Part shown: piece by piece, positions 1 through 64,000 of the stretch
Position numbering within the stretch: the first letter of the stretch is position 1
Layout of the letters: each line of letters starts with the position of its first letter
From: Actinopolyspora biskrensis
Lineage (GTDB): Bacteria > Actinomycetota > Actinomycetes > Mycobacteriales > Pseudonocardiaceae
Reading direction: 5' to 3'
DNA: 64,000 nt
Assembly (NCBI RefSeq): GCF_013408175.1
Contig: NZ_JACBYW010000005.1
Location: 310,001-374,000 of the forward strand
Translations under genes and position numbers: made by a program
The notes under the pieces: model-generated
Databases searched by the model: none
What the model saw: the letters and a program-made list of their open reading frames with translations, nothing else
What the model was told of the DNA's origin: nothing

Positions 1-364
1 TGCTCCTGCCGTCGTAGAGCTGGCCCTTCGCCCTGTTGTAGGCGAAGAAGTCCAGGCAGATCTCCTCCTCGCCCGCCGCGCACCGCGCGCAGCGCCCGCA
101 CGGCATGATGAAACTGGTGACCACGCGGTCCCCGGGGGAGAGCCCGCTCACCGCGCGTCCCACATCGCTGACCGTTCCCGCGACCTCGTGACCCAGCACG
201 GCCGGAGTGGGGAACGGCAGCTCGCCCTTGCGGACGTGCAGGTCCGAATGGCAGGCGCCGCAGGAGGCGACTTCGATGGTCACCTCGTCGTCGGCCGGGG
301 CCGCGTGCTCGATGTCCTCCAAACGCAGCGGCTCGTTCACGGCGGTGTGTACGGCGGCGCGCAT
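1..364 (-). CDS. Zinc-dependent alcohol dehydrogenase, N-terminal part (cut by window edge)
   Basis: Medium-chain, zinc-dependent alcohol/aldehyde dehydrogenase that would oxidise an alcohol with NAD(P) in the cytoplasm. About 121 residues are visible and the frame is still open at base 1, so the 3' part lies outside. The start is ATG at 364, seven bases after GAGGAG. Residues for the catalytic zinc are present (Cys in GACHSDLH, then GHE). The structural-zinc lobe C-x2-C-x2-C-x7-C is seen in CGRCARCAAGEEEIC. The substrate cannot be told from this part. It is transcribed away from ndk, and an inverted repeat at 393-404 lies just upstream of its start. Confidence 0.85.
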   Translation of the reverse strand, partial: MRAAVHTAVNEPLRLEDIEHAAPADDEVTIEVASCGACHSDLHVRKGELPFPTPAVLGHEVAGTVSDVGRAVSGLSPGDRVVTSFIMPCGRCARCAAGEEEICLDFFAYNRAKGQLYDGRS

Positions 365-390
365 ACCTGAACTCCTCACCACTCGGGCGA

Positions 391-407
391 CAGACCAGTT
401 GGTCGGT
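391..407. promoter_or_regulatory. Inverted repeat, candidate repressor operator of the alcohol dehydrogenase
   Basis: GACCA-gt-TGGTC (393-404) is an inverted repeat with a 2-base spacer, about 29 bases upstream of the dehydrogenase start codon. Half-site size and spacing resemble operators of TetR-type repressors. No such regulator gene is visible beside it, so the assignment is inference. Confidence 0.35.
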
Positions 408-596
408 ACATCATCGGGGAAGCTACCGCGACAGCCGCGCGCGGACCACCCCTGAGAGCGCGACCGGTTCGGGTGGGAGTCCGTGTGGCTCGCCCCCTCG
501 AGTGGGAGGAGTTCGTGACGAATACCCTTGACACGGGAGGAATCCCGGCGTTGTCGACCGGGTCCGCAGCGACCCCGGACTTCTAGGAGAAACCCG

Positions 597-1013
597 TTGA
601 GCGAGCGCACTCTCGTCCTCGTCAAACCCGATGGCGTCGAGCGAGGCCTGGTCGGTGAGGTGATCAGCCGGATCGAGCGCAAGGGGCTCAGGCTCGTCGC
701 TCTGGAAATGCGCCACGTCGATCAGCAGCTCGCCGAGCAGCACTACGCCGAGCACGACGGGAAACCGTTCTTCAACTCGCTGCTGGAGTTCATCACCTCC
801 GGCCCCGTGGTCGCCGCCGTCGTGGAGGGTCCGAAGGCCGTCGCGGCCTTCCGGCAGATCGCCGGTGGAACGGACCCGGTCGAGAAGGCGGACGCGGGGA
901 GCCTGCGCGGCGACTACGGTCTCGAAGTGCAGTACAACCTCGTGCACGGTTCCGACTCCGCGGAGTCGGCCGAACGCGAGCTCAAACTCTGGTTCCCGGA
1001 TCTGCAGGCATGA
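597..1013 (+). CDS. ndk: Nucleoside diphosphate kinase
   Basis: Transfers the gamma phosphate of ATP to nucleoside diphosphates through a phospho-histidine. The 138-residue length is normal for the family. The N-terminal [12 protein letters not shown] and the active-site NLVHGSD with His117 are both present. The start is TTG at 597, seven bases after AGGAG (585-589); the frame is open further upstream, but the family begins here. The stop overlaps the ATG of the following acetyltransferase by 4 bases, so the two are probably translated in a coupled way. A TTGACA hexamer at 528-533 could be a -35 element, but no convincing -10 follows it. Confidence 0.96.
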
Positions 1014-1546
1014 GCGAAGAGGAATTCATCACCGGCCCCCACCGGGTCGATCAGCCGCACCCCGAGCTGCCCCAGGCCCTGGCCGATCTGCTCGGCAGGG
1101 TGACCGTCGCGGGCGGTGCCACCGGGTTCACGGCGGACACCGAGCTGGAAACGCTCACGGCCACGGCCCAGCGCGTCGTCGACGACGCCTCCACGCGGCC
1201 GAAGCGGCGGCACATCCTCACCGCGGGCAAGCAGCACACGCTCGCGGGAGCGGTGATTCTGCGCGTGGGCGAGTTCCCGGTGGAGCGGCACCGTGCCGAC
1301 ATCGAGTGGTTGCTGGTCGACCCGCAGGTTTCCGAACGCGGTATCGGCGAGCAGCTGTTGGACGCGGCCGAATCACACGCCAGGGCTCTCGGGCTGACCC
1401 AGCTGACCCTGCGGATCCGCTCGGAGCCCGCCGCGGAGGAGTTCTACTCCGAACGGGGCTGGACCGAGCGGGGACGCTGGCCACGATCCCTGCGGGTGAG
1501 TGACGAGGAGTTCCGCGACGAGGTGTGGTTGACCCGCGACCTCTGA
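1010..1546 (+). CDS. GNAT-family N-acetyltransferase
   Basis: A 178-residue protein with the GCN5-related acetyltransferase fold. The acetyl-CoA pyrophosphate loop is seen as [14 protein letters not shown] (about residues 107-120), and FYSERGW near residue 145 matches the C-terminal motif of the family. It would transfer acetyl from acetyl-CoA to an amine; the substrate is unknown. The first 50 residues have no recognised motif. ATG overlaps the ndk stop as ATGA. A strong hairpin at 1661-1695 ends the unit. Confidence 0.85.
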
Positions 1547-1660
1547 ACGCCCGAAACGACGGCCGATGCGCGCGGACGAGCATCGGAAACCGGCTCGTGG
1601 GTGGGCCGGGCTCGTCCGGCCGGTTCTCCGGAGCCGTGCGCGGAGCCCCCGGCCGATGAT

Positions 1661-1695
1661 GCGCCCTCCCGCGTGTTCGCCACGCGGGAGGGCGC
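1661..1695 (+). terminator. Hairpin terminator after ndk-acetyltransferase
   Basis: Perfect 15-bp stem (1661-1675 with 1681-1695) and a 5-base loop TTCGC. There is no T run, only CTCTTTCC a few bases later, which is common for terminators in very GC-rich actinobacteria. Confidence 0.7.
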
Positions 1696-1735
1696 ACGGC
1701 TCTTTCCGCGCGGCCCGCTCGTTAAGCTTGAGGAC

Positions 1736-3709
1736 GTGCCTGTGGAATCCGTGTACGACCGTCTGGAACCGCTGCTTTCCCGGGTGTCCAAGCCCGTTCA
1801 GTACGTCGGCGGCGAGCTCAACTCCACCGCCAAGGACTGGGACGAGGCCACCGTCCGCTGGTGCCTGATGTATCCGGACGCCTACGAGGTCGGGCTGCCC
1901 AACCAGGGCGTGATGATCCTCTACGAGATCCTCAACGAGCAGCCCGGCGTGCTCGCGGAGCGGACCTACTCCGTCTGGCCCGATCTGGAAGAGCTCATGC
2001 GTGAGCACGGGATTCCCCAGTTCACCGTGGACGCCCATCGTCCGGTCGGCGCTTTCGACGTGCTGGGGGTGAGCTTCGCGACCGAGCTGGGGTACACGAA
2101 CCTGCTCACCGCGCTGGACCTCGCCGGAATCCCCCTGCACGCCCGGGACCGCACGGAACGGCATCCGATCGTGTTGGCGGGTGGACACGCCGCGTTCAAC
2201 CCGGAACCGGTCGCCGATTTCGTCGACGCGGTGGTGCTCGGTGACGGTGAGCAGGCGGTGCTGGAGATCACCGGACTGGTCCGTGCCTTCAAGGAGGAGG
2301 GGAGTCCGGGAGGGCGGGCGGAGCTGTTGTCCAGGCTCGCCGCGCGCGGTGTTTACGTGCCGGGTTTCTACGACGTGCACTACGACGAGGCGGGACACAT
2401 AGCCGAGGTCGTGCCGAACCGTTCGGGAGTGCCGCACCGGGTGTTCAAGCGGACCACCACGGATCTGGACGAGTGGCCCTATCCGAAGCAGCCGTTGGTT
2501 CCGACGGCGGAGAGCGTGCACGAGCGGATGAGCGTGGAGATCTTCCGCGGGTGTACGCGCGGGTGCCGTTTCTGCCAGGCCGGCATGATCACTCGTCCCG
2601 TGCGGGAGCGCTCCAACCGCGGTATCGACGACATGGTCCAGCGCGGCCTGGAGGCGACGGGGTTCGAGGAGGTCGGGCTGCTGTCGCTGAGCTCGGCCGA
2701 CCACTCCGAGATCGGTGAGATCACGAAGGGGCTCGCCGACCGCTACGAGGGAACCAACACCGGGTTGTCGTTGCCCTCGACGCGGGTGGACGCCTTCAAC
2801 GTCGATCTGGCCAACGAGCTCTCCCGCAGCGGCCGCCGTTCCGGTCTGACCTTCGCTCCGGAAGGAGGCAGCGAACGGATCAGACGGGTCATCAACAAGA
2901 TGGTTTCCGAAGAGGATCTCATCAGGACCGTCTCCACCGCGTTCTCCAGTGGTTGGCGGCAGGTCAAGCTGTACTTCATGTGCGGGCTGCCGACGGAGGC
3001 CGACGAGGACGTGCTGCAGATCGCCTCGATGGCCAAGGAGGTCATCAGGGCGGGACGCAAGGTCTCCGGGCGCCACGACATTCGTTGCACGGTCTCGATC
3101 GGTGGTTTCGTGCCGAAGCCGCACACCCCGTTCCAGTGGGCCGCTCAGGCGGATCCGGGCACCGTCGACGAGCGGATGCGCAAACTCCGCAAGGAGATCA
3201 GCTCGGACCGTCGGTTGGGGCGCAACATCGGTGTGCGCTACCACGACGGGAAACCCTCGCTGATCGAGGGACTGCTCTCGCGCGGGGACCGCCGGATCGG
3301 GCAGGTGATCGAGCGGGTGTGGCGCTCGGGCGGGCGTTTCGACGGCTGGAACGAGCACTTCTCCTACGATCGCTGGGTCGCGGCCGCCGCCGAGGTCCTG
3401 CCGCGGTTTGGCGTGGATCTCGACTGGTTCACGACGAGGGAGCGTTCCGCGGAGGAGATCCTGCCCTGGGAGCACCTGGACTCCGGGCTGGACAAGGAAT
3501 GGCTCTGGACGGACTGGCAGGATGCCCTCGAGGCGCGTGAGCAGGACGACTGCCGCTGGACGCCCTGCTTCGACTGCGGTGTGTGCCCGACCACGGGCAC
3601 CGACATCGAGGTGGGCCCCTCGAACCGCCCCCTGCTTCCGATCACTCCGGTGAGCAGCGGGGCACCGGTGCGGAACACCGCGTTCGACTCCGTGGGCGGA
3701 GACGCCTGA
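1736..3709 (+). CDS. Radical SAM protein of the TIGR03960 type
   Basis: A roughly 657-residue radical SAM protein of unknown reaction. The cluster-binding motif C-x3-C-x2-C lies in RGCTRGCRFCQAG (about residues 267-279). The preceding region (PDAYEVGLPNQG onward, including DVLGVSFATELGYTNLL) looks like the B12-binding-like N-terminal domain of this family. A Cys-rich end (CFDCGVCPTTG) may hold another metal site. GTG at 1736 is chosen because homologues begin near VESVYDRLEPLL; GTG at 1742 is also possible, and the frame is open to 1601. In actinobacteria this gene is usually followed by a DUF2344 radical-SAM-linked gene, as it is here. Confidence 0.85.
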   Translation: MPVESVYDRLEPLLSRVSKPVQYVGGELNSTAKDWDEATVRWCLMYPDAYEVGLPNQGVMILYEILNEQPGVLAERTYSVWPDLEELMREHGIPQFTVDAHRPVGAFDVLGVSFATELGYTNLLTALDLAGIPLHARDRTERHPIVLAGGHAAFNPEPVADFVDAVVLGDGEQAVLEITGLVRAFKEEGSPGGRAELLSRLAARGVYVPGFYDVHYDEAGHIAEVVPNRSGVPHRVFKRTTTDLDEWPYPKQPLVPTAESVHERMSVEIFRGCTRGCRFCQAGMITRPVRERSNRGIDDMVQRGLEATGFEEVGLLSLSSADHSEIGEITKGLADRYEGTNTGLSLPSTRVDAFNVDLANELSRSGRRSGLTFAPEGGSERIRRVINKMVSEEDLIRTVSTAFSSGWRQVKLYFMCGLPTEADEDVLQIASMAKEVIRAGRKVSGRHDIRCTVSIGGFVPKPHTPFQWAAQADPGTVDERMRKLRKEISSDRRLGRNIGVRYHDGKPSLIEGLLSRGDRRIGQVIERVWRSGGRFDGWNEHFSYDRWVAAAAEVLPRFGVDLDWFTTRERSAEEILPWEHLDSGLDKEWLWTDWQDALEAREQDDCRWTPCFDCGVCPTTGTDIEVGPSNRPLLPITPVSSGAPVRNTAFDSVGGDA

Positions 3710-3937
3710 CAGGGCCCTTCCGGGCGAGTTGTTGGCCGGGCCGGGGCTTTTCCCCTCGGTGCTACCGGCGCCGGAACCTCGGTCCGGTCCGTTCGCGCGC
3801 CCCGGGAGGCTCCGCCGAGTGACCACCCACGACGAGGGAGAACAGAAAACATCGGTGAGGCTGTATGGTGCGGGACGTCCCCGGTTGGTGTCTCGTCCGG
3901 GGTCGGCTTCGTCCTCGACAAGACCACGGAGGATGCT

Positions 3938-4783
3938 CTGAGTCCGCAACACCAGCCTCGCCCCGCGCTTTCCACGGGGCACAGGATCCGTTTTCGGTAC
4001 ACGAAGCGCGGTCATCTGCGGTTCACCTCGCATCGTGACTTGGCCAGGGTCTTCGAGCGCGCGTTACGACGTGTGGGGGTGCCCGTGGCTTACTCCGAGG
4101 GGTACAGCCCGCGTCCGAGGATCTCCTGGGCCGGGGCGGCTCCGACGGGAGTGGCCAGTGAGGCGGAGTACGCCGAGGTGCAGCTCGCGCGAAACATCGC
4201 CGTGTCGGACTTGCACGAGGAGTTGCGCTCGACACTTCCCGCCGGGATGGACGTGGCGGAGATCGTGCCCGCGGAGTCGGGTTCGCTGTCCGAACGTCTG
4301 GAAGCCAGTTCCTGGCGGGTCGAGATCGAGGGAGTCGGGCCGGACGAGCTGGAGCGAGCGGTGCGGCTGCTGTTGGCCTCCGGGACCGCGGAGGTCGAAC
4401 GGGTGACGAAGAACGGGCGTCGTACCCTGGATGCCAGGGCGGCGTTGGTTTCCGCCGAGGTGCGCGTTCTCGCGGATCACGGTGCACACGAAGGCACGGA
4501 GAGTGTTTATCACTCGGTCGATGCCCCTCGTGTGGACGATTGCCCGGATCGTGCACAACGATATGGGATACTTGTGATGGTTGTACGACACACTACGCCA
4601 GTCGTGCGACCCGACGACGTACTTAAGGCCCTTCGCGTCGTCGCCGACCTGCCCACACCGGGGGTTGCGCGAGCCACACGGTTGGCGCAGGGTCGGCTCG
4701 ACGACGGAGGCGCGATCGCCGATCCGCTGGCCCCTGACAGGGCGGCGGCCGGAACCCGGCAAGTGGGTACCACGTTCGGGTGA
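3938..4783 (+). CDS. DUF2344 / TIGR03936 radical SAM-linked protein, probable CTG start
   Basis: Partner of the preceding radical SAM protein; role unknown. The conserved opening KRGHLRFTSHRDLARVFERA lies upstream of the first ordinary in-frame start (TTG 4040), so initiation must be earlier. No ATG, GTG or TTG occurs in frame between there and about 3842. A CTG at 3938 stands five bases after GGAGG (3928-3932), which gives 281 residues. The C-terminal part (RPDDVLKALRVVADLP, then RLAQGRLD) matches the family. The 228 bases before it hold no gene; a TATGGT hexamer at 3864-3869 might be a -10 element. It lies some 170 bases before rne. Confidence 0.8.
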   Translation: MSPQHQPRPALSTGHRIRFRYTKRGHLRFTSHRDLARVFERALRRVGVPVAYSEGYSPRPRISWAGAAPTGVASEAEYAEVQLARNIAVSDLHEELRSTLPAGMDVAEIVPAESGSLSERLEASSWRVEIEGVGPDELERAVRLLLASGTAEVERVTKNGRRTLDARAALVSAEVRVLADHGAHEGTESVYHSVDAPRVDDCPDRAQRYGILVMVVRHTTPVVRPDDVLKALRVVADLPTPGVARATRLAQGRLDDGGAIADPLAPDRAAAGTRQVGTTFG

Positions 4784-4952
4784 TGGATTCGGCGGGGACG
4801 CCGTCGACCACCGTGCGGTTTCCTGGGGTTTTGGCCAGGGGCGCAAGGGATCCAACAGAATTACCGCCACCAAGTGGCGGAGGGCAGAGAACATATGCAG
4901 ACCCCCGTGTGGCCGCGTCCGCGCCGGACGCGCCCGGGGGCGAAGGAGCTGA

Positions 4953-7900
4953 ATGTTGAACAGGGATACGTCCGCTGGAGACACCAGCGGACAATCGGTG
5001 ACATCTCAGAGGGATGAGCGGGCGCAGGACGAATCCGCCAACCGGACCTTTGAAGTGCCCGCCAAGCTGCGAGTGCACGCTTTGGCGAAGATGCTGGGGG
5101 CGACCAGCCGCGAGGTCATAGCCACTCTGGGAGAGATCGGCCAGTCCGTGCGCAGTGCGCAGTCGAACATCACGCGGGAGGTCGCTCTCGAAGTGGTGCG
5201 TTCGTTGCGCCCGGAGCGGCTCGATTCCGGGCAGGGGCGTGACGAAGGCGGTGCGGACCCTGGTGACTCGAGCCGGGCGAGTACGCGGAGCACGACCGCG
5301 GAGGCCCCCCGGGCCGCTTCCGGGGGCACGGAGAGTGAACCGACACAACAGACTGAGACTAGCGGGGAGACCGGTGGGCCGAGTGACTCGGCCTCGCCGG
5401 AGACCCCCGGTACGGTGGGTGAGGAAATGGGCGCGCGCTCCGAAAAGGCGGAAAACAGGAGCGCGGAACAGGGGGACGGCGCACTGTCGCCCGCCTTCGC
5501 GGCTCCCCAGGCCATGTTCCTCGCTCCCGAGACCCGGCGGGCCGCCGAGTCCGCGGATGCGTCCGCGGAAGCTCCCGAGAGCACCGAGACGGTCGAGAGC
5601 GAGGAGGAGTCCGACTCCGCCGACGCCGTCGAGGAGGGCGAGCAGTCCGAGGGGGCGTCGACACGGCGCAGGCGGCGGCGTGGCCGCAGGGGTCGTGGCC
5701 GTGGCAGGGGAGGCGAGGGCGAGAGCGTCGAGTCCCCCTCCGAAGGCACGGTGCCGAGTGATTCCGGGGAGTACTCCGGCTCCGGGGACGAGGCCGAGGG
5801 CGGCGGCAAGACCTCCCGCGAGGACAAGAAGTCGAAGAAGGACAAGAAGGACAAGAAGTCCAAGAAGGAGAAGTCGGCCGATTCCGGCGCCGCTTCCGCT
5901 GCGCAGCAGGGCGGCCACTCCGCCGGGGGTGGAGGGGACTCGGCCGAGTCCGCTTCCGAGGCCGCCGAGCAGCCCACGGGGCAGGACGAGGACGCGGAAA
6001 CGGCTTCGGCCAGCAGGCGCAGGCGCCGCAGGCGCCGTAAGAGCTCCGGTGAGTCCGAGAGCGCCGCCCGCGAGGACGACCCGCCCAACACCGTGGTGCA
6101 CGTTCGCGAGAACAGCCCCGAGGGCGGGCGCCAGGAGGCCGAGGACGAGGTGCGTGCGATCAAGGGATCGACGCGTCTGGAGGCCAAGCGGCAGCGACGC
6201 AGGGACGGCAGGGAAGCCGGTCGCCGCCGGGCGCCGGTGCTCTCCGAGTCCGAGTTCCTGGCCAGGCGCGAATCCGTCGAGCGCAAGATGGTCGTGCGGG
6301 AGAGCGGGGGCCAGACCCAGGTCGCGGTCCTCGAGGACGACATCCTGGCCGAGAACTTCGTGACCTCCTCCGGGAACGGGTCGCTGGTCGGCAACGTCTA
6401 CCTCGGTCGGGTGCAGAACGTGCTTCCGAGCATGGAGGCGGCGTTCGTGGACATCGGCCGGGGGCGCAACGCGGTGCTCTACGCGGGCGAGGTCGACTGG
6501 GAGTCCGCCGGTCTGGCCGGGAAGTCCCGCAGGATCGAACAGGCGCTTTCCACGGGCGACAGCGTCCTGGTCCAGGTGACCAAGGACCCGCTGGGGCACA
6601 AGGGCGCGCGGTTGACCACCCAGGTCAGTCTGCCCGGTCGTTTCCTGGTTTACGTGCCGGGCGGCGGCGCCACGGGGATAAGCCGCAAGCTGCCGGACAG
6701 CGAGCGCAAACGCCTGAAGGAGATCCTGAAGCGGATCGTTCCCGACGAGTCCGGGGTGATCATCCGCACGGCTTCCGAGGGGACGAGCGAGGAGGCCATC
6801 GACCGCGACGTGCGGCGGCTGCAGGCGCAGTGGGAGGACATCAAGGAGAAGTCCGAGGCCTCGGGCACACAGGCCCCGCAGCTGCTCTACGCCGAACCGG
6901 ATCTGCTGGTCAAGGTTGTCCGCGATCTGTTCACCGAGGACTTCTCCTCGTTGACGGTGCAGGGCAACCAGGCGTGGGAGACGATCGAGTCCTACGTGCA
7001 GCACGTGGCTCCCGACCTGCTGGAGCGGTTGAACAAGCACGTGGGCAACAAGGACGTCTTCACCGAGTACCGGGTGGACGAGCAGATCGCCAAGGCCCTC
7101 GACCGCAAGGTCTGGTTGCCTTCCGGGGGGTACCTGGTGATCGATCGCACCGAGGCCATGACCGTCATCGACGTGAACACGGGCAAGTTCACCGGTTCCG
7201 GGGGGAACCTGGAGGAGACGGTCACGCGGAACAACCTGGAGGCTGCCGAGGAGGTGGTCCGCCAGCTGCGGCTGCGTGACATCGGCGGCATCGTCGTCAT
7301 CGACTTCATCGACATGGTTCTGGAGTCGAACCGTGATCTCGTGCTGCGCAGGCTCACCGAGTGCCTGGGGCGGGACCGGACGCGGCACCAGGTCGCGGAG
7401 GTCACCTCGCTGGGGCTGGTGCAGATGACCCGCAAGCGGGTCGGAACGGGGCTGTTGGAGGCCTACAGCAGCACCTGCGAACACTGCCGCGGCCGTGGTG
7501 TGCTGGTTTCGAGCGAGCCGATCGATCACAGTCAGCACGGTGGTTCCGGGGGATCGCGGAAGAACAAGCAGCGCGGCAAGGCGCAGTCGTCCGAGACGTC
7601 GGGACGCCAGGCCGAGTCCTCCGCAGCGGAGGAGACGGTGCGGGATCGCGGTGGTGCCGCCGCGGAGGAGAAGCCCTCCGAGTCCGGGGAGCCCGGCAAG
7701 GAGGAGCACGCCGCGAGCCCGGGCAAGCGTTCCGAGTGGAAGCGCAAGACCGTCCGCTCCGCCGGTGACGCGGAGGCAGCCGCCACGGAGAACGGGCGGG
7801 AGAGCACCGCCGCCGAACCGGCCGCCGAGTCGGGGGCCAACGGTTCCGCGCCGGTCAGCTCCGGTTCCGCCAAGACCGAGTCGGCCAAGTCCGACTCGGG

Positions 7901-8327
7901 GAAGTCCGGTTCCGCCAAGACCGAGTCGGCCAAGTCCGACTCGGGGAAGTCCGGGTCCACGAAGTCGGGCTCCGCCAAGTCCGCCTCCGCCAAGGCCGGT
8001 GCTGCCGAAACAGCTCCTGCCGGGGCCGATTCCGGGGAACCGAGGAACGGGCAGCGGCAGCCTCGGGACGAGGTCGCCGAGACCGCCGGGGACTCCACGG
8101 AGGCCCCGGGACGGAGCAGGCGCAAGGTGAGCAGGCCGACGGGCAGTACCGGCTCGACCGCTCAGCCCGTCGTCGTGAACCCCGCTCCGACCTCCTCCGA
8201 GGCCTCGTCGCGGGAAGTGAGTACGGAGGAGGACTCCTCCGCCGTTTCGGCGGGGCCTGCGCGTCGTTCGAGGCGCCGCGCGGCGGGACGCGCCGCGGGG
8301 CCGCCGGTGGAACCCTCCGAGGAGTGA
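4953..8327 (+). CDS. rne: Ribonuclease E/G family endoribonuclease
   Basis: Single-strand endoribonuclease of RNA turnover and rRNA maturation, 1124 residues. Order: an IF2-N-like helical domain (about 30-85), an acidic low-complexity stretch, Arg-rich (about 234-252) and Lys-rich (291-306) tracts, then the catalytic part from about 440 with an S1 region (NVYLGRVQNVLPSM). The magnesium-binding aspartates are D740 (VIDVNTGKFTGSG) and D784 (GIVVIDFIDM), and the Zn-link is C842-x2-C845. A disordered tail of about 270 residues follows, with Lys/Ser repeats and an Arg-rich end, probably for RNA or partner binding. ATG is four bases after AAGGAG. This central-catalytic layout is typical of actinobacterial RNase E. 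Confidence 0.94.
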   Translation: MLNRDTSAGDTSGQSVTSQRDERAQDESANRTFEVPAKLRVHALAKMLGATSREVIATLGEIGQSVRSAQSNITREVALEVVRSLRPERLDSGQGRDEGGADPGDSSRASTRSTTAEAPRAASGGTESEPTQQTETSGETGGPSDSASPETPGTVGEEMGARSEKAENRSAEQGDGALSPAFAAPQAMFLAPETRRAAESADASAEAPESTETVESEEESDSADAVEEGEQSEGASTRRRRRRGRRGRGRGRGGEGESVESPSEGTVPSDSGEYSGSGDEAEGGGKTSREDKKSKKDKKDKKSKKEKSADSGAASAAQQGGHSAGGGGDSAESASEAAEQPTGQDEDAETASASRRRRRRRRKSSGESESAAREDDPPNTVVHVRENSPEGGRQEAEDEVRAIKGSTRLEAKRQRRRDGREAGRRRAPVLSESEFLARRESVERKMVVRESGGQTQVAVLEDDILAENFVTSSGNGSLVGNVYLGRVQNVLPSMEAAFVDIGRGRNAVLYAGEVDWESAGLAGKSRRIEQALSTGDSVLVQVTKDPLGHKGARLTTQVSLPGRFLVYVPGGGATGISRKLPDSERKRLKEILKRIVPDESGVIIRTASEGTSEEAIDRDVRRLQAQWEDIKEKSEASGTQAPQLLYAEPDLLVKVVRDLFTEDFSSLTVQGNQAWETIESYVQHVAPDLLERLNKHVGNKDVFTEYRVDEQIAKALDRKVWLPSGGYLVIDRTEAMTVIDVNTGKFTGSGGNLEETVTRNNLEAAEEVVRQLRLRDIGGIVVIDFIDMVLESNRDLVLRRLTECLGRDRTRHQVAEVTSLGLVQMTRKRVGTGLLEAYSSTCEHCRGRGVLVSSEPIDHSQHGGSGGSRKNKQRGKAQSSETSGRQAESSAAEETVRDRGGAAAEEKPSESGEPGKEEHAASPGKRSEWKRKTVRSAGDAEAAATENGRESTAAEPAAESGANGSAPVSSGSAKTESAKSDSGKSGSAKTESAKSDSGKSGSTKSGSAKSASAKAGAAETAPAGADSGEPRNGQRQPRDEVAETAGDSTEAPGRSRRKVSRPTGSTGSTAQPVVVNPAPTSSEASSREVSTEEDSSAVSAGPARRSRRRAAGRAAGPPVEPSEE
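7861..7950 (+). repeat. Two perfect 45-bp tandem repeats inside rne
   Basis: Bases 7861-7905 and 7906-7950 are identical, each coding for a 15-residue unit (pattern SGSAKTESAKSDSGK). A degenerate third copy follows to about 7980. Identity at third codon positions points to a recent duplication. Confidence 0.95.
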
Positions 8328-8336
8328 GATCCGCGT

Positions 8337-8371
8337 GGCCGGGACCCGACTGCTCCGTCGTGGTCCCGGCC
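8337..8371 (+). terminator. Hairpin terminator after rne
   Basis: Starts nine bases after the rne stop. The outer stem of 10 bp (8337-8346 with 8362-8371) continues through a one-base bulge into 4 bp more, closing a TGCTCC loop. There is no T tail. Confidence 0.65.
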
Positions 8372-8972
8372 CGCTGCTCGGGTCCCCGCGTGTTCGCCGC
8401 GCCCTGCGCTCCGTCGCGTCGACCGGTTCGTGCCACTCGCGGACGGACCGTGGTGCGGGACCGAATGGCGTGTCCCGGATCCGCGCCGTTGCCGCAGTTT
8501 TTGTGAAAGCAGTTCAATGAACGTATTCTTCCGCTGAAAGCTTTTCCGGATCGATCTCGGGGTTTTCATCCGGATTGTTGGCGGATGCGCGACCGTGCCG
8601 TTCCTGTCGCGGGAACGGCACGGTTTTGTTCTGTCCGGGGCCCTCCCGGTGCTTCGCGTCGTCTCCGCCGGAGGCGGGTACGCACCGTGTCGGATCTGTT
8701 CCGGCGGAGGGCCGGACTCGTGGTCGCTCACGTCGGACAACGGTGTTCCGCGCACGGGGAGCCGCGGGAGTGGCGTACTGTTTCAAAGTAGCTCATAGTG
8801 ACTAATTTCACGAAAATCCTTCGTGTTTAGCGTCACGGTATGGCGTTCCGTGTGACTTGCGTCTAGAGTTACTCCTCGGTAAGAGTAATGGATATCACTC
8901 AGTGTGTTTCTTCTCCCACTAGTCGAGTGAGTGCCGTGCGTGCTCAAGTTCCCGGACCACCGAGGTGACCCC
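8372..8972. other. Intergenic region between rne and the DUF6230 operon
   Basis: No credible gene. It holds the strong terminator at 8592-8632 and, from about 8780, an AT-richer stretch likely to contain the promoter of the next operon. In that stretch CACGAA/TTCGTG (8809-8814 with 8820-8825) forms a small inverted repeat. I see no clear -35/-10 pair. Confidence 0.5.
8592..8632 (+). terminator. Rho-independent terminator
   Basis: A 13-bp perfect stem (8592-8604 with 8612-8624) with a 7-base loop is followed by TTTGTTCTG. This is the most classical terminator in the window. It lies 265 bases after rne, so it may end an untranslated tail or a small RNA. Confidence 0.75.
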
Positions 8973-9602
8973 ATGGCCACGAGGCGAAGGGCCGACGCCG
9001 AAAACGACAACGCAGCAGATGGACGTACTCGCTGGAAGGTTTTCACGCTCGTATTCGCAGCGGGCATTTCCGGAGTGGCACTGATGCTCACGGGGCTTTC
9101 CAAGGGCGCCGTGGCGGCCTCCTTCGCCGTCTCCGGTACGAGCTACAAGGCCTCGGCGGACAAGCTCACCGCGGACGGCGTGGTGCAGTTCGGCTCCGTC
9201 GACCGAAGCGCCGACGAAGCGCACCCGGTGCTGGTCAACGGTTTCAAGCACGCGAAGCTGACCAATTTCTGCCAGTCCATCCGTGTTCCGGACCTGCCCG
9301 GAGTCGGGGACGCGACCGTTCGAATCGAGGCCGCGGACGGGATGACCGCCGACAACCTCGTCCTCGGTGTCGAACAGGTCGAGGGCGACCTGACCCTCGA
9401 CAACGTCGAGATCGGCAGGGACGCCTCCAAGCTGGACACGGGACCGGAGGGAGTTCAGGGAACCCCGGGAGGTTTCGGCATCCAGGCGAGCGGCGCCACG
9501 ATCGACGACCTGAAGCAGCAGGCATGGTCGACGACGGCCTCCACGCTCAATCTCAACGACGTGAACATTTCCGTGGTGCCGGGAAACGAGCCCTGCTACT
9601 GA
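8973..9602 (+). CDS. DUF6230 family membrane-anchored or secreted protein
   Basis: A 209-residue protein with one N-terminal hydrophobic segment (about 21-42, after RTRWKVFTLVF) and an exported part that begins ASFAVSGTSYKASADKLTADG, as in actinobacterial DUF6230 proteins. These are sometimes called cholesterol esterase, but no esterase motif is visible. ATG at 8973 follows GAGGTG by five bases and is preferred to an in-frame GTG at 8931. It heads an operon with a DUF6114 membrane protein and a further secreted protein. Function unknown; the pairing with DUF6114 suggests a cell-surface complex. Confidence 0.75.
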   Translation: MATRRRADAENDNAADGRTRWKVFTLVFAAGISGVALMLTGLSKGAVAASFAVSGTSYKASADKLTADGVVQFGSVDRSADEAHPVLVNGFKHAKLTNFCQSIRVPDLPGVGDATVRIEAADGMTADNLVLGVEQVEGDLTLDNVEIGRDASKLDTGPEGVQGTPGGFGIQASGATIDDLKQQAWSTTASTLNLNDVNISVVPGNEPCY

Positions 9603-9679
9603 CGCGGGCGAGTCGCCCCCGATCGTCCGCTTGACGACCCGATCCGCACGCCGTGAGGAACGGCCCGAGGAGGGCACCC

Positions 9680-10267
9680 GTGAGCAAAACGTCGAAGGTC
9701 CGCCCAGGAGGGAACAACAGGCAGCGGCTCGCGAGGGCCCGCGTCGTGTTCCGGGACTGGCGCAGAACGAGACCGTTCTGGGCAGGACTGTTCACCCTGG
9801 TCGCCGCGCTGTTGCTGCTGTATCCGCCGTACGCTTCGCTGAAGTTCGGGGACGTCGAGGTGTCGCTGCGCACGACGGCCGGCATCACGGCGCTCGTGAT
9901 CGGCATGGTGCTGATCGCGTGCGGCATCTCGTTCTGGATGCGTCCGGAGCTGCGGCTGCCCGCGGGCATCGTGACCCTGGTGCTGTCCGTGGTGGCCATC
10001 GTGACGGCCAACCTCGGCTCCTTCCTGATCGGAACCACCATGGGGCTGATCGGCGCCGCCCTCGCGATCGCCTGGTCCCCGAGTCGGCGGAGCGGAAAGC
10101 ACGGCTCCGCGGACTCCGCGGGCGGAGCCGGGGAGTCGAGCGGAACCACTCCTGCCCGGGGCGGCGTTTCCAAGCCCTCCCCGGTCCCACGTGAGCGTGC
10201 GGGAAAGGAGCGGGACGAGGCGGCTTCTCCCGCGGGCGCCGTGCGAATCGACGGAGGCGAGGCGTGA
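9680..10267 (+). CDS. DUF6114 family four-helix membrane protein
   Basis: A 195-residue integral membrane protein. The N-terminus is basic, then come hydrophobic segments at about 33-52, 66-88 and 93-132 (the last long enough for two helices), and a hydrophilic Ser/Gly/Pro-rich C-terminal tail. It resembles DUF6114 proteins, which are commonly encoded beside DUF6230. The start is GTG at 9680 after GAGGAGGG. Its stop overlaps the next start as GTGA. Role unknown. Confidence 0.7.
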   Translation: MSKTSKVRPGGNNRQRLARARVVFRDWRRTRPFWAGLFTLVAALLLLYPPYASLKFGDVEVSLRTTAGITALVIGMVLIACGISFWMRPELRLPAGIVTLVLSVVAIVTANLGSFLIGTTMGLIGAALAIAWSPSRRSGKHGSADSAGGAGESSGTTPARGGVSKPSPVPRERAGKERDEAASPAGAVRIDGGEA

Positions 10268-11124
10268 GTCGAGACCGTGATCGCACGTGCTCGCGACGGA
10301 AGGACGAAGGCGTGGCCCGGAGGCGTCCGGGGGTGTTCCGGGGCGTGGTCACGACCTCACTGGTAACGGGGCTGGCCGTGGTGACCGGAGCCGCCGGGCT
10401 GGTCGACCCGCCCTTCGTGGCGGCCCAGCAGTCGGACTCCGTGCAGCTCCTTCCGAGTCCGACGAGCACGTCGCCTCCCCCGGGAACCGATGATCCCTCC
10501 GGGGAGGCGCCCACGACATCGGAAACGCCTCCCGAGGAGGGAACCGGGGAACCGGAGGACTCCCGGGAACGGGGAGCTCCCGGATCCGGGGCCGAGGAGC
10601 CGGGAGGGGAAGGAGACCCCGGGAGCGGGGGCCAGGAAGGGCTTCCTCCGCCTCCGGACCAGCATCCTGACGTGCGCCCGGGCCCGGGGCGGATCTGGAC
10701 GTTGACGGCGAGCACCTTGACCCTGGAGGGGGTGCGCTACAACGGGTTCGCCACCCAGGAGGTCAACGGCGAGCAGGTGCGCACCATGCACTTCACCGTC
10801 GACGCGTTGCGGATCGGGGACCTGGTGCAACGCGGTCAACTGGCCGGTGGGGAAGACGTCCGGGTCGCGGCGGATCGCGGGTCGGTGTCCACGGTCACCG
10901 AAGGGCCGATCGATCTCTACACGCGCAAGCTGACCGGAACGCTCAACGTCGCGGGCTACCCCCTCGTCCCGATGGAACTGTCCCCCGAGGCGCTGCTGAT
11001 GCCGAATCTCGATCTGAGCTTCCTCGAGCTCCCGAAGCTGACCTTCAGTGACGCGGTGGTGCGCAACGTCGATCTCGACGGGGGTAAACTGTTCATACCG
11101 GGGGCGGAGATCGCCCCTGAGTGA
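10264..11124 (+). CDS. Secreted protein with Pro/Glu/Gly-rich linker, third gene of the DUF6230 operon
   Basis: A 286-residue protein not assigned to a named family. The N-terminus is basic, with a hydrophobic signal segment at about 27-50. A low-complexity linker rich in Pro, Gly, Glu and Ser follows to about residue 140, then a folded domain from RIWTLTASTLTLEGVRYNGF to the end that seems beta-rich. The layout (export signal, linker, beta domain) suggests a cell-wall-spanning or surface protein acting with the two preceding products. The 4-base GTGA overlap supports co-translation. It lacks cysteines in the exported domain. Confidence 0.65.
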   Translation: MSRDRDRTCSRRKDEGVARRRPGVFRGVVTTSLVTGLAVVTGAAGLVDPPFVAAQQSDSVQLLPSPTSTSPPPGTDDPSGEAPTTSETPPEEGTGEPEDSRERGAPGSGAEEPGGEGDPGSGGQEGLPPPPDQHPDVRPGPGRIWTLTASTLTLEGVRYNGFATQEVNGEQVRTMHFTVDALRIGDLVQRGQLAGGEDVRVAADRGSVSTVTEGPIDLYTRKLTGTLNVAGYPLVPMELSPEALLMPNLDLSFLELPKLTFSDAVVRNVDLDGGKLFIPGAEIAPE

Positions 11125-11436
11125 CGTGGGTTGCGAGCGGCCTCGCGTGGGATCGTCGTTCCTTCCGATCGCACGGTGCCTTCGGGTGACCCCTGGGCGG
11201 GATGCGCTGTGCACAGCACTGTATGATGGTGTGGAATTTCTCGCCGCCGGACGGGCGGAGGGGGTTCGACGCCTGTCAGGCGAGGTCCGCCCGGTAAGGT
11301 CGGCTGTCGTCGCGGAGGCAGGAACCCACTGTGGCGCCGCCTGGTCGGCGTACTGGGAATCCCCCTTGCAGCGGGGATGTGCGTACGTCGCAGACTGGTG
11401 AACTAGCGAAACCGAGCAGCAGGAGACTTCCGACTC
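11125..11436 (+). promoter_or_regulatory. Leader region of the rplU-rpmA operon
   Basis: No gene. TATGAT (11222-11227) is a good -10 hexamer without a clear -35. The transcript after it can form a two-level hairpin: outer 8 bp (11252-11259 with 11286-11293) enclosing CGCC/GGCG (11270-11273 with 11279-11282). The remaining 140 bases to rplU end with CAGGAGA. A long structured leader before a ribosomal protein operon suggests feedback or processing, but this is inference. Confidence 0.4.
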
Positions 11437-11745
11437 ATGTACGCGATCGTCAAGACCGGCGGCAAACAACACAAGGTCGCTGTCGGGGACGTCGTCGAGG
11501 TCGAGAAGCTCGAGGGCGAACCGGGTTCCGAGATCACCTTCCCGGCGCTGATGGTCGTCGACGGCTCCGAAGTCACCGCCGACGCCGACGCGCTCAAGAA
11601 GGTCTCGGTGACCGGTAAGCTGGTCGAGCAGACCAAAGGTCCCAAGATCCACATCCACAAGTTCAAGAACAAGACCGGATATCACAAGCGGCAGGGCCAT
11701 CGGCAGCAGCTGACCCGCGTCGAGGTCACCGGCATCACCAAGTGA
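11437..11745 (+). CDS. rplU: 50S ribosomal protein L21
   Basis: Large-subunit protein that binds 23S rRNA beside L20. The 102-residue length and sequence [14 protein letters not shown] at the N-terminus are diagnostic, as is KKRQGHRQ-like basic C-terminus ([16 protein letters not shown]). Ribosome binding site CAGGAGA lies about ten bases before ATG. It is cotranscribed with rpmA 14 bases downstream. Confidence 0.98.
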
Positions 11746-11759
11746 GGGCGTGAGGAGAC

Positions 11760-12017
11760 ATGTCAACTAAGAAGGGCGCGTCCAACTCTCGGAACGGCCG
11801 TGACTCGAATCCCAAGTTCCTGGGACTCAAGCGTTTCGGCGGCCAGCGAGTGAACGCTGGCGAGATCCTGGTGCGGCAGCGCGGTACCAAGTACCACCCC
11901 GGCGGCAACGTGGGGCGTGGCGGTGACGACACGCTGTTCGCTCTTTCCGCCGGTTCGGTGGAGTACGCCCGCAAGCGCGGCCGCAAGTTCATCAACGTGG
12001 TGCCGAGCGAGGCCTGA
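11760..12017 (+). CDS. rpmA: 50S ribosomal protein L27
   Basis: Large-subunit protein reaching toward the peptidyl-transferase centre. It has 85 residues, with the family hallmark [13 protein letters not shown] near the start and [22 protein letters not shown]-like core ([13 protein letters not shown]). It lacks the cleavable N-terminal extension found in Firmicutes. A strong hairpin follows 30 bases after the stop, then obg. Confidence 0.98.
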
Positions 12018-12046
12018 ACCGGCTTCCGGCACATCCATGTTTTCCG

Positions 12047-12092
12047 CGAGGGGCGGGGCCGGTCGCGAACCGGTCCCGCCCCTCGTTTGATT
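12047..12092 (+). terminator. Terminator between rpmA and obg
   Basis: A 17-bp stem with one G-U wobble (12047-12063 with 12069-12085), loop CGCGA, followed by TTTGATTTC. It probably lets rplU-rpmA be made in excess of the downstream GTPase gene. Confidence 0.75.
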
Positions 12093-12117
12093 TCCACCCC
12101 CGCCTTGGAGGTTCCCC

Positions 12118-13632
12118 GTGTCGCGCTTCGTCGATCGCGTGACGATTCATGTCGCCGCAGGCGACGGAGGTAATGGTTGTGCCTCGGTGCACCGGGAGAA
12201 ATTCAAGCCTTACGGGGGACCGGACGGCGGCAACGGTGGCAAGGGCGGGGACATAACGCTGGTGGTGGACCCCGGCGTGCACACGCTGCTGGACTATCAC
12301 TACCGTCCCCACGTCACGGCCGAGCGGGGCAAGCAGGGGCGGGGCAGCATGCGCAACGGCGCCTCCGGTGCGGACCTCGAACTGCGGGTGCCCGAGGGAA
12401 CCGTCGTCTCCGACGCGGAAGGCGAAGTGGTCGCCGACCTGGTGGGCGAGGGAACCAGGCTCGTCCTCGCCAGGGGAGGCAACGGCGGTCTGGGCAACGC
12501 CGCGTTGGCCTCGAAGAGCAGGAAGGCTCCCGGTTTCGCCCTGCTGGGCGAGCCGGGGGAGTACGGTGACTTCGTCCTCGAGATGAAGTCGGTCGCCGAC
12601 GTGGGGCTGGTGGGCTTTCCCTCCGCCGGCAAGTCCTCGCTGGTCTCGGTGCTCTCCGCGGCACGTCCCCGGGTCGCCGAGTACCCGTTCACCACGCTGG
12701 CTCCGAACCTGGGAGTGGTCACGGCGGACGACAAGGTGTTCACCGTGGCCGATGTTCCCGGGCTGATCCCCGGTGCCAGCCAGGGACGCGGGCTCGGTCT
12801 CGAATTCCTCAGACACGTCGAGCGGTGTGCCGTGCTCGTCCACGTGGTGGACTGCGCCACCTTCGAACCGGAGAGGGACCCGCTTTCCGACATCGACGCC
12901 CTGGAGCACGAACTCGCCGAGTACACCCCGGCGCTGAGTGAGGAGCAGGGGGCCGTCGACCTGAACGAGCGGCCGCGCCTGATCGTGCTGAACAAGATGG
13001 ACATCCCCGACGCGCGCGCCATGGCGGACTTGGTCCACGAGGGGGTGCGTGAGCGCGGCTGGCCGGTGTTCGAGGTCTCCACGGCCACGCACGACGGGCT
13101 GCGGGAGCTGCGTTTCGCGCTGGCGGAGCAGGTCGAGAACTTCCGGGCTCAGCTGCCGACCCCCGAGCCGAGGCGAGTGACGGTGCGTCCCAAACCGGTC
13201 GACGACAGCGGATTCACCGTCGAACCGGACCCGGAGGTCGAGGACGCCTACGTGGTGCGCGGTGAGAAGCCGGAGCGGTGGGTGCGGCAGACCAGCTTCG
13301 ACAACGAGGAGGCCGTCGGCTATCTGGCCGACCGGTTGGCCAAGCTCGGCGTGGAGGACGAGCTGGCCCGCAAGGGGGCTCAGCCCGGAAGCCAGGTCAC
13401 GATCGGGACGGTCTCCTTCGACTGGGAACCCACCACGCCCGAGGGCAACGCCGCCACCGGCGGTGCGGGCGTCTCGGGACGTACTCGTGCTTCCCCGGAG
13501 GAGCGCAAGGAAGCGAAGCGGGCCCGTCGAACCGGGACCACCGACGCCGCGGGCTTCCCCTCGGCCGGTGATGACGCGGTGGAACCCGCCGAGGCCCCCG
13601 AAGCGGAAACGGACGAGGGCGAACTGCGATGA
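12118..13632 (+). CDS. obg: Obg/CgtA ribosome-associated GTPase
   Basis: Essential GTPase of 50S assembly and stress control. The 504 residues comprise a glycine-rich Obg fold (about 1-158), a G domain with P-loop GFPSAGKSS (166-174), switch region [16 protein letters not shown] and NKMD, and the actinobacterial C-terminal OCT domain (about 345-425). A variable charged tail ends the protein. The start is GTG at 12118 just after GGAGGTTCC. The stop overlaps proB ATG by 4 bases. The obg-proB-proA order is standard for the phylum, though here recQ lies between proB and proA on the other strand. Confidence 0.97.
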
Positions 13633-14765
13633 GTTCCGGTGTCGCGACCTCCGCGGAATCCCCCACCCGTCGTGCCGTCTCGACCGCCCGACGCGTAGTG
13701 GTCAAGGTCGGATCGTCCTCGTTGACCACGGCGGAAGGCGGTCTGAACGAGGAACGGCTGACCGCGTTGGTGGCGACGCTGGCGCGGCGCGTGGAGGCGG
13801 GCAGCCAGGTCGTACTGGTTTCCTCCGGTGCCATAGCGGCAGGCATCGCTCCCCTCGGGCTGGAAAAGCGCCCCGGGGATCTGGCCACGCAGCAGGCGGC
13901 GGCCAGCGTGGGGCAGCAGGCGTTGGCGCACGCCTACGCGGCCACCTTCGCCCGTTTCGGGCTCACGGTCGGACAGGTGCTGCTGACCGCCGACGACGTG
14001 GTTCGCAGGTCCCACTACCGCAATGCCCACCGGACCCTGCAGCGGCTGTTGAACCTCGGAGCGGTTCCCGTGGTCAACGAGAACGACACGGTCGCCACCG
14101 CCGAGATCCGCTTCGGTGACAACGACCGGCTGGCCGCTTTGGCGGCGCACCTGGTCGGTGCCGATGCGCTGGTGCTCCTCTCGGACGTGGACGCGCTCTA
14201 CGACGGTGATCCGCGTCACGGGCAGGCCAGGGCGGTGCGTGAGGTTTCCGCCGCCGACGACCTCGAGGAGGTCGCGGTGGGCGGTGCGGGCTCCTCCGGA
14301 CTCGGGACCGGTGGGATGGCCTCCAAGGTCCAGGCCGCGCGGGTGGCCTGCTCCGCGGGGATTCCAGTGCTGCTGACCTCGGCCGATCTGGCGGAGTCCG
14401 CGCTGGGGGACGCCGATGTGGGGACCGTTTTCGAGACGACGGGGCCGCGGCTCTCGGCCCGGAGGTTCTGGCTGGCCCACGCAGCGGGGGCCAGCGGCAG
14501 ACTGCATCTCGACGCGGGCGCGGTGTCGGCAGTGGTCCGGCAGCGCCGTTCGCTGCTCGCGGCGGGGATCACCGGTGTGGAAGGCGCTTTCGCGGGTGGG
14601 GACGTGGTCGAACTCGTGGGTCCCTCCGGTCGCGCGGTGGCCAGAGGAGTGGTGGCCTACGACGCCGCGGAACTGCCGGACCTGATCGGGAGGTCCAGCC
14701 ACGAGCTTCCGGTCGAGCAGCGTCGCGAGGTGATCCACGCCGACGATCTCGCGCCGACGCACTAG
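13629..14765 (+). CDS. proB: Glutamate 5-kinase with PUA domain
   Basis: First step of proline synthesis: ATP-dependent phosphorylation of glutamate. The 378 residues hold an amino-acid-kinase domain ([10 protein letters not shown] near residue 24, [23 protein letters not shown]) and a C-terminal PUA domain (from about 285). The domain often carries proline feedback control. Start ATG overlaps obg stop as ATGA. proA, for the second step, is separated by the convergent recQ gene. Confidence 0.96.
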
Positions 14766-14863
14766 CCGAAGCCTTCCGCTCGTCCTTGTCGTGGCTGCTC
14801 GGACGGAGGCTGCGGCGGCCGCCTGCGCCGAAGGACACCAGGGGTCCGGCCCTCAACCGGGCC

Positions 14864-14892
14864 TCCGGGGCAGCCGAGCCCGAAGCCCCGGA
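14864..14892. terminator. Hairpin between convergent proB and recQ
   Basis: An 8-bp stem (14864-14871 with 14885-14892) with a 13-base loop, placed between the 3' ends of two convergent genes; it may serve both strands. Confidence 0.45.
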
Positions 14893-14906
14893 ATCCGGGC
14901 GGGGGG

Positions 14907-17021
14907 TCAGGTGGTGCCCAGGGTCAGCGGGAGGACGCTCGGAGCTCCGGCCCTGCGCAGCAGCCTGGCCACGACCGCGAGGGTCCATCCGGTGTCGGAG
15001 TAGTCGTCCACGAGCAGCACCGGACCGCCGAGCTCGGCGGGCGAGCTTCCGGCCGGGAGTTCGAACCTGTTCCACAGTCCGGCCAGCCTCCGGGCGCTGT
15101 TCGGGCTCGCCGAGACCTTCCGGGCCGGATCGGGCGCGACCCGGCCGAGCAGTGGCAGCCTTCCGATGGAGGCGATCCGCTCGGCCAGACTGCCGACCAG
15201 CTCCGGCCTGCTCAGGGAACCGATCCCCAGGACACCGACCGGCCGCTGTGCCCAGTCCCAGTCGGCGAGCACGCGCACGCAGGCCTGCACGAGGTCCTCG
15301 GGGACCTGCCCGTCCGCCGCGTCAGCGGCGAGCAGCTCACGCAGCCTGTTTCCCCAGGAGATGTCGGTCAGCCTTCCGAGGGCGCGGCCCTGCTCGTGCT
15401 GTTCGTCCCCGGGGATCCTGCCCGTGATGTCGATGCCGACCGACTGCATCCCGCTCGGCCACATCTTGCGGGGCGCCAGTGGTGTTCCCGCCCGGTTGAG
15501 GTGGTGCTGCGCCTGTTCGACGGCTTCCGTGGAGACCCCCTCGGAACGCCCCACGCCGGTGCAGTTGTCGCACCGCCCGCACGGTGCCGCGTGCGGATCG
15601 TCGAGTTCGGAGCGCAGGAACTCCATGCGGCACTTCGTGGTCTCCAGGTAGTCGAGCATCGCCCGCTGCTCGGCGTGGCGCTGCTCGGCGATCCGCTCGT
15701 AGCGCTCGGCCTCGTAGGACCACTGATTTCCCGTGCTGGTCCAGCCGCCCTTGACCCGCTGTACGGCCCCGTCCACGTCGAGCACCTTGAGCACCATCTC
15801 CAGCCGGGAGCGGCTCAACTCGACGTGGGGTTCCAGTGCGGCGGTGGACAGCGGCCGGTCCGCCTGCGCGAGGGTGTTCAGCACCGCGCGCACGGTCGTT
15901 TCGGGAGGGAACGTCAGCGAGGTGAAGTAGTCCCAGATCCGCTGGTCCTCCTGGCCGGGCAGCAACAGCACCTCGGCGCGTTCCACACCGCGCCCCGCGC
16001 GGCCGATCTGCTGGTAGTAGGCGATCGGGGAGGCGGGGGCGCCCAGGTGCACGACGAATCCGAGGTCGGACTTGTCGAACCCCATCCCCAGCGCCGAGGT
16101 GGCCACCAGGGCTTTGACCTCGTTGTTCAACAGCGCCTGTTCGGCCGAGCCACGCTCGGCGGCTCCCGTCCGGCCGGAGTAGGAGCTCACCTCGAAGCCG
16201 CGCTCGCGCAGGAAGTCGGCGGTCTCCTCGGCGCCGGCGACCGTCAGCGCGTAGATGATGCCCGAACCGGGAAGCCGCTCGAGGTTCTCCGCCAGCCAGG
16301 CCAGTCGTTCCCGGGGGCCGGGCAGCCGCAGCACCCCGAGCCGGAGGCTCTCCCTCTCCAGGGTGCCGCGCAGCACCAGCGGGCGGTCGGCGCCGTCCGA
16401 GTGGTCGGTCACGCCCAGCTGTTCCGACACGTCGTGAACCACGCGGTCGTTGGCGGTCGCCGTGGTGGCCAGCACGGGGACGCCTTCGGGGAGCTCGGTG
16501 AGCAGGGTGCGCAGTCTGCGGTAGTCGGGGCGGAAGTCGTGTCCCCAGTCGGAGATGCAGTGGGCCTCGTCGACGACGAGCAGGCCGGTGTTGTGGGTCA
16601 GCGCGGGAAGCACGTTGTCCCTGAACTCGGGGTTGTTCAACCGTTCCGGGCTGACCAGCAGCACGTCCACCGCGCCGATGGCGACCTCCTCCTCGACGGA
16701 GGACCACTCCTCCTGGTTGGCGGAGTTGATCGTGACGGCGTGCACGCCCGCCTGTGCCGCCGCGTCGACCTGGTTGCGCATCAGGGCCAGCAGCGGGGAG
16801 ACGATGACCGTCGGCCCTTCCCCGAGCTCGCGCAGCAGGGCGGTGGCCACGAAGTACACCGCCGACTTCCCCCAGCCGGTCCGCTGCACGACCAGGGCCC
16901 GTCGCCGGTCCAGCACCAGCGCCCGGATGGCGCTCCACTGGTCCTCGCGTAGTGCGGCGTCGGGACCGGCCAACGCGCGCAGGTGCTGCTCGGCCATCTC
17001 ACGAAGAGCCTGTTCGTCCAC
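14907..17021 (-). CDS. recQ: RecQ-family DNA helicase with C-terminal phosphoribosyltransferase-like domain
   Basis: A 3'-5' DNA helicase of recombination and repair. The 704 residues hold a Walker A RTGWGKSA, DEAH box (VVDEAHCISDWGHDFR), a helicase C domain ending in QQIGRAGRG, and a RecQ zinc site (KCRMEF then CGRCDNC). Instead of an HRDC domain, the last 150 residues (GIGSLSRPELVGSLAERI, VLLVDDYSDTGWTL) resemble a phosphoribosyltransferase PRPP loop. This fusion recurs in actinobacteria. GTG at 17021 gives the family-like start VDEQALREMAEQ; a TTG at 17108 is in frame but has no well-placed ribosome site. It is divergent from proA. Confidence 0.9.
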   Translation of the reverse strand: MDEQALREMAEQHLRALAGPDAALREDQWSAIRALVLDRRRALVVQRTGWGKSAVYFVATALLRELGEGPTVIVSPLLALMRNQVDAAAQAGVHAVTINSANQEEWSSVEEEVAIGAVDVLLVSPERLNNPEFRDNVLPALTHNTGLLVVDEAHCISDWGHDFRPDYRRLRTLLTELPEGVPVLATTATANDRVVHDVSEQLGVTDHSDGADRPLVLRGTLERESLRLGVLRLPGPRERLAWLAENLERLPGSGIIYALTVAGAEETADFLRERGFEVSSYSGRTGAAERGSAEQALLNNEVKALVATSALGMGFDKSDLGFVVHLGAPASPIAYYQQIGRAGRGVERAEVLLLPGQEDQRIWDYFTSLTFPPETTVRAVLNTLAQADRPLSTAALEPHVELSRSRLEMVLKVLDVDGAVQRVKGGWTSTGNQWSYEAERYERIAEQRHAEQRAMLDYLETTKCRMEFLRSELDDPHAAPCGRCDNCTGVGRSEGVSTEAVEQAQHHLNRAGTPLAPRKMWPSGMQSVGIDITGRIPGDEQHEQGRALGRLTDISWGNRLRELLAADAADGQVPEDLVQACVRVLADWDWAQRPVGVLGIGSLSRPELVGSLAERIASIGRLPLLGRVAPDPARKVSASPNSARRLAGLWNRFELPAGSSPAELGGPVLLVDDYSDTGWTLAVVARLLRRAGAPSVLPLTLGTT

Positions 17022-17113
17022 GCGCCGATTCTTGCGCAGGCCGTTCGGCGCGAGGAAACGGGTCCGGTTCGTTCCGGCGCGCCCCGCCAAGCGGACCGAC
17101 TCGCGCAACCTCT

Positions 17114-17119
17114 TAAACT
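17114..17119 (+). promoter_or_regulatory. Candidate -10 element for leaderless proA transcript
   Basis: TAAACT fits the actinobacterial TANNNT -10 and ends seven bases before the proA GTG, leaving room only for a transcript that starts at or next to the start codon. No ribosome binding site precedes the GTG, which agrees. Confidence 0.4.
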
Positions 17120-17125
17120 GTTGGT

Positions 17126-18460
17126 GTGAGCATCGACACCGATTCCGGCGGTGGACCGGTCACCGTGGCGGAGAACCCCGGTACGGAGCAGGACCTGCGC
17201 GAGCGCGTGCGCGAGGACGCGCGCCGGGCGCGCCGGGCCGCGGCCGAGATCGGTCTGGCCACGCGGAACACCAAGGACGCCCTGCTGCACGCCCTGGCGG
17301 ATGCCCTGCGAGACCGTTGTGACGAGGTCCTCGCCGCAAACGCCCTCGACGTCGAGGCGGCACGCGCCTCCGGCATGGAGTCGAGCCTGGTCGACAGGCT
17401 GACCCTTTCCCCCGAACGAGTGGAGGGGATGGCCGAGGGGTTGCGTACCGTCGCCGAGCTACCCGACCCGGTGGGTGAGGTCGTTCGCGGCAGCGTGCTC
17501 GGCAACGGACTGCGGCTCCAGCAGGTGCGGGTGCCGTTCGGGGTGGTCGGCATGGTCTACGAGGGGCGCCCCAACGTCACCGTGGACGCGGCCGGTCTGG
17601 CGCTGAAGTCGGGCAACTCCGTGCTGCTGCGCGGTTCGGCCTCGGCCGAGCGCTCCAACGCCGCGCTGGTCTCCGTGCTGACCGACGTGTTGCGCGAGCA
17701 CGAGCTGCCCGCGGACGCGGTGCGCCTGCTGCCCTGCCACGACAGGGCCTCGGTGCACCACCTGGTCACTGCGCGCGGTCTGGTGGACGTGGTGATCCCC
17801 CGGGGAGGAGCCGGGCTGATCTCGGCGGTGGTGGAGCAGGCCACCGTGCCCGCGATCGAGACCGGTGTGGGCAACTGCCACGTCTACGTCGACGCGTCCG
17901 CAGACCGGCGGACCGCGCTGGACGTCCTGATCAACTCCAAGACGCGGCGCTACGGCGTGTGCAACTCGGCCGAGAACCTGCTGGTGCACCGCGACATCGC
18001 CGAGTCCTTCGTCCCCGAGGCCGTCGAGGCGCTGCGCGCGGAAGGCGTGACGGTGCACGCCGACGAGCGCTTCCTGGCGCTGGCCGGAGGCAGCGAGGGC
18101 GTGGTCCCCGCGGTCGAGGAGGACTGGGACACCGAGTACCTCTCGGCCGACATCGCGGCCTCCGTCGTGGACTCCCTGCCGGACGCGGTCGAGCACATCG
18201 CCGCGCACGGCTCCGGGCACACCGAGGCGATCGTCACCGACGATCTGCGCTCCTCCCAGCGGTTCACCGCGCGGGTCGACGCGGCGGCCGTGGTGGTCAA
18301 CGCGTCCACCGCCTTCACCGACGGCGGGGAGTTCGGCATGGGAGCCGAGATCGGTATCTCCACGCAGAAGCTGCACGCGCGCGGGCCCATGGCCCTTCCC
18401 GAGCTGACGACGACCAAGTGGCTGGTCCACGGGGAGGGGCAGGTCCGGCCCGCGAACTGA
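17126..18460 (+). CDS. proA: Gamma-glutamyl phosphate reductase
   Basis: Second step of proline synthesis: NADPH-dependent reduction of glutamyl-5-phosphate. The 444-residue aldehyde-dehydrogenase-fold protein shows [27 protein letters not shown] and the catalytic cysteine in [15 protein letters not shown], plus the C-terminal [22 protein letters not shown]-type signature (HARGPMAL). The N-terminus is slightly longer than usual. GTG start without ribosome site suggests leaderless expression. A 38-bp palindrome follows the stop. Confidence 0.97.
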
Positions 18461-18481
18461 TTCCGCCGCCCCACGAGGGCT

Positions 18482-18519
18482 CGCGCTCCACCTCCTCGCC
18501 GGCGAGGAGGTGGAGCGCG
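18482..18519. repeat. Perfect 38-bp palindrome between proA and tetR-type gene
   Basis: Two 19-base arms meet without spacer (axis between 18500 and 18501). It starts 22 bases after the proA stop and ends about 100 bases before the TetR gene. As RNA it is a long hairpin, so a terminator is the simplest reading; a repressor site for the regulator is the alternative. Confidence 0.8.
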
Positions 18520-18622
18520 CGGGGTTCCGGCGACCGCTCCGGTGTGCCGCAGTGGTGAATCTCCGGGCCGCATGCTCTACCGTCGGTGCTCCAGGTTCCC
18601 CGGCTCGGTCTCGGGAGGCGGT

Positions 18623-19216
18623 TTGTGCGAGGACCGGCAGCCACGGCGCAGGCGTGATCCTGCCGCGACCAGAACGGCGTTGCTGCGTGCGGCTGCCGAA
18701 CTGTTCGCCGAACGCGGGTTCGATCAGACCACGGTCCGGGACGTCGCCGCCCGTGCCGAGGTGAACCAGGCCCTGCTGTTCCGGTACTTCGGTTCGAAGC
18801 AGGAGCTGTTCGCCGAGGTGCTCAGTCACAACAGCGAGGCCCTGCTGGACAGCGTCGCCACTCAGGAGTTGCCGAGGCGGATACTGGAGAACGTTCTCGC
18901 CGACCGGGCCGGCTCCGGGGCCGAGCACACGATCGTGGCCATGCTGCGTTCGTTCAGCGACGAGCGGGCGGCGCGGGTGCTGCGTGACGAACTCGGCGGT
19001 TCCTACGTCGAACGCCTCGCGCGGCTCAGCGACTCGGCGGACGCGGACCTCCGCGCGGATCTGGTGCTGGCCTGGCTGTTCGGTATCGGCATGATGCGTT
19101 CCGTACTGGGCAAGGAGCCGCTGGCGGAGGCCTCCGACGAGGTGATCGTCGGGTACGTGACCCGTGCGGTCTCGTTCCTGCTGGAAAAGAGCGCTCCCTC
19201 CGAGGAGGAGGACTGA
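18623..19216 (+). CDS. TetR-family transcriptional regulator
   Basis: A one-component repressor of 197 residues. The N-terminal helix-turn-helix is clear: ALLRAAAELFAERGFDQTTV, then VAARAEVNQALLFRYFGSKQ. The C-terminal ligand domain (about 75-190) is divergent, so the ligand is unknown. TTG at 18623 is preferred because GGAGG lies four bases before it and the DNA-binding domain starts soon after; GTG at 18542 would add 27 arginine-rich residues. It lies just upstream of a P450 gene whose promoter region has an 18-bp inverted repeat, the likely target. Confidence 0.88.
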   Translation: MCEDRQPRRRRDPAATRTALLRAAAELFAERGFDQTTVRDVAARAEVNQALLFRYFGSKQELFAEVLSHNSEALLDSVATQELPRRILENVLADRAGSGAEHTIVAMLRSFSDERAARVLRDELGGSYVERLARLSDSADADLRADLVLAWLFGIGMMRSVLGKEPLAEASDEVIVGYVTRAVSFLLEKSAPSEEED

Positions 19217-19280
19217 AGCGCGCGGAACGCCACCTGTTCGGCGGAATGCTCGGTCGGGGAAGGCTGCTTAGTATGAGCTT

Positions 19281-19298
19281 AGTAAGCAGTTGCTTACT
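19281..19298. promoter_or_regulatory. TetR-type operator before the P450 gene
   Basis: AGTAAGCA-GT-TGCTTACT is a perfect inverted repeat of 8-base arms with a 2-base spacer, 26 bases before the P450 start. A further TGCTTA at 19265-19270 pairs with TAAGCA at 19283-19288, giving overlapping dyads. TAGTAT (19269-19274) inside this cluster resembles a -10 hexamer, so binding would block transcription. The adjacent TetR gene is the likely source of the repressor. Confidence 0.65.
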
Positions 19299-19324
19299 TC
19301 CGTCTCGTGTCCGGGGAGCCGAGC

Positions 19325-20533
19325 ATGACCACGATCGACCCGACGCCGCGAACCTATCCGTTCAGTGCCCCCGACCGACTGCGGTTGGACCCGTTCTACG
19401 CGGAGTTGCGCAAGCAGGAACCGGTGTCGCGGGTGCGTCTTCCCTACGGGGAGACCGCGTGGCTGGCCACGCGGTACTCCGATGTGCGAACCGTCTTCGC
19501 CGACCCTCGCTTCAGTCGCGCCGAATCGGCCGAGCGGGACGAACCACGGGCACGACCGACGCAGCAGCGCACGGGGATCCTGACGATGGACCCTCCCGAG
19601 CACACCAGGCTGCGCAAACTGGTCGCCAAGGCCTTCACCGCGCGGAGGGTGGAGCAGTTGCGGCCGCGCGCCCAGCGGATAGCCGACGACCTCGTCGGGC
19701 GGATGCGCCGGAAGGGAGCCCCGCTGGACCTGGTCGAGGAGTTCGCCCTCCCGCTCCCGATCACCGTGATCTGCGAGCTGCTCGGGGTGCCCTACGAGGA
19801 CAGGGACGACTTCCGGGTCTGGTCCGATGCGTTCCTGTCCACGAGCAAGCTCTCCGAACAGCAGGTCGAGGACTACGTCGCGCAGATGAGGGCCTACATG
19901 GCCGAGTTGGTCGAACAACGCCGTGCCCGGCCCGAGGACGATCTGTTGAGCGGACTCATACAGGCGCGTGACGAACAGGACAAGCTGTCCGAGACGGAGC
20001 TGTTGGACCTGGCCGTCGGCCTGCTGGTCGCGGGACACGAGACCACGGCGACCCAGATCCCCAACTTCGTCTACGTGCTGCTGACCCACCCTGCCGAGCT
20101 CGAGTGGCTGCGGAACTCCCCGGAACGGGTTCCCGAGGCCGTGGAGGAGCTCATGCGCTTCGTGCCTCTCGGCGTCAACGCGGCCTTCCCCAGGTACGCC
20201 CTGGAGGACGTGGAGCTGGGCGGTGTGCTGATCCGCGCGGGCGAGCCGGTGCTGGCCAGTCTGGCCTCGGCCAACCGCGACGAGGAGGTCTTCGAGCGGC
20301 CGGAGGAGCTGAACCTGGCGCGCGGGTCCAACGCGCACATCGGTTTCGGCCACGGCCCGCACCACTGCCTGGGAGCCCAGCTGGCGCGGATGGAGCTGCA
20401 GGTGGCGCTCGGCACTCTGCTGGGCGAGTTCGCGGACCTGCGCCTCGGGGTGGCCGAGCAGGACGTGTCGTGGAAGACCGGGATGCTGGTGCGCGGGCCC
20501 CGGCGTCTTCCGGTCGCCTGGGGAGCGGACTGA
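19325..20533 (+). CDS. Cytochrome P450
   Basis: A soluble bacterial class I haem monooxygenase of 402 residues. The I-helix oxygen motif is AGHETT, the K-helix ExxR is ELMR, and the haem ligand is Cys348 in GFGHGPHHCLGAQLA. ATG at 19325 follows GGGGAG; GTG at 19307 is an alternative. The N-terminus (TYPFSAPDRLRLDPFYAELR) resembles P450s of the CYP107/CYP105 groups, which act on macrolides, steroids or xenobiotics. The substrate cannot be read from sequence. A ferredoxin gene follows 53 bases downstream and a TetR gene lies upstream, forming an inducible oxidation module. No ferredoxin reductase is visible. Confidence 0.95.
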   Translation: MTTIDPTPRTYPFSAPDRLRLDPFYAELRKQEPVSRVRLPYGETAWLATRYSDVRTVFADPRFSRAESAERDEPRARPTQQRTGILTMDPPEHTRLRKLVAKAFTARRVEQLRPRAQRIADDLVGRMRRKGAPLDLVEEFALPLPITVICELLGVPYEDRDDFRVWSDAFLSTSKLSEQQVEDYVAQMRAYMAELVEQRRARPEDDLLSGLIQARDEQDKLSETELLDLAVGLLVAGHETTATQIPNFVYVLLTHPAELEWLRNSPERVPEAVEELMRFVPLGVNAAFPRYALEDVELGGVLIRAGEPVLASLASANRDEEVFERPEELNLARGSNAHIGFGHGPHHCLGAQLARMELQVALGTLLGEFADLRLGVAEQDVSWKTGMLVRGPRRLPVAWGAD

Positions 20534-20586
20534 TAGGAGTTTCCCGACCGGGACCATCGGTGGATACGTATCTTGGAGGTTTTCGG

Positions 20587-20808
20587 ATGAGCTGGCGGGT
20601 CGAAGTCGACGGTGCGACGTGCATCGGCTCGGGCATGTGCTCCGCGATAGCGGAAGGGTATTTCGAACTCGTGGACGGGGTTTCCCAGCCGGTGCGTACC
20701 GAGGTCGAACCGACGGACGACGTCGTCGACGCGGCGGAGTCCTGTCCCGTGGAGGCGGTCATCGTGCGGGACGCGGACTCGGGGCGGAAGTTGGCCCCCG
20801 AGCACTGA
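20587..20808 (+). CDS. P450-associated [3Fe-4S] ferredoxin
   Basis: Electron carrier of 73 residues for the preceding P450. The cluster ligands are C-x5-C in CIGSGMC, where the third cysteine of a four-iron motif is replaced by glycine, and Cys in SCPVEAV near residue 55; this is the pattern of 3Fe-4S ferredoxins beside actinobacterial P450 genes. ATG at 20587 is preceded by TTGGAGGT about seven bases away. The protein is acidic, as expected for docking on the basic proximal face of a P450. Confidence 0.93.
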   Translation: MSWRVEVDGATCIGSGMCSAIAEGYFELVDGVSQPVRTEVEPTDDVVDAAESCPVEAVIVRDADSGRKLAPEH

Positions 20809-20983
20809 TCGGTTTTCCGTTCCGGCCGTCGGAGGTACTCACCCGGCAGCGTGGTCGTTTCCGCGCCGTCGGAGCCGGAACTCGCCGCGACCGGACACGT
20901 CTTCGCGGGAGGGACTCCGGTCGACGCGGTGGGGTCGATCACCACGTGTTCGACTACCCGTCACGCGTTCCGCGGTGGCGGGT

Positions 20984-20989
20984 TAGGCT
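20984..20989 (+). promoter_or_regulatory. Candidate -10 element of nadD, probably leaderless
   Basis: TAGGCT lies eight bases before the nadD ATG, the spacing expected when transcription starts at the start codon. No ribosome binding site is present. The 190 bases before it hold no gene. Confidence 0.4.
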
Positions 20990-20997
20990 GGGGCACC

Positions 20998-21636
20998 ATG
21001 TCGCGACCCCGCCGAATCGGCGTCATGGGGGGAACCTTCGACCCCATCCACCACGGCCATCTCGTCGCAGCGAGCGAGGTGCAGGCCCAGTTCGGCCTGG
21101 AGCAGGTGCTCTTCGTCCCGACGGGACAGCCCTGGCAGAAGGGCCACGAGGACGTCAGCTCGGCCGAGGACCGGTACCTGATGACGGTGATCGCCACGGC
21201 CTCGAACCCGCGGTTCTCGGTCAGCAGGGTGGACATAGAGCGTGGTGGTCCGACCTACACCATAGACACCCTGTCCGATCTGCAGCGCCAGTACCCGGAC
21301 GCGCAGCTGTACTTCATCACCGGTGCGGACGCGCTGGAGCAGATACTGTCCTGGCACCGGGTCGAGGACCTGTTCGACCTGGCCCACTTCATCGGGGTCA
21401 CGCGTCCGGGCTATGCGCTCGACGACGAGCACCTGCCGAAGGGGTCGGTCACGCTGGTCGAGATACCGGCCATGTCCATTTCCTCCACCGGCTGTCGGCA
21501 GCGCGTCTCCGGCGGGATGCCCGTCTGGTACCTCGTCCCCGACGGGATCGTGCAGTACATCAGCAAGCGCGGGATGTACCGCACGTTCGGGCAGTCACCA
21601 GCACCGGAGTGGGGACCGAGGCCGGACGGTTCGTGA
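20998..21636 (+). CDS. nadD: Nicotinate-nucleotide adenylyltransferase
   Basis: Makes deamido-NAD from nicotinate mononucleotide and ATP. The 212 residues open with [15 protein letters not shown] (nucleotidyltransferase HxGH) and end with the second family motif, [12 protein letters not shown] at 20998 is chosen because GTG starts further upstream add 49 residues without family similarity. It heads the conserved actinobacterial block nadD, rsfS, phosphatase. Confidence 0.96.
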
Positions 21637-21806
21637 CGAGCGCAGCCCGGCTCCGGGGAGGAGCTTCGCAGCCCCGTGCCCCGGTTTCGGAGGCTCGGGC
21701 TGATCCGTCCGGGCAGGGGACTCCCCACGCGTTCCGCGTCCCGGAGGTCGGATGGTTATCCTCGTTCGGGTATGGGTCGCAGACCGTGGCCACCGAGAGG
21801 AGCGAT

Positions 21807-22232
21807 GTGGCAGCCAGTGAAGACGCCCGTGAATTGGCGTTGGTAGCCGCGCGGGCGGCGTCGGACAAGAAGGCCGAGGATCTCCTTCTGCTCGACGTGT
21901 CCGACCGGCTCATCATCACCGATTGTTTCGTGATCGCCTCCGCTTCCAGCGAGCGGCAGGTGGACGCGATCGTCGAGGCGATCGAGGAGAAGATGCGCGC
22001 GGCGGGAACAAAGCCCGTTCGCAGGGAAGGAACCAGAGAGGGCCGCTGGGTACTGCTCGACTTCGTCGACGTGATCGTGCACGTCCAGCACTCCGAGGAG
22101 CGCGCCTTCTACGAGCTGGAGCGGCTGTGGAAGGACTGCCCGGTCATCGAGTTCGAGGAGGACGCGGGAACGGACGGTTCCACGCCCCACCGGGACGAAG
22201 CGGACCGGGACGAAGAGGGCGGGCAGGCGTGA
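21807..22232 (+). CDS. rsfS: Ribosome silencing factor RsfS
   Basis: Binds L14 on the 50S subunit and prevents subunit joining when nutrients are scarce. The 141 residues carry the family core KKAEDLLLLDVSDRLIITD and GRWVLLDFVDVIVHVQ, with an acidic variable tail. GTG at 21807 lies five bases after GAGAGGAG; GTG at 21786 is also in frame. Its stop overlaps the next gene as GTGA. Confidence 0.94.
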   Translation: MAASEDARELALVAARAASDKKAEDLLLLDVSDRLIITDCFVIASASSERQVDAIVEAIEEKMRAAGTKPVRREGTREGRWVLLDFVDVIVHVQHSEERAFYELERLWKDCPVIEFEEDAGTDGSTPHRDEADRDEEGGQA

Positions 22233-22843
22233 CCCTGCAGCGACTGGTGCTCTGGCGGCACGGTGAGACGGAGTACAACGTGACCGGCCGCATCCAGGGG
22301 CACCTGGACAGCGAACTCACCGAAGCGGGGCTGGAGCAGGCCAAGAGGGCCGCCCCCGTGATCGCCGAGTTCACCCCCGAGGTCGTGGTGAGCTCCGACC
22401 TGCGCCGTGCCGCCGCGACCGCCGCCGCCTACGCCGAGGTGAGCGGCCGGGAAGTGCGGCTGGACAAGCGGTTGCGGGAGACCCACGTCGGCCGGTGGCA
22501 GGGACTCAGCGGAGCCGAGGTGGAGAACGGCTGGCCCGGTTGGATGGGGACCTGGCGTGCCCAGCCGACCTGGGCTCCCCCGGACGGTGAGTCCAGGGTC
22601 GAGGTCGCCGAGCGCGCGCACGAGGTGGTGCGGGAACTCGACGAGGCCTGCGGGGGAACCGTCCTGGTGTGCGCGCACGGCGGGCTGATAACGGCGCTGA
22701 CCGCCCGGCTGCTGGAGTGGCCGACCGACATGTGGCCGAGCCTGGGCGGCGTGGGCAACTGCAGGTGGGCGGTGCTCTCGCGCAACGCCGTGGGGCGCCA
22801 GGGCTGGCGGCTGCTGACCTACAACGGCGGACTGCCCGAATGA
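22229..22843 (+). CDS. Histidine phosphatase superfamily protein, GpgP-like
   Basis: A 204-residue phosphoglycerate-mutase-fold phosphatase. The catalytic RHG stands in LVLWRHGETEYN and the second histidine in VCAHGG. In mycobacteria the gene in this position after nadD and rsfS encodes glucosyl-3-phosphoglycerate phosphatase (methylglucose lipopolysaccharide synthesis). Position and sequence make that likely here, but other phosphatase substrates are possible. The GTG start overlaps the rsfS stop. Confidence 0.85.
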   Translation: MTLQRLVLWRHGETEYNVTGRIQGHLDSELTEAGLEQAKRAAPVIAEFTPEVVVSSDLRRAAATAAAYAEVSGREVRLDKRLRETHVGRWQGLSGAEVENGWPGWMGTWRAQPTWAPPDGESRVEVAERAHEVVRELDEACGGTVLVCAHGGLITALTARLLEWPTDMWPSLGGVGNCRWAVLSRNAVGRQGWRLLTYNGGLPE

Positions 22844-22913
22844 ACGAACCGTCGGAACCGGCGGACGTCTCCGGGGCGGTGACCTCCGTTCTCCCCGACG
22901 GAGGCACCGCCCC

Positions 22914-23801
22914 GTGACCGTATCCGTCGTCACGGACTCCACCGCGTACCTCCCGCCCGAGCGTGTCGGCTCGTACGGGCTGCGCGTGGTTCCGCTGCAC
23001 GTGCGGCTGGACGCCGCCGACTCCAGGCCCGAGACGGTGTTCACCCCGGAGGAGCTGACCGCTGCCCTGGAGTCGGGTCGGCGGGTGACGACTTCCGGGG
23101 CCACCGTGCCCGAGTTCGTCCGGGCGTACCGGGACGCGTTGAGCGCGGGTGCGGACGGGGTCCTCTCGGTTCACCTGTCCGGGGAGCTGTCCGGCACCTG
23201 CGACGCCGCTCGGGTGGCCGCTCGCGAGGTGGACCCGGACAGGATCCGGGTGCTCGACTCGCGCTCCGTGGCGATGGGGCTCGGCTTCGCCGTGCTGGCC
23301 GCGGCGGCTCGCGCGGCGGAGGGCGCTCCGCTGCCGGAAGTGGCCGCTGTGGCGGAGCGGACCGCGCTGCGCGGCACCGTGCTGTTCTCGGTGCGGACGA
23401 TGGAGTACCTGCGCCGGGGCGGCAGGATCGGCGCGGGGGCCGCGCTGCTGGGGACCGCGCTGGCGGTGAGACCGCTGCTGCGGGTGCGCGACGGGCTGAT
23501 CGAGGCCACGGAGAAGGTCCGGACCACGGGACGGGCCGTGAGCAGGCTGGAGGAGCTCGCGGTCGGGGCGTTCCCCGACCGCGCCGCCTCGGAACCGGTC
23601 GCGCTGGCCGTGCACCACCTGGCGGCGCCCCGGCGTGCCGAGGCACTGGCCCGCTCGGTGCTGGCCCGCGTGCCCGACTGCTCGGACTGCGTGATTTCCG
23701 AGGTCGGCCCCACGGTCGGCGCGCACACGGGTCCGGGGACGGTCGGAGTCGTCGTGTTGCCGGGAGGCTGGGGCGCGCCGGATTCGGATGCCGCTTCGTG
23801 A
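22914..23801 (+). CDS. DegV family fatty-acid-binding protein
   Basis: A 295-residue protein of the DegV/FakB type, which binds a fatty acid for phosphorylation by a FakA-like kinase or for transport. The N-terminal VSVVTDSTAYLPPE and GVLSVHLSGELSGT motifs are typical, and the C-terminal G-x-H-x-GPGT signature is seen as VGAHTGPGTVGVV. No kinase gene lies next to it. GTG start at 22914. Its place between the phosphatase and comEA matches other actinobacteria. Confidence 0.92.
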   Translation: MTVSVVTDSTAYLPPERVGSYGLRVVPLHVRLDAADSRPETVFTPEELTAALESGRRVTTSGATVPEFVRAYRDALSAGADGVLSVHLSGELSGTCDAARVAAREVDPDRIRVLDSRSVAMGLGFAVLAAAARAAEGAPLPEVAAVAERTALRGTVLFSVRTMEYLRRGGRIGAGAALLGTALAVRPLLRVRDGLIEATEKVRTTGRAVSRLEELAVGAFPDRAASEPVALAVHHLAAPRRAEALARSVLARVPDCSDCVISEVGPTVGAHTGPGTVGVVVLPGGWGAPDSDAAS

Positions 23802-23899
23802 GGTTTCCCGACTCAGGTTCTTCCACAACTCCTCGAACCGTGCACAGGACGTTGTTCTCGGTGTTCTGACATCCCCGTGAGCGGGCTAGCTTCGGAAGC

Positions 23900-24706
23900 A
23901 TGTCCGATCTTTTCCCGTCGCGGAGTCCCGAGTCACGGGCGACCGGAGAGGCCGAGGCCTCCACCGAGGGGAGTGCGCCCGCGCGGGAACGCCTGCGGGA
24001 GCTGATGGCCGCCGCGGAGGACGCGTCGCCGGCGGATCCCTCCGAAGACGAGAGTGCTCGGGAGCGGCGAATTCCACGGTGGCTGCGGGAGCGGTTGCCC
24101 CGGTTCCTGCTCGGGGCGTTGCCCGATCCGGGACGCGCCGGGTGCTTCGGTGTGGTGGCCCTCGCGGTGCTCGGCTGCGCCGTCTTCGCGGTCACCTGGA
24201 ACCCCGGTGACCGGAGCACCCCGGTGCCCTCCCGTGCGCTGCCCACCGTGGAGCGGGCGGTGACCACCACGTCCCCGCCCGAGCAGCTGGTGATCAGCGT
24301 GGTGGGGAAGGTCCACGAGCCGGGACTGGTCACCCTGGACGCGGGCGCGCGCGTGGCGGACGCGCTGCGCGCGGCGGGCGGCCCGCTTTCGGACAGCGAC
24401 ACGCTGGCGCTCAACCTCGCCCGTGAGCTCTCCGACGGAGAGCAGATCCACGTGGGTATCGAGCCCCCGGACGGAGCGGAGCGGCCCGCGAGCGGGGCGG
24501 ACCCCGCCTCCTCCGACACGCTGGATCTCAACGTCGTGGAGGAGGAGGGACTGAAGGAGCTCCCCGGGGTGGGCCCCGTGACGGCCGGTGCCATCCTGCG
24601 GTGGCGCTCGGAGCACGGGGACTTCGACTCCGTGGAACAGCTGAGCGAGGTGGACGGAATAGGTCCGGCCACACTGGCCCGCCTGCGCGATCTGGTCCGC
24701 GTGTGA
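23900..24706 (+). CDS. comEA: ComEA-like DNA-binding protein
   Basis: Membrane-anchored double-strand DNA receptor of the uptake machinery in transformable bacteria. The 268 residues hold a charged cytoplasmic N-terminus, one membrane helix (about 79-99), an SLBB domain (VVGKVHEPGLVTLDAGARV), and a C-terminal pair of helix-hairpin-helix motifs (LKELPGVGPVTAGAI; EVDGIGPATLARL). The stop overlaps the comEC start by 4 bases. Whether natural transformation occurs in this organism is unknown. Confidence 0.92.
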   Translation: MSDLFPSRSPESRATGEAEASTEGSAPARERLRELMAAAEDASPADPSEDESARERRIPRWLRERLPRFLLGALPDPGRAGCFGVVALAVLGCAVFAVTWNPGDRSTPVPSRALPTVERAVTTTSPPEQLVISVVGKVHEPGLVTLDAGARVADALRAAGGPLSDSDTLALNLARELSDGEQIHVGIEPPDGAERPASGADPASSDTLDLNVVEEEGLKELPGVGPVTAGAILRWRSEHGDFDSVEQLSEVDGIGPATLARLRDLVRV

Positions 24707-27090
24707 CCGCGAAGGCGGTGGCGACCGCGCCGAGCACGGGGAAGGGGGCCGCGCGGTCCGCCGACACGCGGCTGGTTCCCGCCGCGGTGGGGACGTGGGC
24801 GGTGACGCTGGTCTGCCTGTACACCGGTTGGCAGGTGGCTTCCGGTGTGGCCGGTGCGGGCTGCGCCGTCACCGTGGCGCTGGTTTTCGCCCGTGGCCGC
24901 TGGGTCAACGGCGCGGCCGTGCTGGTGGTGCTGGGTGCCGCCACGGCTTTCTGCCTCGTGCCCAGGTTGCACCACGTGGAAAACCACGAGCTGCGTGCCG
25001 CGGAACTGCACGGGGAAAGCGTCGGGGTCCGGGTCGAGCTCACCCGGCGTCCCCGCTCGACGGACGCTGACCCGGCCAGTGGGAGGGGAGCCGGTGAGCG
25101 CTCCGTGGTCCGTGCCGAACTGCGCGCCCTCCGGACGGGGGGCGAATGGCACCGCACCGGTGGGAGAGCGCTGCTGCTGGTGCCCACATCCTCCTGGGCG
25201 GACTCGCTTCCGGGGCGGACGGTGCGCACCACGGCGGTGGTGGTGCCGCCGCACGGGGCGGGGCTGCTCACGGCCGTGCTCGTGGTGCACCAGCCCCCGG
25301 AGGAGCTGCGGGCGGCCCCGTCCGTCCAGCGGGTGGCCGAAGGGCTCAGAGCCGGGCTGCGGGAAGTCTGCTCGAAGGTCCTCGGTCCCGAGGCCGCCGG
25401 TCTGCTCCCCGGCCTCGTGATCGGGGACACCGGCGCCCTGCCCGCCACGGTCCGCGAGGAGTTCCGAAAGGCGGGACTGACCCACCTCACGGCCGTCTCC
25501 GGAGCCAACCTCGCGATCGTCTGCGGTGCCGCGCTGGCGCTGCTGCGCCTCGTACGGGCCCCGCGTCCGCTGGCGGCCGCGGGCGCGGGCTGCGCGTTGC
25601 TCGGGTTCGTGGTCCTCGCGGGAGGGGAGCCGAGCGTGCTGCGAGCCGCCGTGATGGGAGGGATCGGCCTGCTCGCCCTCGTGCTGGGACGCGGGCGTGC
25701 GACGCTGTCCGCCCTGGCGGCGAGCGTGATCGTGCTGCTGCTGGTCGATCCCGAACTCGCGATCAGGCCGGGATTCGTGCTCTCGGTCACCGCGACGGCG
25801 GCGCTGGTGCTGATCGCCCCCGGCTGGTCGGCGGCCCTGCGTGGGCGGGGAGTCCCGCACGGGCTCGCGGAGGCCCTGGCCGTGCCCGCCGCGGCACAGC
25901 TGGCGACCGGTCCGGTGGTCGTGGCCCTGTCCGGCGAGTTCAGTGTCGTCGGCGTGCTCGCCAACATACTGGCCGAGCCGGTGGTGGCCCCGGCCACGGT
26001 GCTCGGCGTGGCCGCCACGCTGACTGCCGGAATCCCCCGGGTGGGCGAGTTGCTCGTGCGGGCCGCCGCTCCGGAACTGGAATGGGTACTGCTCGTCGCC
26101 CGGCGGGCCGCTGACGTCCCGCTGGCGACGGTTCCGCTGCCGGCCGGGGTGTTCGGAACCGTCCTGCTGGCCGGTATCGGGGGGCTCGTGGTCCTCGGAA
26201 CGCGTTTTCGCGCCACGCGGCGGTGGACGGTGCTCGGTGCCTCCGTCTCGCTCGTGGTGGTGCTGCTCGTACCCGTGGCGGTCCGTCCGCCCTGGCCACC
26301 CGCCGGGGCCTGGAGCCTCGTGGCGTGCGACGTCGGGCAGGGGGACGCCCTGGTGCTGGCGACCGGGGCGCGGAACACCGCCGTGGTCGTGGACACGGGA
26401 CCGAGCGCCGCGCTGGTCGGTGAGTGCCTCGATCGGCTGGGGGTCGAGCGGGTGCCGCTGCTGGTGCTCACCCACCCGCACTCGGACCACTTCTCCGGTA
26501 TCGCCGGAGTGTCCGACGGCAGGAGGCTCGGACGGGTCGCCCTGGGCGGATCCTGCAGCGGGGAGTGGAGCGGGACCGGGGTGCGGCAGCGGATCGAGGC
26601 GGCGGGAGCGCGCGAGGTGCGGCTGGCCGCGGGGCAGCGGTTGGGCTGGCCCGGCCTCGTTCTCGAGGTGCTCGCCCCGGCAGCGGGCGGATGTCGTGCG
26701 GCCGGGGAGCGGGTCAACGACGCCTCGACCGTGCTGAGGGCGACCACCCCGGCCGGGAGGGTGCTGTTGACCGGCGACATCGAGCTGGCCGCCCAGCGGC
26801 GGCTGCTCGGAAGCGGCGGGCGACTGCGTGCGGAGGTGCTGAAGGTCCCGCACCACGGCTCGCGCCACACCAGCGAGGAGTTCCTGCGCGCGGTTTCCCC
26901 CGAGCTGGCGTTGATCAGCGTCGGGCACGGCAACGACTACGGGCACCCGAGCGGGACGATCGTCGCGACGCTGCGGAGTTCGGGAGCGCTCGTGCGGCGA
27001 ACCGACCGCCGCGGGGACATCGCGGTACTCGGCGCTCCGGGACGGTTGCGCGTGGTCGGCTCCGGGCGCCCCTTCCGTTCCGGCGGATGA
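24703..27090 (+). CDS. comEC: ComEC/Rec2 DNA uptake channel protein
   Basis: A polytopic membrane protein of 795 residues thought to pass single-stranded DNA into the cell. Order: N-terminal helices with a DUF4131-like domain, the competence domain (LVIGDTGALPATVREEFRKA, then LTAVSGANLAI) with about eight helices, and a C-terminal metallo-beta-lactamase domain (LTHPHSDHFSG, then VLLTGDIE and KVPHHGSRHT). The lactamase domain retains its metal-binding residues, so it may be an active nuclease. GTG at 24703 is set by the comEA overlap. Confidence 0.93.
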   Translation: MTAKAVATAPSTGKGAARSADTRLVPAAVGTWAVTLVCLYTGWQVASGVAGAGCAVTVALVFARGRWVNGAAVLVVLGAATAFCLVPRLHHVENHELRAAELHGESVGVRVELTRRPRSTDADPASGRGAGERSVVRAELRALRTGGEWHRTGGRALLLVPTSSWADSLPGRTVRTTAVVVPPHGAGLLTAVLVVHQPPEELRAAPSVQRVAEGLRAGLREVCSKVLGPEAAGLLPGLVIGDTGALPATVREEFRKAGLTHLTAVSGANLAIVCGAALALLRLVRAPRPLAAAGAGCALLGFVVLAGGEPSVLRAAVMGGIGLLALVLGRGRATLSALAASVIVLLLVDPELAIRPGFVLSVTATAALVLIAPGWSAALRGRGVPHGLAEALAVPAAAQLATGPVVVALSGEFSVVGVLANILAEPVVAPATVLGVAATLTAGIPRVGELLVRAAAPELEWVLLVARRAADVPLATVPLPAGVFGTVLLAGIGGLVVLGTRFRATRRWTVLGASVSLVVVLLVPVAVRPPWPPAGAWSLVACDVGQGDALVLATGARNTAVVVDTGPSAALVGECLDRLGVERVPLLVLTHPHSDHFSGIAGVSDGRRLGRVALGGSCSGEWSGTGVRQRIEAAGAREVRLAAGQRLGWPGLVLEVLAPAAGGCRAAGERVNDASTVLRATTPAGRVLLTGDIELAAQRRLLGSGGRLRAEVLKVPHHGSRHTSEEFLRAVSPELALISVGHGNDYGHPSGTIVATLRSSGALVRRTDRRGDIAVLGAPGRLRVVGSGRPFRSGG

Positions 27091-27183
27091 TTCGCGGGGA
27101 CACGGGCGCGCCGCGGAGCAGCCGAGCGGTTGCCCGGGGCGGACCCGGAAACGAGGTGCTCGCTTCGGGGCCCGCCGCGCTCG

Positions 27184-27201
27184 TCGGGAATCGCTTCCCG
27201 A
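27184..27201. terminator. Small hairpin between convergent comEC and thrC
   Basis: TCGGGAA / TTCCCGA, a 7-bp stem with loop TCGC, midway between the two 3' ends. It could stop transcription from both sides; no T run. Confidence 0.4.
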
Positions 27202-27231
27202 ATCCCGGGAACGTCCGGGAGGACGAGCGGA

Positions 27232-28503
27232 TCAGTCGTTCAGCGCCCGGTCCACGGCCTCCGTGTTCGGCTCCACGGTGGCCTTCGGGCCGACGTGCTC
27301 CTGCAGGGAGTCCATCGTTTTGAGGCCGTCGCCGGTGATCATCAGCACCGTCTCGGAGTCGGGGTCGATCTGGCCCGCCTCGATCAGCTTCTTCGTGGTC
27401 GCGACGGTCACACCTCCCGCCGTCTCGGCGAAGATGCCCTCCGTGCGGGCCAGCAGCCTGATGCCCTCGATGACCTCCTCGTCGCTGACGTCCTCGACGG
27501 CACCGTTGGTGCGGCGAATGGTGTCCAGCACGTACGGGCCGTCGGCCGGAGCGCCGATGGCGAGCGAACGAGCGATGGTGTCCGGACGGACCGGTTGGAC
27601 CATGTCCTGCTCGCCCTTATAGGCGTTCGACACCGGGGAGCACCCGGATGCCTGGGCGCCGAAGATCCGGTACGGGCTCGGTTCGACCAGCCCGACCTCG
27701 CCGAGCTCGCGGAAGCCCTTGTCGACCTTGGTCAGCTGCGATCCGGAGGCGATCGGGACGACGACCTGCTCGGGCAGCCGCCATCCGAGCTGTTCGGCGA
27801 CCTCGAAGGCGAGGGTCTTGGACCCTTCAGAGTAGTAGGGGCGGACGTTGACGTTCACGAACGCCCAGTCCTCGTGCTCGCCCGCCAATTCCGTGGCGAG
27901 CCTGTTCACGTCGTCGTAGTTGCCGTCGACGGACAGCAACGAACCGTCGTACACGGCGGTCATGAGCACCTTCGCCCGCTCGAGCGAGGAGGGGACCAGA
28001 ACCACCGAGTCCCATCCCGCCCGTGCGGCGGCCGCGCCCACCGCGTTGGCGAGGTTGCCCGTGGACGGACAGGCGAGCACCTTGAACCCGAACTCGCGAG
28101 CGGCGGCCAGCGCGACGGCGACCACCCTGTCCTTGAAGGAGTGGGTCGGATTGCCCGTGTCGTCCTTGACCCAGATCCGCTTCACGCCGAGCGCCTCGGC
28201 CAGCGCGTCCGCGCGGATGAGCCGCGTACAACCGGGATCGGTGTTCGGGTGCTGCTCCACGTCGGAGGGTACGGGCAGCAGCTTCTTGTACCGCCAGATC
28301 GAATTGGGACCGGATTCGATGTCCTCGCGGCGTACCCGGCCGAAGTCGTAGGTGACTTCGAGCGGGGAGAAGTCCTCGAGGCAGACGAACTCGGGCGCCA
28401 GCGGTTGCCGGTGCCCCTCTTCCTTGGAGACGAGCTCCGCGGCCGGTCCGAGGTCGAGCTTCCGGTTCGCCGCATCGGTCTGTGTCTGGGCGGCAGCTGT
28501 CAT
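27232..28503 (-). CDS. thrC: Threonine synthase
   Basis: PLP enzyme converting O-phosphohomoserine to threonine, 423 residues. The PLP lysine is in THSFKDRVV, and the phosphate loop is CPSTGNLANAVG-like; GIFAETAGGVT and ITGDGLKTMD are further family marks. This longer form differs from the roughly 350-residue form found in hom-thrC-thrB operons. ATG at 28503 follows GAGAGGA by seven bases; an upstream ATG at 28587 would start inside the riboswitch. The gene stands alone and is preceded by a SAM riboswitch. Confidence 0.95.
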   Translation of the reverse strand: MTAAAQTQTDAANRKLDLGPAAELVSKEEGHRQPLAPEFVCLEDFSPLEVTYDFGRVRREDIESGPNSIWRYKKLLPVPSDVEQHPNTDPGCTRLIRADALAEALGVKRIWVKDDTGNPTHSFKDRVVAVALAAAREFGFKVLACPSTGNLANAVGAAAARAGWDSVVLVPSSLERAKVLMTAVYDGSLLSVDGNYDDVNRLATELAGEHEDWAFVNVNVRPYYSEGSKTLAFEVAEQLGWRLPEQVVVPIASGSQLTKVDKGFRELGEVGLVEPSPYRIFGAQASGCSPVSNAYKGEQDMVQPVRPDTIARSLAIGAPADGPYVLDTIRRTNGAVEDVSDEEVIEGIRLLARTEGIFAETAGGVTVATTKKLIEAGQIDPDSETVLMITGDGLKTMDSLQEHVGPKATVEPNTEAVDRALND

Positions 28504-28517
28504 CGCGAGGTCCTCTC

Positions 28518-28650
28518 CCCTCATCTGTCCCGCTGGCGGGGTCGGAATTGGCACCGTTTTCGCCGACTGCCTCGCGATCGTGATCACGACAGTCGACGCT
28601 GGTTGCCGGGGCTTCGCAGGGCCGGTCCCTCTGCCCCTCTGGATGAGCTA
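28518..28650 (-). promoter_or_regulatory. SAM riboswitch (S-box type) upstream of thrC
   Basis: Read on the minus strand, the leader shows the S-box core in order: P1 5' arm CTCATC (28647-28642), AGAGGGGCAGAGGGACCGGC, GAAGCCCCGGCAACC, a variable P3 arm, GGTGCCAATTCCGACC, a short P4 hairpin CCCGCCAGCGGG, and the P1 3' arm GATGAG (28525-28520). The P4 hairpin favours SAM-I over the related SAM-IV fold. The closing arm touches the Shine-Dalgarno GGAGAGGA, and no terminator hairpin intervenes, so control is probably at translation start. Confidence 0.9.
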
Positions 28651-28754
28651 TCCAAGTTGTGCGGGCAACGTTACTTCATGCGCCCGCCATTCGACCACTA
28701 CGACCCAGCATCCGGGACGGGGTTGACGGGGTGGGCCGGTGTCAGAATGGGGGC

Positions 28755-29735
28755 ATGAATCCTCCGGACGCAGCAGCGCCCGCTCCGTTGCACCTCGTTC
28801 TCGGCGAGGAGGAACTGCTGGTGGAACGCGCCGTTTCCGAGACCCTGACGGCGGCTCGCAGGGCCGATCCGGAGACCGAGCTGCGGCGCGCCAAGGTGAG
28901 TGACCTCACTCCTCCCGAGCTCGACGAGATGCTCAGTCCCTCGCTGTTCGCCGATAGCCGCGTCGTCGCGCTGGACAACGCCCAGGAGGCGGGAAAGGAG
29001 ATCGCCGAGGCGCTGCTGGCCCTGGCGCGTCAACCGGCCGAGGGAGTCGTCCTGCTCGTGCTGCACAACGGTGGTGGTCGTGCCAAGCAGGCCAAGGAGC
29101 TGCCCACCGCGCTGCGCGACATGGGGGCGTCCGTGACCGAGTGCGGAAAGCTGACCCGGCACTCCGAACGGGAGGGGTTCGTCCGGGCGGAGGCGAGCAG
29201 GTGCGGAGGGCGCATCGACCCCGCGGCGGTGAGCGCTCTGCTGGAGACGGTCGGCAACGATCTCCGGGAGCTCGCCTCCTCGGTGTCCCAGCTGGTCGCC
29301 GACACCGACGGCAGGGTGGACGAGGCTGCCGTGCGGCGCTACCACCAGGGCAAGGCAGAGGTGACCGGCTTCGTCGTCGCGGAGAAGGCGGTGATGGGGG
29401 ACCGTGCCGGGGCGCTGGAAGCGTTGCGCTGGGCTCTGCAGCTCGGAGTGGCGCACGTGCTGATCGCCGACGCGCTGGCCGACGCGGTGCGGACCATCGG
29501 CCGGGTGGCCAGTGCCGGTGGAGGTGACCAGTACCGGCTGGCGCGTGAGCTCGGCATGCCGGCTTGGAAGGTCAAGAAGGCCCAGTCGCAGGCGCGGGGC
29601 TGGAACAGGCAGGGGGTCACCAGGGCGATGGGACTGGTGGCCTCGCTCAACGCGCAGGTGAAGGGGCAGGCGGCCGATGCCGAATACGCTCTGGAACGAG
29701 CCGTGCTGGAGCTGATCGAGCTGCGCTCGGGGTGA
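28755..29735 (+). CDS. holA: DNA polymerase III delta subunit
   Basis: Clamp-loader subunit that opens the beta sliding clamp. The 326 residues fit the family, with PAPLHLVLGEEELLVERAVS at the N-terminus and the helical collar domain at the C-terminus. Walker motifs are absent, as normal for delta. ATG at 28755 is chosen; CAGAAT eight bases before it may be a -10 for a leaderless transcript. It is divergent from thrC and convergent with rpsT; this holA-rpsT-lepA neighbourhood is conserved in actinobacteria. Confidence 0.93.
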   Translation: MNPPDAAAPAPLHLVLGEEELLVERAVSETLTAARRADPETELRRAKVSDLTPPELDEMLSPSLFADSRVVALDNAQEAGKEIAEALLALARQPAEGVVLLVLHNGGGRAKQAKELPTALRDMGASVTECGKLTRHSEREGFVRAEASRCGGRIDPAAVSALLETVGNDLRELASSVSQLVADTDGRVDEAAVRRYHQGKAEVTGFVVAEKAVMGDRAGALEALRWALQLGVAHVLIADALADAVRTIGRVASAGGGDQYRLARELGMPAWKVKKAQSQARGWNRQGVTRAMGLVASLNAQVKGQAADAEYALERAVLELIELRSG

Positions 29736-29781
29736 ACTCCCGAGCCCGACGGACTTTCCCGTCGCCGCTCCTGGAGCTGAA

Positions 29782-29820
29782 CGGGTCCCCTCCGGTATCG
29801 CCGAAGGGGACCCGAGTTTC
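29782..29820. terminator. Terminator between holA and rpsT
   Basis: A 10-bp stem (29782-29791 with 29805-29814), extended by 3 bp after a mismatch, is followed by AGTTTC on the plus strand. It ends holA and may serve convergent rpsT. Confidence 0.65.
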
Positions 29821-29948
29821 TCCGTTTGGCGACATTCGCCTCCGCCGGGCGCCGCTCCGTGTGGTCGGCCCCGTTCACCGCGCGGAACATCGTCCGCGTG
29901 GTCCGAACGGTCCTCCTCGCCGCGGAGGTGAACCGCCCGCCCGGATCG

Positions 29949-30209
29949 TCAGAGCTGGTTCAGCTGCCGAGCCATCGAGGACTTCTTGTTGGCGGCCTGG
30001 TTGCGGTGGATGACGCCCTTCTTGGTGGCCTTGTCCAGCTCGCGGGTCGCGGCCCGCTCCAGCTCGGTGGCCTTCTCCTTGTCGCCGGCGGCAGCGGCCT
30101 CGCGGAACTTGCGCATCGCGGTCTTGACCGTGGTCTTGACCGACTTGTTGCGACGGCGATTGCGCTCGTTGATCAGGACACGCTTCTTGGAGGACTTGAT
30201 GTTGGCCAC
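29949..30209 (-). CDS. rpsT: 30S ribosomal protein S20
   Basis: Primary 16S rRNA-binding protein, 86 residues, highly basic, with the family opening [20 protein letters not shown] and three predicted helices. ATG is preceded by AGAGGCG. It stands alone and faces holA tail to tail, as in mycobacteria. Confidence 0.97.
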
Positions 30210-30392
30210 TGGTACGCCTCTTTCTGATCGACCGGAGTGTCGCGACCGCGCTCGAACGGCGCCGTCCCGCGCTGTCCTCGTGCGAAGGCGACGAGGGCGT
30301 CGGACGGCCTTCCTCCATGTCGGAAACGCCGCGCGGTGCGGTTGGCCATGGTAGCAATCCCGAACGCAGCCACCGCGTTCGGTTCGAGGAGG

Positions 30393-30614
30393 TCAGCCAC
30401 CGTGCTCGCCCGGCTGTCCCTCGTGCTTGGCCGGACGCCCTCTGCGGGGTCGGTTCCCGGCGTTGCTCGGCAGTCTCCCCGCGTCCTCGAGCGCGCGGCG
30501 CAGCAGGAACTCGATCTGCGCGTTGGTGCTGCGCAGTTCGTCCCCAGCCCACTGCGCGAGCGCGTCGTGAACGGCCGGGTCCAGCCGCAGCAGGAAGCTC
30601 TTGCGGGATGCCAC
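30393..30614 (-). CDS. Ribbon-helix-helix (Arc-like) DNA-binding protein
   Basis: A 73-residue protein. The first 45 residues (SRKSFLLRLDPAVHDALAQW, then AQIEFLLRRAL) have the beta strand and two helices of the Arc/MetJ fold; the tail is Gly/Pro/Arg-rich (AT-hook-like RRGRPAK). GTG at 30614 follows GAGGTG and lies eight bases after the stop of the SPFH gene, so the two are one operon. It probably binds as a dimer to a short palindrome; the perfect 16-bp palindrome before the SPFH gene is the obvious candidate, implying autoregulation. Confidence 0.85.
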   Translation of the reverse strand: MASRKSFLLRLDPAVHDALAQWAGDELRSTNAQIEFLLRRALEDAGRLPSNAGNRPRRGRPAKHEGQPGEHGG

Positions 30615-30622
30615 GGAACACC

Positions 30623-31576
30623 TCAGTGATACAACGAGCCGGTGTTGACCACCGGCTGTGCCGCGTTGTCGCCGCACAGCACTACCAGCAGGTTACTGAC
30701 CATGGCGGCCTTGCGCTCCTCGTCGAGCTCGACGACCTGCTGTTCGGAGAGGTCTCGGAGAGCGGACTCCACCATTCCGACCGCGCCCTGGACGATCCGC
30801 TCCCGCGCCGCCACGACCGCGTCGGCCTGCTGGCGCTGCAACATCGACTGCGCGATCTCCGGAGCGTAGGCGAGGTGGGTGAGGCGGGACTCCACGACCT
30901 CCACCCCGGCGGACCGGACCCGCTCGGCGACCTCGACGGACAGCTTGGTGGTTATCTCGGCCGCGTTCTCCCGCAACGAGAGGTTCTCCGATCCCGCCTT
31001 GTCGTAGGGATAGCTGGTGGCGATGTGCCGCACCGCCGTTTCGGTCTGGGTCTGCACGAACTCGACGAAGTCGTCGACCGTGAACGAGGCCTGCGCGGTG
31101 TCGGCGACCTGCCACACCACGACCGCCGCGATCTCGATCGGGCTGCCGTCGGCGTCGTTGACCTTCATCACGTTGGTCTCGTGATTGCGGATCCGCGTGG
31201 AGATGCGCTTCCGCGTGGTCAACGGGTTGACCCACTGCAGGCCCGAGGTGCGCAGCGTCCCGGTGTAGCGGCCGAGGAACTGCAGCACCCGCGCCTCGCC
31301 CGGGGAGACGGCCACCAGGCCGACCAGGGTCAACACCCCTCCGATCGCGGCGATGACCCCGATCGCGACCAGCCACCACGCCGCCGTCGTGCCCCCGGCG
31401 AACATCAGCGCTATGCCCCCGAGCAGCGCGAGCACTCCCAGGCCGAGCATCGGCAGCCCGGGGGCTTGCTCCCGCGCCGCGTATTCGCGGATCTCGGACT
31501 CGGGCATCGAGACGGTGGCCTCGGTGGCCTCGGACGTGCTCCCCGACGGTCGGGTGGCGGAGTCCCCCTCGCTCAT
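30623..31576 (-). CDS. SPFH/PHB-domain membrane protein
   Basis: A 317-residue stomatin/prohibitin-like protein. Two hydrophobic segments at about 42-60 and 66-90 anchor it, then the SPFH domain runs from about 92 ([32 protein letters not shown]) to 260, with a coiled-coil-like region after it ([18 protein letters not shown]). Such proteins form large rings that organise membrane microdomains or protect proteases. ATG at 31576 follows GAGGAGG. It is co-oriented with the ribbon-helix-helix gene downstream. No NfeD-type partner is visible. Confidence 0.9.
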
Positions 31577-31616
31577 CGATCCTCCTCGGAGTCGAAACCG
31601 ATGTCTTGCTGACATT

Positions 31617-31632
31617 AAAGTGATATCACTTT
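31617..31632. promoter_or_regulatory. Perfect 16-bp palindrome AAAGTGATATCACTTT
   Basis: Lies 40 bases upstream of the SPFH start codon in an AT-rich pocket (about 31610-31640) inside otherwise GC-rich DNA. Position fits an operator over the promoter of the SPFH-RHH operon. A 16-base perfect palindrome is unlikely by chance in such GC-rich DNA. Confidence 0.7.
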
Positions 31633-31820
31633 TTCGGTGGGGGCTCAATCCCGGACCGCCGGACGATCCCGGCTGCTCGCGAGGCCCGGGCGTCAACCGA
31701 TCGGACAAGCCGTCGGGCTCGCGCGATGGCGCGTGCCGGGTGGTGAGGTCCGCGGGACGGAGGGCTCGCGACCGGTGCGGATGTCCGGCGGATCCGACCG
31801 CGATCGGGTAGGACGGGGGC

Positions 31821-32201
31821 ATGGACGTTCTCAGCAGCAGGATGATTCTGCGACCCGGTGATCACGATCGCTCGGTGCGGTTCTACCGCGACACGCTCGG
31901 GCTGGCGATCCACCGCGAGTTTCCCGGCGGCACGGTGTTCTTCCTCGGACAGGGGTTGCTGGAGGTGTCCGGCAACGGCAGTACCGGCCCGAGCCCCGAC
32001 CAGATGCTGTGGCTGCAGGTGCGGGACGCCGCCGAGAGCGTCCGGGAGCTGCGCGAGCTCGGGGTCCGGGTGCTGGCCGAGCCCGAACGCCAACCCTGGG
32101 GGCTGATCGAGGGAACCATCGCCGATCCGGACGGGATGCGGATCGTGCTCGTCGAAGTGCCGCCCGAACATCCGCTGCGCTCCGACGTGCGTCAGCAGTG
32201 A
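31821..32201 (+). CDS. VOC-superfamily (glyoxalase/dioxygenase-like) protein
   Basis: A 126-residue single-module vicinal oxygen chelate protein. It starts like family members with a beta strand and [13 protein letters not shown], and ends [15 protein letters not shown], where the terminal glutamate usually binds metal. It may act in resistance or as a small epimerase or dioxygenase; no specific reaction can be named. It points away from the SPFH operon, with 244 bases between the two starts. Confidence 0.85.
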
Positions 32202-32258
32202 GCGCTTCCGCCCCACCGCGCTCCGGCTGTACCGTCTCGCTCGAGACCGTCACTTCGG

Positions 32259-32281
32259 GAAGCGCTCCGGAAGAGCGCTTC
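32259..32281 (+). terminator. Hairpin terminator after the VOC gene
   Basis: A perfect 9-bp stem (32259-32267 with 32273-32281) with loop CGGAA, 58 bases after the stop. A smaller inverted repeat GTCTCG-ct-CGAGAC lies just before it. Confidence 0.55.
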
Positions 32282-32426
32282 GCGCGGAACCGTCGGTGCC
32301 GGGGGCGGTAGTGGGCCTCGGAGCACCCCGGTCCCGGAGCTGGCATCGGACATCCACGACTTTCGTGGGACGATGGGAGCAAATCCCTGCCCGTACGCGA
32401 GTCGACATCCCGCGAGGAAGACTTCA

Positions 32427-34280
32427 GTGAGCACCTTCGCAGACACGACCTTCACGTCTCCTGAACGCATCAGGAACTTCTGCATCATCGCCCATATCGA
32501 CCACGGCAAGTCGACACTGGCCGACCGGGTGCTGCAGCTCACCGAGGTGCTCGACGAGCGCGCGTACCGGGACCAGTACCTGGACCGGATGGACCTGGAG
32601 CGTGAGCGCGGCATCACGATCAAGTCGCAGAACGTGCGGCTGCCGTGGCAGCTCGACGGCGAGGACTACGTGCTGCACCTGATCGACACCCCGGGGCACG
32701 TCGACTTCACCTACGAGGTCAGCCGTTCCCTGGCCGCGTGTGAAGGCGCCATCCTGCTGGTCGACGCGTCCCAGGGCATCGAGGCCCAGACGTTGGCCAA
32801 CCTCTACCTGGCCATGGAGCACGACCTGGAGATCATCCCCGTGCTCAACAAGATCGACCTCCCCTCCGCGGAACCGGACTACTACGCTTCGGAGCTCGCC
32901 CACATCATCGGCTGCGCGGAGTCCGACGTGCTGCGGGTCTCGGCCAAGAGCGGTGAGGGCGTGGCCGAGGTGCTCGACGCGGTGGTGCTCAACGTGCCCG
33001 CTCCGGTAGGTGAGCAGAGCGCGCCCGCGCGCGCGATGATCTTCGACTCGGTCTACGACACCTACCGGGGTGTCATCACCTACATCCGCGTGGTCGACGG
33101 CAAGATCACTCCACGGGAGAAGATCCGGATGATGTCCACCGGGGCCACCCACGAGTTGTTGGAAGTGGGGATCATCTCGCCGGACCAGAAGCCCTCCGAA
33201 GGGCTCGGGGTCGGCGAGGTCGGTTACCTGATCACCGGGGTCAAGGACGTCCGCCAGTCCAGGGTCGGTGACACCGTCACCTTCGCGAAGAACGGCGCGG
33301 AACAGGCGCTTCCCGGTTACCGGGACCCGATCCCGATGGTTTACGCCGGGCTTTACCCGATCGAGGGCTCCGACTACCCGGTCCTGCGGGACGCGCTGGA
33401 CAAGTTGCTGCTCAACGACGCCGCGCTGACCTACGAGCCCGAGACCTCGGGAGCCCTCGGCTTCGGATTCCGCTGCGGTTTCCTCGGACTGCTGCACCTG
33501 GAGATCACCAGGGCGCGGCTGGAGCGCGAGTACAACCTGAACCTCATCTCCACCGCACCGAACGTGGTCTACAACGTCCTGCTGCAGGACGGCACCGAGG
33601 TCGAGGTCACCAACCCCTCCGACTGGCCCGAGAACAAGATCCAGGAGGTGCGCGAGCCGATCGCCAAGTGCACCGTGATCGCCCCGTCCGAGTTCGTCGG
33701 CGCGATCATGGAGCTGTGCCAGAGCCGGCGCGGACAGCTCGACAGCATGGACTACCTCTCCGAGAGCCGCGTCGAGCTGCGCTACACCATGCCGCTGGGC
33801 GAGATCGTGTTCGACTTCTTCGACCACCTCAAGTCGCGCACGCGCGGTTACGCCTCCATGGACTACGAGGAGTCCGGAACGCAGGCCGCGGATCTGGTCA
33901 AGGTGGACATCCTGCTGCAGCACGAGCCCGTGGACGCGTTCAGCGCGATCGTGCACAAGGACAACGCCTACTCCTATGGCGCGCGGATGGCCTCGAAACT
34001 GCGCGAGCTGATCCCGCGTCAGCAGTTCGAAGTACCGGTCCAGGCCGCGGTGGGATCGCGGATCATAGCTCGCGAGACGATCCGCGCCATGCGCAAGGAC
34101 GTTCTCGCCAAGTGCTACGGCGGTGACATCAGCCGTAAGCGCAAGCTGCTGGAGAAGCAGAAGGAAGGCAAGAAGAAGATGAAGACGGTCGGTCGCGTCG
34201 AGGTCCCGCAGGAGGCCTTCGTGGCCGCGCTGTCCACGGACGACTCGGCCAAGGACGACTCCTCCAAGGGCAAGAAGTAA
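32427..34280 (+). CDS. lepA: Elongation factor 4 (LepA)
   Basis: Ribosome-associated GTPase that back-translocates or aids 30S assembly. The 617 residues show the P-loop [13 protein letters not shown], switch [14 protein letters not shown] and [11 protein letters not shown], then EF-G-like domains and the LepA-specific C-terminal domain ([20 protein letters not shown]). The GTG start at 32427 is six bases after GAGGAAG. It has a short Lys/Ser/Asp tail beyond the family end. Confidence 0.97.
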
Positions 34281-34459
34281 GGACTCACGGAGCTTTGCGG
34301 GGGCGGCCGGGTGCCTCATGTGAGTCGGCACCGCGGGATCGTCGCGGTGCGCGTGGAGCGGACCGCTGCCCTTCGGCGCGTTCGTCTCCCCGCGTGTCAG
34401 GGGGCCGTAGTTGAATCGCTTCCCGTGGTCACCGATGCGGATTTCGGGAGGGGACAGCA

Positions 34460-34933
34460 ATGTCCGAAGGGCACGAATACACCACTGTGGTGCGGTGGAC
34501 GGGCAACCGGGGCAGCGGCACCGAAACGTACCGTTCCTACGGTCGCGAGCACGTCGTCGAAGTGGCTGGCAAGCCCGTCCTGCACGGATCCGCCGATCCG
34601 GCCTTCCTGGGTGATCCGGGGCTGATGAACCCGGAGGAACTGCTGGTCGCCGCGCTCGCGGAGTGCCACATGCTCTGGTACCTGGGGATCTGTGCCTCTT
34701 CCGGGGTGGTGGTCACGGACTACCGCGACCCCGCCGCGGGCACCATGGTCGAGGAAACGGCCGGAGGCGGGCGGTTCACCGAGGTGGTGCTGCGTCCGGT
34801 CGTCACCGTGCGGGACGAGTCGATGCGGGAGAGCGCGTCGAAGGCGCACGAGCAGGCGCACCGCAGGTGCTTCATCGCTAATTCCGTCAACTTCCCGGTA
34901 CGTCACGAGCCGGAGATCCACGCGGAGTCCTGA
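34460..34933 (+). CDS. OsmC-family peroxiredoxin-like protein
   Basis: A 157-residue OsmC/Ohr-type protein that reduces organic hydroperoxides through two cysteines. The reactive cysteine is in LAECHMLWYL and the second in RRCFIANSVN. The lack of the Ohr-type spacing and its length fit the general OsmC group. ATG is preceded by GGGAGGGGA. A 12-bp hairpin at 35070-35100 ends the unit. Confidence 0.9.
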   Translation: MSEGHEYTTVVRWTGNRGSGTETYRSYGREHVVEVAGKPVLHGSADPAFLGDPGLMNPEELLVAALAECHMLWYLGICASSGVVVTDYRDPAAGTMVEETAGGGRFTEVVLRPVVTVRDESMRESASKAHEQAHRRCFIANSVNFPVRHEPEIHAES

Positions 34934-35069
34934 TCGAGGTTGCCCGCTCGGTTCTTGTGGCGGTGCGAACCGCTCGGGTGGTCGTTCCGGCTCCGGCGGC
35001 GCCGAAGCCGAAGTAGCGCACCGGTCGTCGAGGCGACGGGAAAGCACCGATCAGCGCGAGGCCGCTTCC

Positions 35070-35100
35070 GTGCGGCACCGGCCCGGGACCGGTGCCGCAC
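35070..35100 (+). terminator. Strong hairpin terminator after osmC-like gene
   Basis: A perfect 12-bp stem (35070-35081 with 35089-35100) with 7-base loop CCCGGGA, 136 bases after the stop. Confidence 0.65.
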
Positions 35101-35578
35101 TCGTCCGCGGGGCGCTCCCGCCGCGGGAATCGTGCGCGCACCGGATTGATCCGAATGCCCTTGGCGCTCGCTCGGGCGACCGCTCGGACCCGCGAGCTGC
35201 GGTGGCAGCGATGCGCCCTCTCCCCGTCTTGTGGTTTGCGATACCCATATAGAAATTATCTATGGGATAGATTCAAAAATTGTCTGAAGTGTGCCCCGCA
35301 TGGTCTCTGCGCTGGGGATTGAGTTTGCTTTTTTTCGATTCTGCGGCGATGTCGCGGGGGAGATTGGCCGCGGCGGGGGTTGCGTTTGTTTCGGTGTCGG
35401 ATAGTATGCCCGTCGAATAACGGCAGAGCTCGGTCCTTTAATTGTCCGCGCCTGTTGTTCCGCCGCGGGTTCACGTGTCGAACGATCAAAGGCGATCTTT
35501 TCTGGCTACCGTGGTTTTCCGGTTTTGAGCGGTCCGGATCGCATGCTGTCGCAATCCCCACAGTGCAGGAGGTCGAAC
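35101..35578. other. Intergenic, AT-rich upstream region of the sulfatase operon
   Basis: No credible gene. From about 35230 to 35420 base composition drops well below the neighbours. It contains CCCATA/TATGGG (35244-35249 with 35261-35266) as an inverted repeat and the promoter at 35380-35407. Length and composition suggest a regulatory region with more than one binding site. Confidence 0.45.
35380..35407 (+). promoter_or_regulatory. Candidate housekeeping promoter of the sulfatase operon
   Basis: TTGCGT (35380-35385) and TAGTAT (35402-35407) are separated by 16 bases, a fair match to the vegetative consensus. A transcript from here would have a leader of about 165 bases before the sulfatase ATG. 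Confidence 0.4.
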
Positions 35579-37942
35579 ATGGGAGACGCGGAGATGTCGC
35601 GCACACGTCTGCCGATCTCGGGAAAGCCCCGGCAGAATCCCACCTCATTGGACATCCACTCGCAGGACCCGCCGTTCACTCCCCCGGAGCAGGTGAGCGC
35701 CCCCGAAGGAGCACCGAACGTGGTCGTCGTGCTGCTCGACGACATGGGCTTCGGAGCTCCGAGCGCCTTCGGCGGACCGTGCGAGATGCCCACCGCGGAG
35801 CGGTTGGCCGCGGGCGGACTGCGCTACACGCGTTTCCACGTCACAGCGGTCTGTTCCCCGACCAGGCAGTCCCTGCTGACCGGACGCAACCACCATTCCG
35901 TGGGGATGGGGGTGACGACCGAGATGGCCAGCGCCGCGCCCGGCTACGACGGGACACGTCCCCTGAGCGCGGGAACGATCGGGCAGATCCTGGCGGGCAA
36001 CGGTTACAACACCGGCGCTTTCGGGAAGTGGCACCAGACCCCGGCACGGGACGTGAGCGCGGCCGGGCCGTTCGACCGCTGGCCCACCGGTGAGGGCTTC
36101 GAGAAGTTCTACGGCTTCCTGTGCGCGGAGATGAACCACTGGTACCCGGTGCTGTTCGACGGAACCACCCCGGTGGAGCCCACGCGCCGCCCGGAGGACG
36201 GCTACCACCTCTCCGAGGACCTCGTGGACCGCGCGATCGACTGGGTCAGGGACCAGAAGTCGCTCAAACCCGACAACCCGTTCTTCGCGTACCTGCCGTT
36301 CGGAGCGACCCACGCCCCGTACCACGTCCCGAAGGAGTACCGGGACAAGTACCGCGGGGCGTTCGACCACGGCTGGGACCGACAGCGCGAGATCACCCTG
36401 CGGCGGCAGAAGGAGCAGGGCGTCGTTCCGCCGGACACGGAGCTGGCCCCGTGGGCTGAAGGGGTTCCGCACTGGGACGAGCTCTCCGAGGCCGAGCGCG
36501 AGTCGGCGGCTTCGCTGATGGAGCTGTACGCGGGTTTCGCCGAACACACCGACGACCAGATCGGTCGTTTCGTCGACGCGCTGGAGGAGCGGGGGGAGCT
36601 GGACAACACCCTGTTCATCTACATCCTCGGGGACAACGGAGCCTCCGCCGAGGGCGGGCTCGGCGGGACCCTCAACGAGCACCGCTACGCCAGCGGCATC
36701 CCGGACGACGCGGAGACGATCAACCGGTACCGCGAGGAGCTTGGAGACCCCAGCACGCACGCGCACTACCCGGTCGGTTGGGCGCTGGCGATGAACACGC
36801 CCTACCAGTGGACGAAGCAGGTCGCCTCGCACTTCGGCGGGACCAGGGACGGGATGATCGTCCACTGGCCGCGCGGTATCGCCGAACCGGGCGGGATCCG
36901 CAACCAGTTCCACCACGTCATCGACGTGCTGCCCACGGTCCTGGAGGCCGCGGGGATTCCGGAGCCCGCGGAAGTCAACGGTGTGCCCCAGCAGTCCGTC
37001 GAGGGCACGAGCATGGTCTACACCTTCAACGACTCCGCTGCCGCCGACCGTCATCGGATCCAGTACTTCGAGATGGTGGGCAACAGGGGCATCTACCACG
37101 ACGGCTGGATGGCGGTCACCCGGCACGGAACCCCGTGGGAAATGGTGCAGGACGGTTCGGAGAGCAACTTCGACGACGACCGGTGGGAGCTCTACAACAC
37201 CAATGTGGACTGGAGCCAGGCCCGCGACATCTCCGCCGAGTACCCGGACAAGCTGCGGGAGCTGCAGCAGCTGTTCCTGGTCGAGGCCGGCCGCCACAAC
37301 GTCTTCCCGCTCGACGACCGCATGACGGAACGGGAGAACCCGCGGGAGGCCGGGCGACGTGACCTGCACGGTGATCGCAGGACGATCACCTTCCCCGCCT
37401 CGGCCTCGCGGTTGACCGAGGAGACGGCTCCCAACGTCAAGAACCGTTCGCACACGCTCACCGCGCGCTGCGAGATCCCCGAAGCCGGGGCTGCGGGCGT
37501 CCTGGTGGCCCAGGGCGGGCGTTTCGGCGGTTGGTCCCTGTACGTGCACGAGGGCAGGGCCTGCTACGCGTACAACTACTTCGGTCTCGAGGTGTACCGG
37601 GTGCGGGATTCCGAACCGCTGAGCACGGGGGAACACGAGATCGTGCTCGAGTTCTCCTACGACGGAGGTGGTGTCGGCATGGGAGGCACCGCGACCCTCT
37701 CCGTGGACGGTGCGAAGGTCGCCGAGGGGCGGGTCGGAGCCACCATTCCCTACTACTTCGCCTTCGACGAGACGTTCGACGTCGGTGTGGACCGCGCTTC
37801 GCCGGTCACCGAGGACTACCCCGTCGTCGACAACGCTTTCACGGGAACACTGCACGCGGTGCGCGTGGACCTCGGCGACGACCTGCACAGCGACAGCGAC
37901 AGCGAGCTGGGGCGTGAAAGGTTCAGGGCGGCCCATGAGTGA
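35579..37942 (+). CDS. Type I arylsulfatase (formylglycine-dependent)
   Basis: Hydrolyses sulfate esters; 787 residues. The alkaline-phosphatase-fold core begins APNVVVVLLDDMGFG (metal aspartates) and holds the sulfatase motif CSPTRQSLLTGR, with Cys92 to be turned into formylglycine. FGKWHQ and LGDNGASAEGG are further active-site marks. The last 200 residues form a jelly-roll-like extension seen in large PAS-type arylsulfatases. No signal peptide is visible, so the enzyme seems cytoplasmic or exported by another route. ATG at 35579 follows AGGAGG. The gene for the modifying enzyme overlaps its end by 8 bases. Confidence 0.93.
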   Translation: MGDAEMSRTRLPISGKPRQNPTSLDIHSQDPPFTPPEQVSAPEGAPNVVVVLLDDMGFGAPSAFGGPCEMPTAERLAAGGLRYTRFHVTAVCSPTRQSLLTGRNHHSVGMGVTTEMASAAPGYDGTRPLSAGTIGQILAGNGYNTGAFGKWHQTPARDVSAAGPFDRWPTGEGFEKFYGFLCAEMNHWYPVLFDGTTPVEPTRRPEDGYHLSEDLVDRAIDWVRDQKSLKPDNPFFAYLPFGATHAPYHVPKEYRDKYRGAFDHGWDRQREITLRRQKEQGVVPPDTELAPWAEGVPHWDELSEAERESAASLMELYAGFAEHTDDQIGRFVDALEERGELDNTLFIYILGDNGASAEGGLGGTLNEHRYASGIPDDAETINRYREELGDPSTHAHYPVGWALAMNTPYQWTKQVASHFGGTRDGMIVHWPRGIAEPGGIRNQFHHVIDVLPTVLEAAGIPEPAEVNGVPQQSVEGTSMVYTFNDSAAADRHRIQYFEMVGNRGIYHDGWMAVTRHGTPWEMVQDGSESNFDDDRWELYNTNVDWSQARDISAEYPDKLRELQQLFLVEAGRHNVFPLDDRMTERENPREAGRRDLHGDRRTITFPASASRLTEETAPNVKNRSHTLTARCEIPEAGAAGVLVAQGGRFGGWSLYVHEGRACYAYNYFGLEVYRVRDSEPLSTGEHEIVLEFSYDGGGVGMGGTATLSVDGAKVAEGRVGATIPYYFAFDETFDVGVDRASPVTEDYPVVDNAFTGTLHAVRVDLGDDLHSDSDSELGRERFRAAHE

Positions 37943-38891
37943 GCGGGATGAGAAACCGGCCTGCTGCGCCCCCTCGGCGGGACGTGCCACGACGTCGTCC
38001 GTGGAAGAGCCGGTGGGCGGGGGCGAGGTCCGCTCCGGTTCCACCGCGGGACTCGTGCGGATCGACGGAGGCGTCTTCCGCATGGGCGAGGAGCGGGAGC
38101 ACGCCTACGCGCAGGACGGTGAGGGGCCGGTGCGCGAGGTGCGGCTCGATCCGTACTGGATCTCTCCCACGGTGGTGACGGTCGCGGAGTTCGCCGCTTT
38201 CGTGGACGCGACCGGGCACCGGACCGACGCCGAGCTGTGGGGGTGGTCGTTCGTGTTCGGCGGCCTTCTCCCCGACGAGTTCCCACCCACGCGAGGGGTG
38301 GCAGCTGCACCCTGGTGGCGCCAGGTCGAGGGGGCCTACTGGTGGTGCCCGGAGGGCCCGCACTCCGATGTGGTCCAGCGTTCGGAGCACCCGGTCACGC
38401 ACGTGTCCTTCCGGGACGCGCACGCCTACTGCGCCTGGGCGGGGTTGCGGCTGCCGACCGAGGCGGAGTGGGAGTACGCGGCGCGCGGCGGCCTGGACGG
38501 CTGCGCCTTCCCGTGGGGCGACGAGCTGGAACCTTCGGGCGAGCACAGGATGAACGTGTGGCAGGGTGAGTTCCCCGGGCGCAACGAATGCGCCGACGGC
38601 TGGTACGGCACCTGCCCGGTGGACGAGTTCGCCCCGAACGGTTACGGGCTGTACAACATGACCGGCAACGTGTGGGAGTGGTGCGCGGACTGGTTCGATC
38701 CCGATTACCCGGCCGGAGACGTCGGAACGAACCCGAAGGGGCCTCCGGGAGGGCAGCGCCGCAGCGCACGTGGTGGTTCCTACCTGTGCCACGAGTCCCA
38801 CTGCCGTCGTTACCGGGTGTCGGCACGGCAGGGTGTTACCCCGGACTCCTCGATCGGCAACGTCGGTTTCCGGTGTGTCCGCGACGTGTAG
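37935..38891 (+). CDS. Formylglycine-generating enzyme
   Basis: Copper-dependent oxidase that converts the cysteine of CxPxR in sulfatases to formylglycine. The 318 residues match the SUMF1/FGE family: GGVFRMG near residue 46, HPVTHVSFRDAHAYCAWAG, RLPTEAEWEYAARGG, and the C-terminal cysteine pair in GSYLCHESHCRRYRV. The N-terminus has extra cysteines (PACCAPS). Start ATG lies eight bases inside the sulfatase gene, so translation is coupled and the two are made together. A hairpin at 38908 closes the operon. Confidence 0.94.
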   Translation: MSERDEKPACCAPSAGRATTSSVEEPVGGGEVRSGSTAGLVRIDGGVFRMGEEREHAYAQDGEGPVREVRLDPYWISPTVVTVAEFAAFVDATGHRTDAELWGWSFVFGGLLPDEFPPTRGVAAAPWWRQVEGAYWWCPEGPHSDVVQRSEHPVTHVSFRDAHAYCAWAGLRLPTEAEWEYAARGGLDGCAFPWGDELEPSGEHRMNVWQGEFPGRNECADGWYGTCPVDEFAPNGYGLYNMTGNVWEWCADWFDPDYPAGDVGTNPKGPPGGQRRSARGGSYLCHESHCRRYRVSARQGVTPDSSIGNVGFRCVRDV

Positions 38892-38907
38892 TGCCGCTTC
38901 GGCCGGT

Positions 38908-38936
38908 GTGCCCGTTCCGCGGTCAGGAGCGGGCAC
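38908..38936 (+). terminator. Terminator of the sulfatase-FGE operon
   Basis: An 11-bp stem with one wobble pair (38908-38918 with 38926-38936) and loop GCGGTCA, 17 bases after the stop. Confidence 0.6.
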
Positions 38937-39018
38937 CCGGCGAGTCGCTCCGCGGGCCCTCCCGAGCCGAGTCAGCGGGGTCCTGCCGGTCGAGCACGGC
39001 GAGTGGAAGGTCGGATGC

Positions 39019-39927
39019 ATGGAACGCAGGGAGCTGGAGTACTTCCTGGCCATAGCCGAGTGCGGGAGCTTCACCGCGGCGGCGCAGACGCTGCGCGTCG
39101 CGCAGCCCTCTCTGTCGCACGCGATCGCGACGCTGGAGACCCGACTTGGAGGCAGGGTCTTTCACCGGCTCCCCCAGGGCGTTTCCCTGACCCCGGCGGG
39201 CGAGGCCCTGATAGAGCCCGCGCGCCAGGTGATGCGCGACCTGAGCACGGCGACCGAATCGGTGCGCGAGGTGCTCGGTCTGGCCGGAGGGAGGCTGGAC
39301 ATCGTCGCGCAGACGACGTTGGCGGTGGACCCGCTCGCGGAGCTGGTCGGGTCGTTCCTGCGCGCGCACCCGAAGGTCGCGGTGCACATCGCCGATCCCG
39401 AGCTCGGCCGGGACGTGACGGCCGCCGTGCGCGCGGGCGAGTGCGAGCTCGGCATGGTCGACTCGACGGAGGAGGTGGTGGAGGATCTCGCCAGCATGGT
39501 GCTGCCCGGCAGGGAGATCCAGGCGGTGCTGCCGGCCTCGGCGGCACCGGGGGACCGCGCGGAGCTGACTCCGGCTGACCTCGCCGAGCTGGACTGGGTG
39601 AGCACCCCCGAGGGAACCGCGACCCGCGAAGTGATCGAGAACACCGTGGGCGTCCAGCGCGGCGGTCCGAACGTGATGGTGGAGACCGCGCACCAGGCCA
39701 TGATCGTGCCGAGCGTGCTGGCCGGAGCGGGCGCCACCCTGCTGCCCGCTTCGATGGCCGGTGAGGCCGGAAAGCAGGGGGCCACGATCATGTCGCTGCG
39801 CCCCCGGGTGATCCGCCGCGGGGTGCTGTTCTGGCGTCGCGGCCCGCTTTCTCCCTCGGCGGCGGAGTTCGTGCGGCTGGTCGAGGAGCTCGTGCGACGT
39901 GGGCCGGGAGACCGCTCCCGAGGGTAG
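39019..39927 (+). CDS. LysR-family transcriptional regulator
   Basis: A 302-residue regulator. The N-terminal winged helix is standard (LEYFLAIAECGSFTAAAQTL, VAQPSLSHAIATLE) and a periplasmic-binding-like effector domain follows from about 90. ATG at 39019 lies eight bases after GGAAGG. It follows the sulfatase operon in the same direction but beyond a terminator, so its target is not certain; the sulfatase genes or the downstream BCCT transporter are candidates. LysR genes often face their target, which is not the case here. Confidence 0.92.
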   Translation: MERRELEYFLAIAECGSFTAAAQTLRVAQPSLSHAIATLETRLGGRVFHRLPQGVSLTPAGEALIEPARQVMRDLSTATESVREVLGLAGGRLDIVAQTTLAVDPLAELVGSFLRAHPKVAVHIADPELGRDVTAAVRAGECELGMVDSTEEVVEDLASMVLPGREIQAVLPASAAPGDRAELTPADLAELDWVSTPEGTATREVIENTVGVQRGGPNVMVETAHQAMIVPSVLAGAGATLLPASMAGEAGKQGATIMSLRPRVIRRGVLFWRRGPLSPSAAEFVRLVEELVRRGPGDRSRG

Positions 39928-40475
39928 TGGTGTGGTGCGGGGGCGGACCGACGGCCGCCGTTCGCCCCGCACCGCGAAGTGGAGCGGGTCGCCCCACGCC
40001 GGAAGGCGAGACGATTCGACTCGGAATCGTGCGTCTTTCCGGGACCGAGAGGGTCGATGGCCCGTGGATTGTTCAAGACCCGCTTCGGATGGCAGCGATC
40101 AGGGCGCCGAACGGCGAATACGCCACCGGTTTCCTTGATCTGCTGGAATTCTGAGCAATCCTGGTTGTGCTTTTCCTCGGTGTGAGGCACCGCGGGAGGA
40201 AGGGAGGTGTGGTATGGCGAGGTTGGCGTTGGCGGGGTGGCCGCCCGGCTGGTAGGCGGGGCGCTGAAGATGACGTTCGAGGTTTCGGTGTCCCGAGCTT
40301 CGTTGTCACGGCCATCGCCGGGAAATGCTCGAGATCGCTCGCACCGGACTCCGAACCGCCCGCGAGGGATTCGGATGCTCCGCCGAGTTTGAGTTCGCTG
40401 CGCACGCCGGGCTCCGTGACTCCAGGGATCGTTGACAGCGTCCGCTTTGCCCGCATGTCCCCGACATCGTAGATA
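39928..40475. other. Intergenic region before the BCCT transporter
   Basis: I find no gene with good coding character. A TTGACA at 40432-40437 could be a -35, but no good -10 stands 16-18 bases on; the nearest TAGATA is at 40470-40475, directly before the transporter start. Confidence 0.45.
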
Positions 40476-42107
40476 GTGATTTCTGTGCAAACATCAAAAA
40501 CGAATCGTTCCGCGGTCGGATCCGTTTTCTTCGTCTCCGTCGCGGCCACGGCGCTGGTCGTCCTGTGGGGCGCGGTGGCGCCGAAGAGCTTCGGCGCGAT
40601 CACCAATCGAATTTTCGACCACGTCGTGCTGGATCTGAGCTGGTTCTTCCTGCTCGCGGCGAACCTCTTCCTGGTCTTCGTGATCTACCTGGGGCTGAGC
40701 AGATACGGCAGGATCAAACTCGGGAAGAAGAACGACAGCCCCGATTTCGGTCGCTTGTCCTGGTTCGCCATGATGTTTCAGGCCGGCATGGGGCCCTCCA
40801 TCATTTTCTGGGGCCTGGCCGAGCCGCTGTCGCACTATGCCAACGTGCCGTTCGGTCTTGCCGAGCCCGGCTCGCAAGAGGCCGCCGGGGTGGCCGTTCA
40901 GTACTCCTTTTTCCACTGGGCGCTGCACCCCTGGGCGATCTATGCCACCGCCGGCCTGGCCGTGGCCTACTTCACCCATCGCAGGGGTGAGAAGGCACTG
41001 ATCAGCGCCATCTTCCGGCCCTTGTTCGGAGACCGCGTGGACGGTCCCCTGGGAAAGACGCTCGACATCCTGGCGGTGCTGGCGGTCGTGTTCGGTATCG
41101 CCGTCGCCCTGGGACAGGCCGGACTGCAGTTGACAGCGGGGCTCGGTCAGACGTTCGGGCTGCCCACCGTGGTGTTGGTGCAGCTCGTGGTCCTCGGCCT
41201 CACCACGGCGGCGTTCATGATCTCGGCGACGACGCGGATCGAGCACGGCATCAAGTGGCTCGCCAACATCAGCATGCTCATCGCCCCGCTGCTGCTGGTC
41301 TTCTACTTCGTCGTCGGACCGACCGTCACACAGCTCAACGTCTTCACCGAAGGCATCGGTGACTACCTGACCAACATCGTTCCGATGAGCTTCCGGCTGG
41401 ACGCGTTCAGCGCCAACACGGAGTGGTTGGGGAGCTGGACCGTTTTCTACTGGTCCTGGTGGATCGCCTGGGCCCCGTACGTGGGGATGTTCATGGCTCG
41501 CATCTCCCGTGGACGCAGCATCCGCGAGTTCGTCGGCGCCACCGTGCTCGTTCCCAGCTTGGTCAGCGCGATCTGGATCGCCGTGTTCGGTGGAGCGGCG
41601 CTGCAGCTGGCTCGCGCCGGGCAGGCCTCCGACATCGCCGAGACCGTGGCGCAGAGCCCGGCTGCGGGGATGTTCGTCTTCATCCAGGAGTACCCGCTGC
41701 CCCTCCTCATGTCGATCATCACACTGGTGGTGCTGTGGGTGTTCTTCGTGGCCAGCGCCGATTCCGGCACCGTGGTGCTGGGCGAGCTGTCCAGCGGTGG
41801 CTCCCCGAATCCCAAGGTCTGGGTCCGGCTTCTCTGGGGACTCCTGCTGGCGGGCGTCGCGGCGGTCCTGCTGGTCTCCGGTGGGCTCGGCGCGCTCCAG
41901 AAGGCCTCGGTGCTCATCGGGGCACCGTTCGCGATCGTTCTGATCGGCATCTGCGTGGCCTTCTTCAAGACCCTGTCGAGGGAGCACGGGCCCCGCGTGG
42001 AGGAACAGCCGTGCGGCCGGCCCGCCGACTCCGAGCACCAGGAGGATCAGGAAGCCCGGAGGACCGGGAGCGAGGAACCTCGCGACGAGCCCGTGCACCT
42101 TCCGTGA
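40476..42107 (+). CDS. BCCT-family betaine/carnitine/choline transporter
   Basis: A secondary transporter of quaternary ammonium compounds, 543 residues with about 12 membrane helices. Family signatures are WSWWIAWAPYVGMFMARISR and FMISATTRIEHGIKWLANI. The glycine stretch of the first substrate helix reads FQAGMGPSIIFWGLAEP, where the usual GMGIG of sodium-coupled betaine carriers has Pro-Ser. The hydrophilic tail is Glu/Arg-rich, as in osmosensing members. GTG at 40476 is the longest start; GTG at 40485 is close. Likely role: uptake of compatible solutes under salt stress. Confidence 0.93.
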   Translation: MISVQTSKTNRSAVGSVFFVSVAATALVVLWGAVAPKSFGAITNRIFDHVVLDLSWFFLLAANLFLVFVIYLGLSRYGRIKLGKKNDSPDFGRLSWFAMMFQAGMGPSIIFWGLAEPLSHYANVPFGLAEPGSQEAAGVAVQYSFFHWALHPWAIYATAGLAVAYFTHRRGEKALISAIFRPLFGDRVDGPLGKTLDILAVLAVVFGIAVALGQAGLQLTAGLGQTFGLPTVVLVQLVVLGLTTAAFMISATTRIEHGIKWLANISMLIAPLLLVFYFVVGPTVTQLNVFTEGIGDYLTNIVPMSFRLDAFSANTEWLGSWTVFYWSWWIAWAPYVGMFMARISRGRSIREFVGATVLVPSLVSAIWIAVFGGAALQLARAGQASDIAETVAQSPAAGMFVFIQEYPLPLLMSIITLVVLWVFFVASADSGTVVLGELSSGGSPNPKVWVRLLWGLLLAGVAAVLLVSGGLGALQKASVLIGAPFAIVLIGICVAFFKTLSREHGPRVEEQPCGRPADSEHQEDQEARRTGSEEPRDEPVHLP

Positions 42108-42139
42108 CTACCGCGGACGATCACGGCCGTCCGCGGTAG
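42108..42139 (+). terminator. Terminator of the BCCT gene
   Basis: A perfect 12-bp stem (42108-42119 with 42128-42139) with an 8-base loop, starting at the first base after the stop codon. Confidence 0.7.
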
Positions 42140-42317
42140 CCGGATTCCGGTCCCGGTGTTCCGGAGCCGGGGTCATCGTGCTCGGATTGGTGGAGTGTGT
42201 GCTGTGGCCGAGGAGACCAAGGGCGAGTCGCAGGCCGAGGCCGGCGGCGGGATCGCCCTCTCCCCGCGGCTCCGGCGCACGGGCCACCACGTCGGCTCGA
42301 TGAACGCGCCACGTGGA

Positions 42318-42364
42318 GGGGCCGATCGGTGTCCGGCCGGTCGCCGTCCGGCTTGATCGGCCCC
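42318..42364 (-). terminator. Hairpin after the RamB-like gene
   Basis: GGGGCCGATC and GATCGGCCCC (42318-42327 with 42355-42364) form a 10-bp stem around a GC-rich 27-base loop, 18 bases beyond the 3' end of the minus-strand regulator gene. The 180 bases between it and the BCCT terminator hold nothing recognisable. Confidence 0.5.
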
Positions 42365-42381
42365 GTCCCGGGGCCGCCGTG

Positions 42382-43854
42382 TCACTGGTGCGACTCCAGG
42401 AACGCGTAGACGTCGGCCTCGTCCACGCCGGGGAAGGTGTCCGAGGGCAGCGCCGAGAGCACGTGCGAGTGAGCCCGGGCCGACGGCCAGACCATTCCCT
42501 GCCAGCGATTGGCCAGTTCGGTGGGGGGACGTTGGCAGCACTCCCCGTTCGGGCAGCCCGACTTGGAGTGGTTCGTGGTTTCCCGCCCCCGGAACCAGCG
42601 CGATTCCGTGTAGGGAACCCCCAGCGTGATCGCGAAGTCGCGCCCCCTGCTGGGGTCGACGTGGGCGACGCACCAGTGCGTGGCCCCCGGCTTGTCGGTG
42701 TACTGGTAGTGGGTGGAGTAGCGGTCCGGCGAGGCGAAGACCTGCCTGCCCGCCCAGTACCGGCACATCCGCTGTCCCTCGATCGCCCCGGTGGGGTCGG
42801 CGGGGAACTCCAACCCGTCGTTGGCGTAGGCCTTGTAGATGATTCCGGTCTCGTCGTTGCGCACGAAGTGGCACACCAGGTCCAGGTACTGGGTCGCCAG
42901 GTTGGTGAAGCGGTGCGCGGCCATCTCGTAGGAGACGGAGAAGACGTCGCGGAGGTCCTCCACGGCCAGGTCGCGGTCGGCCTTGGCCTGGCGGAGGAAG
43001 GGGACCGCCGAGCTCTCCGGGATCAGCACTGCGGCGGCGAAGTAGTTCGCCTCGACGCGTTGGCGCAGGAAGTCCGCGAAGTCGCGCGGCTGCCGGTGCC
43101 CCAGGCTGAGGTGCCCGAGGGTCTGCAGCAGGATCGTCCGCGGGCTGTGCATGCCCAGGGACTCGCGTCGCAGGAAGATCCTCTTGTGGCGCAGGTCGGT
43201 GACCGAGCGCACGGAGCGGGGCAGGTCGGTGACGAACCGCAGGCCGTATCCGAGATGGGTCGCGATGGACTGGATCAGTCCCTCGGAGAGCGGGCCGCCG
43301 TGGTAGCCGACGCGGCGCAGTATCTCGTCCGCCGACCTCTCGATCTCGGGGAAGTAGTTGCCGTGTTCGCGCATCATGCTGCGCAGCTCGGCGTTGGCCG
43401 CGCGGGCTTCCTCCGGGGTGGCGACCCGTTTGGTCTCCCTGCGGCGCAGCTCCTCGTAGAGCGCCAGCACGTGTTCCAGCACGTCGGTGGGGACCCGCTT
43501 GGTGACTTTCAGCGGTGGAACGTCGAGCTGCTGGTACAGCGGGTCGAGCTGTGCCTGCTCCACGGCTATCTCCAGCTCGGCACGCCTGTTCGGCGGTTTC
43601 TTCGACAGCAGCTCGTCCACCGTGCTGCCGAGGGCAGTGGCGAGTGACCTGAGTAACGAGAGCTTGGGTTCGCGGTGCCCGTTCTCCAGCAGTGAGAGCT
43701 GCGAGGGGGCTCTGTCCACGCGTTTTCCCAGCTCGGAAAGGGTGAGTCCTGCTGCTTTGCGCGTGTGGCGCAGCCGCTGGCCGAACACCAGCAGGTCCTG
43801 CTCCGTGGAAAAAGTACCGGCTTCTTCCGCTGTCTCGGTCGTGAACTCCGACAT
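42382..43854 (-). CDS. ramB: RamB-like XRE regulator of acetate/glyoxylate genes
   Basis: A 490-residue regulator. An XRE helix-turn-helix (about 25-80: LTLSELGKRVDRAPSQLSLL) is followed by an IrrE/ImmA-like domain (about 200-300, LLQTLGHLSLGHR in place of the HEXXH zinc site) and a cysteine-bearing C-terminal domain (CPNGECC). This is the layout of RamB, which controls isocitrate lyase and acetate genes in corynebacteria and mycobacteria. It is transcribed away from aceA, 117 bases apart. ATG at 43854 is chosen; GTG at 43863 is in frame and would overlap the direct repeat. Confidence 0.8.
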   Translation of the reverse strand: MSEFTTETAEEAGTFSTEQDLLVFGQRLRHTRKAAGLTLSELGKRVDRAPSQLSLLENGHREPKLSLLRSLATALGSTVDELLSKKPPNRRAELEIAVEQAQLDPLYQQLDVPPLKVTKRVPTDVLEHVLALYEELRRRETKRVATPEEARAANAELRSMMREHGNYFPEIERSADEILRRVGYHGGPLSEGLIQSIATHLGYGLRFVTDLPRSVRSVTDLRHKRIFLRRESLGMHSPRTILLQTLGHLSLGHRQPRDFADFLRQRVEANYFAAAVLIPESSAVPFLRQAKADRDLAVEDLRDVFSVSYEMAAHRFTNLATQYLDLVCHFVRNDETGIIYKAYANDGLEFPADPTGAIEGQRMCRYWAGRQVFASPDRYSTHYQYTDKPGATHWCVAHVDPSRGRDFAITLGVPYTESRWFRGRETTNHSKSGCPNGECCQRPPTELANRWQGMVWPSARAHSHVLSALPSDTFPGVDEADVYAFLESHQ

Positions 43855-43862
43855 GAGCTTCA

Positions 43863-43960
43863 CTGTAGCAGAAAAAATACGAAATTTTGCTTCGATGGCT
43901 CCTCGTTTTTTCTTGCTGTAGCACCAACACTGGGATCAACAGGCCGCAAGCGATCGGAAA
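43863..43960. promoter_or_regulatory. Shared ramB-aceA control region with direct repeats
   Basis: An AT-rich divergent region. CTGTAGCA occurs at 43863-43870 and 43916-43923, 53 bases apart, which places both on the same face of the helix. GAAATTTTGCTTC between them resembles the AAACTTTGCAAA-like site described for RamB. The sites would allow one protein to control both genes. Confidence 0.45.
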
Positions 43961-43970
43961 GGTGAAAGCC

Positions 43971-45293
<1,323 letters not shown>

Positions 45294-45333
45294 TCCGACG
45301 GTCCGGCCGTCCCGGCGGAGGGTGACGGCGCGT

Positions 45334-45364
45334 GGGCGGGCTTCTTGCGGCGTCGAGCCCGCCC
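45334..45364 (+). terminator. Hairpin terminator after aceA
   Basis: GGGCGGGCT and AGCCCGCCC (45334-45342 with 45356-45364) form a 9-bp stem with a 13-base loop, 40 bases after the stop. Confidence 0.55.
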
Positions 45365-45475
45365 GCCCGTCCGGCCCTCGGGGCAGGGGCGCACCCGCCG
45401 AGAGGAGTGTCGGACGAGCTCGGCGGAGTGGAGTCCCTCCGGAACGGTCCGTTCGGACCATGACTCCCGAAAACC

Positions 45476-45499
45476 GTGAACGTCCCGCGGGACGTTCAC
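45476..45499. repeat. Perfect 24-bp palindrome
   Basis: GTGAACGTCCCG followed directly by its reverse complement. It has no loop, which suits a protein-binding site better than a terminator. It lies 307 bases before the mmsA start. Confidence 0.7.
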
Positions 45500-45551
45500 C
45501 CAAGACGCACCAGCGGCCCTGTGGCGGGGTGTGATGATCGCGATGGTGCGA

Positions 45552-45587
45552 GTGGGCGGGAACCCGGATCGGCGGGTTCCCGCCCAC
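45552..45587 (+). terminator. Strong hairpin, 14-bp stem
   Basis: Perfect 14-bp stem (45552-45565 with 45574-45587), 8-base loop GGATCGGC, followed by GCTTGTGCG. It is the best terminator shape in this gap. Confidence 0.65.
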
Positions 45588-45805
45588 GCTTGTGCGCCCG
45601 GGGCGTCCCGGGCGATCCGCCGTTCGTGGCGTGCGTGAAACCTTCCCGGAGCCTTCCGGTCCGGCCCCTCCGCTCACACAATCGTGTTGTGGCGTAGAAC
45701 ACCCTGTTGCGTGGTGGCACGATCGATGAATGATTGGGCTACCAAAAGTTTGGCTTCCTAGTGGTGGAAGCGGGCGAGCGGTCCAGGGGAAGGGTGCGTA
45801 GCGGA

Positions 45806-47305
45806 ATGACCAACGAGCTCGAGCACTTCATCGGCGGCAAGCGCGTCGCGGGAACCTCGGGGACCCAAGGCGAGGTCTTCGATCCGAACACGGGAACGGT
45901 CCAGGCCAGGGTGCCGTTCGCCACCTCGGGGGAGGTGGACGCCGCCGTGCGCGGCGCGGCCGAGGCACAACGCGAATGGGCGAGTTGGAACCCCCAGCGC
46001 AGGGCGCGGGTCCTGATGAGGTTCCTCGAGCTGTGCAACGAGGAGATGGACTCGCTGGCTCGGCTGCTGGCCTCCGAGCACGGCAAGACCGTGCCGGACG
46101 CGCGCGGCGACGTGCAGCGCGGCCTCGAGGTCGTCGAGTTCGCCGCGGGAATCCCGCACCTGCTCAAGGGCGAGTACACCGAAGGAGCGGGCACGGGCAT
46201 CGACGTCTACTCGATGCGGCAGCCGCTCGGTGTCGTCGCCGGCATCACCCCGTTCAACTTCCCGGCGATGATCCCGCTGTGGAAGGCCGCCCCCGCGATC
46301 GCCTGCGGTAACTCCTTCGTGCTCAAGCCGTCCGAGCGCGACCCCTCCGTGCCGCTGCGCCTGGCCGAGCTGTTCGTCGAGGCGGGGCTGCCCCCCGGGG
46401 TGCTGAACGTGGTCAACGGTGACAGGACGGCCGTGGACGCGCTGCTCACCCACCGGGAAGTGGAGGCCGTCGGTTTCGTCGGCTCCTCCGACATCGCCGA
46501 GTACATCTATTCGACCGCGGCCGCGCACGGCAAGCGCGCACAGTGCTTCGGCGGCGCGAAGAACCACATGATCATCATGCCGGACGCCGACCTGGACCAG
46601 GCGGTCGAAGCCCTGGTGGGAGCGGGATACGGCTCGGCGGGCGAGCGCTGCATGGCCGTATCGGTGGCCGTGCCCGTCGGGCAGCCCACGGCGGATGCGC
46701 TCGTCGAGAAGCTGAACGAACGGGTCCGGGGACTGCGGATCGGCACGAGCTTCGACGAGTCCGCGGACTTCGGCCCGCTGGTGACCGAACAGGCCAAGAA
46801 GAAGGTCGAGGACTACATCGAGCTCGGCGTCGGTGAAGGGGCCGAGCTGCTGGTCGACGGTCGCGGATTCCGGATGCCGGAGCACGAGGACGGCTTCTTC
46901 CTCGGCGCGTCCCTGTTCGACAACGTCACCCCGGACATGCGGATCTACCGGGAGGAGATCTTCGGGCCGGTGCTGTCGGTGGTGCGTGCCGCCGACTACG
47001 AGGAGGCGCTGCGACTGCCCAGCGAGCACGAGTACGGCAACGGTGTCGCGATATTCACCAGGGACGGGGACTCGGCCCGCGAGTTCGCCGGGAGGGTGAA
47101 CACCGGCATGGTCGGCATCAACGTTCCCATCCCCGTGCCGATCGCATACCACACGTTCGGCGGTTGGAAGCGCTCCGGATTCGGGGACCTGAACCAGCAC
47201 GGACCGGACTCCATCCGGTTCTACACCAAGACGAAGACCGTCACCTCCCGTTGGCCCTCCGGGCGCAAGGAGGACGCCAGCTTCACCATTCCGACGATGC
47301 ACTGA
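45806..47305 (+). CDS. mmsA: Methylmalonate-semialdehyde dehydrogenase (acylating)
   Basis: CoA-dependent oxidative decarboxylation of methylmalonate semialdehyde to propionyl-CoA, a late step of valine and thymine breakdown. The 499-residue aldehyde dehydrogenase has GITPFNFPAMIPLWKAAPAI, catalytic Cys282 in GSAGERCMAVSV and a C-terminal NQHGPDSIRFYTKTKTVTSR-type end (GPDSIRFYTKTKTVTSRWP). ATG at 45806 is used; the frame is open 24 codons upstream. It is the first gene of a valine-degradation cluster. Confidence 0.95.
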   Translation: MTNELEHFIGGKRVAGTSGTQGEVFDPNTGTVQARVPFATSGEVDAAVRGAAEAQREWASWNPQRRARVLMRFLELCNEEMDSLARLLASEHGKTVPDARGDVQRGLEVVEFAAGIPHLLKGEYTEGAGTGIDVYSMRQPLGVVAGITPFNFPAMIPLWKAAPAIACGNSFVLKPSERDPSVPLRLAELFVEAGLPPGVLNVVNGDRTAVDALLTHREVEAVGFVGSSDIAEYIYSTAAAHGKRAQCFGGAKNHMIIMPDADLDQAVEALVGAGYGSAGERCMAVSVAVPVGQPTADALVEKLNERVRGLRIGTSFDESADFGPLVTEQAKKKVEDYIELGVGEGAELLVDGRGFRMPEHEDGFFLGASLFDNVTPDMRIYREEIFGPVLSVVRAADYEEALRLPSEHEYGNGVAIFTRDGDSAREFAGRVNTGMVGINVPIPVPIAYHTFGGWKRSGFGDLNQHGPDSIRFYTKTKTVTSRWPSGRKEDASFTIPTMH

Positions 47306-47484
47306 CGCGCTCTGCGTGGTTGGTCGGGTGAGCGGCACGTGAGTCGGCGTTCGTCCGTTCGCGGACCGGGGGTGATCCCGCCCGGTCCGGGAGAGGCCAC
47401 GGCCGGTGCCCCGCGGGGCGGGCCCGGCGACACGCGAGGAAACGACGCCGCGAACCGGCGTCCCCGATCGAGCAGGAGTACCAA

Positions 47485-48662
<1,178 letters not shown>

Positions 48663-48666
<4 letters not shown>

Positions 48667-49721
48667 CGAGCCAGGAGAACGACGAGCAGCAGGTGCTGTT
48701 CGAGGTGTGGGGAGCACTCGGCCGGATCACGCTCAACCGGCCGAAGGCCCTGAACTCGCTGACCTACGACATGGTCCGGGCGGTGCTGACCGCGCTGGAC
48801 CAGTGGCGCACCGACGACAGGGTGCGCGCGGTGCTCATCGAGGGCGCGGGCGACCGCGGACTGTGCGCAGGTGGGGACATCCGCGCGATGTACGACGCGA
48901 TCAAGGAGGGCGAACCGGAACTCACCGAGACGTTCTGGGCCGCCGAGTACCGGATGAACGACGCGCTGGCGCGCTATCCGAAGCCGGTCGTGGGAATCAT
49001 GGACGGCATCTGCATGGGTGGCGGTGTCGGGATATCGGCCCACGGTTCGCACCGCGTGGTCACCGAGCGCTCCAAGGTGGGCATGCCCGAGGTGGGGATC
49101 GGATTCGTCCCCGACGTCGGCGGCACCTACCTGCTCTCGCGCACCCCGGGGGAGCTCGGCACGCACATGGCACTGACCGGTGGTCCGGTGAGCGGTGCCG
49201 ACGCGGTGCACTGCGGGCTGGCCGACCACTACGTCGCGAGCGGTGACCTCGAGGAACTGATCGCAGCGCTCGGAGCGGGCGACGTGGAGGCAGCACTGGA
49301 GAAGTACTCCACCACGCCTCCGCGCTCCGAACTGGGCGAGGCGCGCGAGTGGATCGACCAGGTCTACGGGCGCGACTCGGTCGAGGAGATCCTGGAGGGG
49401 CTGCGTGCGCGGCCCGAGTCCGCCGCGCAGGAAGCCGCCCGGACGATCGCCACCAAGTCGCCGACCTCGCTGAAGGTCACCCTGAGGGCGCTGCGCGCCG
49501 CGCGTGAGCTGGACTCGCTGGAAGAGGTGCTCGATCAGGAGTACCGCGTCTCGCTGTCGTGCACTCACCTGGGCGACTTCGTCGAGGGGGTGCGCGCGAC
49601 TCTGGTGGACAAGGACCGCGACCCCTCCTGGTCGCCAGCCCGGCTCGAGGACGTCGACGAACAACGCGTCGCCGCCTTCTTCGCACGTCCCACCGGCGGG
49701 GACCTCGGTCTCTCCGGCTGA
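48663..49721 (+). CDS. 3-hydroxyisobutyryl-CoA hydrolase
   Basis: Crotonase-fold thioesterase of 352 residues, the longer HIBCH form rather than a 260-residue hydratase. Marks are LCAGGDIRAMYD (oxyanion hole), MDGICMGGGVGISAHGSHRV and GMPEVGIGFVPDVGGTYLLS. It would release 3-hydroxyisobutyrate in valine breakdown. Overlap with the acyl-CoA dehydrogenase and the mmsB gene 54 bases downstream support this. No separate enoyl-CoA hydratase for the middle step lies in the cluster itself; the one at 51994 may supply it. Confidence 0.9.
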
Positions 49722-49775
49722 GGTCCGGTGCCCCTCGGTGGTCACAATGTCGGATCACGAGAAAGGTGGATGGCC

Positions 49776-50666
49776 ATGGCTGTCATCGGATTCATCGGGC
49801 TGGGACACATGGGCGGGCCCATGTCGGCGAACCTGGTCAAAGCCGGACACACCGTACGGGGGTTCGACCTTTCGTCCGATGTGCTGCGGAGCGCGGCTGA
49901 GCACGGGGTGACGGCCGTGGACTCGGCCGTCGACGCGGTCGACGGCGCCGACGCCGTGATCACGATGCTTCCGGGGGGCAAGCACCTGCTGGAGTGCTAC
50001 GACGAGATCCTCGGGTCGGTCTCCGGAGCCACACTGCTGATCGATTCCTCGACCGTGGACGTCGCGGACTCCCGGCGGGCCCACGAGCTGGCCGGGCAGG
50101 CGGGGCTGGAGTCGGTGGACGCACCGGTTTCCGGCGGCACGGCCGGGGCCGAGGCCGGAACGCTGACTTTCATGGTCGGAGGTGGTGAGCAGGCCTACCG
50201 GTCCGCGCAGGAGTTCCTCGAACCGATGGCTCGCAAGGTGATCCACTGCGGAGGAGCGGGCAACGGTCAGGTCACCAAGATGTGCAACAACCTCATGTTG
50301 GCGGCTTCGATGCTGGGAGTGGCCGAGGCGTTCGTGCTCGGGGAGAAGCTCGGTCTCCCGCACCAGGCGCTGTACGACGTCGCCTCGGTCTCCACCGGGC
50401 AGTGCTGGTCGTTGACCACCAACTGCCCCGTGCCGGGCATGGTGGACACGAGCAGGGCCAACCACGACTACGAACCCGGGTTCGCGGCCGAGCTGATGCT
50501 CAAGGATCTCGGGCTCGCGGTTTCGGCGGCCGAGCGCAGTGGTGCGGACACGGAGGTGGGGCGGCTCGCCTCGAGCATCTACGAGCGCTTCAACTCCGAG
50601 GGAGGCGGCGGCTACGACTTCAGTGCCGTGATCAATTCCATCAGGCAGCGCTCGGCGGAGAGCTAG
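49776..50666 (+). CDS. mmsB: 3-hydroxyisobutyrate dehydrogenase
   Basis: NAD-dependent oxidation of 3-hydroxyisobutyrate to methylmalonate semialdehyde, the substrate of MmsA. The 296 residues start with the dinucleotide fold VIGFIGLGHMGGPMSANL, followed by DAPVSGGTAGAEAGTL and the catalytic lysine in GNGQVTKMCNN. ATG at 49776 lies six bases after AGGTGG, which is better placed than ATG at 49770. It closes the valine cluster; a hairpin follows at 50704. Confidence 0.95.
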   Translation: MAVIGFIGLGHMGGPMSANLVKAGHTVRGFDLSSDVLRSAAEHGVTAVDSAVDAVDGADAVITMLPGGKHLLECYDEILGSVSGATLLIDSSTVDVADSRRAHELAGQAGLESVDAPVSGGTAGAEAGTLTFMVGGGEQAYRSAQEFLEPMARKVIHCGGAGNGQVTKMCNNLMLAASMLGVAEAFVLGEKLGLPHQALYDVASVSTGQCWSLTTNCPVPGMVDTSRANHDYEPGFAAELMLKDLGLAVSAAERSGADTEVGRLASSIYERFNSEGGGGYDFSAVINSIRQRSAES

Positions 50667-50703
50667 AGGAGCTCCCGGCGGAAGTTCGTCCGGCGGATCC
50701 GAT

Positions 50704-50761
50704 TCCCCGGAGCGTCCGGGACCCGGGGAGCCGCTTTCCCGTCGGGGAGCTGTTTTCCCCG
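50704..50761 (+). terminator. Two hairpins after mmsB
   Basis: TCCCCGG/CCGGGGA (50704-50710 with 50723-50729), then CGGGGA/TCCCCG (50743-50748 with 50756-50761), starting 38 bases after the stop. Confidence 0.5.
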
Positions 50762-50866
50762 ATCACGGGAGTGGGGTGGCCACGCGCGGGCGACAACCGG
50801 GCTCGCGGACGCTCCGGGACACCCGCGCACGTTCTCGAGAACCTCGGGGTACGCTGACCCCTCGTG

Positions 50867-51151
50867 ATGGGCGAACTGGTCGCGTTGTGGGACGGGGTCG
50901 CGTCGTGGCTCGTGATGCTTCCCTACCCGTTCCAGGTGACGCTGGTACTGGCCGTGCTCGTCCCGCTGTGCTGGCTCGTCGCTCGCCTGGTCGACCGGGT
51001 CACGGACGAGGTCGCGGCCAAGCTGACGAGGGTTCGCGATGCCGAACCGCCGTTGCGCAGGCGGGAACGCTACGTTCGCGGACGTGCCGGTTCCGGTTTT
51101 GGTGTGAGGTGGCGACGTGTTGGACCGGGGCGGCGCAGTGTTCACTCGTGA
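50867..51151 (+). CDS. Small single-helix membrane protein
   Basis: About 94 residues, not recognised. One strong hydrophobic helix (about 11-40: WLVMLPYPFQVTLVLAVLVP) is followed by an Arg-rich cytoplasmic tail. ATG at 50867 or the GTG directly before it is the start; TACGCT (50850-50855) nine bases upstream may be a -10 of a leaderless transcript. Third-position G+C of the hydrophobic part looks coding; the last 30 residues are less convincing. Confidence 0.55.
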   Translation: MGELVALWDGVASWLVMLPYPFQVTLVLAVLVPLCWLVARLVDRVTDEVAAKLTRVRDAEPPLRRRERYVRGRAGSGFGVRWRRVGPGRRSVHS

Positions 51152-51172
51152 TCGATTCCGCCGGAGGCGAGG

Positions 51173-51265
51173 GTGAATTCGCGCGCTCGCATAACGCTCG
51201 TGCTGCTTGTGATGATCGCTCTGGTCGTGTTCGGCTGGGTGGCCGAGCACGTCGATGTCGTCTGA
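51173..51265 (+). CDS. Tiny hydrophobic peptide, 30 residues
   Basis: GTG at 51173 follows GGAGG by five bases. The product has a basic start (MNSRAR), a 17-residue hydrophobic helix (ITLVLLVMIALVVFGWV) and an acidic end (AEHVDVV), typical of a small single-pass membrane peptide. It begins 22 bases after the preceding small membrane gene, so they may be one unit. I know no named family. Confidence 0.45.
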   Translation: MNSRARITLVLLVMIALVVFGWVAEHVDVV

Positions 51266-51460
51266 TCGATGTTTTCCGATCGGATCGTTGGTTGGGGCGG
51301 GGGCCGCTACCCGATGTCGGGGCACCCGCAGCGAGAGCCCGCGAGAGGTTCACGCCAAGTGACCAGCTATGACAATCTGAACGTGAACATCTTGATGAAT
51401 GGTCGCGAAGGAATCGTCCGCGGGTTCGGCGGGCGATGAGATCGAATTGCGCGGTTGTCG

Positions 51461-51889
51461 ATGATGAGTCCGGTTGGTTTTCTGAAGCGGAACGCGAGGA
51501 AGGAAGCCGTGGTGCCCGAGCCAGCTCCGCTGCCCGTGTTCGACACTACCGAGGAAGCCGTGCGGCAGATGCGCGCCGCAGGCGCTTTCGTGCACGTCGT
51601 GGACGGGTCCGAAGTGTTCAGCAAGCGGATGATGCTGGACGCCGTGGCGGCCGAGCTCTCGTTCCCGGAGTGGGCGGGTCGCAACCTGGACGCGCTGCAC
51701 GACTGCCTGATCGACCTGTCGTGGCTGCCCGCCGGGGAGCACGTGCTGGTCTGGTCGAACCACCGCGTGCTGGCCGAGCACGATCCCAAGGCTTACCGGG
51801 GGGTCGGCTCGGTGCTGGTGGCCGCGGCCCAGGAGTCGGGGGAACGCGTCTTCCGGGCGGTCTGCGCCGAGGACGGTAACGCCGAGTAG
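51461..51889 (+). CDS. Barstar-family protein
   Basis: A 142-residue protein whose C-terminal 90 residues match the barstar fold (VDGSEVFSKRMMLDAVAAEL, FPEWAGRNLDALHDCL, then DLSWLPAGEHVLVW). Barstars inhibit ribonucleases of the barnase type. No barnase-like gene lies near, so it is an orphan inhibitor or serves another role. The N-terminal 40 residues are basic and variable. Start choice among ATG 51461, ATG 51464 and TTG 51455 is uncertain. Confidence 0.82.
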   Translation: MMSPVGFLKRNARKEAVVPEPAPLPVFDTTEEAVRQMRAAGAFVHVVDGSEVFSKRMMLDAVAAELSFPEWAGRNLDALHDCLIDLSWLPAGEHVLVWSNHRVLAEHDPKAYRGVGSVLVAAAQESGERVFRAVCAEDGNAE

Positions 51890-51953
51890 CGGAGTGCTTC
51901 CCCGCGTGCTTCTCTGCGGTCCGCGCGGGGCCGTCCGAAGTCGACGGCGGGAC

Positions 51954-51988
51954 CGGGCAGGGGCCCACCGCCGGTGAGACCCTGCCCG
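51954..51988. terminator. Hairpin between barstar gene and enoyl-CoA hydratase
   Basis: A 9-bp stem (51954-51962 with 51980-51988) enclosing a second CACC/GGTG stem, between two convergent 3' ends; likely acts on both. Confidence 0.55.
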
Positions 51989-51993
51989 CGGTG

Positions 51994-52770
51994 CTATTCG
52001 GACCACTGCGCCCAGGAGGGCGCGCGCTTCTCGGCGAAGGCCCGCATTCCCTCCGCGGCCTCCTCGCTCGCGAAGTGGTGGGCCGACAGCTCCAGCATGT
52101 TCGCGAAGTCCGTTTCGAGGCCCTCGGGGCGCGACGTCCGGAGCATCTCCTTGGTGGCGGCCAGCGCGTTCGGAGCGCCCTTGGCCAGCATCTCGCTGTA
52201 GCGGGCCACTTCGGTCTCGAGCCGATCGGCGGGTACCGCCGAGTTGAGCAGGCCGATGTCCACCGCGCGTCGCGCGTCGAAGGTCTCTCCGGTGAGGAAC
52301 AGCTCGTGGGCCTGCCGCGCCCGCAGCAGCGGCAGCACGGTCACCGAGATCACGGCGGGCACGACTCCGATGCGTACCTCGCTGAAGGCGAAGGTGGCCT
52401 CCTCGGCGGCGACGGCGATGTCGGCGGCGGAGACCAGGCCGAGCCCACCGGCTCGCGCGGGGCCGGCCAGTTTCGCGACCACCGGTTTCGGACTGTTCCA
52501 GATCCGCTCCACCAGCCGGGGGACCTCGTTGATGCCCTGGTTCTCGGCGCTCTCGGAGCGGGACTCCTTGAGGTCCATCCCGGCGCAGAACACGGGTCCG
52601 GTGTGGTCCAGCACGATCAACCGCGTCGAGTCGTCCGCCGTCGAGTCGTCCAGCGCTCCGAGCAGTTCCCCGCGCAGTTGTGCGGACAGCGCGTTGCGGT
52701 TGTGCGGCGAGTCGAGCGTGATCGTGGCGACCCCGTTGTCCACTTCGCGATGCACGAGTTCGTCAGCCAT
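51994..52770 (-). CDS. Enoyl-CoA hydratase/isomerase family protein
   Basis: A crotonase-fold protein of 258 residues. The oxyanion hole is visible in PVFCAGMDLKES and AGPARAGGLGLVSAADI, and one catalytic glutamate in FSEVRIGVVPAV. It may hydrate methacrylyl-CoA for the nearby valine cluster or act in fatty acid oxidation. It is on the opposite strand, so not in that operon. ATG start at 52770. Confidence 0.9.
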   Translation of the reverse strand: MADELVHREVDNGVATITLDSPHNRNALSAQLRGELLGALDDSTADDSTRLIVLDHTGPVFCAGMDLKESRSESAENQGINEVPRLVERIWNSPKPVVAKLAGPARAGGLGLVSAADIAVAAEEATFAFSEVRIGVVPAVISVTVLPLLRARQAHELFLTGETFDARRAVDIGLLNSAVPADRLETEVARYSEMLAKGAPNALAATKEMLRTSRPEGLETDFANMLELSAHHFASEEAAEGMRAFAEKRAPSWAQWSE

Positions 52771-52817
52771 GCGGGCAGCCTAGCCGCGCCGGGCACGTGT
52801 GACGACACCGCGGGAGC

Positions 52818-52850
52818 ACGCGGTGCGGTCCCCGGGGAACCGCACCGCGT
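52818..52850 (-). terminator. Strong terminator after the propeller/small-protein operon
   Basis: Perfect 12-bp stem (52818-52829 with 52839-52850) with a 9-base loop, 17 bases beyond the 3' end of the small gene on the minus strand. Confidence 0.65.
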
Positions 52851-52866
52851 CGGAACCGTTGTACGG

Positions 52867-53046
52867 CTACCGCCACTGGTGGGAAGCGGAGGCAACGTAC
52901 CCGGACTCCGGTGTGCGGGAATCCGCCGGACTATCCGGAGTCGCCCGATCGAGTTCTTCGCTCAGAATCGCGTCGATCGTGTGGTTCGCCCGCCGCAACG
53001 ACAACACCAGCCAGATCACGCCGAGTGTCAGTGCCACAGCGAGCAC
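52867..53046 (-). CDS. Small membrane-anchored protein, 59 residues
   Basis: GTG at 53046 stands eight bases after GGAGG and four bases after the stop of the secreted propeller gene, so it is translationally coupled. The product has a hydrophobic segment at residues 2-17 (LAVALTLGVIWLVLSL), a positively charged RRANH next to it, and an acidic, Pro/Ser-rich tail. Not recognised. Tight coupling suggests it acts with, or protects against, the secreted partner. Confidence 0.6.
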   Translation of the reverse strand: MLAVALTLGVIWLVLSLRRANHTIDAILSEELDRATPDSPADSRTPESGYVASASHQWR

Positions 53047-53049
53047 GGG

Positions 53050-54729
53050 TCAGTCCTCCGATGCCGAGATGGTGGTGCTGGGGGAACCGATGGCGTTGCC
53101 GTCGGTGTCCACCGCGCGGATGCGGTAGGTGCCTGCCGTGTGCTCGGTGTCGGTGTAGCTGAGTCGCGGCGTGTTCCAGGGACGGTTGCGCTGGGTGACG
53201 GTGTGGATCGGTTCGTCGGCTCCCCTGCGGATCACCTCGTAGCGGATGTTCGTGGTTTGGGCCGACCAGGTGGTGTTCCAAGTGATCGTCACGTTGCCGT
53301 CCGCGTCCCGGGAAAGGTCCGGAGAGGTCAGCAACGCTTGCTTGGGTCCGTTGTCGACGGATCCGGGGACGTCGCGGGCACCGAACAGGGCGAGGCTCTG
53401 CCGGTCTTTCCCGTTGACGGTGGTGAACTCGCCACCGACCAGCACGTACTCACTTGTCGCGTCGACCGCCCACGGGCCGTGCTGCCACGCCGAGCCCGCC
53501 GGTCCCTGGTCGGTGTTCGGGAACCACGGCAGCACCCCGGGCACGGGATCGCCTTTCTCGACGTGGTTGGACGTAGCCGTCGCGGTTTCCGTCGCCGTGG
53601 TCGTTTCCGCCAGCAAGCGGTAGTACTGGTCGTCGGTGACTTCGTCCATGGCCGCGCAGTCGTGGGTGTGCGAAGCGCTGTAGAGGATGCCGTCGGCCAC
53701 GGCGACTCCCTGGGTGTCTCCGTAGCACCCGTCCCACCAGTCGGCTTCGCCGGTAGCGATGTCGATGGCGGTGCGTCCTTCGAACCGGACCTCGTTGTTG
53801 CTGTGGTCGTAGGCGCCGAAATAGGCGGTGCCCGTGCTGTCGGTAGCGATGTCGGTGACCACTTCGCTGCCTGCGGGCACGCGGGCTTGCCAGGAGACGT
53901 TCGCCCCCGAGGTGTCGTCCACGGCCATCATGGCGCGGCGCTGTTCCCCGTTGACCGCGTTGAAAGCACCACCGAGCAGTACACGTTGCTGCGCCGGCGC
54001 GGCTTGGACGGTGAACACCTCGTTGTCGACGGACGGGTTCCACGAGGTGAGGCTTCCGTCCGTGTCCACGGCGGCCAGGCGTTGACGAGCGGTGCCGTCG
54101 ACGGCGTCGAACGCTCCACCGAAGTAGACGGTGTTCTCGGTTGCGGACAGGCCGCGGACACGACCGGTGGCACGGGGATCGAAGTTCGGGTCCAGCTCGC
54201 GCGATGCGGTGTCGAAGCGGGCGATGCGGGAGCGCCATTCTCCGTTGACCTGATCGAAGTCCCCGACGACGTAGAGCTCGGAGCCGTCCGGGGAGGCTTC
54301 GAGCTGAAACACCGAGTCACAGGCCCAGGCAGGTCCTTCGACCTCTCGGCAGTACGGGCCCGGGTAGTTCTGGAGTGTCTGACTGACGGCGACTTCGGGG
54401 GTCCAGGGCAGCAGTTCTCCGGTGTCCAGATCGAACGCGAGGAGGTTGTGCCGGGTGACCTCACCGTCACCGCCGGGCGCTACTCCGTCGGGGCGTGCCT
54501 TGGTGAACATGCCACCCGCGTAGGCGGTGTCTCCGACGATGGTCACCGAGAAGATCGTGCCGTTGGTCTGCGGCGTGGGCATCGAGCCTGCGGTTACCGG
54601 AGTCGGCGTGGATTCGGCTGCTTCGGCTGCGGAAGCCTTCGTGGTAGCGACTCCGGGAAGCAGCACGGCACCGGCCGCGATGCCGGCGGTCAGTACCGCC
54701 CGCCAACCTCTTCGACGGGCAACGAGCAT
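53050..54729 (-). CDS. Secreted delta-60 repeat (beta-propeller) protein with fibronectin-type domain
   Basis: A 559-residue exported protein. A signal peptide (about 1-35, RRRGWRAVLTAGIAAGAVLL) is followed by repeats of the kind ..GDFDQVNGEWRSRIARFD.., ..GAFDAVDGTARQRLAAVD.., ..GAFNAVNGEQRRAMMAVD.. and ..GEFTTVNGKDRQSLALF.., i.e. DUF5122/delta-60 propeller blades. The last 90 residues look like a fibronectin type III domain (NVTITWNTTWSAQTTNIRYE). ATG at 54729 follows GGAGG. It diverges from the RHS gene, 287 bases away. Four cysteines suggest disulfides outside the cell. Function unknown; adhesion or surface binding is possible. Confidence 0.8.
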   Translation of the reverse strand: MLVARRRGWRAVLTAGIAAGAVLLPGVATTKASAAEAAESTPTPVTAGSMPTPQTNGTIFSVTIVGDTAYAGGMFTKARPDGVAPGGDGEVTRHNLLAFDLDTGELLPWTPEVAVSQTLQNYPGPYCREVEGPAWACDSVFQLEASPDGSELYVVGDFDQVNGEWRSRIARFDTASRELDPNFDPRATGRVRGLSATENTVYFGGAFDAVDGTARQRLAAVDTDGSLTSWNPSVDNEVFTVQAAPAQQRVLLGGAFNAVNGEQRRAMMAVDDTSGANVSWQARVPAGSEVVTDIATDSTGTAYFGAYDHSNNEVRFEGRTAIDIATGEADWWDGCYGDTQGVAVADGILYSASHTHDCAAMDEVTDDQYYRLLAETTTATETATATSNHVEKGDPVPGVLPWFPNTDQGPAGSAWQHGPWAVDATSEYVLVGGEFTTVNGKDRQSLALFGARDVPGSVDNGPKQALLTSPDLSRDADGNVTITWNTTWSAQTTNIRYEVIRRGADEPIHTVTQRNRPWNTPRLSYTDTEHTAGTYRIRAVDTDGNAIGSPSTTISASED

Positions 54730-55016
54730 GGGATTTCCTCCGTGGGGACAGCACCGGGTTCGGATGTCTGGTCCGGCGGTGTGGGGCCGAGTTCCACACC
54801 GCCGGCGAGGAAACGTAGATGTAGTTGGATTACGCAACAAACTAAAGTGGTTCAGGACACACCGCTCTGCTCCGTGCGGAGGTCATCCACAGATGAGTGC
54901 GATCACAGTTATGATTTCGTGCTGTTTCGGGTCGACTTCGTTGAATTATCAGTTTGCCCGGTCCCGGGCACGAGTGGTGCCAGGCCGAGCGGGACGAACC
55001 GAAAGAGCGACGAAGC

Positions 55017-58000
55017 ATGAGTTCAAGACATCGCTCGGTGCGTGGCAGAGTGCTGAGCGGCATCGCCGTGACAGGCATATCCGCACTGATGATGAGCGTT
55101 CCGGTGGCTTCGCAGGCCGCTGAGCAGCAAGGAGGAGCCGCACCGGTGCCGAGCACCGGTCTGTCCGAACCGGACAGCGCATGGACGCCTCCCGAGAACG
55201 TGAATCGTTCTCCCGAGGGAGGGGTGGCACCCGCCGAACAGTGGGACGCTCCGGGCAAGGAGCGGTCCTCCAAGAGGCGGACCGCTGCCGCGCAGAGCTC
55301 CGCCTCGACGGTGAGTTGCGAATCGGGGCAGGCCACCGGGGTACTGCCGCAGTATCCGATGGAACGGTTCCGGATATCGGACCGAGTCCAGATCGGGGTG
55401 AACACGTTCAACGGCAACATGGTCGCCACCGCCCGGGATCTCACCATCAGGGGAACCGGGCAGAACCTGTCGTTGAATCACGTCTACAACAGCAAGCTCT
55501 CCGGTGGGGGTACCTACGGTTCCGGCTGGAACATCAACGCGGGTGGCGACATCGGGTTGACGTTCGAGGGTGACGACGCGGTGCTGCACGGGGCCTCGGG
55601 CTACTGTGCGACGTTCACCGCGGACGGTTCGGGAGGTTTCGATCCCGCGCCCGGCGTGGACGCCGAACTGGCGCAGCTGTCCGACGGCAGCTACGAACTC
55701 ACCTGGAACGGCTCCAACAAGACCTGGTCGTTCACCGAACAGGGGTGGTTGTCGGCGCAGGCCGATCGCAACGGCAACGCCAACACCTACCGCTACAACG
55801 ACGACGGCACGCTGGCTTCGGTGACCGACTCGCAGGGGCGGGTGACCACCTTCAGTCACGACAGCGGCGGGCGGATCACCGGCATCACGGACCCGACGGG
55901 TACTTCCGCAGGAAAGTACACCTACAACGATGCCGGACGGATGACCACGTTCACCGACCGTGGTGGAAACCGGTATCTGCTGAACTACACCGACTCGGGC
56001 AATCTCTCCCGGCTCACACTGCCGGACTACAGCCAGTACGTCTTCAGCTACAACAGCGCTGACCAAGTGACCGAGGTCCACGAGCCCAACGGGACCACAG
56101 TGGCCGTCACCGAGTTCTCCTACGGTGACCACACGACGACTCAGACCGATCCGAACGGCAACGAGACCGTCTACACCTACGACGAACGCGGTCGCCAGAT
56201 CAAGGCGGTCGACGCGCTGGGCAACGAGCAGTCGAAGACCTGGACGCCCAACAGCGACGTGCAGACCAACACCAACGGGTTGAACAACTCGACCACCTCG
56301 GAGTACGACCGGCTGAACAACCTGGTGGGCACCAAGTTGCCGACCGGGGCCGAAACCACCGTCGGATACGACAGTTCGACTCACCCGCACCTGCCCACCT
56401 CGATCACCGACCCGCAGGAGCGGACGAAAACCCGTTCCTACGACGAGGCGGGCAATCTGACCGAGGTCCGTTCCGCCGATCTCGACAAGACACTGCGGGC
56501 CAACACCTACAACTCCGACGGGACCCTGGCCAAGCAGGTCAACGGCAACGGTGCGGCCACGACGTACTCCTACGACGAGGCGGGCAACCTCACCGAGATC
56601 CAGCAGCCGGGTCCGCTGGGGTCGATCACCTACACCTACGACGCGTTGTCCCGGGTCACCAGCGTCACCGACGGAAACGGCAACACCACCGAGTACTCCT
56701 ACGACAAGCTCGATCGTGTGGTGTCCGTCAGTCACAACGGCACCGTGTCGCAGACGATGAGTTACAACTCTCTCGGTAAGATGACCGCGCGGGAAACCTC
56801 GTCCGCCACGACCACGTTCACGTATCTGCGTGCCGGGCTGATGACGGAGAAGAAGCGTTCCGCCGGTGGTTCGACGGAAACCATCTCGTACGAGTACGAC
56901 CCGGCGGGCAACATGGTCTCGATGACCGACCCGAACGGGGAGACCACGTACTCCTACGACGCGGGTAATCGGCTGATCTCCATGACCGATGCGAGCGGTC
57001 AGACCACCACCTTCGGTTACAACGCCGCAGATCAACGAACCAGCGTCACGTTCCCCGGTGCTGGTAAGCAGACGATGACCTACGACGCAGCCGGTCGTCA
57101 GACGGGGATCACGGTCACCGACACCGACGGGATCACGAAGTTCGACACGAGCTACTCGTACTCCGCACCGGATGGTTCGGACACCACGCTGTTGCAGTAC
57201 CGGAACATCAACGGCACGGGGAACAGCTATGACTACGACGCGCTGCAGCGCATCACTTCCAGCAACTCGGGTGCCGGCTCGTACGGCTACGACACCGCCT
57301 CGAACATCACCAGCGGTCCGAACGGTACGAGCTACACCACCAACGCCGCCGACCAGCTCACGGAGAAGGGAGGCACCAGCTACGACTACGACTCCGCGGG
57401 AAACCTCACCGGCAGCAGTGACGGGGCGAGCTACGAGTACAGCGCTGCCAACCAGCTGACCGGCGCACAGCTACCCTCGGGCAGTATCGACAAGGCGGTT
57501 TACGACACCGCGGACCAGACCACGCCACGTTCGATCACCGAAACCACCGGCGGCAACACGGTGCAGCACGTGTTCACCCACACAGCGATGGGGATCACCA
57601 GTATCACCGACAACGGGCAGCGGACCGGCTACTTCCGCGATCCCGCGGGGAAACTGATCACCAAGACCGGGCCCGACGGCAAGCGTTACAACGCGATCAC
57701 CGATCAGCGTGGCACCGTGCTGGCGCTGCTGGCCGAGGACGGCACCATCGCGGGCAGTTACGAGTACGGCACCTACGGCGAAACCACCGCCACCGGAAAG
57801 GCAGCCGAGGAGAACCCGTTCCGCTACAACGGCTCCTACCAGCTCGACACCGGTGACTACATGTTCGGGCACCGCTACTACGACACCGACACGAAGTGGT
57901 TCACCCAGACCGACCCCAGCAGGCAGGAGTCCAACCTCTACGCCTACGCGGAATGCAACCCGACCAACCTCTCTGATCCGACCGGGCTCAATGCGTGCTC

Positions 58001-58148
58001 GAGAAAATACTTGTACGGTTCAACAGTTATTACTGCAGGGGGTGTTGTAGTGGGCGGTTTGGCTACGGGAGGGGCAGCCTGGGCACTTGGTGGAGTTTTC
58101 GCGGGTGCGAGCCTGATTAACGCTTGGGGTGGTCACTATGAGTGCTGA
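55017..58148 (+). CDS. Secreted RHS/YD-repeat protein with short hydrophobic C-terminal tip (putative polymorphic toxin)
   Basis: A 1043-residue exported protein. A signal peptide (1-34) and a DUF6531-like entry region (about 115-190) are followed by about 25 YD repeats (patterns YDxxGRxxxxxD, e.g. YTYDERGRQIKAVD). The conserved RHS core (DQRGTVLALL, then FRYNGSYQLDTG, FGHRYYDTDTKWFTQTDP, NLYAYAECNPTNLSDPTGL) ends at residue 991. After this the C-terminal 52 residues are a variable tip: two cysteines frame a Gly/Ala/Val-rich stretch that could form one or two membrane helices. DNA for the tip is distinctly AT-richer. RHS shells enclose and deliver such tips. A small membrane protein gene follows 23 bases on. 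Confidence 0.9.
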   Translation: MSSRHRSVRGRVLSGIAVTGISALMMSVPVASQAAEQQGGAAPVPSTGLSEPDSAWTPPENVNRSPEGGVAPAEQWDAPGKERSSKRRTAAAQSSASTVSCESGQATGVLPQYPMERFRISDRVQIGVNTFNGNMVATARDLTIRGTGQNLSLNHVYNSKLSGGGTYGSGWNINAGGDIGLTFEGDDAVLHGASGYCATFTADGSGGFDPAPGVDAELAQLSDGSYELTWNGSNKTWSFTEQGWLSAQADRNGNANTYRYNDDGTLASVTDSQGRVTTFSHDSGGRITGITDPTGTSAGKYTYNDAGRMTTFTDRGGNRYLLNYTDSGNLSRLTLPDYSQYVFSYNSADQVTEVHEPNGTTVAVTEFSYGDHTTTQTDPNGNETVYTYDERGRQIKAVDALGNEQSKTWTPNSDVQTNTNGLNNSTTSEYDRLNNLVGTKLPTGAETTVGYDSSTHPHLPTSITDPQERTKTRSYDEAGNLTEVRSADLDKTLRANTYNSDGTLAKQVNGNGAATTYSYDEAGNLTEIQQPGPLGSITYTYDALSRVTSVTDGNGNTTEYSYDKLDRVVSVSHNGTVSQTMSYNSLGKMTARETSSATTTFTYLRAGLMTEKKRSAGGSTETISYEYDPAGNMVSMTDPNGETTYSYDAGNRLISMTDASGQTTTFGYNAADQRTSVTFPGAGKQTMTYDAAGRQTGITVTDTDGITKFDTSYSYSAPDGSDTTLLQYRNINGTGNSYDYDALQRITSSNSGAGSYGYDTASNITSGPNGTSYTTNAADQLTEKGGTSYDYDSAGNLTGSSDGASYEYSAANQLTGAQLPSGSIDKAVYDTADQTTPRSITETTGGNTVQHVFTHTAMGITSITDNGQRTGYFRDPAGKLITKTGPDGKRYNAITDQRGTVLALLAEDGTIAGSYEYGTYGETTATGKAAEENPFRYNGSYQLDTGDYMFGHRYYDTDTKWFTQTDPSRQESNLYAYAECNPTNLSDPTGLNACSRKYLYGSTVITAGGVVVGGLATGGAAWALGGVFAGASLINAWGGHYEC

Positions 58149-58171
58149 TCTGTATTGGCTTAGGATGATAT

Positions 58172-58363
58172 ATGAAGTCTCGCCGTTACAGCGGAAGAAA
58201 GTTTTACATTTTTTTGCTGGCGACCTCTTTGGTGGGCTTCGCGTTTAATTTATTCATAATTTGGAAATGGCAAAACTTTCTCGTTTCTTGGGTGGTGTTC
58301 GTTGTCTCATTGGGGGTGCTTTTGAGTGCGAAGAATTTACGTGGAGAAAAACGAAACATGTAG
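58172..58363 (+). CDS. Two-helix membrane protein, candidate immunity protein
   Basis: A 63-residue, strongly basic and hydrophobic protein: KFYIFLLATSLVGFAFNLFI and WVVFVVSLGVLLSA are two predicted helices. ATG follows AGGA by six bases, 23 bases after the RHS stop. Base composition is far more AT-rich than the genome. Position right after a polymorphic RHS tip is where the cognate immunity gene is normally found, and a membrane immunity protein suits a membrane-active tip. No family recognised. Confidence 0.65.
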   Translation: MKSRRYSGRKFYIFLLATSLVGFAFNLFIIWKWQNFLVSWVVFVVSLGVLLSAKNLRGEKRNM

Positions 58364-58417
58364 GATTGAAAAATGGTTATCCTCGAGGTGATATGTAGAT
58401 AAATTGACTGCTTGTCG

Positions 58418-58454
58418 GCCGGAGTGGATTGTATCCGCTCCGGCTGTTCGTTTC
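58418..58454 (+). terminator. Terminator after the RHS/immunity module
   Basis: An 11-bp stem with one wobble (58418-58428 with 58434-58444) and loop TTGTA is followed by TGTTCGTTTC. It lies 54 bases after the small gene. Confidence 0.7.
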
Positions 58455-58953
58455 GGTGATTGGTGTGTGTCGAAGGATGTGCAGATGAATTTTCTCTATG
58501 GCGACTCGGGGTGAGTCTGGTAGTAGTTTTGTCGCGTTGATTGATTAAGTAAAGTTTCGTAGAAGGTTAAGGGGATGGCACGTGACAGGGAGATCATGTT
58601 TGATGCATGCGGAATTGATCTTCTGGAGTTTGCGCGTGCTGTGTTGTGCTGTTTTATCGTTGATGTTCTCATGTGTCCTCCATTGATGATATCACAAGAA
58701 ACCTCCTGCAGCGGAGGCAAAGACACGTGTCGTGCGATGACCGATCAGTAGAATTAAGAGAAAAAGAAGAAGTGTTCCAAAGCGCGTAAGCTGTAAACGC
58801 ACCCCGAGTCGCGTAACGCGGTCGACCAAGAAGAAGAGAACAGACGGCAGAGCCGCCTAGGGAAGACGGAAGTACTGTAACGGTGAGTGGTCGGCCGCGT
58901 CGAGCGAAGGGGCCCCACCGGAGGGCGGGACCTCCTTCGTTGTTCGGCGTTGC
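58455..58953. other. AT-rich intergenic stretch with no recognised gene
   Basis: Continues the low-GC patch to about 58850 and then returns to genome average. Short open frames occur but none has a ribosome site with family similarity. It may be the remains of displaced RHS tip or immunity cassettes. The part at 58750-58870 is purine-rich with no visible structure. Confidence 0.45.
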
Positions 58954-59154
58954 TCAGCGGTCGAGTTCGCCGATTTTGACGCTTTCGAGGAAGCCGGTGA
59001 AGCTGGTTCGGTCGAAGACCAACGCGCTGCCGGTCGGGTCCTTGGAGTCCCGCACGGCGGTAACCGCGTCGAGGTAGTCCGCGACCTCGACGCACTGGCC
59101 GCTCGTCCCGCTGTACGAGGACTTCCGCCACGTAGCCGATAACAGGTCGGTCAT
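58954..59154 (-). CDS. DUF397 domain protein
   Basis: A 66-residue protein with the DUF397 signature ATWRKSSYSGTSGQCVEVAD and VRDSKDPTGSALVFDR. Such small proteins are common in Streptomyces and relatives and are encoded next to XRE/DUF5753 regulators, which they may bind or antagonise in antitoxin-like fashion. ATG at 59154 is preceded by AAGGAGAA. The regulator gene lies 22 bases upstream in the same orientation. Confidence 0.92.
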   Translation of the reverse strand: MTDLLSATWRKSSYSGTSGQCVEVADYLDAVTAVRDSKDPTGSALVFDRTSFTGFLESVKIGELDR

Positions 59155-59176
59155 CGTCTGGTTCTCCTTGTCGTTC

Positions 59177-59644
59177 TCACAGGGACGAAGCCAGACTAGC
59201 CACCAGTTCCATCGAGGCGCTCGCGTCGAGTGCGCGGGAGCTCATGAGGTCGAACACGGTCGTGTAGTGCTCGATGTCGGCGGGACGCTCCAACCAGACC
59301 GCTCCTCGCTCGTTCTCCAGGTAAACGGCGTCCGTGTTCAGGTTCTCGGGAAACCTCAGCAGGGAGAACGCGCTCTTGCTGCCCGCGTGTGCTCCGGCGG
59401 CGAATGGCACCACCCGGATGTTGATGTTCGGTTTCTCGGAGAGTTCGATCAGGTGTTCGAGCTGCTCGCGCATCACCTCGGGTCCGCCGACCAGTCTGTG
59501 CAACGCGGCTTCGTCGAGGACGCAGCGTAGCCGAGTGGGGTTTCCCGCACGATTCAAACGTTCCTGGCGTTGTTGGCGAAGTTCCACCTGGTGCTCGACT
59601 CCGGTTCTGGAGGGAGTCGGACACGCTTCGCCGATGAAGGTCAT
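59177..59644 (-). pseudogene. Truncated DUF5753 regulator lacking its helix-turn-helix
   Basis: The 155 visible residues match the C-terminal DUF5753 effector domain (RLRCVLDEAALHRLVGG, NINIRVVPFAAGAH, FDLMSSRALDASAS). Complete members are about 280 residues with an XRE domain first. Here the frame reads DYA just before the ATG, as in the family, then meets a TGA at about 59724, and no helix-turn-helix is found upstream in any frame before the next gene at 59811. The ATG has no ribosome site. It therefore looks like a decapitated remnant, though a short protein could still be made. Confidence 0.7.
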
Positions 59645-59810
59645 GGCGTAGTCGTGAGGTCGACGCCAACAGCGGTTCCCGAAACCTTCGTCAACACCGA
59701 GCTCGTCGCCGGACCCGCGACCGGAGCGACCTCACGCCGAACCTCCGGACATCGCCGAGCCACCCCCGTTGACCGAAGTGGAACGAGCCCGCTCCGGGCA
59801 GCCGGACAAC

Positions 59811-62294
59811 TCAGCTCGCCGGGTAGCGCTCGAACCACTCGGAGGTCTCCGGGGGAGCGGGTCCGAACTCGAGGGTGGCGTCGGTGGCCATTCGCTCCAC
59901 GGTGTCGCGCAGCTCCAGTTCGAGGAACCAGTGCTCGCCCATGGTCTCGGGGGAGGACAGCGCCAGCAGCCCGCCGCTGACGGCCCCGCACGCGGCGCTG
60001 TTGCCGGAGTGGTTGACGGCGGTCCGCAGCCCCTGGGCGAAGTCCCCGTGCGCGCTCAGCGCGGAGTAGAGCCCGATCCCGAGGGCCTCCACCGCCTTGA
60101 ACCCGGATCCGAGGGTGTTCTCGACGTGCTCGGGCGGGACCACACCTGACTCGGCGAGTTCGAGCGCCGCGGTCACACCGGCGCGGACGTTACCGCTTTC
60201 GGGGTGCTCGTCCAGCGTCTCCAGCGCGGCGGTGATCCCCTCGGGGATGCTCGCCCCGCGCAGCAGCCGCGCGACCAGCACCGCCAGCACGCCCGTGCTC
60301 AGCCTGACGTCGCGGTGACCGTGGGTGAGGGAGGCGAGCTCGGCGGCTGCGTGGAAGGTCTCCGCGTCCTCCCGGCTCCACAGCGCGGCGGGCACGGCAC
60401 GCAGCAGCGCGGTGCTGCCGTCCGAGTCGTTGTCCGGGGTCTCCGGCGCACCCATCTCCCGCTGCCCCTTGGCGAAGGCGATCAGCGTGCGCATCATCGT
60501 CCTGCCCGGGGTGCGGGTCTGGAACAGCGCCCGCTGCTCCACGAGCCACCCGTCCGGTTCCGGTGCGGTGGACAGGAACTCGCCCGCCGCGCGCGCCCAG
60601 CTCAGGTGCTGGGTGTGCAGCCAGCGCTGGCAGGCGTGCTGCACCTGCCGGGTCGGAAGCCGCGGGGAGTCGTCGCCCCGCCCGGCCACACCCGCGCGGA
60701 CCACCCCCTCCAGGGTGAACAGCAGCAGCTGGGTCTCGCTGCCGATCCGTCCGGACGGATATCCCGCCGGTACGTACTCCCGGATCCCCTCGGAGCCGTA
60801 GCGGTCCCTGATCTCGCGCCAGGTCTCCGCGGTGACGGCCCCACCCAGGGCCTCCCCGGCGGCGCAGCCGCGCACGCACCGCACGAAGCGGGACTGCCAG
60901 GCCGCACCATCGGGTTCGTGCCCCGGCACCTCTTCCCGCTCCGGCTCCTCCGGACGGACCGGGTGGTGGCCCATCCACTGTGGAGTTCTTTCCGGACGGG
61001 GACCGAACTCGGACGCGGCTTCGGCGGTGACCCGCTCGGCCAGCGGCGCGACGGACGGCGCGCGGTGCGGGCCCAGGTCGAGGAGTTCCGGGCCGTGCAG
61101 CGCTCCGAGGAGCTGGCCGCAGAGCATCGCCGAGGCCACGGTGTCACCGCCGTGGTCGGATGCGACGCGCAGTGCCCCGGTGAAGTCCCCGGGACAGCCG
61201 AGCGCCGCGCGCAGCGCAACCGCCAGCGCCCCCGATCCGGTGCTCCCGTCCGCGGCCGCTTCCAGGTTCCTCCGGCTCGGCACCAGTCCGGCCGGGCGGA
61301 ACCGGGCCAGCCGCACGGCCTCGGCCGGTTGCTCGCACGGCCGGTCGTGCGGCAGCAGCTCCAGGGCAGCGACCGAACTCCTCTCGAGGTCCTCCCCACG
61401 CAGCAGCGCGAACAGCACGGCGGCCAGCACCCCGGCGGGGCGGTACCCGTCCCGTCCTCCGTGGGTGAGCGCGGCGATGCGCTCACCCAGCACGAGGGCC
61501 GAGCGCGCGTCCGCGGCCCACAGCGCGGCAGCCGCGCCGAGCGGAACGGCACCGGCCGAACCGGCGGAATTCACGGGCTCTTCCGGGGAACCGGGGCGCT
61601 CACCCGCCGCGATGCGGGCCAGGGAGGTCAGCGTCACGGGGTCCCCCTCGCCCGCCGTCCGCATCCGCGCGTCGGCGGCCAGCCCCCCTTGCGGTCCGGT
61701 GCTGTCCGGGCGGTGCGGCACGCACTGGTTCCAGGCGATGCCGCGCGAGTACAGCCAACGCTGCTGCCCCCGGAGCGCGGCCGAGACCGGATCGGCCTCC
61801 CCGCGCGTCCTCCGCTCCGCGTGGGCGTGGACCAACGCCTCCACGACGGACAGCACGGCGGTGGTGCGGGCGGTGGCCGCGGTGTTCCCGCGGACGAACG
61901 CCTCCGCGACCGCGCAGCCGTGCAGCATCCCCAGCAGCCGTCCCTGCGCTTCGGGGAACTCCCCGAACAGCCCCGCCCGCGCGGAGTCCGCCCCTTCGGA
62001 GGGGGAGTCCTGCGACCACGTCAGCCGGTGCAGCAACCCGGTGGCCCACAGGGGCCGCGCCGGGTCCGCGACGAGTCCACGCCAGACGGTCAGCAGCCGT
62101 CGCCGCCGCTCGTCCCCGGCCTCGTCCGGAGCCCTTCCGGCACGCAGGACCGCGAGTAATCGTGCTTCGTTCTCGTCCAGGGCGCTCGTCCTCTCGCCTA
62201 CGCCGCCCGCCGTTCCAGCGGTGCTCTGTCGAGGGTGCTCTCGTTCCGCCGTCCGAGCGACAGGTGGGACGGCGTCGTACGACCGGGTCGCCAC
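59811..62294 (-). CDS. Double ADP-ribosylglycohydrolase-like protein with degenerate active sites
   Basis: An 827-residue protein with two tandem domains of the DraG/ARH fold. The second (from about 480) is clear: FVRCVRGCAAGEALGG, RIGSETQLLLFTLEGVVRA and NHSGNSAACGAVSGGLLA line up with the GDALG, ITDDTQMTLFTAEG and NHSGDSDSTGAIxGxLLG motifs of active enzymes. The metal-binding aspartates are replaced (TDD by GSE; GDSDS by GNSAA). The first domain (about 110-440) is more worn but keeps DHGGDTVASAMLCGQLLGAL. It probably binds rather than cleaves ADP-ribose. GTG at 62294 lies 14 bases after the stop of a related gene. Confidence 0.8.
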   Translation of the reverse strand: MATRSYDAVPPVARTAEREHPRQSTAGTAGGVGERTSALDENEARLLAVLRAGRAPDEAGDERRRRLLTVWRGLVADPARPLWATGLLHRLTWSQDSPSEGADSARAGLFGEFPEAQGRLLGMLHGCAVAEAFVRGNTAATARTTAVLSVVEALVHAHAERRTRGEADPVSAALRGQQRWLYSRGIAWNQCVPHRPDSTGPQGGLAADARMRTAGEGDPVTLTSLARIAAGERPGSPEEPVNSAGSAGAVPLGAAAALWAADARSALVLGERIAALTHGGRDGYRPAGVLAAVLFALLRGEDLERSSVAALELLPHDRPCEQPAEAVRLARFRPAGLVPSRRNLEAAADGSTGSGALAVALRAALGCPGDFTGALRVASDHGGDTVASAMLCGQLLGALHGPELLDLGPHRAPSVAPLAERVTAEAASEFGPRPERTPQWMGHHPVRPEEPEREEVPGHEPDGAAWQSRFVRCVRGCAAGEALGGAVTAETWREIRDRYGSEGIREYVPAGYPSGRIGSETQLLLFTLEGVVRAGVAGRGDDSPRLPTRQVQHACQRWLHTQHLSWARAAGEFLSTAPEPDGWLVEQRALFQTRTPGRTMMRTLIAFAKGQREMGAPETPDNDSDGSTALLRAVPAALWSREDAETFHAAAELASLTHGHRDVRLSTGVLAVLVARLLRGASIPEGITAALETLDEHPESGNVRAGVTAALELAESGVVPPEHVENTLGSGFKAVEALGIGLYSALSAHGDFAQGLRTAVNHSGNSAACGAVSGGLLALSSPETMGEHWFLELELRDTVERMATDATLEFGPAPPETSEWFERYPAS

Positions 62295-62308
62295 ACCGAT
62301 GTATCGGT

Positions 62309-64000
62309 TCAGCCGCCGCTCCCGTTACGCGCGGCCTCCGCCTCCGGGTAGCGCAGCGTCCATTCCGGGGGCTGTCCACCGGCGGTGAGTTCGGGGAGAC
62401 GGTCCCGGTCCGCGAGCAGCGTGTCCACGACTTCGCGCAGCTCCAGCGAGTCGGTCCACTTCGCCGGAAGCGAGTCGTCCCCGCGCGCCGCTCCCAACAG
62501 CCCACCGCAGATGGCCGCTGTGGCGGAACTGTTCCCGGAGTGGGTTCCCGCCAGCGTGACGGCGCGCTGCCACGAGTCCGGACGGGAGAGCGCGGCCAGC
62601 ACCGCGATGCCCAGCGCGCTCGGTGCCTGCCAGCCGGTACCGAGACGATGCAGCGTTTCGGGGGCCGGACTGCCGCGCTCGGCCAGCCGTACCGCCGAGC
62701 GGAGTGCCCGCGCCGTGTTCGCCCCTCCCTCGTACTTGTCCAGTTCGGTCAGCACCGTCTCGACCGCCTCGGAGAGGGGGGCCTCGCTCGTCAGCACGTT
62801 GACCAGTCCCGCGAGAGCCCCGGCGGGCAGGTATCCGTCCGGGCTCCCGTGGGTCAGCACGGCTGCCTCCGCACCGAGGGCGAAGGCCTTGCCCGGATCG
62901 GGAACGAACAGCCCGAGCGGCGCGGCGCGTGCGGTGGCGAGGAAACCGTCCGCCGAGTTCGGCGGGTTCAACGGGCTCGGAACGGTACCGTGCTCGTCCG
63001 AATCGGCCAGCGCGGCGAGACTCGCGTGATCGGGGAACCGTTGTTCGTTGAGCTCGGGCAGCGCGGCAGGCCACGTCCCGCTTCGCGGAGGCGCGAGCGG
63101 AACTCCCTGGGTACGAATCCACTGCCGCAGGCTCGCGCGTATGCTGTCGACCGTGCTCGTCTCGGACTCGTACAGCTTCCGCCGCAGTTCCGCCCGGATC
63201 GCACCGTGCAGCACGAAAACGAGCTGTTGGGTTATGGCGCTGCCCCGGCCGTGACCACCGAAGACCTCGGGGAGCCCGCTCTCCGGGTCCGCCGGTTCCA
63301 CCTGGTCCGCCCGCGTGAACATCAGCGGGGAGCCGAACGCGTCACCGCAGGCCGTGCCGAGCACGCAGCCCGCGATCCGCTGGCCGGTGTCCAGACTCAA
63401 CGGTGCTTCCCCCGGAAGCCCCGCCGGGGTCTCGGCCTCCGCGCCCCGCCGTCCGAGCAGCCTGCCGGCCTCGTCCGGTCCGAACGCTTCCACCGCCAGG
63501 GCGCGCAACCCCTCGTAGAGCTCGGCGGGGACGTGCTCCTCGCCGTCCTGCACGCGCCGCCACGCGGTCAGCAACCGGGACTCCGCCGTGGACAGCGCGC
63601 CATCGGGGGCGTCCGCGTCGTCGGTGTCGGTGTCCGCGTCGGTGGTCGGGGAGTCGTCGGAGTCGGCGTGCCGTTCCTCCGGCCGGGTTCCGGACGATTC
63701 GGACGAGGGCTCCGATGCGGTGGAAGCGGGCTCGGTGGTTTCCCGCTCGGAGGTGTGCCGTTCATCAGTGTGCTGCTCTGCGGTGCTCTTCCAGTGGATC
63801 CTCAGCTTCGTCGGCTCCGTTCCCGGGGAGTCGGTCGTGCCGCCGTCCGCTTCGGAGCGGCCGGCGGCCTGGAACGCCGCCACGGTGACGGCTTCGTCCG
63901 CGGACCCCGGTGGCGGGGAAGTGTCCGCGGCTTCCGCGTCGGAACCCGGCTCCGCCGTTCCCGGCACGTGTTCCGGAACGTGCGGTTCGCTCGTGTCCGC
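62309..64000 (-). CDS. ADP-ribosylglycohydrolase-like protein, N-terminus outside window
   Basis: At least 563 residues; the frame is open to base 64000 and the true start may lie beyond, since the visible N-terminal 130 residues are an acidic, Ser/Thr/Glu-rich linker. The folded part begins near TAESRLLTAWRRVQDG. The ARH-type domain shows GCVLGTACGDAFGSPLMF, then SAITQQLVFVLHGAI where the family has ITDD, and THSGNSSATAAICGGLLGA where it has HSGDTDT. So the N-terminal GDA motif is kept while the metal aspartates are lost. It lies in tandem with the double-domain gene. Confidence 0.75.
   Translation of the reverse strand, partial: ADTSEPHVPEHVPGTAEPGSDAEAADTSPPPGSADEAVTVAAFQAAGRSEADGGTTDSPGTEPTKLRIHWKSTAEQHTDERHTSERETTEPASTASEPSSESSGTRPEERHADSDDSPTTDADTDTDDADAPDGALSTAESRLLTAWRRVQDGEEHVPAELYEGLRALAVEAFGPDEAGRLLGRRGAEAETPAGLPGEAPLSLDTGQRIAGCVLGTACGDAFGSPLMFTRADQVEPADPESGLPEVFGGHGRGSAITQQLVFVLHGAIRAELRRKLYESETSTVDSIRASLRQWIRTQGVPLAPPRSGTWPAALPELNEQRFPDHASLAALADSDEHGTVPSPLNPPNSADGFLATARAAPLGLFVPDPGKAFALGAEAAVLTHGSPDGYLPAGALAGLVNVLTSEAPLSEAVETVLTELDKYEGGANTARALRSAVRLAERGSPAPETLHRLGTGWQAPSALGIAVLAALSRPDSWQRAVTLAGTHSGNSSATAAICGGLLGAARGDDSLPAKWTDSLELREVVDTLLADRDRLPELTAGGQPPEWTLRYPEAEAARNGSGG

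Follow-up and report, generated by a model that had tools for sequence, protein, structure and literature searches.

The window, a 64,000-nucleotide stretch of Actinopolyspora biskrensis DNA, contains an RHS locus that probably (we would put it at roughly 0.7) belongs to a series of polymorphic toxins with disulfide-pinned, glycine-zipper membrane-toxin tips and tiny membrane proteins as putative immunity partners. Judged from sequence comparison, tips and neighboring ORFs of homologous RHS proteins are exchanged together at a DPTGL motif where the conserved core ends. The tips of these homologues make up one class, as their sequences indicate, and the recognition of this class is new in this analysis.

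Results

The RHS carrier and its core end

The carrier ORF runs from an ATG to its stop codon within the limits given in Table 1 and has the two parts by which RHS polymorphic toxins are recognized, a YD-repeat shell and an RHS-associated core. Read by eye, its N-terminus has a basic start, a hydrophobic stretch, and small residues ahead of a likely cleavage site, and comparable N-termini are visible in many full-length homologues. A Pfam scan of the whole protein (E ≤ 1) returned RHS_repeat, DUF6531, and RHS only, with no cell-wall-binding N-terminal region, a trait of WapA. DUF6531 is described as the N-terminal plug of Tse5 (PMC10684867). The carrier is related in sequence to Tse5 itself (8cp6_B, 3.8e-30) and to a chain named Teneurin-like protein (9pt5_A, 3.2e-30), which is presumably BiTLP of Bacillus inaquosorum. 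The predicted structure of the full-length carrier was uninformative (pLDDT 45).

Table 1. Features of the RHS locus, in window coordinates
Feature	Position	Strand	Evidence
YD-repeat (RHS) carrier protein, 1043 aa	55017..58148	+	RHS_repeat 8.3e-81, DUF6531 7.1e-08, Rhs_assc_core 4.6e-16
Putative Sec-type signal peptide, ~35 aa	55017..55121	+	By-eye reading of N-terminus
DUF6531 domain, residues 128-200	55398..55616	+	Domain search
Core end, Asp966 ... Asp987-Pro-Thr-Gly-Leu991, likely autocleavage motif	57912..57989	+	Asp spacing in homologues
Exchangeable hydrophobic tip of 52 aa, with Cys as its residues 3 and 52	57990..58145	+	
Candidate immunity protein of 63 aa with basic ends and two hydrophobic segments	58172..58363	+	No Pfam/NCBIfam family
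Terminator-like hairpin closing the two-gene unit	58416..58446	+	14-pair stem, T-containing tail; consensus match only

The core-end motif, whose Leu991 ends at 57989, is invariant in a four-sequence alignment. The distance between two Asp residues is constant (X17) in 56 of 57 homologous ends, a count for which the second motif belonged to the search pattern and the first motif and its distance were left free. The aspartyl autocleavage motif described for RHS proteins is DPXGX18DPXG (PMC10684867). Homologous ends read DPxx-X17-DPxG, one residue shorter, and the first DPxG, which is DPSR in the window, lacks its Gly in 23 of 56 ends. The core end at DPTGL is a candidate autocleavage motif.

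After DPTGL come 52 residues bounded by Cys994 and Cys1043, and the ORF of a 63-residue putative membrane protein starts 23 nt downstream of the RHS ORF. The original prediction had described this arrangement, a secreted YD-repeat protein with a Cys-bounded tip followed by a basic two-helix protein. It was borne out by the ORFs, with a putative signal and with two hydrophobic segments in the small protein.

GC content falls from 0.64 in the last 300 bases of the core to 0.55 in the tip and 0.42 in the small ORF, is 0.48 at 58364-58880, and then rises to 0.65. The drop claimed at the tip therefore holds within the window, but it fails as a general trait, and we dropped it as a cassette hallmark because GC content in several homologous cassettes is as high as in the core. 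A tblastn search of 58364-58950 with 104 tips and partners (E ≤ 5) gave 370 matches, none of them convincing as remnants of older cassettes (best, 0.021 over 18 residues).

Homologues and counts

The homologue listing comprised 57 places, of which 54 were taken (53 stretches, one with two places). The other three, on G377 contigs 24 and 34 and in G065, were omitted where the match stopped short of the tip. One further place from another search brought the total to 54 stretches, and the genome samples of the separate homologue searches overlap. These stretches yielded 57 tip ends in 52 loci; the pattern gave none from L105, which has an in-frame stop, or from L115. For tip statistics, 3 of the 57 ends were omitted with tips outside 40 to 110 aa, leaving 54 rows (53 distinct). 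Computed tips include the residue after DPTG, and the window tip is counted there as 53. Of the 53 distinct tips, 49 entered the family scans, as did 30 of the 50 partners; the partner scans take in the first 25 of 63 and the first 25 of 46 matching families among the matches listed. The homologues also include short cassettes of core, tip, and partner that lack a full shell.

Joint exchange of tip and partner

DNA homology between the window and same-genus relatives that share both flanks ends at 57997 (G177), 57989 (G097), and 58002 (G038), and homology to G134 ends at 57990. In the 69 pairs whose core similarity exceeds 0.8 (from 53 rows, one short-core row omitted), identity is 0.83 over the final 20 residues of the core and drops to 0.31 over the initial 10 of the tip; tips are unlike in 54 of these pairs. 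As in RHS toxins, the tip is swapped at a fixed point under a conserved core. The exchange anticipated for related strains was thus found, with homology ending between 57989 and 58002 and with covarying partners, and the contrary expectation, a tip conserved without exchange, does not describe these loci.

The nearest neighbor of a tip was also the nearest neighbor of its partner in 16 of 44 cases (49 rows, 44 after removal of near-identical tips), compared with a permutation mean of 1.03 and maximum of 6 (2000 permutations). By this agreement the adjacent gene covaries with the tip, as cognate immunity genes of RHS toxins do. The Mantel correlation of tips and partners was weak (rho = 0.17, attained in 47 of 2000 permutations; 0.15 when partial on the core, attained in 94 of 2000). 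Several pairs with like tips have unlike partners, among them L101/L104 (tip 0.63, partner 0.12) and L088/L111 (0.59 and 0.10).

A small membrane ORF linked to the tip

By a rule drawn up once some of these loci had been inspected, 39 of 57 homologous tip ends are followed by a small ORF that encodes two hydrophobic segments. The same rule selected 470 out of 10800 random positions and, among 511 ends of other ORFs, 21. Because homologues repeat the window anatomy at this rate, it is beyond chance, and the two controls rule out a chance small ORF. At the family level, such an ORF is present at 18 of 25 tip-family representatives versus 188 of 4320 random positions; a small membrane ORF is absent at 5 of 57 tip ends even under the loosest rule. 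Among 50 partners, 11 of which were chosen by eye after the rule missed them (including L122, without the usual start codon), 5 start at -4 and 6 at -1, an overlap with the tip gene that is typical of coupled genes. Mean partner length is 65 aa, and one partner type of 32 to 33 aa has a single segment.

The sequence of the small ORF is not conserved, and in the 10 genus genomes the best other match of the window partner (E = 0.02, 29 residues) lies within its own genome. What persists is its kind and position, covarying with the tip, and the expectation that the small ORF would be conserved stands in this form only.

One class of hydrophobic, cysteine-paired tips

At least two cysteines occur in 52 of 53 distinct tips, with exactly two in 48, and at least two in 24 of 25 tip-family representatives; as a control, exactly two were found in 1 of 6400 core windows. 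Glycine recurs every four residues far above shuffled sequences (spacing-4 excess, z = 5.7; 25 family representatives). The window tip contains three GxxxG motifs. The tips are hydrophobic (median GRAVY, 0.85 versus -0.56 for the core) and have composition and scattered Gly and Cys in common, with no invariant column. Neither the prevalence of this tip type in relatives nor the near-universal Cys pair is visible from the window alone.

The best of five single-sequence models of the window tip (pLDDT 74) was a helical hairpin of two helices, bridged close to its two ends; the remaining four had mean pLDDT of 53 to 57. With this model, the glycine spacing amounts to the repeated GxxxG in a hydrophobic helical segment that characterizes glycine zippers. 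Hydropathy, glycine spacing, and the predicted hairpin together support the earlier suggestion that the tip is membrane-active rather than a nuclease. We reject a nuclease or other enzymatic tip for the window, where the tip is only 52 residues long, hydrophobic, and without a family match in Pfam or NCBIfam.

The window tip matched no family at E ≤ 0.1 in Pfam or NCBIfam, including any Gly-zipper model. Among the 49 of 53 distinct tips scanned, Pfam matches at E ≤ 0.1 included no bacteriocin family, such as the double-glycine class II bacteriocins (PF10439), and the NCBIfam matches included one marginal match to geobacillin-26 at 0.072; membership in the class II bacteriocins is unsupported by these scans. 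The 18 matches from a fold search with the tip had E values of 3.6 or worse, and among them the likeness to microcin E492 (7dyr; TMq, 0.64; E = 8.8) has no evidential value. A PDB profile search from the tip alignment gave a single match, to a cargo protein at 0.064.

Discussion

In the mechanism that we favor, the RHS protein would leave the cell by Sec, its YD-repeat shell would fold outside, and self-cleavage at DPTGL would free the tip, a small helical hairpin whose glycines have zipper spacing and whose two end cysteines are probably joined by a disulfide. The tip may then insert into the cytoplasmic membrane of a neighboring cell and cause a toxic ion leak, while the 63-aa protein, in the membrane of the producer, would protect it by blocking insertion or assembly of the tip. 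Recombination in the core just before DPTGL would replace tip and immunity gene jointly.

Other functions for the pair seem unlikely. Like anchors, the tips are hydrophobic and C-terminal, and they could hold the RHS shell on the producer surface with the small protein as an anchoring or export partner to which the tips dock by its two segments. Yet nothing requires an anchor to be exchanged at DPTGL along with a matching partner, the paired-cysteine rule would be unexpected for it, and there are short cassettes of core, tip, and partner with no full shell. We give about the same low weight to a tip that, without forming a pore, hits a membrane enzyme or one facing outside, for example in cell-wall synthesis. 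Hydrophobic, disulfide-bonded peptides are also known to inhibit enzymes, and immunity located in the membrane would fit; the four-residue glycine spacing points instead to helix packing within the membrane, and the tips have no invariant column, sharing composition and scattered Gly and Cys.

Slightly less probable still is a ligand and membrane receptor used for self-recognition or signaling in kin discrimination rather than killing. Covariation and exchange would fit any matched pair, and in 7 of the 10 close pairs compared, conservation is lower in the partner than in the tip. Yet the partners are on average too short for an extra regulatory domain, the single-segment type is small for a receptor, and related RHS and glycine-zipper proteins are described as membrane toxins (PMC10684867, PMC13018210, PMC12744356).

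Membrane-active RHS ends are already known from Tse5 and BiTLP. Tse5/Tsi5 of Pseudomonas aeruginosa resembles the window locus in its RHS shell, its DUF6531 plug, and the sequence of its carrier, and is reported to combine aspartyl autocleavage, a pore-forming C-terminal toxin, and membrane-bound immunity (PMC10684867, PMC12744356). As described there, Tse5 is exported by a T6SS in a Gram-negative cell and has a C-terminal fragment of ~16 kDa, whereas the window protein has a putative Sec-type signal and a 52-aa tip with a Cys pair. BiTLP is, like the window carrier, a Gram-positive YD-shell protein with a hydrophobic C-terminus, which is reported to permeabilize Escherichia coli when it is secreted. 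It differs in its large teneurin-like architecture, and the portion of its description consulted mentions neither a tip-immunity exchange series nor a cysteine rule (PMC13018210). WapA of Streptococcus suis and B. subtilis is also reported as a Sec-exported RHS carrier whose tips are exchangeable and which has immunity genes and orphan cassettes. It is a far bigger protein (350 kDa in S. suis) that carries an NCWB fragment at its N-terminus and has a sortase partner, and the B. subtilis tips are tRNases (PMC12704120).

Comparable toxins are described on other carriers. EsxX/ExiCD of Staphylococcus aureus has a glycine-zipper, membrane-depolarizing tip, and membrane-bound proteins confer immunity to its secreted form; the carrier is an LXG protein with type VII secretion, not an RHS protein, and there are two immunity pairs (PMC12744356). 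CdzC/CdzD of Caulobacter are small peptides that kill and have glycine zippers, and their immunity protein, CdzI, is likewise small and spans the membrane; they are free peptides of 86 and 84 aa with type I secretion and no RHS carrier, and CdzI has three predicted segments (PMC5380434). The ionophore toxins of CDI systems share polymorphic, membrane-depolarizing tips and very divergent cognate immunity proteins, but are carried by CdiA and have two-domain tips, an entry domain and a five-helix ionophore (PMC11630599). The portion consulted of the toxin table in a 2012 survey lists a single pore-forming tip family, Tox-WTIP, in proteobacteria.

More tentatively, and with a little less than even confidence, we suggest that actinomycete RHS proteins carry a large unrecognized class of toxins. 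These would be miniature helical hairpins of ~42 to 100 aa, in well over a dozen tip families within one bacterial family, each with one disulfide that either joins the two ends or crosses the turn, with dedicated immunity proteins as short as 32 aa, and with a toxin formed only outside the cytoplasm. An equally tentative part of this suggestion is that the disulfide restricts toxin formation to the outside, which would make a cytosolic antidote unnecessary and membrane immunity sufficient. If most tips of one lineage are tiny membrane toxins with tiny membrane antidotes, they would provide a natural series of minimal pore-immunity pairs, in which the specificity of such small proteins and the role of the disulfide as a safety catch could be tested.

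Anatomy of the locus

The carrier gene (Table) encodes 16 RHS-repeat stretches, a DUF6531 domain, and an RHS-associated core, and among its sequence relatives with solved structures are Rhs cores, Tse5, and Teneurin-like proteins. The N-terminal sequence resembles a Sec signal. The tip, meaning the 52 residues past DPTGL, carries its cysteines at positions 3 and 52. The partner, a basic ORF of 63 aa with two hydrophobic segments, begins 23 nt past the carrier stop. The original prediction had described the RHS ORF, the DPTGL core end, the cysteine-bounded tip, and the basic ORF accurately.

Features of the RHS locus in the window
Feature	Position	Strand	Remark
RHS carrier ORF	55017-58148	+	1043 residues
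Partner ORF	58172-58363	+	63 residues
AT-rich stretch	58364-58880		3' of partner ORF, without recognised gene
Terminator-like hairpin	58416-58446		14-pair stem, 3' of partner ORF
DUF397 gene and DUF5753 gene	58954-59641		between RHS locus and next shared gene

The AT-rich stretch holds terminator-like hairpins; between 57900 and 58960 there were five, with 1.2 expected. PDB entry 8fjp_A, mosquito salivary gland surface protein 1, matched the end of the carrier core (P0001 residues 870-1025) and weakly reached a hydrophobic stretch past DPxG, probably an effect of composition.

The genome is 4.95 Mb in size and of the Actinopolyspora kind, with three named relatives identified: A. righensis, A. 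xinjiangensis, and A. mzabensis. NCBI taxonomy places Actinopolyspora in the Actinopolysporaceae. The family that we sampled spans 46 genera and is broader than NCBI's; in GTDB it is Pseudonocardiaceae.

Exchange at the core end within the genus

At E ≤1e-30, this core was found in 5 of 10 genomes of the genus, the window's own included. Three relatives (G177, G097, and G038) align with the window on both flanks, from 50000 to ~52790 at 74-83% and from ~59810 on at 67-72%, and the locus is therefore the same. Their last aligned core piece matches at 85-87%. Homology then stops at 57997, 57989, and 58002, respectively. The codon of Leu991, the last residue of DPTGL, ends at 57989; the next aligned piece of more than 150 nt appears only at 59809-59820. 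In another relative (G134), the upstream gene and the entire core align, and homology ends at 57990. Tips differ in all five loci, as do partners. With homology ending at 57989-58002 and tips and partners unlike, the comparison of related strains that had been proposed showed tip and candidate immunity gene swapped at DPTGL. Because the tip-bearing frames of G177, G097, and G038 comprise only 301-521 codons, these loci hold part of a core joined to its tip and partner instead of a full carrier. The stretch with the DUF397 and DUF5753 genes had no aligned piece longer than 150 nt in the three relatives (L151, L152, and L153).

A small membrane ORF recurs across the family

The core end was present in 40 of the 327 family genomes searched (own genome counted), and 54 retrieved stretches yielded 57 tip ends. 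Our main rule for a small ORF (45-110 aa, two hydrophobic segments, start between -40 and +250 nt relative to the stop), devised after part of the same loci had been inspected, identified one at 39 of 57 tip ends. In the controls, it identified one at 470 of 10800 positions drawn at random and at 21 of 511 other long-ORF ends. The predicted companion of the RHS tip recurs in kind. Counted once per tip family, the figure was 18 of 25. Under a looser rule (28-110 aa, one segment, start up to +200), small ORFs followed 52 of 57 ends and 24 of 25 families, compared to 549 of 4320 random positions and 45 of 511 other ORF ends.

Partners include single-segment peptides of 32-33 aa; those at L084, L112, L114, and L117 have a basic end and adjoin end-cysteine tips, the L112 tip being altered in its second half. 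The L094 and L102 tips are related to each other and charged rather than hydrophobic, and they appear to be a different kind of toxin. We saw no small membrane ORF next to either, and a secreted-looking frame after the L094 tip is possibly an antidote of another kind. In L094, L102, and L131, the C-terminal halves of the tips are charged, with cysteines 23 apart. The L126 tip (100 residues, Gly/Ser-rich, six cysteines) is unlike the remaining tips. Contig 22 of G009 (L127, 1-2184) carries three tandem short core-tip cassettes, each with its own small membrane ORF, although the first may be truncated by the contig start; these are displaced cassettes as met at RHS loci.

Tips form a class with paired cysteines

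At least two cysteines were present in 52 of the 53 distinct tips in the 40-110 aa range, and exactly two in 48, compared to 13.8 expected at the same cysteine rate. With one representative for each of the 25 tip families, the counts were 24 and 20 (6.5 expected for exactly two). Cysteine content was 2.85% in tips and 0.16% in the last 150 core residues; just 1 of 6400 tip-sized core segments held exactly two. The cysteines lie at both ends in 12 tips, the window's type, mid-tip and 6-12 apart in 29, and otherwise in 12.

GRAVY exceeded 0.3 in 49 of 54 tips. Glycines four apart were far more frequent than after shuffling of each tip sequence (z = 5.7, 25 representatives); spacings of 7 and 8 were likewise high, and those of 1-3, 5, and 6 were not. 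Gly-zipper models matched a few of the 49 tips scanned (no model hit more than two tips; best value 4.9e-05), and the window tip matched none of the family models, Gly-zipper included. Predicted alone, the window tip has two helices (residues 7-25 and 29-46), with residues 4 and 51, which adjoin the two cysteines, forming a bridge; the best of five models had a mean pLDDT of 74 and the other four 53-57.

Covariation of tip and partner

In 69 pairs with similar cores, identity was 0.83 over the last 20 core residues versus 0.31 over the first 10 tip residues, and 54 pairs had unlike tips. Conversely, L087/L124 (tip 0.74, core 0.55, partner 0.41) and L114/L117 (0.73, 0.44, 0.59) combine like tips and related partners with unlike cores. 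Nearest tip neighbor and nearest partner neighbor coincided for 16 of 44 tips; 2000 permutations gave a mean of 1.03 and never more than 6. Counter to this agreement, the overall tip-partner Mantel correlation was weak (0.17, a value that 47 of 2000 permutations reached; the partial correlation on core was 0.15, reached by 94 of 2000), and several pairs had like tips but unlike partners (L101/L104, L101/L116, L116/L120, and L088/L111). Small ORFs of 10 close pairs differ at both synonymous and nonsynonymous codon positions, and partners were less conserved than tips in 7 of these 10. For L085/L130, identical residues numbered 57/65 in the partner versus 70/71 in the tip.

Range beyond the family

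Related cores were not confined to the family and occurred in 17 of 150 genomes of the order at 1e-15, including the window's genome and others of its family, and in 7 of 246 genomes of the class at 1e-25, the window's genome included. In 21 loci of this kind there were 12 tip ends, mostly hydrophobic and some without cysteines; by raw count, 10 of the 12 had, within the next 420 nt, a frame containing one or more hydrophobic segments. Plasmid records with a related core numbered 34, of which 18 were from Streptomyces.

Relation to known toxins

Membrane-active RHS ends as such are already known: excerpts of the published accounts describe one in Tse5 (PMC10684867) and, in the Teneurin-like BiTLP of B. 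inaquosorum, a secreted hydrophobic C-terminus that permeabilises E. coli (PMC13018210). Glycine-zipper toxins with membrane immunity appear, on non-RHS carriers, in excerpts on EsxX (PMC12744356) and CdzC/D (PMC5380434). Among the matches listed from the open-access literature, a scope outside which subscription papers and preprints fall, there was no description of the actinomycete tip class, the cysteine rule, or the partners. Against Pfam and NCBIfam, the 49 scanned tips matched no toxin family apart from a marginal geobacillin-26 match (0.072). The 30 scanned partners weakly matched assorted membrane families (NCBIfam best 5.9e-05 among the matches listed). Among the families listed, SLATT_1 matched 4 of 30 (best 0.0013) and one putative T6SS effector model matched at 0.0017; none of the matched families, in the first 25 of 63 and of 46, reads as an immunity family.

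A candidate mechanism

We propose that, probably, the carrier would be exported by Sec, its shell would fold, and cleavage would follow after DPTGL. In 56 of 57 ends, the two aspartates of the putative cleavage site lie at a constant distance from each other, shorter by one residue than in the motif of the published excerpts (PMC10684867); the window reads DPSR. The released hairpin tip would then insert into the membrane of a neighbor and depolarise it, and the partner, with its basic ends, would guard the producer from inside its own membrane. Encapsulation by the shell is, in the excerpted text, the reason that Tse5 needs no cytoplasmic antidote (PMC12744356). A disulfide forming only outside the cell would add to the shell's protection of the producer.
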